Positions 1-33,993 of a stretch of 33,993 bases of DNA are shown in pieces. Source of the stretch: Streptacidiphilus melanogenes (GTDB lineage Bacteria; Actinomycetota; Actinomycetes; Streptomycetales; Streptomycetaceae); the NCBI RefSeq assembly GCF_000787835.1, contig NZ_BBPP01000018.1, positions 1 through 33,993 of the forward strand. The letters are read 5' to 3'. The notes beneath the pieces were generated by a model. That model saw only the letters and a program-made list of their open reading frames with translations, did no database searches and was not told the origin of the DNA. A program made the translations under genes and the position numbers. Within the stretch, counting starts at the first letter, position 1, and each line of letters starts with the position of its first letter.

Positions 1-53
1 TGACTCAGTGAACTGGCCACCACGTCGTCCTACGGCGCGGCCGGTTACTCGCA

Positions 54-95
54 CGATAAGGGTACTCAGTGCCATCTGCCAAGGCACTGAGTGCC
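54..95 (-). promoter_or_regulatory. Tandem palindromic operators over a leftward promoter
   Basis: Two 13-bp sites, GGTACTCAGTGCC (61-73, one mismatch to perfect dyad symmetry) and GGCACTGAGTGCC (83-95, perfect palindrome), have centres 22 bp apart, which is two helical turns. A third core, ACTCAGT, lies at 3-9. On the minus strand TTGGCA (82-77) and TTATCG (59-54) are 17 bp apart and could be a -35/-10 pair. The first site would then fall in the spacer and the second upstream of the -35. The gene served would start left of base 1. The adjacent TetR protein is the natural candidate binder, but that is inference from proximity. Confidence 0.5.
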
Positions 96-100
96 ATGGC

Positions 101-703
101 CTACATCACTGCGGCGTCGAGCAGCGGGCCGAGCTCCGCCGAGACCGTGGTCAGGGCGTGGGTGTCGCGCTCCGCGCGGGCGATGAGCAGCGCGCCTTCC
201 AGGGTGCTGACCATGAGCGTCGCGAGCGAGGCGCCGCGCGCCTGTGGGACGCCGAGCTCGGTCAGGGCCGCGGCGAGGGGCCGGCGCCAGCAGTCGAAGG
301 CCTGGGCGGCCGCGGTGCGCGCGGAGTCCGTGGTGTCGGCGCAGTCGACGGTCACGGCCGCGACCGGGCAGCCGAACGCGAAGTCGGTCGCCAGGCACTC
401 CTCGGTCCACTGGGAGATCAGCGCGGCGAAGAGCCGACTCGGGCGCCGGTCGTCGGCCGGCAGCGCGGCGAGGTTGCGGGTGACGCGCCGCGCCGCGTAG
501 TTGCCGGCCCAGGTGACGGCCTCGCCGACCAGCTGCTCCTTGCCGCCGGGGAAGTAGTGCTGCAGCGACCCGCGCGGGGCGTCGGCATGCGCGGCGACGT
601 CGCGCATGCCGGTGGCGCCCACGCCGTCGCGCCGGATCAGCTGCGCGGCGCTGAACACCATGCGCTCGCGCGGCGAGTACACGCGCGTCCCGTGCTCGGT
701 CAT
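101..703 (-). CDS. TetR/AcrR-family transcriptional regulator (LmrA/YxaF-like)
   Basis: This 200-residue protein has the usual TetR length. The N-terminal helix-turn-helix spans about residues 12-60 and includes the stretch GATGMRDVAAHADAPRGSLQ followed by HYFPGGKEQL, the recognition-helix pattern of the family. The C-terminal ligand-binding half resembles the LmrA/YxaF branch, with motifs such as FGCPVAAV and LEGALLIARAE. Proteins of this branch usually repress a neighbouring efflux or detoxification gene and are released by a small ligand. The start codon lies inside an ATGA overlap with the stop of the upstream acetyltransferase gene, so the two genes form a translationally coupled operon. 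Palindromic site pairs lie both downstream (61-95) and at the operon promoter (1253-1293). Which of them it binds is unknown. Confidence 0.85.
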   Translation of the reverse strand: MTEHGTRVYSPRERMVFSAAQLIRRDGVGATGMRDVAAHADAPRGSLQHYFPGGKEQLVGEAVTWAGNYAARRVTRNLAALPADDRRPSRLFAALISQWTEECLATDFAFGCPVAAVTVDCADTTDSARTAAAQAFDCWRRPLAAALTELGVPQARGASLATLMVSTLEGALLIARAERDTHALTTVSAELGPLLDAAVM

Positions 704-1266
704 GGCTCCAGCCTATAGACGGGCGGGCGCGCGGCGGGATCGGCGAAGGGGCCGTCCGGGATCGCGTAGATCCCGGTGAGTCCGTCACGGTCGACGGTTC
801 TGCGGACGAGGGTGAGGCCGCGGGTGAGGGCGGTCAGCAGGCGGCCGCGACCGTGCTCTACCTCGGCGACGATCCGGGTCACCCCGCGGCACGCGGCGCG
901 TTCGATCAGGGCGGCGGTCAGGGCCCGGCCGAGGCCCCGGCGCTGCCAGGCGTCGACGACCAGCAGGCCCAGCTCGGCGGTGCCCCCGTCGGTCGGGCCG
1001 TACGGGAGGGCGAGACTGCCGAGCGCGACCAGCTCCCTGCTCGCCCCGGCGCGCACGGCCAGGGCGTCGTGGCGCTCGGGCGGTCCGGCGAGCAGCTCGT
1101 CCAGGTGGCGGGCGGGGAAGGCGGGCAGTGGGGCCCGGAACCGGTGCCGGACGGAGGCGACCGAGCAGGCGGCGAAGAGGCGGTGCACGTCGGCACGGTC
1201 CTCGGGGCGGATCGGGGTGATGCGCCAGGGGAGGAGGCCGACCTGGGGTTCCATGACGGCTGTCAT
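700..1266 (-). CDS. GNAT-family N-acetyltransferase
   Basis: A 188-residue protein with the GNAT fold. Motif A, the acetyl-CoA pyrophosphate loop, is seen as VVDAWQRRGLGRALTAALIE (QRRGLG) near residue 115-135, preceded by a strand rich in hydrophobic residues (TAELGLLVV). The C-terminal half carries the expected strand-turn (GLTLVRRTVDRDGLTGIYAI). The substrate cannot be told from sequence. I place the start at 1266 (MTAVMEP), because TTGCAC (1302-1297) and TAATAA (1279-1274) are spaced 17 bp and would put the transcription start at or next to this ATG, giving a leaderless mRNA. An alternative ATG lies four codons downstream at 1254. The gene is first in an operon with the TetR gene, with a 4-base overlap. 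Confidence 0.85.
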   Translation of the reverse strand: MTAVMEPQVGLLPWRITPIRPEDRADVHRLFAACSVASVRHRFRAPLPAFPARHLDELLAGPPERHDALAVRAGASRELVALGSLALPYGPTDGGTAELGLLVVDAWQRRGLGRALTAALIERAACRGVTRIVAEVEHGRGRLLTALTRGLTLVRRTVDRDGLTGIYAIPDGPFADPAARPPVYRLEP

Positions 1267-1302
1267 AGGTCCATTATTATGACGGTGGTCATAGAGGTGC
1301 AA
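1253..1302 (-). promoter_or_regulatory. Leaderless promoter with two ATGAC-N4-GTCAT operators
   Basis: Two copies of ATGAC-N4-GTCAT occur at 1253-1266 and 1279-1292, 26 bp apart; the second extends to TATGAC-N4-GTCATA (1278-1293). The candidate leftward promoter TTGCAC-N17-TAATAA (1302-1274) has one copy covering the spacer and -10 and the other covering the transcription start and the acetyltransferase start codon. This is the geometry of repression, possibly autoregulation by the TetR gene of the same operon. The divergent dehydrogenase gene starts at 1349, so its promoter must also lie in this region. Confidence 0.5.
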
Positions 1303-1348
1303 GGGTCGGGAGACGGCCCGCGAACGCACGGAAGGGCAGGGTGCGGCG

Positions 1349-2230
1349 ATGTCGGATCCGGTGGGATTTCTCGGGCTGGGGGTCATGGGCGGGCCGATGG
1401 CCCTCAACCTCGCGCGTGCGGGCACGCAGCTGGTCGTCTGGAACCGCACCCCCGCCCGGACCGAGCCGCTGCGCGCGGCGGGCGCGCGCGTCGCCGCCGA
1501 GCCGGCGGAGGTGTTCCGCGACGCGCGGACCGTGCTGCTGATGCCGTACGACGCGGACGTCGCCGACGCGATACTGGCACGCGGGACGGCGGAGTTCGCC
1601 CAGCGCGTCGCCGGGCGCACGATCGTGCACATGGGAACCGCCGAGCCACGGTGGTCACGGGTCCTGGAGGCGGAGATCCGCGCGGCCGGCGGCCGCTACG
1701 TCGAGGCGCCCGTCTCCGGCTCCCGGGTCCCGGCCGAGCAGGGGCAGCTGGTCGCGATGCTCGCCGGGGAGCCGGACGCGGTGGCGCAGGTGCGGCCGTT
1801 GCTCGCGCCGCTGTGCCGAGAAGCGTTCGCGTGCGGGCCGGTGCCGGGCGCGCTGCTGATGAAGCTCGCGGTCAACGTCTTCCTCATCACCACGGTCACC
1901 GGCCTCGCCGAGTCGTTCCACTTCGCCGCGCGACACGGCCTCGACCCCGCGCTGCTGCGCGACATCCTGGACGCCGGCCCGATGGCGAGCGCGGTCTCCC
2001 GCCTCAAGGCGGCGAAACTGACGGACGGTGACTTCTCGGTCCAGGCGGGCATCCTGGACGTGCTCAAGAACAACCGCCTGATCGTCGAGGCGGCGCGGGC
2101 GGCGGGCATCGCCTCGCCGCTGCTGGACGTCTGCCACGCGCTGTACGCGGAGACGGCGGAACTGGGCCACGGCGCGCAGGACATGGTGGCCGTCCTGCGC
2201 GCCGTCGAGGCCCGGAGCGACGCCGGCTGA
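1349..2230 (+). CDS. NAD(P)-dependent beta-hydroxyacid dehydrogenase (3-hydroxyisobutyrate dehydrogenase family)
   Basis: This 293-residue protein matches the length and motif order of the beta-hydroxyacid dehydrogenase family, which oxidises 3-hydroxyacids or reduces the matching semialdehydes. The N-terminal Rossmann motif is [19 protein letters not shown] (residues 7-25). The substrate-binding motif appears as EAPVSGS (119-125). The catalytic lysine is K172, in MKLAVN, with the conserved asparagine at 176. The second domain is all-helical, with [20 protein letters not shown] where most members have a K-D pair, so substrate preference may differ. A ribosome site (GAAGGGCAGGG) lies upstream of the ATG. 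It diverges from the GNAT-TetR operon and converges with the TPR gene. The physiological substrate cannot be assigned. Confidence 0.88.
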
Positions 2231-2254
2231 GCCGGAGTCGGTCGGGTCAGCCGG
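2223..2254. terminator. Bidirectional terminator hairpin between convergent genes
   Basis: CCGGCTGA (2223-2230) and TCAGCCGG (2247-2254) form a perfect 8-bp stem. Each arm contains the last codons and TGA stop of one of the two convergent genes (dehydrogenase and TPR protein). There is no U-tract, as is common in GC-rich actinobacteria. Confidence 0.5.
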
Positions 2255-5200
2255 TCTGCGCGGCGATCCGGTCGCGCAGACCGGCGAGAATCTTCGCCGC
2301 CTGCGCCAGCCCCGCCTGCTCGCAGCGGGTGACGCCCGCGCCCAGGCGCTGCAGCGCGGCGTCGCGGCGCTCCAGCGGACCGGCCTCGACGATGGCCGCC
2401 AGCCGCAGCGACTCCGCGCGCGGTTCCTCGGCCTCGCGGCCGACCGCCGTGTAGACCGCGATCGACTGCTCGAACGCAGCCAGCGCCTCCTCCGGCCGTC
2501 GTGCCTCAGCGAGGGCGCGGCCCCGCTCGTAGTGCGCGGCCCCGGTGACGAACCAGCTCGTCACGCCGTGTCCTGCGGCGACCGCGTCCGCGCCGACGCG
2601 CTCGGAGTCCGCGATCCGGGCGAGTGCCTCGTCCAGCGCGTCCGGGCCGCCCGCCTCCATGAGCTGCCGGGCGAAGTCGCGCAGCGTCGCCGCCATCTGG
2701 TCGGCGCGCGGCGCGACCGTGTGGGAGGCGAGCGCCCGTTCCAGCGCCGCGCGGGCGGCGTCGAGACGACCCGCCTCCGCCAGCGCGCCGGTCGCCTCGC
2801 AGGCGGCCATGGTGTGGACGTCCTGGTCCTCCCAGCCCGAGACGGCGTCCGCGAGCCGGAGGAACTCTTCGGCGGCGTCGCGGTGCTCGCCCAGCGCGCC
2901 GAGACCGCGTGCGAGGTCCAGCCGCAGCTGGGCGTGGAGCCTCTCCCAGCCCTCGGCGTCGTCCGGCGTCGTGGCCTCCGCGTCCGCCAGCGCGGACTCC
3001 AGCACGGCCACCGCGTCGGCGGTGCGGCCGCTGCGGCGCAGCAGGTTGGCCAGGTTCAGCCGCGCGGGCACGGCGTTCTCGGTGTCGCCGGCGCGGTCGA
3101 AACGGGCGGCGGCCTCGGTCACCGCGCGGACCGCGCCGTTGGTGTCGCCGACCATCGCGCAGGCCTGGCCCAGCATCATGTGGGCCGGTCCGTACGGGAA
3201 CGACGCGTCCGGCCAGCGGGCGGACTCGCCCAGCGCGCGGTGGAACACCTCGACCGCCTCCTGCGGCCGCTGCTGCTGCATCCGGATCTGCCCCAGCAAC
3301 ACCAGCGCACGCGGCGCGCGCCACGGCTGCTCCACCTCCTCCAGCAGCCGCAGCGCCTCCGCCAACGCCTGCTCGGCCTCGTCGAGCCGCCCCATCCGCG
3401 CGGCGATGTCCGCCCGGTACTGCAGCGCGAGCGAGACCCGGTGCCCCATCCCGAACCCGGCGGCCGCCTGCTGGAACGCGCCGTTCTCCGCCTCGAAGAG
3501 GGCGAGAGCCTGCTCGACGCTCTGCGCGCCAGCGGCCACGGTCTCGGCGGCGGGACCGCACACGGCCCCCTCGGCGGCGGACGGAGCCGTGACGGCCGGC
3601 TCGCCCGGGGCCTCACGGCCCGAGCTCTCATGGCCCGGGGCCTCAGCGACGGCCTCTGCGCCCGGGGCGGGAGCGTCCGAAGCAGCACGGTCCGAAGCGG
3701 CATGGTCCGGGGCGGGCGCCCCGGCTGCGGCTCCTGCGGCTGCCTTGGCATCCGTGGCCTGCGTGGGCTCCGCCAGCTGTGCGGCAGCGTCGGCTGTGGC
3801 CTCCGCCCGCTCGTCTGCGGCCTGGAGGGCGCGGTAGAGGGCGTGGTGGGCCGCGTAGGTGCGGCTCTGGAGGACGGTGAGGAGGCTGTCCGGGTCGGTG
3901 GCGGGGTTCGTTGCGCGCAGGGCGGCTGCTGCGTCCCGGAGTCGGTCCAGGGACGCCCAGTCCGTGCGGCCGCCGTCGGGTTCCGCGTCGACGACCGCCA
4001 GGCGGGCCTGCGCGGCGATGCGGCGGTCCTCGCGGGCCGCTTCGGTGAAGTGCGCGACGGCGCGCTCCATCTCGGTGCGGGCGGCGGCGCGGTCGCGGCG
4101 TTCCATCGCCTCGGCGGCGCGCTGCTGCGCGACCTCCGCGCGGAGCAGCGCGAGCGGGCCGATCCCGGCGTCATCGGGGAGGACGAACTCCTCGGCGTCG
4201 ATCCGCTCGGCCACGCGCAGCCAGAACGCGTCCGCGTCGGGGTGGCCCGCGCGGTACAACTCGCGTGCCCTGCTCACCAGTTCGGCGAAGTCCTGCGGTG
4301 TCTCGGCCGCCACCGGCGCGGGACGGACGGGTGTCGCGGCGGGGGTGTGCGCCCCGGGGAGGCCCGGCGCGCGGACGCCGAGCGCCAACGGCTCGGCCAG
4401 CAGCGGCTGCTGGCCGACGCGGGCGCGGATGCGCGTGCCGACGCCGTCGGTGCCGTTGCGCGCGTCGAAGCGGCCGGCCAGCTCCTCGTTCAGCGCGCGG
4501 ACGTGCGCGAGCAGCGAGGCGACCGTCCAGTTCTCGCCAGGCGGGCCGCTGACAGGCAGCTCGCCATGGCCGTCCGCGTCCAGGCGGGTGAGCAGCAACT
4601 GCACGCCGGAACGGAAGTTGAGCAGGCCCAGCGGATTGCCCTCGGTGGCCCACAGGTCGCGGTTCTCGGCCAGGATCTCCAGGCCGCGCGCCTCGTTGCG
4701 GGTCAGCGCGCAGAACTCCACGTGCAGGCCGATCTCGGTGGTCTGGCTGGTCTTGCCGCGCGAGAAGCGGTAGCCGACCAGGTGGCTGGAGCGCGCTTCG
4801 TCGAGGCGGCCCGCGCGGACGAACGGCAGCAGCGCGTGGGCGTGGCTGGACCACGGCTCCTCGCTGCAGGTGCTCTCGCCCTCCAGGACGGGCTTCCAGA
4901 TCTCCAGCGCCCGCGCGTCCTCGCCGCGGTGGGCGTGGAAGTCGGCGCGGCTGCGCAGCTCGCAGGCGACGCAGTCGCTGTAGCGGGTGCGCGGCCGGGC
5001 GGTCCACAGCTCGAAGGCGTCCTCGACGCCCGCGTCGTCCGGGCCGCCCAGATGCCAGGCCAGGTAGAAGCGCTGCGCGTAGTACGGCTGGAGGCCCAGC
5101 TCCGCCTTCACGTAGCGGGACTTCATCTCCTCGTCCCAGCGGCGCACCGACTCGAGCGGCACCTCGGGCAGCCCGCGAAGCGCCGAGGCGACCCACTTGA

Positions 5201-5501
5201 ACCGCCAGAACAGCTGGGTGCGGGCCCACTCGTTGAACGCCTCGGGCTTGGTGTCCCACAGCTTCAGCACCTTGGCGAAGACCACCGGCGACTTCCGCTG
5301 CTCGGCGTCGTAGGTGTACGCCTCCTGGAGGTCCATCAGGGCGACGACGAGCAGCTCCGGGTCGTCCAGCCGCCCGCTCTCGTGCAGCTGCTCGGCCGCC
5401 TCCGCCAACTCCTCGGCGGTGACGGTGCGCTGCTTGCCGTAGGGGCGCTCGTCGTTGGCGCGCAGCGCCTGGGCCAGAGCCTCGGGGGTGTCCACGCTCA
5501 C
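2247..5501 (-). CDS. Large tetratricopeptide-repeat protein, coupled to Hsp90
   Basis: A 1084-residue soluble helical-repeat protein. Residues 1-320 form an irregular helical array (for example DFHAHRGEDARALEIWKPVL). Residues 400-560 form a second array. An Ala/Pro/Glu-rich, probably disordered linker spans about 562-660 (bases 3522-3818). Residues 660-1080 contain clearer TPR units such as ADIAARMGRLDEAEQALAEA and ALVLLGQIRMQQQRPQEAVE. There is no signal peptide, membrane segment or catalytic motif, so it is probably a scaffold. I chose the GTG at 5501 because it overlaps the htpG stop in a GTGA arrangement; the open frame further upstream merely shadows htpG. In eukaryotes TPR proteins are classic Hsp90 co-chaperones. 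A partnership here is inferred from translational coupling, not shown. Confidence 0.85.
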   Translation of the reverse strand: MSVDTPEALAQALRANDERPYGKQRTVTAEELAEAAEQLHESGRLDDPELLVVALMDLQEAYTYDAEQRKSPVVFAKVLKLWDTKPEAFNEWARTQLFWRFKWVASALRGLPEVPLESVRRWDEEMKSRYVKAELGLQPYYAQRFYLAWHLGGPDDAGVEDAFELWTARPRTRYSDCVACELRSRADFHAHRGEDARALEIWKPVLEGESTCSEEPWSSHAHALLPFVRAGRLDEARSSHLVGYRFSRGKTSQTTEIGLHVEFCALTRNEARGLEILAENRDLWATEGNPLGLLNFRSGVQLLLTRLDADGHGELPVSGPPGENWTVASLLAHVRALNEELAGRFDARNGTDGVGTRIRARVGQQPLLAEPLALGVRAPGLPGAHTPAATPVRPAPVAAETPQDFAELVSRARELYRAGHPDADAFWLRVAERIDAEEFVLPDDAGIGPLALLRAEVAQQRAAEAMERRDRAAARTEMERAVAHFTEAAREDRRIAAQARLAVVDAEPDGGRTDWASLDRLRDAAAALRATNPATDPDSLLTVLQSRTYAAHHALYRALQAADERAEATADAAAQLAEPTQATDAKAAAGAAAGAPAPDHAASDRAASDAPAPGAEAVAEAPGHESSGREAPGEPAVTAPSAAEGAVCGPAAETVAAGAQSVEQALALFEAENGAFQQAAAGFGMGHRVSLALQYRADIAARMGRLDEAEQALAEALRLLEEVEQPWRAPRALVLLGQIRMQQQRPQEAVEVFHRALGESARWPDASFPYGPAHMMLGQACAMVGDTNGAVRAVTEAAARFDRAGDTENAVPARLNLANLLRRSGRTADAVAVLESALADAEATTPDDAEGWERLHAQLRLDLARGLGALGEHRDAAEEFLRLADAVSGWEDQDVHTMAACEATGALAEAGRLDAARAALERALASHTVAPRADQMAATLRDFARQLMEAGGPDALDEALARIADSERVGADAVAAGHGVTSWFVTGAAHYERGRALAEARRPEEALAAFEQSIAVYTAVGREAEEPRAESLRLAAIVEAGPLERRDAALQRLGAGVTRCEQAGLAQAAKILAGLRDRIAAQTG

Positions 5502-7438
5502 GCCTCGTTCTCCGTCCCGGAACCGTTCTGTGCCTCGTGTCCCCGCTGCGGGTGTCCCTGCTGTTCGTGTCCGAGCATGGCGTGGTCGAGCAGGCTGATG
5601 AAGGACCGGTTGAGCAGCGCGCTCTCGCTGGCCCGCAGGGGGCGGCGGGTCAGCAGCACCGCCTGCCCGTACAGGGCCTCCACGGCCGTCACCGCGAGCT
5701 CCCGGTGGGTGATCGTGGCGGCGCGGCGGACCAGCGGGTTGAGGTGGTTGAGCACCAGCTGGGCGCGCGGCGTCTCGGCGCGCAGCGAGCCGAGGATGTC
5801 CGCCCACAGGCCGTCCGCCTCCTGGGCCAGCTGCGCGCGCGAACGCTCGTGGCGCGCCTCGCGGTTGTCCAGCAGCAGGGCGGGGGCGTTGGTCGGGTGG
5901 AAGCTGCGCAGCGCCACGTCGCAGTCGAAGCGCCCGACGACCTCGCGGGCGATCGCCAGGAACGCGGACGCGGCCAGCTCGGCGGCCGGGTCGACGGAGT
6001 CGAGGTGCGCGGTGACCGTGCCGGGGTCCAGGTCGGCGACGGAGCTGCCAGGCCGGATCTCCGGGAGGCGGTGCACCAGGTCGCGGTCGTAGGTGTAGCC
6101 GCCGTTGATCACGCCCAGCCCGGCGGCGCCGGCGACGGGCGCGACCTGCCGGAACTCCTCGACGGTGCGGGTCACCAGGATGACCGGGTGGGTGCGGGCG
6201 AACTCGTCGAGCGTGACGTTGCCGTCCGTGGTCTCGAACGGGAGCCACGGCAGCAGCATCTTCAGCAGCTCGTCGTCGTACCGGGCCAGCGACTTGACCG
6301 CCAGGTGGTGCACGCCGATGAACCGGTGCAGCAGCGCCGGGTCGGTCGCGGACAGCCCCGTCAGCCACTCGCGGATCCGCGCGCCGAGGGCGTCGCGGAC
6401 GGCGGCGAGCGTCTCGTCCGCGTAGAGGCCCTCGCGCGAGGCGGTCGGGCGCAGCGCGTCGGTGTCGACGACGCAACGGACGAAGAAAGCCCATTCGGGC
6501 AGGAGTTCGTCCGCCTGGTCGGAGAGCAGCATGCCCTTCAGATGCACCCGGTGCCCGGCCCGGCGCGACGGCGGGGCGGCGTCCGGCAGCACGTAGGCGA
6601 CGCCGCGCAGGCCGACGACCGGCAGCTCCAGCTCGATGGTGTCGAGCGGGGCGAAGTCGAAGGTGCTGCGGCAGAACTCCGTGTACGCCTCGCGGCGCGC
6701 CAGCGGGGAGGCGTGCTGCGCCGCCCACGGCGGGGTCTCGTTGACCCGCAGCGCGCCGCCGTGCGCGTCCTGCACGGTGACGTCGTAGCGCAGCAGGCTG
6801 CCGAAGTCCCGGGCGAGCCGGACCACCTGGTCGTGCCGGGTCCACTCGCGCGCGTCGGCGCGCGGGGCGAGGGTGACCGTCGTGCCCGGCTCCGGCTTGG
6901 CGCCGGAGGGCAGGGTGCGGATGGTGTAGCGGCCGTCGGAGTGGCCGCGCCACTCGATGACGGGTGCGTCCTTCGTCCTTGCCGAGCGGGTCACGACGGT
7001 GATCTCGTCCGCGACCACGAAGCAGGCCAGCAGGCCGATGCCGAACTGCCCGATGAAGTCGCCGCGGGCGGTCGCCAGGCCCGCGCCGTCGATCCCGCCG
7101 TCGGCGCCGCGCTTGGAGCTGCGCCCGATCGTCGCGAGGAAGGTGTGCACGTCCTCCTCGGTCAGGCCGACGCCGGTATCGGTGACGGTGAGCGTCTCGG
7201 CGGCGCGCACGGTGATGGCGGCCGGGGCGTCCGGGTCGAGCAGGCGGCGCGCGGAGATCGCGTCGACGGCGTTCTGCAGCAGCTCGCGCAGGTAGACGCG
7301 AGGGCTGGAGTAGAGGTGATGGGAGAGCAGGTCCACCAGGCCGCGCAGGTCGACCTGGAAGGTGTGCGCGGCGGCGTCCGGGGCGGTGTCGCCGCCGTTG
7401 CCTGAGCGGTCGTTGCTGGAGCGTTCGAAGAGAGGCAC
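5498..7438 (-). CDS. htpG: Hsp90-family molecular chaperone (HtpG, actinobacterial divergent type)
   Basis: A 646-residue Hsp90 with the GHKL ATPase fold at the N-terminus. The Bergerat motifs are visible: YLRELLQNAVDA with the catalytic glutamate E52 and Mg-binding N56, TDTGVGL with D87, and GQFGIGLLACFVVADE (130-145). The middle and C-terminal domains follow, including VVDTDALRPTASREGLY. The N-terminus has an extra ~24 residues before the core fold. The C-terminal tail is hydrophilic and low-complexity (GHEQQGHPQRGHEAQ, ending ENEA) and lacks the EEVD peptide that eukaryotic Hsp90 uses to bind TPR proteins. Translation probably starts at GTG 7438. It is the middle gene of a three-gene operon and overlaps the TPR gene by 4 bases. 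The cellular clients are unknown. Confidence 0.92.
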   Translation of the reverse strand: MPLFERSSNDRSGNGGDTAPDAAAHTFQVDLRGLVDLLSHHLYSSPRVYLRELLQNAVDAISARRLLDPDAPAAITVRAAETLTVTDTGVGLTEEDVHTFLATIGRSSKRGADGGIDGAGLATARGDFIGQFGIGLLACFVVADEITVVTRSARTKDAPVIEWRGHSDGRYTIRTLPSGAKPEPGTTVTLAPRADAREWTRHDQVVRLARDFGSLLRYDVTVQDAHGGALRVNETPPWAAQHASPLARREAYTEFCRSTFDFAPLDTIELELPVVGLRGVAYVLPDAAPPSRRAGHRVHLKGMLLSDQADELLPEWAFFVRCVVDTDALRPTASREGLYADETLAAVRDALGARIREWLTGLSATDPALLHRFIGVHHLAVKSLARYDDELLKMLLPWLPFETTDGNVTLDEFARTHPVILVTRTVEEFRQVAPVAGAAGLGVINGGYTYDRDLVHRLPEIRPGSSVADLDPGTVTAHLDSVDPAAELAASAFLAIAREVVGRFDCDVALRSFHPTNAPALLLDNREARHERSRAQLAQEADGLWADILGSLRAETPRAQLVLNHLNPLVRRAATITHRELAVTAVEALYGQAVLLTRRPLRASESALLNRSFISLLDHAMLGHEQQGHPQRGHEAQNGSGTENEA

Positions 7439-7490
7439 CGTGACGGGTTCTTTCGTGGTCGCGAAGGCGTGGGGTTCGAGGGGCCGCGGC

Positions 7491-8486
7491 TCAGGCCGCG
7501 CAGCGGGCGCGGTGGGTGCGGAAGGACAGGGCGGGATCGCCGCCGAGGTAGGCCCAGGGTGTCTGGGTGACCGTGCCGTCCAGCGCCTCGAAGAGCGGGC
7601 GGGCGAGGTGCCGCTGACCGGAGAGCGAGAACGCCATCGCGAAGGTGTTGTGTACGCCCTTCCAGGTGCGCTCGGCCCGGTACTCGGGGTGGAACACGGA
7701 CCGCTGGGCGGCCTCCTGGAGCTCGGCCATCACGTTCGGCCCGCTCATGTAGGCGCGCCCCTGCGTGCCGCCGCCCAGGTCCAGCCAGCGCTCCAGGTGC
7801 GCCCGCGCCACGAGCTCGCCCAGCGGGCTGCCGGGCGCGGCCGCGAGCATCGACTCCCGGGCGAAGGCGTGCATCTCGGCGTGCGAGCCGCCCCATTTCT
7901 CGCAGACCTGCTGCAACCGCTGCCGGTGCGAGGCCGGATGCTCCGGGGCGCGGCGCAGCGCCGCCTCGAAGCGGTAACGCGCGACGTCCTTGTCCAGCGA
8001 GGCGCCACGCGCGCTCATCTGCAGGAAGTACCAGGGTGCGAGCCACGTCGGCTCACGCTCGGCGACCTCCAGCAGTTGCTCCTCCGCGACGGAGAGCCGC
8101 TCGAGGAACACGTCCCACTGGTCCCGCGTCACGTTCCGCGCGCGGGCGCCCGTGCGGGCCTCCCACGCCCACATGACCTGCCGCGCGCCGGACAGCAGCA
8201 GCGGCAGCGGGTCGCCCGCGTCGGCGGCGATCGCCTGCGGCACCCACTCCTCGACCCCGCCGACCTCCGCCGCAGCGGTGAGCAGCGTCGTCTGCTCCAC
8301 CTGGTCCGCGGCGCCGCGCAGGCTCTGCCGCAGCGCGGGCCAGTCCCGCGCGCCCGCCTGCGCGATCACGCTGCGCAGCAGCGGATCTCCGAACGCGGGA
8401 TCCAGCGCGGGCGTGGTCTCCAGCCCTCTCCCCGCAACCCGCGCACCCCCGGCGGCATCCTTGCGCCACCGCCCGAACAACCCCAT
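7491..8486 (-). CDS. Conserved actinobacterial helical-repeat protein, first gene of the Hsp90 operon
   Basis: A 331-residue protein beginning MGLFGRWRKD. I know it only as a conserved hypothetical family in streptomycetes. The composition is helical and TPR-like throughout (for example YRFEAALRRAPEHPASHRQR). Diagnostic-looking stretches are SGARQVMWAWEARTGARARN (about residues 103-122), EPTWLAPWYFL and QVCEKWGGSHAEMHAFARES. There are no membrane segments and no enzymatic motif. A strong ribosome site (GAGGGGGACC) precedes the ATG. htpG starts 52 bases downstream on the same strand, so the two are probably cotranscribed. A truncated relative lies at 26622-27053, where SGARHTAWAWEARSGARASQ is clearly homologous. 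A role as a third chaperone-associated component is inference from position. Confidence 0.75.
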   Translation of the reverse strand: MGLFGRWRKDAAGGARVAGRGLETTPALDPAFGDPLLRSVIAQAGARDWPALRQSLRGAADQVEQTTLLTAAAEVGGVEEWVPQAIAADAGDPLPLLLSGARQVMWAWEARTGARARNVTRDQWDVFLERLSVAEEQLLEVAEREPTWLAPWYFLQMSARGASLDKDVARYRFEAALRRAPEHPASHRQRLQQVCEKWGGSHAEMHAFARESMLAAAPGSPLGELVARAHLERWLDLGGGTQGRAYMSGPNVMAELQEAAQRSVFHPEYRAERTWKGVHNTFAMAFSLSGQRHLARPLFEALDGTVTQTPWAYLGGDPALSFRTHRARCAA

Positions 8487-8594
8487 CGTGCCTGGTCCCC
8501 CTCACTCGACCGCTTTCGCGGGAGTTCCTATCATGAGGCTCCGACACGTCCGCGGCCGACCCGTTTTCCGGGCCCGGGAGGGGGACGCCCGGGT

Positions 8595-8807
8595 TCAGAC
8601 CAGGTGGTACAGGACCACGGCAGCGGCCGCGGTGATGGCTGCTCCGCCCAGGATGCCCATCGCCGCGCAGACCGGCAGTGAGTGCTTCTCCCTCGCCGCC
8701 TGCGAGATCGTCAACGCGACAGCCCACGGCACGCCGAGCATCGCCGCGAAGAGGAGTGCTCCGGTGGCCTTGGTCGGCAGGGCGAGGTCGAGCGTCGGTT
8801 GCAGCAT
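8595..8807 (-). CDS. Small two-helix membrane protein, function unknown
   Basis: A 70-residue protein with two hydrophobic segments, about residues 15-35 (TGALLFAAMLGVPWAVALTI) and 47-68 (CAAMGILGGAAITAAAAVVL), separated by a charged loop (SQAAREKHS). The ribosome site is weak (CTGGACGG). It sits alone between the Hsp90 operon and the isocitrate dehydrogenase gene. A GC-rich hairpin (CCCGGG arms at 8573-8578 and 8588-8593) just after its stop could end transcription. I do not recognise a family, so it remains a plausible but unproven gene. Confidence 0.5.
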   Translation of the reverse strand: MLQPTLDLALPTKATGALLFAAMLGVPWAVALTISQAAREKHSLPVCAAMGILGGAAITAAAAVVLYHLV

Positions 8808-8852
8808 CCGTCCAGAGTGCCCGAACGGCGGTGGACTCCGCAGCGGAACGCC

Positions 8853-8891
8853 GCGAGGGGCCCCGCGGCCAAGTGCCGTGGAGCCCCTCGC
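8853..8891 (-). terminator. Terminator of the isocitrate dehydrogenase gene
   Basis: GCGAGGGGCCCCGCGG (8853-8868) pairs with CCGTGGAGCCCCTCGC (8876-8891). It is a 16-bp stem that is complete when two G-U pairs are allowed, with a 7-base loop, beginning 14 bases after the stop codon at 8905. There is no U-tract. Confidence 0.75.
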
Positions 8892-8904
8892 AGGTGACGC
8901 TGTG

Positions 8905-11124
<2,220 letters not shown>

Positions 11125-11165
11125 CGGGTACTCCCGCTTTCGCGTCTACCTTCACGTGTGGAACG

Positions 11166-11181
11166 TCTCGATATCAAGATA
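11166..11181 (-). promoter_or_regulatory. Palindromic operator upstream of isocitrate dehydrogenase
   Basis: TCTCGATATCAAGA (11166-11179) is a near-perfect 14-bp palindrome in an AT-rich island about 40 bases upstream of the start. On the minus strand it overlaps TATCTT (11181-11176), a possible -10 element. The MarR-family regulator TamR is reported to control isocitrate dehydrogenase and other citrate-cycle genes in Streptomyces. I cannot confirm from memory that this sequence is its consensus. Confidence 0.45.
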
Positions 11182-11214
11182 CATGCTTCGGGAGTCGATC
11201 TCTCGGGCCGAGGG

Positions 11215-11562
11215 TCACGGCTTCCTCGGAGGAAGCCGCAGGACGGCGGTGCCCCGCTCCAGGTCGACGCCGGTGTGCGGCGGGGCGCCGGAGGCGTGGT
11301 CGTCGTCGCGCAGCGTGAGTTGCTCCTGCCGGTGCTCCAGCTGCACGCGCTTGTTGCCGCTGAAGAACGCCTGGAGCTCCTCCGCCGCGGCGATGCCGAA
11401 GCCGCCGCCACCCAGGCCGCCTCCGGGCCTGCGCGCGTCCCTGGCGGCGAAGCGCCGGGCGAGCCGGCGCGGGTGGCCGTAGCGGACGACGACGTGGCGC
11501 ACCGCGGCGACGAACAGCGGCACGGTCACCAGCGCGGACGTGATCAGCAGGCCGAGACCCAT
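11215..11562 (-). CDS. DUF6191-like membrane-anchored small protein
   Basis: A 115-residue protein with one N-terminal transmembrane segment (GLGLLITSALVTVPLFVAAV), then a basic stretch (RYGHPRRLARRFAARDARR), a Gly-rich linker and a conserved C-terminal block: ELQAFFSGNKRVQLEHRQEQ, LTLRDDDHASGAPPHTGVDL and ERGTAVLRLP. This architecture and the RDDD-GAPP-VDL-GTAV pattern match what I recall of the streptomycete DUF6191 family. Its function is unknown. The start at 11562 is chosen as the only in-frame ATG that includes the membrane segment; the ribosome site is weak. It reads in the same direction as isocitrate dehydrogenase, 90 bases upstream, but a hairpin in its last codons suggests separate transcription. 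Confidence 0.7.
   Translation of the reverse strand: MGLGLLITSALVTVPLFVAAVRHVVVRYGHPRRLARRFAARDARRPGGGLGGGGFGIAAAEELQAFFSGNKRVQLEHRQEQLTLRDDDHASGAPPHTGVDLERGTAVLRLPPRKP
11218..11238 (-). terminator. Hairpin in the last codons of the DUF6191-like gene
   Basis: CGGCTTCCT (11218-11226) and AGGAAGCCG (11230-11238) form a perfect 9-bp stem with a 3-base loop, ending at the stop codon. It is a candidate terminator separating this gene from isocitrate dehydrogenase. Confidence 0.45.
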
Positions 11563-11724
11563 CAGAGCATCACCATGCCGGAGGAACGTGCTCTGCCGCG
11601 GCCGCGTTCCTGGCGAGGGGAGCCAGCACCCGGTGAACGCAGGGGAGTTGGTGGCCGCGGCGCGTCGCGGCAGGTGACCGGGTGGTGCTGGCGCGGCGCG
11701 GCGGCGGGCCGTCATGCTGGGGAC

Positions 11725-12135
11725 ATGCCGATCACCGTGGAACTGGCCGAGAAGCTGCTCGCCGAGAACTTCGCCCCCTGGGTGCTCGATCTCGGGCTGA
11801 CCGTGGAGGAGGCGGGCGAGTCCCATGCGGTGCTGCGCCTGCCCTGGTCCGACCGGTTGGCCCGCGAGGGCGGCGCGCTCTCGGGCCAGGCGCTCATGGC
11901 CGCCGCCGACACGGCCACCGTCGTCGCCGTCGCCTCGGCGCGCGGCGGCTTCGTGCCGATGACCACGGTCCAGCTCTCCACGTCCTTCCAGAGGCCGGTG
12001 CTCGGCACGGACGTGCTGGTGGCCGCCCACCTGACCAAGCTCGGCCGCAGCCTCGCCTTCGCAGACATCGCCATGACGACCGCGGGCGGCGCGCTCGCCG
12101 CGAACGCCACCGCGGTGTACGCACTGCTGGGCTAA
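11725..12135 (+). CDS. PaaI-type hotdog-fold thioesterase
   Basis: A 136-residue protein of the size of single-domain hotdog thioesterases, which hydrolyse acyl-CoA or aryl-CoA esters. The N-terminal strand ends in SHAVLRLPWSDRLAREGGAL. The central helix region is GGALSGQALMAAADTATVVA, where PaaI-type enzymes place the catalytic acid (D62 here). The strands MTTVQLSTSFQRPVLGTDVL and LTKLGRSLAFADIAMTTAGG follow in the expected order. GGGGA precedes the ATG. It diverges from the DUF6191-like gene. The last four codons (CTGCTGGGCTAA) are duplicated 97 bases downstream in non-coding DNA. The substrate is not predictable. Confidence 0.85.
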   Translation: MPITVELAEKLLAENFAPWVLDLGLTVEEAGESHAVLRLPWSDRLAREGGALSGQALMAAADTATVVAVASARGGFVPMTTVQLSTSFQRPVLGTDVLVAAHLTKLGRSLAFADIAMTTAGGALAANATAVYALLG

Positions 12136-12260
12136 CGGCCGGGCCCTGCGGGCGGAGGGGACGACCACGCATCCGGGGGCGAGAGTCGCTGCCGCCGATG
12201 GGTTGCCCGCTCCCGGCCGGCTGCTGGGCTAACGGCCGGGCCCTGCGGGCGGAGGGGACG
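12124..12260 (+). repeat. Perfect 40-bp direct repeat copying the thioesterase 3' end
   Basis: Bases 12124-12163 and 12221-12260 are identical. The unit begins CTGCTGGGCTAACGGCC and ends GGCGGAGGGGACG. The first copy carries the final codons and stop of the thioesterase gene and the second lies in intergenic DNA, so the copy arose by duplication rather than by coding constraint. Confidence 0.9.
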
Positions 12261-12332
12261 GCCCGCGCCCCGGGGCGAGGAGCCGTCGGCCGCCCCCGCC
12301 CGGGGCCGCCCCGGCCCCCGCCGCCCCCGGCT

Positions 12333-12800
12333 GTCCTCGGTGCGCGGCCTTTGGTTCCCCAACCCCGGTCGGGGGTCGCTCTTGGGCGCGGCCGACTCCG
12401 GGCTTGCGTGCGAGCCGCGGTCCCAGTCCTCTCGGCTCCTGGCCCCCGGCCTTGCGGCCTGCCGTCCTCGGTGCGCGGCCTTTGGTTCCCCAACCCCGGG
12501 CCGGGGGTCGCTCTTGGGCGCGGCCGACTCCGGGCTTGCGTGCGAGCCGCGGTCCCAGTCCTCTCGGCTCCTGGCCCCCGGCCTTGCGGCCTGCCGTCCT
12601 GGCTCGCGGCCTTTGAATCCCCGGCTCCCGGCCGGGGGTCGCTCCTGGGCGCGGCCGACTCCGGGCTTGCGTGCGAGCCGCGGTCCCGGCCCCCTGGGCT
12701 CCTGATCCCCGGCCTTGCGGCCTGCCGCCCCGGCTTGCGGCCTGTGGAACCCCGGCTCCCGGCCGGGAGGTGCTCCTCGGCAAGGCCGACCCCGGCCTTG
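12333..12800. repeat. Tandem array of ~131-bp GC-rich units
   Basis: Units begin near 12333, 12464, 12596 and 12727; the last is partial and diverged. The first two are nearly identical, the third differs at about a tenth of positions, and the fourth decays toward 12800. Each unit contains a CCCGG-CCGGG dyad and GGCCTTGCGGCC (12448-12459, 12580-12591, 12711-12722), which on the minus strand would be a GGCC stem capped by a GCAA tetraloop. The graded decay suggests successive duplication from the left or homogenisation of the left units. Confidence 0.85.
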
Positions 12801-12899
12801 TGACCCGAGCAGGAAGCCCGCGGCCTGGCGACCCCGCCTCACGGCCGAAGGCCGGGGTGACCCGGCCTGCCCGCACCGGCCCTTGTTGGGAAGGTCGTT

Positions 12900-12912
12900 C
12901 GCCCTTCGGGCG
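12900..12912 (-). terminator. Short hairpin after the conserved hypothetical gene
   Basis: CGCCCTTCGGGCG forms a 5-bp stem 19 bases past the stop of the leftward gene at 12931. It is a possible weak terminator or RNA-stabilising hairpin. Confidence 0.35.
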
Positions 12913-12930
12913 GTGAAGGCGCCCCGCGCC

Positions 12931-13446
12931 CTAGGCGGTGCCGCCGCCGGGGCCCTGGCGGCGGACTTCCTGGACGTGGCGGAGGGCGTCGCGCAGGTCG
13001 CCGAGCCAGGTTTCGGCGTTGTCGCCGACCTGGCGGACGCACCACGCGAGGGCGTCGCTGCGGCTGCGGGCGACGCCGGCCGCGACCAGCGTGTCCAGCA
13101 CCTGGCGTTCCGGCTGGCGCAGCCGCGTCATCGCCGGGACGGCGAGGTGGGTGAACATCAGGCGGCGGCCCTCGTGGCGGACGCCCCAGGACACCTTCTT
13201 GCCGAAGCGCTCCTCCGCCGCGCCGGCGACCCGCATGCGCTGGGCGCGGGTGCTCTCCCGGTACTCCGCGACGGCCTCGTCGACGGACCCGGCCTCGCCG
13301 GACGCCGCCTCGGCCGGAAGGGGGCCGACGACCGTGATCTCCTCACGGTCGACCACCACCTCCGGTGTCTCCCCGAACAATCCCTCGGGTAGGTGCGCCG
13401 CGAACCACTCCGCGACGGACTCCCCGGACGCGCTCTTCTTGCTCAT
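12931..13446 (-). CDS. Conserved actinobacterial hypothetical protein
   Basis: A 171-residue, charged, soluble protein. The N-terminal part (SVAEWFAAHLPEGLFGETPE) is followed by VVVDREEITVVGPLPAE, a helical middle, and a conserved C-terminal block, RQPERQVLDTLVAAGVARSR then SDALAWCVRQVGDNAETWLG. The segment GVARSRSDALAWCVRQVG resembles the helix pair of a ribbon-helix-helix-like DNA binder, but I cannot prove DNA binding. I recall similar uncharacterised proteins in streptomycetes. It diverges from the toxin-antitoxin pair across an AT-rich intergenic region (13447-13495) containing two direct GTAAT elements on the minus strand, which may be its promoter and operator. Confidence 0.75.
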   Translation of the reverse strand: MSKKSASGESVAEWFAAHLPEGLFGETPEVVVDREEITVVGPLPAEAASGEAGSVDEAVAEYRESTRAQRMRVAGAAEERFGKKVSWGVRHEGRRLMFTHLAVPAMTRLRQPERQVLDTLVAAGVARSRSDALAWCVRQVGDNAETWLGDLRDALRHVQEVRRQGPGGGTA

Positions 13447-13551
13447 GTATCGATGATTACACCATTACAAGAAATCGCAAGACCCCGCGCGCTGCGTCAG
13501 AAGAAGCCGCAACGGGTCCGCAGCCGACATGCCGGGCACACGGCCGCCACC

Positions 13552-13566
13552 TACCCTGGCCCTATG
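13552..13566 (+). promoter_or_regulatory. Leaderless promoter of the toxin-antitoxin operon
   Basis: TACCCT (13552-13557) fits the TAnnnT -10 pattern and ends six bases before the ATG at 13564, so transcription would start at the A of the start codon. No ribosome site precedes the gene, which supports this reading. The -35 region is weak. Confidence 0.4.
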
Positions 13567-13959
13567 GGTGCCATGGGAACCGTGGCCGCCGGATACACGG
13601 TCGAGTTGGAGCCGGAGGTCCGAGCCTGGCTGGAGCTTCTGCCGGGTCGGCTGTTCCGGCGTGTCGAGACCTACGCCGAGCTCCTCGCCGAGCTCGGACC
13701 CGACACGCCCTCGCCGTTCGCGCGGACGCTGCGCGACGGCGTCGCCGAGCTGCGGCCGACGCTCGACGGGGTGGCGACCAGGGTCACCTACTGGATCAAC
13801 GGGGACGAGCGCCGGATCGTGCTGCTCACCGTCTTCCGCAAGACGCGCACGCACGAGCAGGCTCAGATCGAGCGCGCGGTGCGCGCCAAGCTGGAGTGCG
13901 AGGCCGCGCACGGCGCCGCGCACGGGATCTTCGTCCGTGAGGGGGTCGGGGGCACGTGA
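13564..13959 (+). CDS. HigB/RelE-like toxin (Gp49-like family)
   Basis: A 131-residue protein matching the phage Gp49/HigB-like toxin family. The family is an mRNA interferase acting at the ribosome. Typical stretches are FARTLRDGVAELRPTLDGVA, then TRVTYWINGDERRIVLLTVF, RKTRTHEQAQIERAVRAKLE. The lysine/arginine-rich central strand and the helix after KTRTHE are family landmarks. I chose the ATG at 13564; an in-frame ATG at 13573 is also possible. The stop overlaps the antitoxin start by one base (TGATG), so the pair is one transcript with the toxin first, the order seen in HigBA systems. Activity is untested, and chromosomal copies are often of unknown effect. Confidence 0.8.
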   Translation: MGAMGTVAAGYTVELEPEVRAWLELLPGRLFRRVETYAELLAELGPDTPSPFARTLRDGVAELRPTLDGVATRVTYWINGDERRIVLLTVFRKTRTHEQAQIERAVRAKLECEAAHGAAHGIFVREGVGGT

Positions 13960-14327
13960 TGGGCGGGACGAAGCAGAAGGTGACCCCGGAGCACACCCGC
14001 TGGAAGCTGCCGGCGGAGTGGCGCCGGGTGGACGGGCACCGTGAGTCGCTGGAGTTGGAGCAGGAACGCCAGGAGCACCGGCTGACCATGGCCCTGGGGA
14101 AGGTGGTGCACGACCGTCGCGTCGCCCTCGGCCTGTCGATGGCCGAACTCGCCTCGCGGATCGGCCTGTCGCGCGCGATGGTCGAACGCATCGAGGGCGC
14201 CGACGTGATCGTGACGCTCGCCCTGCTGACCCGGCTCGCCTCGGGCCTCGACGCCTCGCTGCGCTTCGCCGTCGACGCGCACGGTGCGACCGTCTCGCTG
14301 GTGGAGCAGGAGCCGACACGCGTCTGA
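13959..14327 (+). CDS. XRE-family HigA-like antitoxin
   Basis: A 122-residue helix-turn-helix protein. The HTH lies in the middle: ALGLSMAELASRIGLSRAMV followed by ERIEGADVIVTLALLTRLAS. The N-terminal 45 residues are charged and helical (DGHRESLELEQERQEHRLTM) and may contact the toxin. The pattern fits antitoxins of Gp49/HigB-type pairs, which both bind the toxin and repress the shared promoter. The start at 13959 overlaps the toxin stop. It converges with the sigma-factor gene, with only 7 bases between the two stops, so the two transcripts probably overlap. Confidence 0.8.
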   Translation: MGGTKQKVTPEHTRWKLPAEWRRVDGHRESLELEQERQEHRLTMALGKVVHDRRVALGLSMAELASRIGLSRAMVERIEGADVIVTLALLTRLASGLDASLRFAVDAHGATVSLVEQEPTRV

Positions 14328-14334
14328 CGTCCGG

Positions 14335-16452
14335 TCAGGTGCCCGTGCGCAGCACCCGCAGCGTGAAGCCCCGGCCTGCCGGGTCGATTCGGCGTGAGGC
14401 CTGCTTGAAGAGGAACTCCGCGCGCTCGTAGGAGAGTCGGCGTCGGCCGGTCTCGGGACACAGGTCCGCCGCGTCGGCAGGGGTGCGGGCCGGAGCCGGT
14501 CGGCGGGCGCTGAGGAAGAGCGGTCCGCGCGCCCGTCGCTCGGTCAACTCGGAGACGAGAAGCGTGGTTTCGGGTCGCCAGCAGACGAACGCACGTCCCG
14601 AGCGGGCGCGGTCGCGGGGGAGGTCCAGGTCCTCGACGTCCAGGGCCAGCACGGCGGTCACCGTGGCCCCGGATTCGAGCAGCACCCGCCACAGCGCGCG
14701 GTCGCGCGCGGGGATGGCAAGGTCGCGCAGCAGGGCGCGCAGCTCGGGCCCGGTGGGTGCGCTCCGGTGTGCGGTGGCCGGTGCGGTACGACGGGGGACC
14801 GCGTCCGCCAGTGCCGCATGCCCGGCCCAGGCGCAGAAGGAGCGCAGGGCGGCCCGGTGCCGGTTCCAGGTCGCCGGCGCGGCCTCGCCCCACGCCGTGT
14901 GGAACACACGAGCGATCTGATCGGCGGTCACCTGCGCCAGCGCAGCGGTGTCGCCGAGACCGGTGCGCAGGCGGCGCAGCGTCTGCGCGTACGAGCGCCG
15001 ACTGGAGGCGTCCAACCCGGCCTGGGCGAGGAAGGCGTCCGCCGCCGCGCCCAGCTCCGGGCCCGAGGTCGCGATGCCCAGCACGTCCGCGCGGCGCAGC
15101 AGGAAGGTGCGTTCGGCGTCGTTGCGGGTGAGCCCGGCCGCGCGGCGGAACTCCGTCTGCGCCTCCGCGGTGCGGCCGAGGCGTAGCAGCAGGTCGGCGC
15201 GGACGCTCGGCAGCAGGTGGTAGTCCTGGAGCGTCGGCTCCAGGTGCAGCGCGTCGACCAGGTCGAGCCCGGCCTGCGGTCCGTGCGCCCGGCCCACCGC
15301 GACGGCCCGGTTGAGCTGGACCACGGGCGTCGGCAGCAGATGCGCCAACGCCTGGTAGAGCGCCGCGATCTGCAGCCAGTCGGTCTCCTCGGCCGTCGGC
15401 GCCTGCGCGTGACAGACGGCGATCGCCGCCTGCAGCAGGTACGGGCCGGGCTGTCCGGCGCGCTCGCCGGTCGACCGACGGGCGGCGAGCAGGTCGCGGG
15501 CGCGGAGCATCGCCTCGAAGCCGCGGCGGATCAGCAGTGGGTCCCAGCGTCCCCGGTTCTGTTCGTGCAGTTGGACCGGCTCGCCGTCCGGGCCGGTCCG
15601 CGCCGCCTGCCGGGAGGCCTGCAGCTCCATCAGGGCGACCAGCGCCTGCGCCTCCGGCTCGCGCGGAGCGAGCCGGGCGAGCAGTCGGCCGAGCCGCAGC
15701 GCGGTCAGGCACAGGTCCGGCCGGATCAGGTCCTCCCCGGACGTGGCCGCGTAGCCCTCGTTGAAGACCAGGTAGACGACCTCGAGGGCGGCCCCGATCC
15801 GCTCGCCCAGCTCCTCAGGCGCGGGCGCGGCGGTGAAGTCGACGCGCTGGAGCGCCAGGAGGCGTTTGCCCTCGGCGATCCGCCGGGTCACCGTCGTCGT
15901 GTCCAGCAGCAGGTCCCGCGCGATCTCCTCGGGCGTGAGGCCGCCCAGCAGACGCAGGGTCAGGGCGATGCGCGCCTGGGTCGGCAGCGACGGATGGCAG
16001 GTGAGCAGCAACAGCCGCAGGATGTCGGCCGGTTCGTCGCCGTCGCCCTCATCGGTCCCGCCGCGCCGCCCGTCCCCGGGCTCGGTGGTCTCCAACTCCC
16101 GTGCGAGAACCGCTTGTCGGCGTTCCTCGCGCTCCGCACGGCGGATCCGGTCCACGGCACGGCGTCTGGCGACGGTGGTCAGCCAGGCGGCCGGGTTGTC
16201 CGGGATGCCGGCGGCCGGCCATTGCTCCAGCGCGGCTACCATCGCGTCCTGCGCGAGCTCCTCGGCCGCGCCCACGTCGCGTACCAGCCGGACCAGTGCG
16301 GCGGTGATCCGCGCGGACTCGAGCTTCCAGACCGCCGAGACCACCGCATGGACATCCGCCGGTCGCGCCGCTGCCGGTGGCGGCCCTGCCGTGCGCGCGC
16401 CGGGCGCCGGGACGGCCGGGTGGCCGTCCCGCGGGCCCGGTGCGGCGGTCAC
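14335..16452 (-). CDS. ECF42-type sigma factor fused to a degenerate tyrosine-recombinase domain
   Basis: A 705-residue protein. Residues 40-105 are sigma-70 region 2 (GAAEELAQDAMVAALEQWPA, AAWLTTVARRRAVDRIRRAE), and 145-205 are region 4 (LGGLTPEEIARDLLLDTTTV). Residues 215-458 are the helical extension of ECF42 sigma factors (VVYLVFNEGYAATSGEDLIR; PVVQLNRAVAVGRAHG). Where relatives normally end (TRNDAERTFLLRRADVLG), this protein continues for ~245 residues. Residues 484-545 resemble a recombinase core-binding domain (SSRRSYAQTLRRLRTGLGDT, PATWNRHRAALRSFCAWA), and 567-705 resemble a catalytic domain (ESGATVTAVLALDVEDLDLP, LCPETGRRRLSYERA). The box I arginine and box II histidine are replaced, and the tyrosine is absent through truncation. 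The GTG start overlaps the DGPF stop (GTGA). Confidence 0.82.
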   Translation of the reverse strand: MTAAPGPRDGHPAVPAPGARTAGPPPAAARPADVHAVVSAVWKLESARITAALVRLVRDVGAAEELAQDAMVAALEQWPAAGIPDNPAAWLTTVARRRAVDRIRRAEREERRQAVLARELETTEPGDGRRGGTDEGDGDEPADILRLLLLTCHPSLPTQARIALTLRLLGGLTPEEIARDLLLDTTTVTRRIAEGKRLLALQRVDFTAAPAPEELGERIGAALEVVYLVFNEGYAATSGEDLIRPDLCLTALRLGRLLARLAPREPEAQALVALMELQASRQAARTGPDGEPVQLHEQNRGRWDPLLIRRGFEAMLRARDLLAARRSTGERAGQPGPYLLQAAIAVCHAQAPTAEETDWLQIAALYQALAHLLPTPVVQLNRAVAVGRAHGPQAGLDLVDALHLEPTLQDYHLLPSVRADLLLRLGRTAEAQTEFRRAAGLTRNDAERTFLLRRADVLGIATSGPELGAAADAFLAQAGLDASSRRSYAQTLRRLRTGLGDTAALAQVTADQIARVFHTAWGEAAPATWNRHRAALRSFCAWAGHAALADAVPRRTAPATAHRSAPTGPELRALLRDLAIPARDRALWRVLLESGATVTAVLALDVEDLDLPRDRARSGRAFVCWRPETTLLVSELTERRARGPLFLSARRPAPARTPADAADLCPETGRRRLSYERAEFLFKQASRRIDPAGRGFTLRVLRTGT
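14338..15072 (-). other. Degenerate tyrosine-recombinase segment within the sigma-factor gene
   Basis: This part of the frame encodes residues ~461-705. I recall streptomycete integrase-like proteins containing TRGPLFLSERRP and LCPETGRARLGYDRA followed by DLHQLRHS. Here the equivalents are ARGPLFLSARRP, LCPETGRRRLSYERA and FTLRVLRTGT, then stop. The first catalytic arginine position reads GATVTAVLAL where GARVSEVLAL would be expected. DNA cleavage is therefore not expected, though the core-binding half might still bind DNA. Confidence 0.7.
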
Positions 16453-16778
16453 GGCCCGAAGACCTGCTGGACGATGCTCTCGCCGTCGCCCACGATCCGG
16501 CGGAAGCGCCTGGCCAGCTCGACGGCCTCCTCCTTGGAGCCGACCTCGACCAGCGCGAAGCCGGCCACGGCCTCCTTGGCCTCCGCGAACGGCCCGTCGG
16601 TCACGGTCAGCTCGTCGCCGCGGGAGACCAGCCGCACGCCCTCCGGCGCGAGGCCGCCGGTCGCCAGCAGGATCCCGGCGGCGGTCATCTCCTCGACGAA
16701 CGCGGCCATCTCGGTGAAGAGCTTCTCGTCCGGCGCGGGGGTGGTCTCGGTGCTGCGGGCGGTCATCAGGTAACGCAT
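16449..16778 (-). CDS. YCII-related DGPF-domain protein, partner of the sigma factor
   Basis: A 109-residue single-domain protein beginning MRYLMTARSTETTPAPDEKL. It carries the name-giving DGPF motif in TDGPFAEAKEAVAGFALVEV (about residues 59-78), with a ferredoxin-like YCII fold implied. DGPF proteins are the characteristic neighbours of ECF42 sigma factors in actinobacteria, studied in Streptomyces venezuelae; their biochemical role is not settled. The start at 16778 has an excellent ribosome site (AGGAGCAGGA). Its stop overlaps the sigma-factor GTG by 4 bases, so the two are translationally coupled. Confidence 0.9.
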   Translation of the reverse strand: MRYLMTARSTETTPAPDEKLFTEMAAFVEEMTAAGILLATGGLAPEGVRLVSRGDELTVTDGPFAEAKEAVAGFALVEVGSKEEAVELARRFRRIVGDGESIVQQVFGP

Positions 16779-16873
16779 GGTTCCTGCTCCTTCGTCTCCC
16801 GGCCGCCGCCCTCCGCGGCGCCCTTCTGCCCCTGCGTCGATCCCGGCCATGTGACAGGGAATGCCCCGCTGAC

Positions 16874-16896
16874 CTGAGCATATCCGTTTTGCTCAG
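16874..16896. promoter_or_regulatory. Dyad CTGAGCA-N9-TGCTCAG between divergent genes
   Basis: A perfect 7-bp inverted repeat (arms 16874-16880 and 16890-16896) in an AT-rich island between the DGPF/sigma operon and the divergent secreted-protein gene. The half-site spacing of 16 bp centre to centre suits a dimeric regulator. No regulator gene is adjacent other than the sigma factor. Confidence 0.4.
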
Positions 16897-16976
16897 CTTT
16901 CTGACGTGTTGGGGTAGCCGGATCCGTGAGGGGCAACGTAGCCTGGCCCTACCGGAGAGCCCCAGGGGAGCGCGGA

Positions 16977-17477
16977 ATGGCACTACTGAAACTGGCAGCG
17001 GTCCTCCTGGTCGGCGGCGCGACTCTCATCCCGGCCGCGACCGCGACCACATCCACGACCTCCGCCGAGCACGCGCCCGCGACGTCGGCCCCGGCCGCCG
17101 CCCCCGCGCCCGCGCCCGCCCCGGTCGTGCTGGACTGCACGGGCAAGCCGCAGACCCGGCCGGCGACGTACGTGCTGGCGTGCGGGGACGGCAACAACTA
17201 CCTCACCGGCGCGAAGTGGTCGACGTGGGCGGCAGGGTCCGCGACGGGGACGGCGACCGACCAGGCGAACGACTGCGTCCCGTACTGCGCGGCCGGCCAC
17301 TTCCACGGCTTCCCGGTCGACGTCCGCCTCGACCAGCCCGTCCCCTGGACGGGGCACCCGGGGCAGGTCCGGTACACGCGCCTCACCCTGGACTACCCCG
17401 GCGCCCGCCCGACCGGGATGCCCGCCCACTTCGTGTGGCCGCTGCCGCGTCCGGTGAACGCCGTCGCGGGGACGTGA
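16977..17477 (+). CDS. Secreted protein of unknown function
   Basis: A 166-residue protein with a signal peptide (MALLKLAAVLLVGGATLIPA, cleavage near ATA-TT), then a Thr/Ala/Pro-rich linker (residues ~25-50) and a compact domain with four cysteines (LDCTGKPQTRPATYVLACGD; NDCVPYCAAGHFHGFPVDV), probably two disulphides. The domain ends with strand-like segments (QVRYTRLTLDYPGARPTG). I recall the same pattern of conserved residues in uncharacterised secreted actinobacterial proteins. AGGGGAG lies upstream of the ATG, which decides the start over upstream GTG codons. It converges on the GH1 gene; the 44 bases between them contain TGACGTCGG twice but no good hairpin. Confidence 0.75.
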   Translation: MALLKLAAVLLVGGATLIPAATATTSTTSAEHAPATSAPAAAPAPAPAPVVLDCTGKPQTRPATYVLACGDGNNYLTGAKWSTWAAGSATGTATDQANDCVPYCAAGHFHGFPVDVRLDQPVPWTGHPGQVRYTRLTLDYPGARPTGMPAHFVWPLPRPVNAVAGT

Positions 17478-17521
17478 CGTCGGGTTGACCTCGCGTTGAC
17501 GTCGGACTCCGGGCGCGAGCC

Positions 17522-18868
17522 CTACCGGCCGCGGTGCGCGCGGATGATCTCCGCGTAGCGCTCGCCGCTGGTCTTCATCGTGCGCCGCTGCGTCGCGTAG
17601 TCGACGTGCACGAGACCGAACCGCTTCGCGTAGCCGTACGCCCACTCGAAGTTGTCCAGCAACGACCAGTAGTAGAACGCCGACACCGGCGCTCCGGCCG
17701 CAGCCGCGCGGGCGCACGCGGCGACGTGCTGCGTGAGGTACGCGGCGCGCTCGGCGTCGTCGACGCGGCCGTCGGGGCCGACCACGTCCTCGTAGGCCGC
17801 GCCGCTCTCGGTCACCATGATGTCCTGGGCGCCGTACTCGTGGGTGACCCGCAGCAGCAACTGCTCCAGGCCCGGGGCGTGGACCTCCCAGGGCATCGCG
17901 GTCTGCGGGCCCGGGCCGGTGAGTTGGCGGAAGCCGGGCACCGGGCCCGACGGGTCGTCGGCGACGATCTGACGGAAGTAGTAGTTGACGCCCAGCCAGT
18001 CCAGCGGCTGCGCGATGGTCTTCAGGTCCTCGCCCTGCACCGGGAGGTCGACGCCGTAGAGGGCCAGCATGTCCTCGGGGTAGCCCAGCCCGAAGACCGG
18101 GTCCAGCCACCAGCGGTTGATGTGCCCGTCGGCGCGGCGGGCCGCGGCGAGGTCCGCCTCGTTGTCCGAGGCGGGCTCGATGGGGCTGAGGTTGTTGGTG
18201 ATGCCGACGCGGATCTCGCCGGGCGCCGCCGCGCGCAGCGCCTGCGCGGCGAGGCCGTGGCCGAGGTGGAGGTGGAACGAGGCGCGCACGGCGGCGGTCA
18301 GGTCTGTCAGACCCGGCGCCATCTTGCCTTCCAGGTGCCCGATCCACGCGCTGCACAGCGGCTCGTTGAGGGTGGCCCAGTCGGTGATCCGGTCGCCCAG
18401 GCGGGCACCGACCAGCGCGGCGTACTCGGCGAAGGCCTCGGCCGTCTCCCGCGCGGGCCAGCCGCCGCGGTCCTGGAGGGCCTGCGGCAGGTCCCAGTGG
18501 TAGAGGGTGGCGTTGGGGCGGATGCCCGCCTCCAGCAGCGCGTCGGTGAACCGGTCGTAGTGGTCCAGTCCGGCCCGGTTCACCGCGCCGGTGCCGTCGG
18601 GCAGGATGCGCGGCCAGGCGATCGAGAATCGGTAGCCGCCCAGGCCCAGGTCGCGCATCAGCGCGATGTCCTCGGGCCAGCGGTGGTAGCTGTCGGTCGC
18701 CACGTCGCCCGTGTCGCCGGACGCGATCGCGCCGGGCACCCGGCAGAAGGTGTCCCAGATGGACGGGGACCGGCCGTCCTCGGCCACGGCTCCCTCGATC
18801 TGGTAGGCGGAGGTGGCCGCCCCCCAGAGGAACGCGGGGCCGAAGGCGGAGGTGTCGGGCGCAGGCAT
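17522..18868 (-). CDS. GH1 beta-glucosidase
   Basis: A 448-residue cytoplasmic enzyme of glycoside hydrolase family 1, the usual length. It begins [20 protein letters not shown], the family N-terminal signature. The acid/base residue is E169 in ATLNEP and the nucleophile is E354 in VTESGA (most members have TENG, so N is replaced by S). [20 protein letters not shown] near the C-terminus forms the sugar-binding loop. It should release glucose from cellobiose or related beta-glucosides taken up by the transporter encoded upstream. The gene is last in the operon, 65 bases after the second permease gene, with its own ribosome site (GAGGAGAACC). There is no signal peptide, consistent with intracellular hydrolysis. 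Confidence 0.95.
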
Positions 18869-18933
18869 GGTTCTCCTCAGCACACGGTGCGGGTGAAGAA
18901 AAAGGCAGGTGGAAGGGGGTGTCGGGCGGCGGT

Positions 18934-19815
18934 CTACTTGACCGACCCGGCGGTCAGCCCGGCGACGAGGTAGCGCTGCAGCAGCAGGAAGGCCACGACC
19001 ACGGGAATGCTGACGACGAGCGACGCCGCCATGATCTGGTTCCAGTACACGTCGTTCTGCGAGGCGTAGTTGCGCAGGCCCACGGCCAGGGTGCGGGTCG
19101 AGTCGTCGGTCATCACGGAGGCGAAGAGGACCTCGCCCCACGCGGTCATGAACGAGTAGACCGCGACGGTGACGATGCCCGGCAGCGCGGCCGGCACGAT
19201 GACCCGCACCAGCGCGCCGATCGGCCCGTTGCCGTCGACCTTGGCGGCCTCGTCCAACTCCCTCGGAATCGAGTCGAAGTAGCCGACCAGCATCCAGATC
19301 GAGAAGGGCAGCGTGAAGGTCAGGTAGGTGACGATCAGCCCCAGCCAGGAACCGTTGAGCTGCACGCCCGTCGTCGTGCCGATGTTCACGTAGATGAGGA
19401 ACAGCGGCAGCAGGAACAGGATGCCGGGGAACATCTGGGTGGACAGCACCGTCACGCTGAACAACTGCCGCCCGGGGAAGCGGTGCCGACTCACGGCGTA
19501 CGCGGCGAGGATCGCGATGACCACGGAGATCGCGGTCGAGCAGGACGAGACGACGAGGCTGTTGACGAAGTAGTGCCCGAGCGGCACCGTGCTCCAGATG
19601 TCCACGTAGGGGCGGAGCGTGAGATTCGCCGGTATCCAGCTCCAGGCCGCCTGCACGTCCTTGAGCGGCTTCAGCGAGCCGCTGACCATGACCCACAGCG
19701 GCAGGAAGGTGAAGACCCCCAGCAGGGCGAGCACGATCCGCCGCGTCCACACGAACGAGGCGGGCGGGGCCAACGGACTGCGCGGCGGCTTGGGCCCGCG
19801 CGGCGGCCTAGGCAT
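18934..19815 (-). CDS. Sugar ABC transporter permease (MalG/CebG type)
   Basis: A 293-residue inner-membrane permease of the carbohydrate uptake family CUT1, with about six transmembrane helices, starting with [20 protein letters not shown]. The EAA loop that docks the ATPase is [20 protein letters not shown] followed by IVPAALPG. The periplasmic loop before the second helix ([20 protein letters not shown]) is typical. Its start overlaps the end of the first permease gene by 8 bases, indicating coupled translation. It pairs with the upstream permease to form the channel. Confidence 0.92.
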
Positions 19816-20764
19816 CGGTCTTCCTCCTCCGGTTGGTGAGCAGCAGGTACACCGCGGTGACCACGAGCAGGAAGAGCAGCAGCAGCACGGACATCGCCGA
19901 ACCGGAGCCGAAGTTCCAGTTCTGGAAGGAGGTGTCGTAGATCTGCACCGAGATCAGGTTCGCCTGCGGCGGCGGCACGTTGCCGAAGAGCGTGTAGGGG
20001 GTGTTGAAGTCGTTGAAGTTCCACAGGAACAGCACCAGGACCAACACCTGGTTGACCGACCGCAGCTGCGGCAGCGTGATGGAGCGGATGCGCTGCCAGG
20101 TGCCCGCGCCGTCGAGCGCCGCCGCCTCGTACAGGTCACCGGGGATGTTCTGCAGGCCCGCCGTGACGACCAGGAACGCGAACGGCCAGGTCCGCCAGAC
20201 GGCGGTGATCAGCAGCGCCCAGAAGGAGTTGCCGCCGATCAGCCAGAACGGCGCGGTCTTGAACAGGTGCAGGTCGTGCACCAGCAGCGTGTTCACCAGA
20301 CCGGTGTCCCGCTGGAACATGAACTCCCAGGTGATCGCGGCGGTGTAGGCAGGCAGCGCGTACGGCACCAGGAAGTAGGTGCGCAGCAGCCCGCGCCCGC
20401 GGAACGGGTCCTGCATCAGCACCGCCGCGCCGGTGCCGAGCAGCCAGGACAGGCAGACCGTCAGCACCGTGAACGCGCAGGTGGTCCAGAAGGACTGGAG
20501 CAGTTGTCTGCCGATCGCACCGTTGAAGTCCAGGGCGAAGCGGTAGTTGTCCAGGCCCGCGGCCGGGGCCGCGCTCCAGTTGCGGATGAAGAACTCGGTC
20601 AGGTGCTTGAAGCTCATGTAGATGCCGGTAAGCATCGGCACGACGTGCACCAGCAGTTCGAAGAGCACCGCCGGCAGGAGGAGCAGATAGGGAAGTCCGG
20701 CGCGGCGCACCCGAGCCCAGGAGCGGCTCGGGCGCGCGGAAGCCGGTGTGCGCGCCTCAGCCAC
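19808..20764 (-). CDS. Sugar ABC transporter permease (MalF/CebF type)
   Basis: A 318-residue CUT1-family permease with about six membrane helices; the first is LPYLLLLPAVLFELLVHVVP. The EAA motif reads DLYEAAALDGAGTWQRIRSI then TLPQLR. Its 5' end overlaps the binding-protein gene by 8 bases and its 3' end overlaps the next permease gene by 8 bases, so the three genes behave as one tightly coupled unit. No ATPase gene is present; in Streptomyces such importers are commonly energised by the shared ATPase MsiK encoded elsewhere. Confidence 0.92.
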   Translation of the reverse strand: MAEARTPASARPSRSWARVRRAGLPYLLLLPAVLFELLVHVVPMLTGIYMSFKHLTEFFIRNWSAAPAAGLDNYRFALDFNGAIGRQLLQSFWTTCAFTVLTVCLSWLLGTGAAVLMQDPFRGRGLLRTYFLVPYALPAYTAAITWEFMFQRDTGLVNTLLVHDLHLFKTAPFWLIGGNSFWALLITAVWRTWPFAFLVVTAGLQNIPGDLYEAAALDGAGTWQRIRSITLPQLRSVNQVLVLVLFLWNFNDFNTPYTLFGNVPPPQANLISVQIYDTSFQNWNFGSGSAMSVLLLLFLLVVTAVYLLLTNRRRKTDA

Positions 20765-22079
20765 CGGCTTGGAGCTTCTGCTGCGCCTGGTCGAGCTGGG
20801 CGGCGACGCTCTGGTCGGTGACGGGCTTGCCCGCCGCGGCGTCGGCGAAGAGGTTCTGCACCGCCGCGCCGATCACCGTCTCGAACTGGCTCTCCGTGGC
20901 CACGGCCGGCATCGGCGCCGCGGAGTTGGCGAGCACGCTCTGCAGCGTCTTGACGGTGGTGGTCTGGAACGCCGGGTCGCCGTAGGCGTCGCTGACCGAG
21001 GGCAGCGAGCTGTACTCCTTGTTGAGATCGGTCTGCGCCTGCTGGCTGGTCATGAACTTCATGAACTGGATCGCCGCGTCCTTGTGCTTGGTGTTCGCGA
21101 AGATCGAGAGGTTGATGCCGGCCACGATGGAGTCGACGTGGTTCGCGCCGGAGGGCGCGGCGGCGTTGAACGGCACGGGCGCGACGCCGTACTGGCTCGG
21201 CTGCATGCCGTACTGGGCGAGCGTGGCGTCCGCCGACTGCCACAGCAGCATCGCGGCCTTGCCGGTCGCGAAGTCCTTGACCGCCTCGGTGCCGTTGGAG
21301 TACTCGGCGTCGCTCGGGTTGGCGATCTTGTCCGCGGCCATGAAGTCCACGTACTGCTTGATGCCGGCCACGTTCTGCGGGGTGTCGAACGTCGGCTTGC
21401 CGGAGGAGTCGTAGAAGCTGCCGCCCTGCTGCTTGGCGAAGGTGAACGCGTGGTGGGCGTTCTCCGGGGTCTGCGCGGCCTCGACCGAGACGCCCCACTG
21501 GCCGCCCTTGGTCAGCTTCTTGCCGTCCGCGACGAACTCGTCCCAGGTGGTGGGCGGTTGGGTGATCCCGGCGGCCTGGAACATCGCCTTGTTGTAGTAC
21601 AGGCCGTAGGCCATCGAGTAAATCGGCACGCCGACGGGCGGTTGTCCGGGCGCACCGGTGGCGGCCAGGGCACCGGGCAGGAAGCGTCCCGTGCCGTTGA
21701 TCTGCTTCATCACGTCGTCGTTGATCGGCAGGAAGGCGCCTGTGGCCTGGAGCGACGCCGACCAGGTGTTGCCGATGTTGACCAGGTCCGGCCCCTGGCC
21801 CGAACTGGCCGCCGCGAGAATCCGGTTGAGCAGGTCGTTCCAGCCGATGACCTCCAGCTTGACCTTGATGCCGGTCTGCTTGGTGAACGCGTTGAGCTCG
21901 GGCGTGAGCACCTTGACGTCCTGGGCGATCGAGCCGCCCTGGTCGCTGGCCCAGTAGGTGAGCGTGGTCCCCGCGACGGAGCCGCCGCCCGAACCGGAGC
22001 CGCCGGAGGAGGAGCAGGCGGAGGCGAGCAGCGCGGTGGCGACGGCGAGGGTCAGCAGTGCCGGTCTGGAGGAGCGCAT
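20757..22079 (-). CDS. Sugar-binding lipoprotein of the ABC importer
   Basis: A 440-residue solute-binding protein. The N-terminus is a lipoprotein signal with the lipobox LLASAC (lipidated C22), followed by a Ser/Gly linker (SSSGGSGSGGG). The mature protein has the family-1 extracellular binding-protein pattern (LTYWASDQGGSIAQDVKVLT; GPDLVNIGNTWSASLQATGA; FPNAA-type hinge regions replaced by FNAAAPSGANHVDSIVAGIN). It should capture a sugar outside the membrane and deliver it to the two permeases. The linked GH1 enzyme suggests a beta-glucoside such as cellobiose. It is first in the operon, behind a clear promoter at 22203-22175. Confidence 0.92.
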   Translation of the reverse strand: MRSSRPALLTLAVATALLASACSSSGGSGSGGGSVAGTTLTYWASDQGGSIAQDVKVLTPELNAFTKQTGIKVKLEVIGWNDLLNRILAAASSGQGPDLVNIGNTWSASLQATGAFLPINDDVMKQINGTGRFLPGALAATGAPGQPPVGVPIYSMAYGLYYNKAMFQAAGITQPPTTWDEFVADGKKLTKGGQWGVSVEAAQTPENAHHAFTFAKQQGGSFYDSSGKPTFDTPQNVAGIKQYVDFMAADKIANPSDAEYSNGTEAVKDFATGKAAMLLWQSADATLAQYGMQPSQYGVAPVPFNAAAPSGANHVDSIVAGINLSIFANTKHKDAAIQFMKFMTSQQAQTDLNKEYSSLPSVSDAYGDPAFQTTTVKTLQSVLANSAAPMPAVATESQFETVIGAAVQNLFADAAAGKPVTDQSVAAQLDQAQQKLQAGG

Positions 22080-22163
22080 GGAGGGAGCCTTTCGGGTGGG
22101 GGCGGATCAGCGCGGCCCTTGAGGGGGTGCCCGGAACGGACGAAGGCTTTGCTCATGACTTAG

Positions 22164-22206
22164 TTCGAGACGTGATTTAACCTGTGAGATAATCAACCGT
22201 CAACAG
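22164..22206. promoter_or_regulatory. Overlapping divergent promoters of the ABC operon and ROK gene
   Basis: Leftward: TTGACG (22203-22198), a 17-bp spacer and TTAAAT (22180-22175) form a strong promoter for the binding-protein gene. Rightward: GATAAT (22188-22193) with TTCGAG (22164-22169) 18 bp upstream is a plausible promoter for the ROK gene. The two overlap almost completely, so a repressor bound here would act on both. I see no clean dyad, only half-sites such as CTTAGTT and GATTTAA. Confidence 0.55.
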
Positions 22207-22277
22207 ATTCGGCGGTCCTGGGGCGCATGCGCCCCAGTAGGGTGCCGTCCGGGGCAGAGCTTGGAGGATGGGCCGGG

Positions 22278-23486
22278 ATGACCGACGAGGGCCGCAGAAA
22301 CGTCCGTGACCTGCGGCGCGCCAACCGCGCCCGGCTGCTGCGGCAGCTGTACTTCCATGGTCCGCTCAGTCGGCAGGACCTGATCCAGGCGACCGGCCTC
22401 AGCTCCGCCTCCGTCAGCAACGTCGTGGCGGACCTGCTCGACGCCGGGCTCGTGGTGGAGGCCGGCGCCGTCGAGTCCGAGGGCGGGCGCCCGCGCATCC
22501 TGCTGCGCGTCGACACCTCCTGCTTCGAGGTCATCGGCATCGACGTCGGCGAGACGCGGATCCGGCTGGAGCGCTTCGACCTCGGCCTCGGGGAACTCGC
22601 CGCCCTGGACCTCCCCGTGGTCGGCGGCTCGCTCGACCAGGAGGCCGTCGTCACCGCGATCGCCGCCGGGCTGGCCGAGTTGAGCGCGGATGCGGCGGCG
22701 CCGCTGCTCGGCGTCGGCATCGGCGTCCCCGGCATCGTGCAGCACCAGCCCTACGCCGTCGTGCACGGCCAGACCGTCGGCTGGGACGCGTTCCCGCTGG
22801 AGGAGCGGCTGCGCGAGCACACCGCGCTGCCGCTCTTCATCGACAACGGCGCGACCACCATGGCCCAGGCCGAGATGTGGTTCGGCGCGGGCCGCGACGC
22901 GGACAGCGCGGTCTTCCTGCTGCTCGGCTCGGGCGCGGGCGCGTCCGTCATCGCCGACGGCGCGCCCTTCCGCGGCTCGACCACCAGCGCGGGGGAGTGG
23001 GGCCACCTCAACGTCCAGTACCAGGGCCGCCTCTGCCGCTGCGGCGCGCGCGGCTGCCTGGAGGCGTACGTCGGCGCGGAGGCGGTCATCGCCCGCCATG
23101 CGGAGGCGGCGCAGACCGCAGGCGCGGCGGGCATCGACGCGGCCGACGAGGAGGAGGCACTGCGCCTCATCCTCGCCACGGCCGAGCAGTCGGGGCCCGC
23201 CGGGGATGCGGCGCGTTCGGTTCTCGACGAGACCGCCGTCCGGATCGGCGTCGGGATCGCCAATGTCGTCAACTTCCTGAACCCGCAGCGCGTCATCATC
23301 GGCGGCTGGGCCGGGCTCGCGCTCGCGCCTGTCCTGCTGCCGCAGATCCGCGAGGTCGTGCGCGAGCACGCGCTGCGCCTGCCGTACTCCCTCACCTCGA
23401 TCGACCTCGGCGCCCTCGGCGCGGACGCGGTGGCCCGCGGCGCAGCCACCCTGCCGGTCGCCCGCCTCCTGGAGGCGGGCGCGTAG
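22278..23486 (+). CDS. ROK-family transcriptional repressor
   Basis: A 402-residue regulator. The winged helix-turn-helix occupies residues ~10-75 (LYFHGPLSRQDLIQATGLSS then ASVSNVVADLLDAGLVVEAG). The ROK sugar-kinase-like domain follows: an ATP-type loop GIDVGETRIRLERFDLG, PLFIDNGATTMAQAEMWFGA with the conserved N-A/E pattern, EWGHL, and the zinc-binding CRCGARGCLEAYVG. The ATG at 22278 is chosen because GGAGGA lies eight bases upstream. It diverges from the beta-glucoside operon and is its likely local repressor, with a sugar or sugar phosphate as inducer. This is inferred from the arrangement and the family. A hairpin formed by the last codons (23461-23479) and another at 23496-23527 probably end the transcript. 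Confidence 0.9.
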   Translation: MTDEGRRNVRDLRRANRARLLRQLYFHGPLSRQDLIQATGLSSASVSNVVADLLDAGLVVEAGAVESEGGRPRILLRVDTSCFEVIGIDVGETRIRLERFDLGLGELAALDLPVVGGSLDQEAVVTAIAAGLAELSADAAAPLLGVGIGVPGIVQHQPYAVVHGQTVGWDAFPLEERLREHTALPLFIDNGATTMAQAEMWFGAGRDADSAVFLLLGSGAGASVIADGAPFRGSTTSAGEWGHLNVQYQGRLCRCGARGCLEAYVGAEAVIARHAEAAQTAGAAGIDAADEEEALRLILATAEQSGPAGDAARSVLDETAVRIGVGIANVVNFLNPQRVIIGGWAGLALAPVLLPQIREVVREHALRLPYSLTSIDLGALGADAVARGAATLPVARLLEAGA

Positions 23487-23527
23487 GGCTGTCCGGCGCA
23501 GCAGTGGTGACGCGGGCCATGCTGCGC
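23461..23527 (+). terminator. Terminator hairpins of the ROK gene
   Basis: CCCGCCTCC and GGAGGCGGG (23461-23479) fold on themselves within the final codons. A second stem, GCGCAGCA (23496-23503) with TGCTGCGC (23520-23527), follows ten bases after the stop. Neither has a U-tract. Confidence 0.45.
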
Positions 23528-23543
23528 AGCTTCGACTTCTGTA

Positions 23544-23593
23544 TTGACACCGGCTCGACAGGCCTCCACGATGCACCGCAGAGAGCGCTCTCT
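23544..23593 (+). promoter_or_regulatory. Promoter with LacI/CebR-like operator at the transcription start
   Basis: TTGACA (23544-23549), a 17-bp spacer and CACGAT (23567-23572) make a promoter with a start near 23579. The perfect 14-bp palindrome AGAGAGCGCTCTCT (23580-23593) begins exactly there. Its core GAGCGCTC is that of the CebR operator (TGGGAGCGCTCCCA) and of other streptomycete LacI-family sites. Repression by a LacI-family sugar regulator encoded outside this window is expected. Confidence 0.7.
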
Positions 23594-23646
23594 CGGCTCA
23601 GTACCAAGCTCCCTGCACCACTCCCACCCACCGTGTCAGGAGTGCC

Positions 23647-25941
23647 ATGAGATCTGTCGCCATCGACCCCGCCGGCTCCGGCCGGCGTTCACCCAGACGC
23701 CCGCTGTCCGCGCTGCTCGCCGTGGTCGCCCTGCTGCTGGCCGCGCTGGCTGCGCAGGCCGGAGTCGCCCCCCGTGCCGGCGCAGCGACCTGCGGCAGCA
23801 CCGACCTCGCGCTGAACCGGCCCGCCACCGCGTCCTCGCTGGAGAACGGCAGCTTCCCCGCGTCCAACGCCGTCGACGGCAACACCGGGACCCGCTGGTC
23901 CTCGGGCTTCTCCGACCCGCAGTGGCTCCAGGTCGACCTCGGCTCGACCCAGACCATCTGCCAGGTCGTGCTGAACTGGGAAACCGCCTCCGGCAAGGCC
24001 TACCAGATCCAGACCTCGAACGACGCGACCAACTGGACCACCGTCTACTCGACGTCGTCCGGCCCCGGCGGGACCGAGACGCTGAACGTGTCCGGCTCAG
24101 GCCGCTACGTCCGGATGTACGGGACCCAGCGCAACACCCAGTGGGGCTACAGCCTCTGGGAGTTCTCCGTCTACGGCTCCGGCGGCGGGACGCCGCCCCC
24201 GCCCACAGGCGGTCCTCTCGGCTCCAACGTCATCGTCTTCGACCCGACCATGTCGCAGACGACCATCCAGAACCAGCTGAACTCCATCGCGAACGCCCAG
24301 GGCGGCAACGAGTTCGGCACCGCGCGCTACGCGATCCTGTTCAAGCCCGGCACCTACGGCTCCGCCGCCAACCCGCTGATCTTCTCCGTCGGGTTCTACG
24401 AGAGCGTCGCGGGCCTGGGCCAGAACCCCGGGGACACGGTCATCAACGGCACCGTCGACGTGTACAACCAGTGCAACGGCGGCGTGCAGACCCAGTGCTA
24501 CGCCACCACCAACTTCTGGCGTTCGCTCACCAACCTGACGGTCAACGTCACCGGCATGACGGGCTGCTACGCGGGCGACGACTTCTGGGCCGTGTCCCAG
24601 GCCGCGCCGCTGCGCCGGGTGCACATCAACGGCAACCTGAGCCTGATGGACTACTGCACCGGCTCGCCGGACTGGGCCAGCGGCGGCTTCATCGCCGACT
24701 CGCAGTTCACCGGCGGCACCGTCACCAACGGCTCGCAGCAGCAGTTCTTCACCCGCAACTCCAGTCTGGACGGCTGGAGCAACGCCGTGTGGAACCAGGT
24801 CTTCTGTGGCGACCCGGGCGCGCCCGCGCAGTCCTTCGCCTCCAACTCCGGTGACAGCGGCGGCCCCAACTCCTACACCACGCTCGCCAACTGCCCCGAG
24901 ACGCGGGAGGCGCCGTACCTGTACCTGGACTCCGGCGGGAACTACCAGGTCTTCGTGCCCTCGCTGCAGACCAACTCCTCCGGGCCCACCTGGCTGAACG
25001 GCTCCACGCCCGGCGTCTCGCTGCCGCTGTCCACGTTCTTCGTCGTCCAGCCCAGCGCCACCACCGACCAGATCAACGCGGCGCTGGCGGCCGGTGACAA
25101 CCTGCTCTTCACGCCCGGCGTCTACCAGGTGCCGAGCACGATCAGCGTGACCCACCCCGACACGAAGATCGTCGGCCTCGGCTTCCCGACGCTGGTGCCC
25201 AGCAACGGCAACACCACGCTCAACATCGCCGACGTGGACGGCGTGAACGTCACCGGCGTCATCTTCGACGCGGGCCCGGTCACCTCCCCGACGCTGCTCA
25301 CCGTCGGCACGGCGGGCTCCGGTGTCAGCCACGTGGCGGACCCGGTCACCCTGGACGACGTCTTCTTCCGCATCGGCGGCGCCACGGCCGGTTCGGCGAC
25401 GACGGCGCTGGTCGACAACAGCAACAACTCGATCATCGACGACGCCTGGATCTGGCGTGCCGACCACGGCGCGGGCGCGGGCGGCTGGACCGGCGACCAG
25501 AGCGACACTGGCCTCGTCGTGAACGGCAACAACGTGCTGGCCACCGGTCTGGCCGTCGAGCACTTCCAGAAGAACGAGACGGTCTGGAACGGCCAGGGCG
25601 GCGAGGTCGTCTTCTTCCAGAACGAGAATCCGTACGAGGTCCCCAACCAGGCCTCCTGGATGTCGAGTTCGTCGCAGAAGGGCTACCCCGCCTTCTACGT
25701 CGCGCCCGGCGTCACCAGCTTCCAGGGCTACGGCATGGGCAGCTACTCGTACTTCGACCAGGGCCAGGACATCCACAACGCGATGGCCTTCCAGGCGCCG
25801 AACACCCCGGGCGTCCAGTTCCACGACCTGCTGACCGTGTTCCTCAACGGCAGCGGCGGAATCGACTCCGTGGTCAACGGGACCGGACAGCCCGTCAGCT
25901 CCACCTTCGGCGGGCCCAGCGACGTCGTCAGCTACCCGTGA
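23647..25941 (+). CDS. Secreted discoidin (F5/8 type C)-beta-helix protein, likely polysaccharide-active
   Basis: A 764-residue exported protein. The signal peptide spans about residues 1-47 (RRPLSALLAVVALLLAALAA, cleavage after AGA). Residues ~50-177 are an F5/8 type C (CBM32-like) domain: ALNRPATASSLENGSFPASN, AVDGNTGTRWSSGFSDPQWL, QVDLG. A GGGTPPPPTGG linker leads to ~570 residues with the look of two right-handed beta-helix modules. I recall this family as large secreted actinobacterial proteins with shared stretches (FDPTM, YAILFKPGTYG, NFWRSLTNL, NQVFCGDPGAP, LFTPGVYQVPSTI, TVWNGQGGEVVFFQNE), often carrying unhelpful database names. No catalytic residues are known to me. AGGAG precedes the ATG. 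Its LacI-type operator ties it to sugar metabolism. Confidence 0.85.
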   Translation: MRSVAIDPAGSGRRSPRRPLSALLAVVALLLAALAAQAGVAPRAGAATCGSTDLALNRPATASSLENGSFPASNAVDGNTGTRWSSGFSDPQWLQVDLGSTQTICQVVLNWETASGKAYQIQTSNDATNWTTVYSTSSGPGGTETLNVSGSGRYVRMYGTQRNTQWGYSLWEFSVYGSGGGTPPPPTGGPLGSNVIVFDPTMSQTTIQNQLNSIANAQGGNEFGTARYAILFKPGTYGSAANPLIFSVGFYESVAGLGQNPGDTVINGTVDVYNQCNGGVQTQCYATTNFWRSLTNLTVNVTGMTGCYAGDDFWAVSQAAPLRRVHINGNLSLMDYCTGSPDWASGGFIADSQFTGGTVTNGSQQQFFTRNSSLDGWSNAVWNQVFCGDPGAPAQSFASNSGDSGGPNSYTTLANCPETREAPYLYLDSGGNYQVFVPSLQTNSSGPTWLNGSTPGVSLPLSTFFVVQPSATTDQINAALAAGDNLLFTPGVYQVPSTISVTHPDTKIVGLGFPTLVPSNGNTTLNIADVDGVNVTGVIFDAGPVTSPTLLTVGTAGSGVSHVADPVTLDDVFFRIGGATAGSATTALVDNSNNSIIDDAWIWRADHGAGAGGWTGDQSDTGLVVNGNNVLATGLAVEHFQKNETVWNGQGGEVVFFQNENPYEVPNQASWMSSSSQKGYPAFYVAPGVTSFQGYGMGSYSYFDQGQDIHNAMAFQAPNTPGVQFHDLLTVFLNGSGGIDSVVNGTGQPVSSTFGGPSDVVSYP

Positions 25942-25981
25942 CGACGACGCCGCCCCGATCGGTGTGACGCCGGTGTGACCC

Positions 25982-26027
25982 GTCCCGCGCGCGGCTGCTC
26001 CTCCCCGCCGTCAGCCGCGCGCGGGAC
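25982..26027. terminator. Strong bidirectional terminator hairpin
   Basis: GTCCCGCGCGCGGCTG (25982-25997) and CAGCCGCGCGCGGGAC (26012-26027) are a perfect 16-bp inverted repeat with a 14-base loop. The right arm contains the last codons and most of the stop of the leftward acetyltransferase gene. The left arm lies 41 bases after the beta-helix protein gene. It should end both convergent transcripts. Confidence 0.85.
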
Positions 26028-26625
26028 GCCACATGGTGGTGACGACGTGACCGTCGGGCATCGTCAGTTCGCCGGTGGGCACGAAGCCGACGGCGGCGTA
26101 GCGCTTGTCGTTGGCGGCCGGGTTGCTCGACTCCAGGTACGCGGGCATGCGCAGCTCGTCGATCCGGGCGAGGCTCTCGCGCAGCAGCGCCATGCCGAGG
26201 CCCTTGCCCCGGTGGTCGTCGTGCGTGCCGAGCAGGCTCAGGTAGAAGTGCGGCTCCTGCGGCCGCGCGGCCTCCATCGGCTCCAGGATCGCGAGGATCC
26301 CCTCGGCGGTCCGCGCGTCGGTGGTGGCGCGGAGGAAGTCCGCGAAGCCGTGCTCCTCCTCGTCCGTGAGCTCCGTACCGCCCGGCGGGATCCACACCGC
26401 GGCGGCCTCGACCCGCTCGGTCACCAGCAGCCACGGATACCGCATCGCGGAGGTGACGAACAGCCGCCACAGCGCGCCGGCCTGCGCGGCCCGCCGCCCG
26501 GGGTCAGGGAAGGCCGGTCCCCACACCGGGTCGTCGAAGAACGCGGTGGTGAGGGCGGCGACGACGGCGTCGACATCGTCGGCGCGGGCGGTGCGGACGC
26601 TCGCTGGCTGGTCCTTGCTGCTCAT
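26011..26625 (-). CDS. GNAT-family N-acetyltransferase
   Basis: A 204-residue acetyltransferase. The N-terminal region (VRTARADDVDAVVAALTTAF) starts the GNAT fold. Motif A is LLGTHDDHRGKGLGMALLRE with the pyrophosphate-binding RGKGLG, and motif B is YLESSNPAANDKRYAAVGFV. The substrate is unknown. The start ATG overlaps the stop of an upstream 143-codon frame (ATGA), so the two are probably translated together even though the upstream protein appears truncated. Confidence 0.88.
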   Translation of the reverse strand: MSSKDQPASVRTARADDVDAVVAALTTAFFDDPVWGPAFPDPGRRAAQAGALWRLFVTSAMRYPWLLVTERVEAAAVWIPPGGTELTDEEEHGFADFLRATTDARTAEGILAILEPMEAARPQEPHFYLSLLGTHDDHRGKGLGMALLRESLARIDELRMPAYLESSNPAANDKRYAAVGFVPTGELTMPDGHVVTTMWRPARG

Positions 26626-27053
26626 CCGGCCACGATAATCGCGCCCCGGCGGGCGAGCGAGCCCATAGCGTCTCCGGCCGTGACCTTGTTCGTGCCCCTC
26701 ACCTCATCGGCGGACACCCCCAGCCGGAACTGCTCCCGGCCGACCTGTGAAGCCCGCGCGCCCGACCGTGCCTCCCACGCCCACGCGGTGTGCCGCGCTC
26801 CGGAGACGGTCAGCGCCGGCGGATCCTCCGCACGAAGGCGGCCGATGTCGAGCAGGAAGTTGCCGCCGAGATCCTCGATGCAGGTGATCAGCCAGCTCAG
26901 CCGGTTGTGGTCGCCCCGGTCCCGGCGCGGCTGCGGGACCGCGGCCGCGGCATCGCGGTCTCCCTGCCGGACCGCCGCCCGCAGCGCGCCGAGCCCTGGA
27001 TCCCCGAAGTCGTGCGGGATTCCTTCCCCCTGGCCGACGCGGCGGTGAATCAC
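26622..27053 (-). pseudogene. Truncated paralogue of the Hsp90-operon helical protein
   Basis: A 143-residue frame whose central part matches the N-terminal half of the protein at 7491-8486. FGDPGLGALRAAVRQGDRDA corresponds to FGDPLLRSVIAQAGARDWPA, and VSGARHTAWAWEARSGARAS corresponds to LSGARQVMWAWEARTGARAR. After GREQF the similarity stops, and ~35 unrelated residues (VRGTNKVTAGDAMGSLARRG) lead to the stop, so about 200 residues of the family are missing. The start is uncertain (GTG 27053 is the most upstream reasonable one) and no ribosome site is clear. The ATGA overlap with the acetyltransferase start argues that the frame is still translated. It is either a decaying copy or a shortened functional protein. 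Confidence 0.6.
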
Positions 27054-27195
27054 GCAGTCGGGACACCGCAGGGTGGCCGACGGGGCCGACAGCGTGACAC
27101 GGCGTTTCGGCGGCGTCCGGCCGGGATCGTCCGGGGGACGGGGACGGGGACGGAAAGCAGGCCGTGCGGGCGTGGCCCGCCGGTACCGTGGCTCC

Positions 27196-27393
27196 GTGGC
27201 CGACATGACGGGCAGCCCGCCGGCGCAGCCGCCGACTCCGGAGCGGATCGCAGTGCGGATGTCCGAGGGCAGGCGCCTCCTTCGTGAGCACTGCGGCATG
27301 ACGCCCACCGACGCCGAGCTCGACGCAGGCCCCACTCTCCTGCGGCGGGTCCAGGACACGGCAGGAGCTTCGCCACCGGACTCGGCGGAGTGA
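27196..27393 (+). CDS. Small charged hypothetical protein, leaderless
   Basis: A 65-residue protein, VADMTGSPPAQPPTPERIAV followed by RMSEGRRLLREHCGMTPTDA and ELDAGPTLLRRVQD. It is mostly one or two charged helices and has no membrane segment. TACCGT (27184-27189) lies six bases before the GTG at 27196, the spacing of a leaderless start, and the same hexamer and spacing precede the PadR gene. An in-frame ATG at 27205 is an alternative. It is followed by a membrane protein gene that could begin in an overlapping GTGA. I do not recognise a family. Confidence 0.5.
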   Translation: MADMTGSPPAQPPTPERIAVRMSEGRRLLREHCGMTPTDAELDAGPTLLRRVQDTAGASPPDSAE

Positions 27394-27419
27394 CGACGGA
27401 ATCGCGGGCAGGGGGACCA

Positions 27420-27782
27420 ATGGATCCGTACGGGTGTCGGACGCGGCCGAGAGCGGGAGCGGGCGGAGCCGTGGTGGTGCTGGGGGTGCTGCTCGGGTTG
27501 GTTGCCGCCGCCGTGAACGCGCTGTTCTCGTTCGGGATGCTGTTCGCGACCGACAGCTGCGGCACGGGCGCGTCCGGTGGGGACGCGCGGGTGTGCGACG
27601 GCGGCGTCTGGGCGGTGGTGGTCGCGCTGCCGTGGGTCGGCCTGTTCGGCGGAGTGACGGCCGCTGTGGTCGTGGGTGTGACGCTGGTGCGGCAGGGGCG
27701 GTCGCCGTGGCCCGGTCTGCTGGTGGGGCTCGGGCTCTATGTCGTGCTGCTGGTGACGTCGTTGGTGACCGTCTTCGGCTGA
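27420..27782 (+). CDS. Integral membrane protein, three predicted helices
   Basis: A 120-residue protein with hydrophobic segments near residues 16-40 (AVVVLGVLLGLVAAAVNALF), 62-86 (VWAVVVALPWVGLFGGVTAA) and 98-118 (LLVGLGLYVVLLVTSLVTVF). A loop between the first two holds two cysteines (SCGTGASGGDARVC) on what is probably the outer face. I chose the ATG at 27420 because AGGGGGACC precedes it closely. A GTG at 27390, overlapping the previous stop, would add ten residues. The function is unknown. It converges with the cyclophilin-like gene at 27790. Confidence 0.65.
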   Translation: MDPYGCRTRPRAGAGGAVVVLGVLLGLVAAAVNALFSFGMLFATDSCGTGASGGDARVCDGGVWAVVVALPWVGLFGGVTAAVVVGVTLVRQGRSPWPGLLVGLGLYVVLLVTSLVTVFG

Positions 27783-27789
27783 GTGCGCG

Positions 27790-28164
27790 TCAGTCCGCGA
27801 CCAGCTCCACCCTGATCGAGTCCCCGTCGCGCACGGTCGCGAGGGCCTTGGGGTCGCCGTCGAGGATGCCGAGGAGGTTGCACGGGCTGGCGAGGCGGCA
27901 CTCGTCGGCACGGGAGATCGGGGTGGGACCGAACGGGAGGGCAAGGCTGTCGCCGTCGGTCCAGAAGGCCACTGTGCCCGGCTCGACGACCTGTCGGGCG
28001 TCCGACTCCACCGGGCGGCTGATCGGGGTGCGGAAGTAGACCTCCTTGCCCCAGGTGTTCGCCGTCGACCGGATCGGCAGGGCGGCGCGCAGGGCCTCGC
28101 TGGTGGGGGTGGAGCGCAGGGTGGCCGTTGCGGCGCCGGCCGGCCAGATGATGCGAATCTGCAT
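27790..28164 (-). CDS. Cyclophilin-like fold protein (TM1367 family)
   Basis: A 124-residue protein starting MQIRIIWPAGAATATL. The pattern TPTSEALRAALPIRSTANTW, GKEVYFRTPI, then GTVAFWTDGDSLALPFGPTP, and SPCNLLGILDGDPKALATVR, GDSIRVELV fits the small cyclophilin-like family (PF04126, typified by Thermotoga TM1367). This family has the cyclophilin barrel but no established isomerase activity. No ribosome site precedes the ATG. TTGACA on the minus strand (28200-28195) is correctly placed for a transcript starting at or beside it. It diverges from the PadR gene, which may control it. Confidence 0.75.
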   Translation of the reverse strand: MQIRIIWPAGAATATLRSTPTSEALRAALPIRSTANTWGKEVYFRTPISRPVESDARQVVEPGTVAFWTDGDSLALPFGPTPISRADECRLASPCNLLGILDGDPKALATVRDGDSIRVELVAD

Positions 28165-28225
28165 GGCAGCAGGGAAGCGTGTGCTTCAACATTTTGTCAA
28201 TGCTGTCTCGCGATACCGTCGCCGC

Positions 28226-28744
28226 ATGGCTGAGACCCGGTTGACCACGTCCTCCTTCCTCGTGCTGGGCATCATCGACCAGCTCGGCGAGGCGAGCCCG
28301 TACGACGTGAAGATCGAGGCCGCCCGGACGGTCGCTCCGTTCTGGGCGGTGCCGCACGCGCAGGTGTACGCGCAGTGTGACCGCCTCCTGGCGGCCGGGT
28401 TGCTCTCCGAGGTGCGGCAGGAGGGCGGGCGCAACCGCCGGGTGATGCGGCTGACCGAGTCGGGCGCGCGGGCCCTGGCCGGATGGCTCGCCGACGCGGC
28501 GTTCGTGCCGGTCGAGGCGCGTGAACGCGGCATCCTCAAGCTCTGGTTCGGGGCCCGGCCGGAGGTGCACGCGCCCACGCAGATCGACGAGCACGAGCGC
28601 GCGCTCGCCGAGTACGAGGGCCTGGCCGAGTCCGTCGGCACTCTGATCACGCGGGGACAGCGCGAGGCGCTGGAGTTCGGCATCCGCTACGAGCGGATGA
28701 TGGTCGACTTCTGGCAGTGGGTGGCGGGCCGGGCCTCCGAGTGA
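28226..28744 (+). CDS. PadR-family transcriptional regulator
   Basis: A 172-residue regulator. The winged-helix domain occupies residues 5-85: TTSSFLVLGIIDQLGEASPY, DVKIEAARTVAPFWAVPHAQ, VYAQCDRLLAAGLLSEVRQE, GGRNRRVMRLTESGARALAG. The C-terminal helices (EARERGILKLWFGARPEVHA; HERALAEYEGLAESVGTLIT) form the Vir-like dimerisation part. TACCGT (28214-28219) six bases before the ATG indicates a leaderless mRNA, and no ribosome site is seen. Possible targets are its own divergent promoter region (28165-28225) and the DUF2306 gene downstream, whose promoter carries a perfect dyad. Confidence 0.88.
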   Translation: MAETRLTTSSFLVLGIIDQLGEASPYDVKIEAARTVAPFWAVPHAQVYAQCDRLLAAGLLSEVRQEGGRNRRVMRLTESGARALAGWLADAAFVPVEARERGILKLWFGARPEVHAPTQIDEHERALAEYEGLAESVGTLITRGQREALEFGIRYERMMVDFWQWVAGRASE

Positions 28745-28782
28745 GGCGTCCCAGGCAGTCCTGACCGACCGGTAAGAACCTC

Positions 28783-28837
28783 TTGACCCCTCCCTGGTTC
28801 CGCCCTACCTTCTCGATAGTCCAGGAAGGACTATCGA
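28783..28837 (+). promoter_or_regulatory. Promoter with perfect dyad operator upstream of the DUF2306 gene
   Basis: TTGACC (28783-28788), a 17-bp spacer and TACCTT (28806-28811) form a good promoter with a start near 28818. TCGATAGTCC-N5-GGACTATCGA (28813-28837) is a perfect 10-bp-arm dyad lying on the start site. A dimeric repressor is expected, with the PadR protein encoded immediately upstream the first candidate. Confidence 0.65.
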
Positions 28838-28854
28838 CGAGCGAGGGGGTCGCC

Positions 28855-30039
28855 GTGGACCGGCTCAGGGGCAGCACAGGGACCAACTGGGGCCGGGTGG
28901 CGGCGATCGTGGTCCTGGCCCTCGGCGTGGGCTACGCGCCGATCGCCATGACCGAACTCTGGCCCTACGCCCACCCGGGCGCGCCCGCGATCGGCGAGTC
29001 GCTCCTCGCCCGTCTCACCAGCCCTCGCTACGTCGCCGACGCGTTCGCCACCCGGATCAAGCCCTACGACCACAGCCTCGCGGCGATGATCGTCCACTCG
29101 GTCCTCGGCGGCCTGCTGATGTTGCTCGGCCCACTCCAACTCCTCACCGCAGTAAGGCGCAGGGCGCGCCTGCACCGCGCGCTCGGGGTCGTCTACGCAG
29201 TCGCCGTCTACGTGTCGATGGCGGGCGCCGCCCTCTACCTGCTCCGCACCGTGCCGCGCGACGCGTTCAGCGGCCCCGCCTTCTGGATCGTGCTCGCGAC
29301 CATCCTGGTCGGCACGGTGTTCAGCGTGACGTTCGGGATCGTCGCGGCCGTGCGGCGGATGCCGGACATCCACCAGCGCTGGATGCTGCTCTGCTACGGC
29401 TTCCTGATGACCGCGCCGCTGCTGCGCCTAGAGTGGGGCGCGCTGCCGGTCCTCTTTCCCGGGCTGTCGATGGCGGAGATCAACCAGATCGCCGTGATGC
29501 ACCTCGGGTCCGTCGTCGCCTTCGGCGCTCTGGTCGCCTCCCGCGGGCTGGACCGCAGGGCGAAGGTGTCGGGGATGGGCGGGAGTTGGGTCCCGTGGTG
29601 GGTCCTGGCCGGTGCGGGGCTCGCGGGAACGGCGGCCCTCGGGTGGATCGCCGACTCGTTCCTGACGGCGGGCGACGCGCAGAGCCACCGCTTGCTGCTC
29701 GGCTATCTCGTTCCGTTCGCCGCCACGGCTGCCGTCATGGTGTGGCGGATGCGGCGGGCCGGGACGGAGGGGCGCCTGTGGGCGCGTGAGGAGTGGCGGA
29801 TCCATCTCGTCGCGCTGAGCCTTGCTCCGGTGTTCTCCGCCGTGTGCGTGCTGCCCTTCGAGCGCGCCTTCGGCCTGGACCGCGTGACCGCGCTGAGCGC
29901 GGCCGTGGCGATCGGCTGCGGCGTGCTCGCGTTCTGGGCCACGACGGTCACCGCCCTGCGGGCACTGGTGGCCAGGGAGACGGCCAGCCGATCGACGACG
30001 GTCGCCGTCGCGCCAGGGCAGGCGGCTCAGGCCCGCTGA
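28855..30039 (+). CDS. DUF2306-type multi-pass membrane protein
   Basis: A 394-residue protein with about nine hydrophobic segments. Residues ~70-210 match the DUF2306 pattern: a conserved HS at the start of a helix (MIVHSVLGGLLMLLGPLQLL), RLHRALGVVYAVAVYVSMAG, and MPDIHQRWMLLCYGFLMTAP. The histidines within or near the membrane (HS, HRALG, HQRW) suggest cofactor or metal binding, but the function is not established. The C-terminal half has further helices without a family I can name. The start is GTG 28855, with GAGGGGG upstream. It follows the PadR gene in the same direction and has its own dyad-controlled promoter. Confidence 0.8.
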   Translation: MDRLRGSTGTNWGRVAAIVVLALGVGYAPIAMTELWPYAHPGAPAIGESLLARLTSPRYVADAFATRIKPYDHSLAAMIVHSVLGGLLMLLGPLQLLTAVRRRARLHRALGVVYAVAVYVSMAGAALYLLRTVPRDAFSGPAFWIVLATILVGTVFSVTFGIVAAVRRMPDIHQRWMLLCYGFLMTAPLLRLEWGALPVLFPGLSMAEINQIAVMHLGSVVAFGALVASRGLDRRAKVSGMGGSWVPWWVLAGAGLAGTAALGWIADSFLTAGDAQSHRLLLGYLVPFAATAAVMVWRMRRAGTEGRLWAREEWRIHLVALSLAPVFSAVCVLPFERAFGLDRVTALSAAVAIGCGVLAFWATTVTALRALVARETASRSTTVAVAPGQAAQAR

Positions 30040-30108
30040 ATGCGGGAGCCGGCGCCCGACACGAGGACCGCAGCCGGGCGCGTGGGGCTCGGTGGGCGCG
30101 GGGCTCGG

Positions 30109-30133
30109 TGGGGCGCGGGAGAACCGCGCCCCA
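30109..30133. terminator. Bidirectional terminator between DUF2306 and HelD-like genes
   Basis: TGGGGCGCGG (30109-30118) and CCGCGCCCCA (30124-30133) form a perfect 10-bp stem with the loop GAGAA, between two convergent genes. Confidence 0.8.
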
Positions 30134-30148
30134 GATCCGGACCCGGCC

Positions 30149-32416
30149 TCAGATCCGCTCCAACTCCAGCCCGAACGGCAGCGGTTCGGTGTGCAGCACG
30201 CCGAGCCGCTGCGTGGCACGGGTCAGCGCGACGTACAGCTCGTTGGCCGCGAACCCGGTCGGCTCGACCACCAGCACCGTGTCGAACTCCAGCCCCTTGG
30301 CCTGCGCGGGCGCGAGCAGGACGACGGGGCAGGTGAGGTCCGGCGCGGAGCCGCTCGCCGCCTCGGGCAACGCCGCGACGAGGGCGTCGAGTTCGGCCTC
30401 CGGTGCGATGACGGCCAGCCGGCGCTCGGGGGAGGCGTGCTCAGCCACCGTCTTCGCGACCGCGCCCGGCAGTTCGTCCGACGTCGCAACGGCCCGCGCC
30501 CACGGCAAGACGCCCGTGCTGCGCACGGACCGCGGCGGGGTGAACGACGGGTCCGTGGCGCGGTGCACCGCCGCGGCCGCGTCCATGATCTCGGCGGGTG
30601 TGCGGTAGTTGACGTCCAGGACGACACGCGACCAGCGGTCCTGGACGTGGGGACGCAGGGCGGCGTCCCAACTGCCGCAGCCGCCGGGCTCGCTGGTCTG
30701 GGCGGGGTCGCCGACCAGGGTCATCGAGCGGGTCGGGCAACGGCGCATCAGCAGCCGCCACGCCATCGGGGAGAGCTCCTGCGCCTCGTCGACGATGACG
30801 TGGCCGAAGGCCCAGGTGCGGTCGGCCGCGGCGCGCTCCGCGGCGCTGCGGTGGTCGGCCTCCTCCTGACGGTCCGCCAGGCGCTCGGCGTCGATGAGGT
30901 CGTGAGCGGCGAGGGTCTCGGAATCCTCGTCGTCGCGGTCCTCGAACTCCTGCGTGCGCGAGCCGTAGGAGAGGTCGAGCACGCCCTGCGCGTAGGCGAT
31001 CTGCTCCTGGCGCAGCGCCTCCTCCGCCGCGCGCCGCGCCGAGTCGTCCTCGCCCAGCAGCTCCGCCGCCTCGTCCAGCAACGGGACGTCCGCCGGGGTC
31101 CACTCCCAGCGTGCCGGGCGCTCGGGGCGGGACGCGTGGACGCGCCGGATGGTCTCGGCGTCGGCCTCCGGCAGGTGGGTCGGGTCCTCCAGGTAGTCGG
31201 CGAGGAACCGCTCGGGGGTGAGCTGCGGCCACAGCTCGTCGATCGCGGCGTGGACGGCGGGGCTGACCGCGACGGCCTTGCCGATCAGCGCCTGGTCGTC
31301 CGGGCCGAGCAGGTTCGGGCCGCCGTAGGGGTCGTGGCCGAGCCGTTCGACGAGCTGCTCGGTGAGCGCGTCGATGACGGCGAAGGCGAAGTGCGGACGG
31401 GCCAGGTTGTGCGGCAGCTGCGTCGAGCGGGCGCGTTCCCGAGCCGCGGCGGCGATCTCGCGGTCCAGGATCAGCACGCCGTCGTCGTGCTCGATGACCA
31501 GCGCCGGTTCGGGCAGCGCCTGTCGGTCGCGCAGGTGGGCGGCGAGCGCGTCGGCCATCGCCGCGCCGCCCTTGACCGCGGCGGCGGCCGAGGTGTCGGC
31601 GCCGGTGGCGCGCACGCCGGGGAACAGCTCCGCCGGGGTGGCCAGCAGGACGCCGGTCTCGCCGAGGGAGGGCAGCACCTGGCCGATGTAGGCGAGGAAA
31701 GCCGGGTTCGGGCCGACGATCAGTACGGCGCGGCGGGCCAGCAGCTCGCGCTGGGCGTACAGGAGGTAGGCGGCGCGGTGCAGGGCGACGGCGGTCTTGC
31801 CGGTGCCGGGCCCGCCCTCGACGACGAGCACGCCCTGGTGCGGGGCGCGGATGATCCGGTCCTGCTCGGCCTGGATGGTCTGCACGATGTCGTGCATGCG
31901 CCCGGTGCGCGCGGCGTCGAGCGCGGCGAGCAGCACGTCGTCGGCGTCGGAGCCCTCGTAGCCGGAGCGTTCGGCGTCGGAGAGGTCGAGGATCTCGTCG
32001 TGCAGCGCGGTGACCCGGTTGCGCTCGGTGGTGATGTGACGTCGTCGGCGCAGGCCCATCGGCTCGTAGCCGGTGGCGAGATAGAAGGGCCGGGCGAGCT
32101 CGGCGCGCCAGTCGACGACGAGCGGGGTGCGTTCCGCGTCGTCGGCGCGGATTCCGAGCCGGCCGATGTGGTGGTCCGCGCCGTCGCGGAAGGCCAGCCG
32201 GCCGAAGCAGAGACCGTGCTCGCCGGAGGAGTAGGCGGCGAGCAGACCGGAGTTCTCGGCGACCAGCACGTCGCGTTCGAGGCGCGTCTGAGCATTGGTC
32301 ACCTCCTGTCCCAGCGCGGCCTGGACGGCGGCCTCGGCCTGGGTCTCCAGCACGGCGAGGCGTGCACGGAGCAGGTCGATGAATTCCTGTTCCTGGCGAA
32401 TTCCGTCGTTTGACAA
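30149..32416 (-). CDS. HelD/HelR-like UvrD-family ATPase (RNA polymerase recycling factor)
   Basis: A 755-residue superfamily-1 ATPase. The N-terminus is a coiled-coil-like helix (RQEQEFIDLLRARLAVLETQ), then HELD-type sequence (LCFGRLAFRDGADHHIGRLG; PLVVDWRAELARPFYLATGY). Walker A is GGPGTGKT (201-208), Walker B is HVIVDEAQELSPMAWRLLMR, and the later motifs are TLVGDPAQT, DVNYRTPAEIMDAA and AKGLEFDTVLVVEP, NELYVALTRATQRLGVLHTE. Actinobacterial HelD and HelR proteins displace RNA polymerase from DNA, and HelR gives rifampicin tolerance. Which subgroup this is cannot be settled here. The only sensible start is TTG 32416, preceded by GGGAG. The upstream frame runs through a promoter and terminator and is not coding. 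Confidence 0.85.
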   Translation of the reverse strand: MSNDGIRQEQEFIDLLRARLAVLETQAEAAVQAALGQEVTNAQTRLERDVLVAENSGLLAAYSSGEHGLCFGRLAFRDGADHHIGRLGIRADDAERTPLVVDWRAELARPFYLATGYEPMGLRRRRHITTERNRVTALHDEILDLSDAERSGYEGSDADDVLLAALDAARTGRMHDIVQTIQAEQDRIIRAPHQGVLVVEGGPGTGKTAVALHRAAYLLYAQRELLARRAVLIVGPNPAFLAYIGQVLPSLGETGVLLATPAELFPGVRATGADTSAAAAVKGGAAMADALAAHLRDRQALPEPALVIEHDDGVLILDREIAAAARERARSTQLPHNLARPHFAFAVIDALTEQLVERLGHDPYGGPNLLGPDDQALIGKAVAVSPAVHAAIDELWPQLTPERFLADYLEDPTHLPEADAETIRRVHASRPERPARWEWTPADVPLLDEAAELLGEDDSARRAAEEALRQEQIAYAQGVLDLSYGSRTQEFEDRDDEDSETLAAHDLIDAERLADRQEEADHRSAAERAAADRTWAFGHVIVDEAQELSPMAWRLLMRRCPTRSMTLVGDPAQTSEPGGCGSWDAALRPHVQDRWSRVVLDVNYRTPAEIMDAAAAVHRATDPSFTPPRSVRSTGVLPWARAVATSDELPGAVAKTVAEHASPERRLAVIAPEAELDALVAALPEAASGSAPDLTCPVVLLAPAQAKGLEFDTVLVVEPTGFAANELYVALTRATQRLGVLHTEPLPFGLELERI

Positions 32417-32439
32417 AGCCGCTCCCGCTCGGATATAGT
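32410..32439 (+). promoter_or_regulatory. Near-consensus antisense promoter
   Basis: TTGACA (32410-32415) and TATAGT (32434-32439) are separated by 18 bp and read rightward, away from the HelD-like gene. This is one of the closest matches to the vegetative sigma consensus in the window. No coding sequence lies downstream in this direction before a terminator about 100 bases away. Confidence 0.65.
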
Positions 32440-32501
32440 GAAGCCGTAAAGATTCCTCGCTCGTTGGTATGCAATCGCGCCGCAGAGCAGAGGAATCTCT
32501 C

Positions 32502-32530
32502 AATATACGAGCGAATTTGCCGGGATGCAA
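32502..32530 (-). promoter_or_regulatory. Promoter of the HelD-like gene
   Basis: On the minus strand TTGCAT (32530-32525), a 17-bp spacer and TATATT (32507-32502) form a strong promoter. Transcription would begin near 32495, giving a leader of about 80 bases before TTG 32416. The -35 element lies inside the stem of the rightward terminator, and the leader is complementary to the antisense RNA. Confidence 0.65.
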
Positions 32531-32547
32531 TCCCGGCTTTTTGTTTG
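32519..32547 (+). terminator. Intrinsic terminator with U-tract, rightward
   Basis: GCCGGGAT (32519-32526), loop GCA, and ATCCCGGC (32530-32537), followed by TTTTTGTTTG. This is a textbook Rho-independent terminator with polarity toward the right, unusual in such GC-rich DNA. In the other direction the stem is followed by AAATTCG, so it is not aimed at the leftward YeiH-family gene. Confidence 0.8.
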
Positions 32548-32554
32548 CCTCTTT

Positions 32555-33649
32555 TCAGGTCGTCAGCAGCACGCCCGCGTAGGAGACGGCCGCGATCAGC
32601 GCCCAGGAGGCGAGCCCGACCAGCAGTGCCCTGCGGCCGGTGCGCAGCAGGTTCCGCACGTCGACGGTGCTGCCCAGGGCGAAGAGCGCGGCGGCCGTCA
32701 GCAGCTCGTCGACGGTGCTCGCTGTGCTGGCGAAGCCGGTGGACAGCATGCCGGTGCTGCGCAGCGCGACGCAGGCGAGGAAGCCGACAAGGAAGAGCGG
32801 CAGCGGCGCCGGACGCTTCTGCCCGGCCGCGCGCCCGCCCGCCCGGCGCGAGCGGAGCAGCGCGACTCCGGTGACCAGCGGCGCGAGCAGTGCCACCCGC
32901 ATCAGTTTGACCACGACCGCCTGCCCGAGCGCGGCCGCGCCGGCCGTCTGCCCGATCGCGACGACCTGACCCACGTCGTGGACGCTGGCTCCCGTCCAGC
33001 GGCCGAACTGCAGGTTGCTCAGCCCGAGCGGGTGGTGCAGCAACGGCAGCACGCCGATGGCGAGCGTGCCGCACAGCGTCACCAGGGCGACTGCGGTGAC
33101 GGTGTCCTCGTCCTCGCTCTCCGTCACGCCGTTCATCGCGGCCACGGCGGAGGCGCCGCAGATGGAGAAGCCGGTCGCGATCAGCAGCGGCTGGTCGCCG
33201 GGCAGTCCGGCTTTGCGGCCGAGCCACTGGGTGCCGAAGAACGTCCCCGCGACGACGAGGCAGACCAGGACGAGGCTCGGCCAGCCGAGCGCGAGGATGT
33301 CGTGCAGGGCGAGCTTGAGTCCCAGCAGCACCACGGCCAGCCGCATCACCCGCTTCGCGGCGACCCCCAGACCCGGTCGCGTGGCGACGGGCAGCAGGCG
33401 GACGCCGCCCCTGCGCAGGTTCCCTGCGAGCACGCCGAGGGCGACGGCGGCGGTCATCGGCGACACGGACGGCGCGAGGTGGTTCACCAAGGCGGCGACG
33501 GCGGTGGCCGCTCCGGCGGCCGCCAGCCCCGGCGCGTTCCGGCGCATCGGCCCGCGCAGGCGGGCGAGCGGATGGGCGAGACGTGCGCGGGGAGAGGGTT
33601 GCACCTGCACGCTGTCGCGCCGGTCCGGGCGCACGGGGGTGATCGTCAC
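32555..33649 (-). CDS. YeiH/UPF0324-family membrane protein (putative sulfate exporter family)
   Basis: A 364-residue protein with about ten membrane helices. Conserved family blocks are seen: AVALGVLAGNLRRGGVRLLP, MRLAVVLLGLKLALHDILAL, TGFSICGASAVAAMNGVTES, and FGRWTGASVHDVGQVVAIGQ followed by VVKLMRVALLAPL. The family is annotated as putative sulfate exporters, largely without direct proof. The cytoplasmic N-terminus is basic. I chose GTG 33649; the ATG at 33547 would remove 34 residues and is a possible alternative. Starts further upstream would run through the palindrome at 33704-33724 and over the divergent gene. No LysR regulator, a frequent neighbour of this family, is visible in the window. 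Confidence 0.85.
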   Translation of the reverse strand: MTITPVRPDRRDSVQVQPSPRARLAHPLARLRGPMRRNAPGLAAAGAATAVAALVNHLAPSVSPMTAAVALGVLAGNLRRGGVRLLPVATRPGLGVAAKRVMRLAVVLLGLKLALHDILALGWPSLVLVCLVVAGTFFGTQWLGRKAGLPGDQPLLIATGFSICGASAVAAMNGVTESEDEDTVTAVALVTLCGTLAIGVLPLLHHPLGLSNLQFGRWTGASVHDVGQVVAIGQTAGAAALGQAVVVKLMRVALLAPLVTGVALLRSRRAGGRAAGQKRPAPLPLFLVGFLACVALRSTGMLSTGFASTASTVDELLTAAALFALGSTVDVRNLLRTGRRALLVGLASWALIAAVSYAGVLLTT

Positions 33650-33703
33650 CCGACCACTCTTGGGCGCGCGGCGAAGGGGCGGTAGCCGGAAAGCCGCGCC
33701 CAC

Positions 33704-33724
33704 GTCATAGGGTTTCCCTATGAC
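33704..33724. promoter_or_regulatory. Dyad GTCATAGGG-N3-CCCTATGAC at a leaderless start
   Basis: A perfect 9-bp inverted repeat between two divergent genes. Its centre contains TAGGGT (33708-33713), a -10-like element six bases before the ATG at 33720, so the rightward mRNA would be leaderless. Protein bound to the dyad would block that promoter and probably the YeiH-family one. Autoregulation by the rightward gene product is the simplest idea. Confidence 0.55.
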
Positions 33725-33993
33725 AGAAGCGACGCAGGCGGACAGGCGCGGCGACGGCCCAGCCCCGCGCGCGGGGGCCCGGCGCACCGGGGAGGTCGCG
33801 GCGAAGAACCCCGAGCCGGGTGGGGCCGATGGGCGCGGTGCCCGGGGGAGTGGCGGGTCGGGTGCCGGGGGCGGTGGCCGGGCGGAGGCCGTGCAGGGGG
33901 CGGAGGCGGGGCCGGGTGGCGAGGCGGCTGTCGGTGGTGGGGCCGATGGGCGGGCCGCGGCCGCGCCCGGGCGGTTGCCGGCGTCGCGGCGGG
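33720..33993 (+). CDS. Start of an unidentified gene, cut by the window end
   Basis: An open frame from ATG 33720 to the end of the window, at least 91 codons. The visible part begins MTEATQADRRGDGPAPRAGA and continues as a Gly/Ala/Arg-rich, surely disordered tail (GGADGRGARGSGGSGAGGGG), ending PGRLPASRR. Such tails often precede the DNA-binding domain of TetR-type or similar regulators in streptomycetes, and the operator-like dyad over the start codon fits a regulator. No domain is visible yet, so the function is open. Confidence 0.5.
   Translation, partial: MTEATQADRRGDGPAPRAGARRTGEVAAKNPEPGGADGRGARGSGGSGAGGGGRAEAVQGAEAGPGGEAAVGGGADGRAAAAPGRLPASRR

What the first reader, a model, noticed from the sequence alone, without database searches (positions are those of the whole stretch)
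14335..16452. ECF42-type sigma factor fused in frame to a broken tyrosine recombinase
Seen: one uninterrupted 705-codon frame. Its first ~458 residues are a complete ECF42 sigma factor with the normal helical extension and normal upstream DGPF partner. The last ~245 residues have a recombinase core-binding domain and a catalytic domain that has lost the box I arginine, the box II histidine and the tyrosine region. Known: ECF42 proteins normally end after the TPR-like extension. Inference: a recombinase gene fused behind the sigma gene, lost catalysis, and may now act as a DNA-binding or regulatory module. Retention of a long open frame with good codon usage argues against a recent accident. 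A sigma factor carrying an integrase DNA-binding module would be a new regulatory architecture as far as I know.
Basis: partly seen in the sequence, partly recalled or inferred. Interest (0 to 1): 0.85.

Follow-up and report, generated by a model that had tools for sequence, protein, structure and literature searches.

The report
Sigma factor wearing a dead recombinase
In several groups of actinobacteria a transcription-starting protein (a sigma factor) has captured the DNA-binding part of a DNA-cutting recombinase that no longer looks able to cut, and the recombinase's old target site now sits in the protein's own promoter, apparently as an address label.

Summary
The 705-codon frame (14335-16452, minus strand) is an ECF42 sigma factor joined to a tyrosine-recombinase core-binding domain and a truncated catalytic domain. 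The 25 tabulated copies form one clade, and all lack the catalytic tyrosine; in the window's genus the domain is under purifying selection.

The new part is the DNA site. A 13-bp element, TTCCCTGTCACAT, lies in the operon promoter. In 20 of 27 loci, the window included, it covers the -35 position, 8-9 bp from the -10-like CGACG. In 6 others it lies upstream of an ECF42-like promoter, mostly as two tandem copies. Beside the intact sister recombinase the same half-site forms a perfect 13-7-13 palindrome without a -10. A second, separately inactivated branch also keeps a recombinase-like palindrome in its promoter region.

Best explanation: the captured domain reads its ancestral recombination site and ties the sigma factor to its own promoter, largely replacing -35 reading. 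DNA binding is inferred, not shown.

The parts
14335..16452 (-). fusion gene: ECF42 sigma factor + inactivated tyrosine-recombinase domain, 705 codons, GTG start
16129..16311 (-). sigma region 2
   Evidence: Pfam PF04542, residues 48-108
15856..16014 (-). sigma region 4; recognition helix reads TRRIAEGK where the six non-fused ECF42 of this genome have ..RAK
   Evidence: Pfam PF08281, residues 147-199; alignment
15499..15801 (-). ECF42 helical extension (DUF6596)
   Evidence: Pfam PF20239, residues 218-318
14338..15066 (-). recombinase-derived domain (residues 463-705), ends just after the box II position
14824..15024 (-). core-binding (SAM-like) domain
   Evidence: Pfam PF02899, residues 477-543
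16449..16778 (-). DGPF/YCII partner gene, overlaps the fusion start by GTGA
   Evidence: Pfam PF03795
16849..16861 (-). recombinase half-site TTCCCTGTCACAT over the -35 position
16835..16839 (-). -10-like CGACG, 9 bp downstream of the half-site
16870..16885 (-). GGATATGCTCAGGTCA, similar sequence in all five Streptacidiphilus fusion promoters; role unknown
   Evidence: seen by eye

Best explanation
The protein is an ECF42 sigma factor whose C-terminus is a domesticated, non-catalytic tyrosine recombinase. The captured domain binds the half-site of its recombinase ancestor (TTCCCTGTCACAT). That site lies over the -35 position of the promoter that drives the DGPF/sigma operon and, in many relatives, faces a second copy that serves a divergent gene (DUF998 where tested in four loci). 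Binding brings the sigma-RNA polymerase complex to this one locus; sigma region 2 still reads the -10-like CGACG, while reading of the usual ECF42 -35 by region 4 has been relaxed or replaced. The result would be a self-activating, almost single-locus regulon. In one branch another arrangement, perhaps the older one, is seen: an ECF42-like TGTCGA-N17-CGACG promoter with the recombinase half-sites placed upstream like an enhancer. Shown here: the fusion, its conservation, loss of catalytic residues, and the shared site and its geometry. Inferred: DNA binding, recruitment, and the role of DGPF and the signal.
For: Fusion in 5 of 14 genomes of the genus and, at a strict cutoff, 15 of 394 of the class; 25 copies form one clade (support 99/95) with an intact recombinase, L116, as sister (100/97). 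Purifying selection: omega 0.24-0.33 on the recombinase part against 0.18-0.27 on the sigma part, 6 pairs of 4 Streptacidiphilus sequences. Tyr and Lys lost in 25 of 25, box I Arg in 24 of 25; 12 of 12 intact homologues keep all six residues. Site: exact TTCCCTGTCACAT is in 14 of 15 fusion genomes and 6 of 379 others (Fisher 3e-20, not corrected for relatedness); the reversed control pattern hits 6 of 394. In 13 of the 14 every exact copy lies at the fusion promoter; G385 has a further palindrome beside its intact recombinase. In 20 of 20 class I promoters CGAC follows at 8-9 bp; on the outward arm in 11 of 12. The identical half-site as a perfect 13-7-13 palindrome lies near intact L116, and a near-identical palindrome at a gene break in L122; 0 of 5 half-sites there are followed by CGAC. 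Plasmid loci not used to derive the motif: 4 of 4 fusions fit (three are near-identical S. anulatus plasmids). N7 palindromes in the 250 bp upstream of 9 of 17 homologous recombinase genes against 24 of 421 other genes (p 4e-7). Sigma-4 helix: Arg of '..RAK' kept in 6 of 6 non-fused and 6 of 6 class II, lost in 15 of 18 class I. Separate parallel: the dead MFS-linked branch.
Against: No binding or transcription data. The motif was found after looking at the loci; only the plasmid loci are held out, and three of those four are near-copies. L032 has one reversed half-site just before the start codon and no CGACG promoter, so 1 of 27 does not fit. G331 has a one-mismatch site. In the genus search the reversed control pattern (with Y) hit once in each of 14 genomes, so a single copy per genome of such a pattern is not in itself rare (that place was not looked at). 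Only 2 of 6 non-fused paralogues in this genome match my relaxed ECF42 promoter pattern, so the 'normal' -35 rests on few cases plus recall. Three of 18 class I sigma factors, and L032, keep the Arg. In class II omega of the recombinase part is 0.48-0.60, weaker constraint. Most fusion centres are 8 bp (7 of 12), the intact site 7 bp. Eight of 17 recombinase genes showed no upstream N7 palindrome, and two of the nine hits (L134, L138) are the same site in near-copies. The full-length model is poor (pLDDT 69, pTM 0.48), so the path from domain to -35 is not modelled.
Confidence: 0.74

Rival explanations
1. The recombinase-derived domain binds the half-site but as a brake: by covering the -35 it represses its own operon until the DGPF protein or a ligand releases it, like the dead-recombinase repressor MrpR of SPbeta.
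For: The site overlaps the -35 position and is almost confined to the own promoter; MrpR is a precedent for a dead recombinase acting as repressor (PMC10516654, abstract and passages).
Against: In class II the half-sites lie upstream of an ECF42-like promoter, the nearer copy ending 28-41 bp before the -35 hexamer in the four loci that one search matched: an activator-like place. Class I promoters have no other recognisable -35, and the domain is tethered to the sigma factor itself.
Confidence: 0.13
2. The 13-bp element is only a diverged -35 read by sigma region 4; the recombinase domain is a passive or protein-binding tail.
For: Spacing of RTTCCC to CGAC is 17 bp where CGAC follows the 13-mer at 9 bp, that of TGTCGA-N17-CGAC in L002; the class I recognition helix has changed.
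Against: The same half-site, without a -10, lies beside the intact sister recombinase and at the gene break in L122; in class II it lies upstream of a separate -35; 13 conserved bp are more than a -35; the second dead branch, with no sigma factor, has the same kind of palindrome.
Confidence: 0.1
3. A decaying relic: a recombinase gene fused by accident and is being lost.
For: Catalytic residues and in 20 of 25 copies the end of the domain are gone; class II omega 0.48-0.60.
Against: Conserved over several families with many invariant residues in the recombinase part, omega 0.24-0.33 in the window's genus, and a site that stays linked to the protein.
Confidence: 0.02
4. The protein still recombines DNA, e.g. 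inverts or resolves the palindrome with a partner recombinase.
For: Palindromes of recombinase-core geometry at 12 of 20 class I promoters, centres mostly 8 bp.
Against: No Tyr or Lys in 25 of 25; the window has only one half-site, class II mostly direct repeats.
Confidence: 0.01

Closest known systems
ECF42 sigma factors (e.g. Sven_0747, Sven_4377, Sven_7131; P. putida ECF-10)
   Same: Sigma regions 2 and 4, DUF6596 extension, partner gene next door (members and TPR-rich extension from review PMC8999054, passages; the link of DGPF to ECF42 is recalled and seen at the paralogues).
   Different: Ordinary members end after the extension; here about 240 residues of recombinase follow, and the promoter -35 is replaced by, or supplemented with, a recombinase half-site.
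MrpR (YopR), master repressor of Bacillus phage SPbeta
   Same: A tyrosine-recombinase fold that lost catalysis and works as a sequence-specific regulator (PMC10516654, abstract and passages).
   Different: Free-standing phage repressor that keeps the Tyr and Lys; not joined to a sigma factor. No relative of the fusion domain was found in phage records at E 1e-8.
SroF of phage Phi3T (PDB 9rd5)
   Same: Foldseek match to the C-terminal model (E 8e-4), solved bound to DNA.
   Different: Only the entry title was seen; a phage protein; its residues and function were not checked.
Actinobacterial tyrosine recombinases on plasmids and chromosomes (L116, L119, L133; pFAJ2600 integrase)
   Same: Same family by sequence; L116 is the sister of the fusion domain; palindromes near the genes.
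   Different: Catalytic residues intact in the 12 tabulated (the plasmid ones L133-L138 were not tabulated); centre 7 bp; no -10 at the L116 site.
ECF41 / ECF56 / ECF57 and other ECFs with C-terminal extensions
   Same: Regulation by a domain fused behind region 4 (PMC8999054, passages).
   Different: The extensions named in those passages (SnoaL, cysteine-rich, TPR, WD40, anti-sigma-like) are not DNA-binding recombinase domains.

Membership tests
ECF42 sigma factor | sigma regions 2 and 4 of ECF type | tested here: met
ECF42 sigma factor | DUF6596/TPR-like C-terminal extension | tested here: met
   PF20239 E 4.7e-34; that DUF6596 marks ECF42 is recalled
ECF42 sigma factor | DGPF/YCII gene in the neighbourhood | tested here: met
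   PF03795 in the window; by BLAST or annotation in the other fusion loci
ECF42 sigma factor | protein ends after the extension | tested here: not met
   about 240 further residues: a variant, not an ordinary member
ECF42 sigma factor | target promoter TGTCGA / CGAC (consensus partly recalled; seen in L002 and class II) | tested here: inconclusive
   CGAC met in 20 of 20 class I; -35 TGTCGA replaced in class I, present in class II exactly in 3 of 6 and with 1-2 changes in 3 of 6
Active tyrosine recombinase | catalytic R-K-H-R-H-Y set | tested here: not met
   window keeps only the box II Arg; Tyr lost in 25 of 25 fusions
Active tyrosine recombinase | core-binding domain and recombinase fold | tested here: met
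Dead-recombinase regulator (MrpR-like mode of action) | recombinase fold without catalysis | tested here: met
Dead-recombinase regulator (MrpR-like mode of action) | sequence-specific DNA binding to sites in promoters | not testable with these tools
   conserved site found in promoters, binding not measured
Dead-recombinase regulator (MrpR-like mode of action) | homology to MrpR itself | not tested
   no match in 50,697 phage records at E 1e-8; MrpR not compared directly

The most novel reading that the evidence does not exclude
A captured recombinase has taken over promoter recognition from a sigma factor: core recombination sites became back-to-back promoters, and the sigma factor now finds its -35 region through a recombinase DNA-binding domain instead of region 4, with an intermediate branch (class II) that still has both. 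It may have arisen because elements of this recombinase family sat in or next to ECF42 genes, as one apparent, decayed copy in L122 does.
Probability: 0.55. Interest if true: 0.93.

Novelty: new variant of a known kind. Interest (0 to 1): 0.86.

Why it matters
Sigma factors are thought to find promoters through their own regions 2 and 4. Here a natural lineage seems to have outsourced the -35 half to a domain taken from a recombinase, with the intact sister, its site and a possible intermediate all still in living genomes. That makes the evolution of promoter specificity and the domestication of recombinases directly testable, and it suggests a modular way to build sigma factors with a single, dedicated promoter. 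The parallel MFS-linked branch suggests that this recombinase family has lost catalysis more than once while keeping a recombinase-like palindrome.

Tried and rejected
Assembly or frameshift artefact: rejected, the same architecture is in 31 loci including public plasmid records that annotate it as one coding sequence. Tyr and box III hidden in another frame: not supported; the next gene ends 7 bp past the stop, 20 of 25 fusions end near the same place, and the other five keep the region but with F or L for Tyr. Element = ordinary ECF42 promoter: rejected as full account because of L116, L122 and class II. Strict lox-like site bound by a rigid dimer: rejected for the fusions as a group, because centres vary (8, 9, 10, 16, 22) and the window has one half-site only. 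A phage origin: no match in phage records at E 1e-8. First idea that the -35 is TGTCAC with an extra TTCCC was dropped once the spacing showed RTTCCC at the -35 position. A first reading of the centre as 6 bp (14+6+14, note) was replaced by 13+8+13. L036 and L056 have runs of N in the gene and were left out of the residue table and tree; L032 was left out of the spacing count and is told as a miss. L129-L132 came later and are not in the 25. One search used a strict cutoff and scored six candidates per genome, so 15 of 394 is a lower bound; of its hits with loci I re-checked L086-L101: the only fusions among them, L086 and L092, are already counted as G133 and G180, and L095 (G485, long open frame) is a standalone 294-aa protein. 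In one search several 'control' hits are the same sites seen from the neighbouring gene; they were left in, which weakens the contrast.

Literature: nothing on a sigma factor fused to a recombinase was seen. Searches returned none; one paper (PMC10880074, a toolbox, not opened); eleven (two opened); and one each (not opened); 110 papers, of which ten were listed and none looked relevant by title. The library lacks the main ECF42 papers (Liu 2018 not held) and I did not find the ECF reclassification in it, so absence in print is weakly tested. Read: PMC8999054, PMC8103513 (passages), PMC10516654 (abstract and passages).
Full report
What is there. The minus-strand frame 14335-16452 reads 705 codons from a GTG that overlaps the DGPF/YCII stop as GTGA. 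Domains: sigma region 2, region 4, DUF6596, then a recombinase core-binding domain and a catalytic-domain remnant. The recombinase-derived part alone gives an AlphaFold model with pLDDT 88 (pTM 0.58); Foldseek's best solved matches are XerA (E 2.7e-6) and lambda integrase on DNA (E 8e-6, TM 0.59).

Distribution. The C-terminal part alone found the fusion in 5 of 14 genomes of the genus (G000, G002, G007 with a run of N, G008, G010), in G014 and twice in G031 of the same family, in Amycolatopsis arida, Nonomuraea spiralis, Streptomyces gardneri, Pseudonocardia thermophila and Actinoplanes liguriensis (the last with N), in 14 further genomes of the class besides G000 (15 of 394, a lower bound), and on four Streptomyces plasmids, where public annotation calls the 659-676 aa product simply a sigma factor. 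That is 31 loci. A DGPF/YCII gene lies next upstream in each. Of six divergent neighbours given to Pfam, four are DUF998, one (L055) RibD_C, and the window's has no match; the four plasmid records annotate DUF998.

Catalysis is lost. In an alignment of 25 fusions, 12 intact homologues and 9 MFS-linked homologues, the 12 intact ones keep R, K, H, R, H and Y. The fusions lack Y and K in 25 of 25 and the box I R in 24 of 25 (L105 keeps an R there). Seven of 25 keep the box II His. Five (L109, L110, L111, L113, L115) still have the full-length domain, with F (4) or L (1) instead of Tyr; the other 20 stop soon after box II, as the window does.

Selection and ancestry. Nei-Gojobori omega among four Streptacidiphilus sequences (6 pairs) is 0.24-0.33 for the recombinase part and 0.18-0.27 for the sigma part; for three class II sequences 0.48-0.60 and 0.21-0.28. 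The maximum-likelihood tree makes the 25 fusions one clade (99/95), sister to the intact recombinase L116 (100/97). The 9 MFS-linked proteins form another (100/100) grouped with intact L037-L039 (100/98). If lost catalysis is not regained, it was lost at least twice in this family; the root is for drawing only.

The promoter element. Upstream of the operon, 27 fusion loci were read. In 20 (class I, window included) the half-site TTCCCTGTCACAT (up to 2 changes) is followed at 9 bp (17 loci) or 8 bp (3) by CGAC. With the preceding purine, RTTCCC then sits 17 bp from CGAC in the 9-bp cases, the place of TGTCGA in the non-fused ECF42 promoter of L002. Twelve of these 20 also carry the reverse arm, and 11 of 12 of those arms are followed outward by CGAC at 8-9 bp: back-to-back promoters. 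L034, counted in class I, has in addition a direct copy 19 bp upstream. In 6 loci (class II: L108-L111, L113, L115) two direct copies 17-18 bp apart (one copy in L113) lie upstream of a separate TGTCGA-like -35 with N17 to CGACG: exact TGTCGA in L108, L110, L113, TGTCTG in L115, and one-change versions read by eye in L109 and L111. L032 fits neither: one reversed half-site just before the start codon.

Is the element tied to the fusion? Exact TTCCCTGTCACAT occurs in 20 of 394 genomes of the class: 14 of the 15 with the fusion and 6 of 379 without (Fisher 3e-20, ignoring relatedness). The reversed control pattern hits 6 of 394, so six stray hits are what chance gives. G331, the exception, has TTCCCTGCCACAT. 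In 13 of the 14 the fusion promoter holds every exact copy; G385 has a further palindrome beside its intact recombinase. Of the 6 others, G450 holds what looks like a decayed recombinase element and G443 a similar sequence end, while G076, G124, G173 and G350 showed no recombinase or ECF42 gene in the 4.5-5 kb read. In the genus, TTCCCTGTCAYAT occurs exactly once in each of four fusion genomes and in none of the other ten (the fifth fusion genome, G007, has TTCCCTGTCATAC); against this, the reversed control of that looser pattern hit once in every one of the 14, at places I did not inspect. None of six non-fused ECF42 loci of the window's genome has a half-site nearer than 5 mismatches in 200 bp. 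The plasmid fusions, read only afterwards, fit in 4 of 4, three being near-copies.

Why it is the recombinase's site. Intact L116, the sister of the fusion domain, lies 0.9 kb downstream of a perfect palindrome ATGTGACAGGGAA-TAGCCAA-TTCCCTGTCACAT, and L122 has GTGTGACAGGGAA-TGGGCTC-TTCCCTGTCACAT at the break of an ECF42 gene; none of the five half-sites there has a -10. Other homologous recombinases have palindromes of the same geometry with different letters (e.g. L119 GTGTGACAGAGAA, L133 GTGACACAGAA, L057 GTACGGGATAA). An N7 palindrome with arms of at least 11 bp and at most one mismatch lies in the 250 bp upstream of 9 of 17 such genes (12 with intact residues tabulated, 5 plasmid genes not tabulated; L134 and L138 share one site) and of 24 of 421 other genes, several of the latter being the same sites seen from the neighbour (p 4e-7). 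pFAJ2600 has one too, and L116 and L136 have theirs before the preceding gene. The MFS-linked dead branch carries CCGCAGTAAA / TTTACTGCGG copies, some with a change, in 11 of 11 intergenic regions read by eye. The paired form, up to one mismatch, occurs once per genome in 3 of 150 family genomes, at that gene only, with no control hit, and resembles the palindromes of its intact neighbours in the tree (ATCGCAGAAA, L037).

Mechanism. The simplest account is that the captured domain kept its DNA specificity and tethers the sigma factor to its own promoter. Two facts favour recruitment over blocking. Class II places the half-sites upstream of an ECF42-like promoter (nearer copy ending 28-41 bp before the -35 hexamer in the four loci matched). 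And in class I, where the half-site occupies the -35, the Arg of the region 4 recognition helix motif '..RAK' is lost in 15 of 18 (unclassified L032 keeps it), against none of 6 class II and none of 6 non-fused proteins (related sequences). Which class came first is not settled: class II without L108 is the first branch inside the fusion clade, but L108 falls in the poorly resolved rest.

What is not shown. No binding, no transcription, no signal. The role of DGPF and DUF998 is unknown. The full-length structure model is poor. The ECF42 consensus is partly recalled; only 2 of 6 paralogues matched a relaxed pattern.

Known kinds. A dead tyrosine recombinase acting as a DNA-binding regulator has precedent in MrpR (PMC10516654, abstract and passages) and perhaps SroF (title only). 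ECF42 factors with a regulatory extension are known (PMC8999054, passages). Their combination, with the recombination site inside the promoter, was not seen, in a library that lacks the main ECF42 papers.

Noticed in passing
L042-L049, L060, L062, L063 (standalone genes, 241-297 aa in the nine tabulated): A second family of catalytically dead tyrosine-recombinase-like proteins, several ending right after box II like the fusion, sits divergent from a neighbouring gene (MFS transporter by Pfam in the two tested), with CCGCAGTAAA/TTTACTGCGG palindromes between them (11+6+11 in L060 and L063): candidate one-gene transporter regulators.
   Followed up: partly
L122 (G450) 2329-8847: An ordinary ECF42 gene is split within its region 4 codons by about 4.9 kb holding TetR, MFS, DsbA-like and SDR genes; a recombinase palindrome lies at one edge; a half-site and what reads by eye as a truncated recombinase start lie at the other. 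It may show this recombinase family entering ECF42 genes.
   Followed up: partly
L109, L110, L111, L113, L115: Fusions that keep the full-length recombinase domain with Tyr changed to Phe or Leu and with half-sites mostly as direct repeats upstream of an ECF42-like promoter: a possible intermediate.
   Followed up: yes
window 16870-16885 (-): GGATATGCTCAGGTCA just upstream of the half-site is similar in all five Streptacidiphilus fusion promoters; AGGTCA also recurs in several class II promoters. Role unknown.
   Followed up: no
window 13564-14327 (+): A Gp49/HigB-like plus HTH gene pair (toxin-antitoxin-like) converges on the fusion gene and is present beside it in three of the four other Streptacidiphilus fusion loci read (L050, L051, L056), absent in L052.
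   Followed up: partly
window 12333-12800: Tandem repeat, 131-bp unit, 3.6 copies, 90% matches, between genes; long overlapping frames there are probably spurious.
   Followed up: no
L116 4605-5867 (+): A group II intron reverse transcriptase/maturase lies just downstream of the intact sister recombinase.
   Followed up: no
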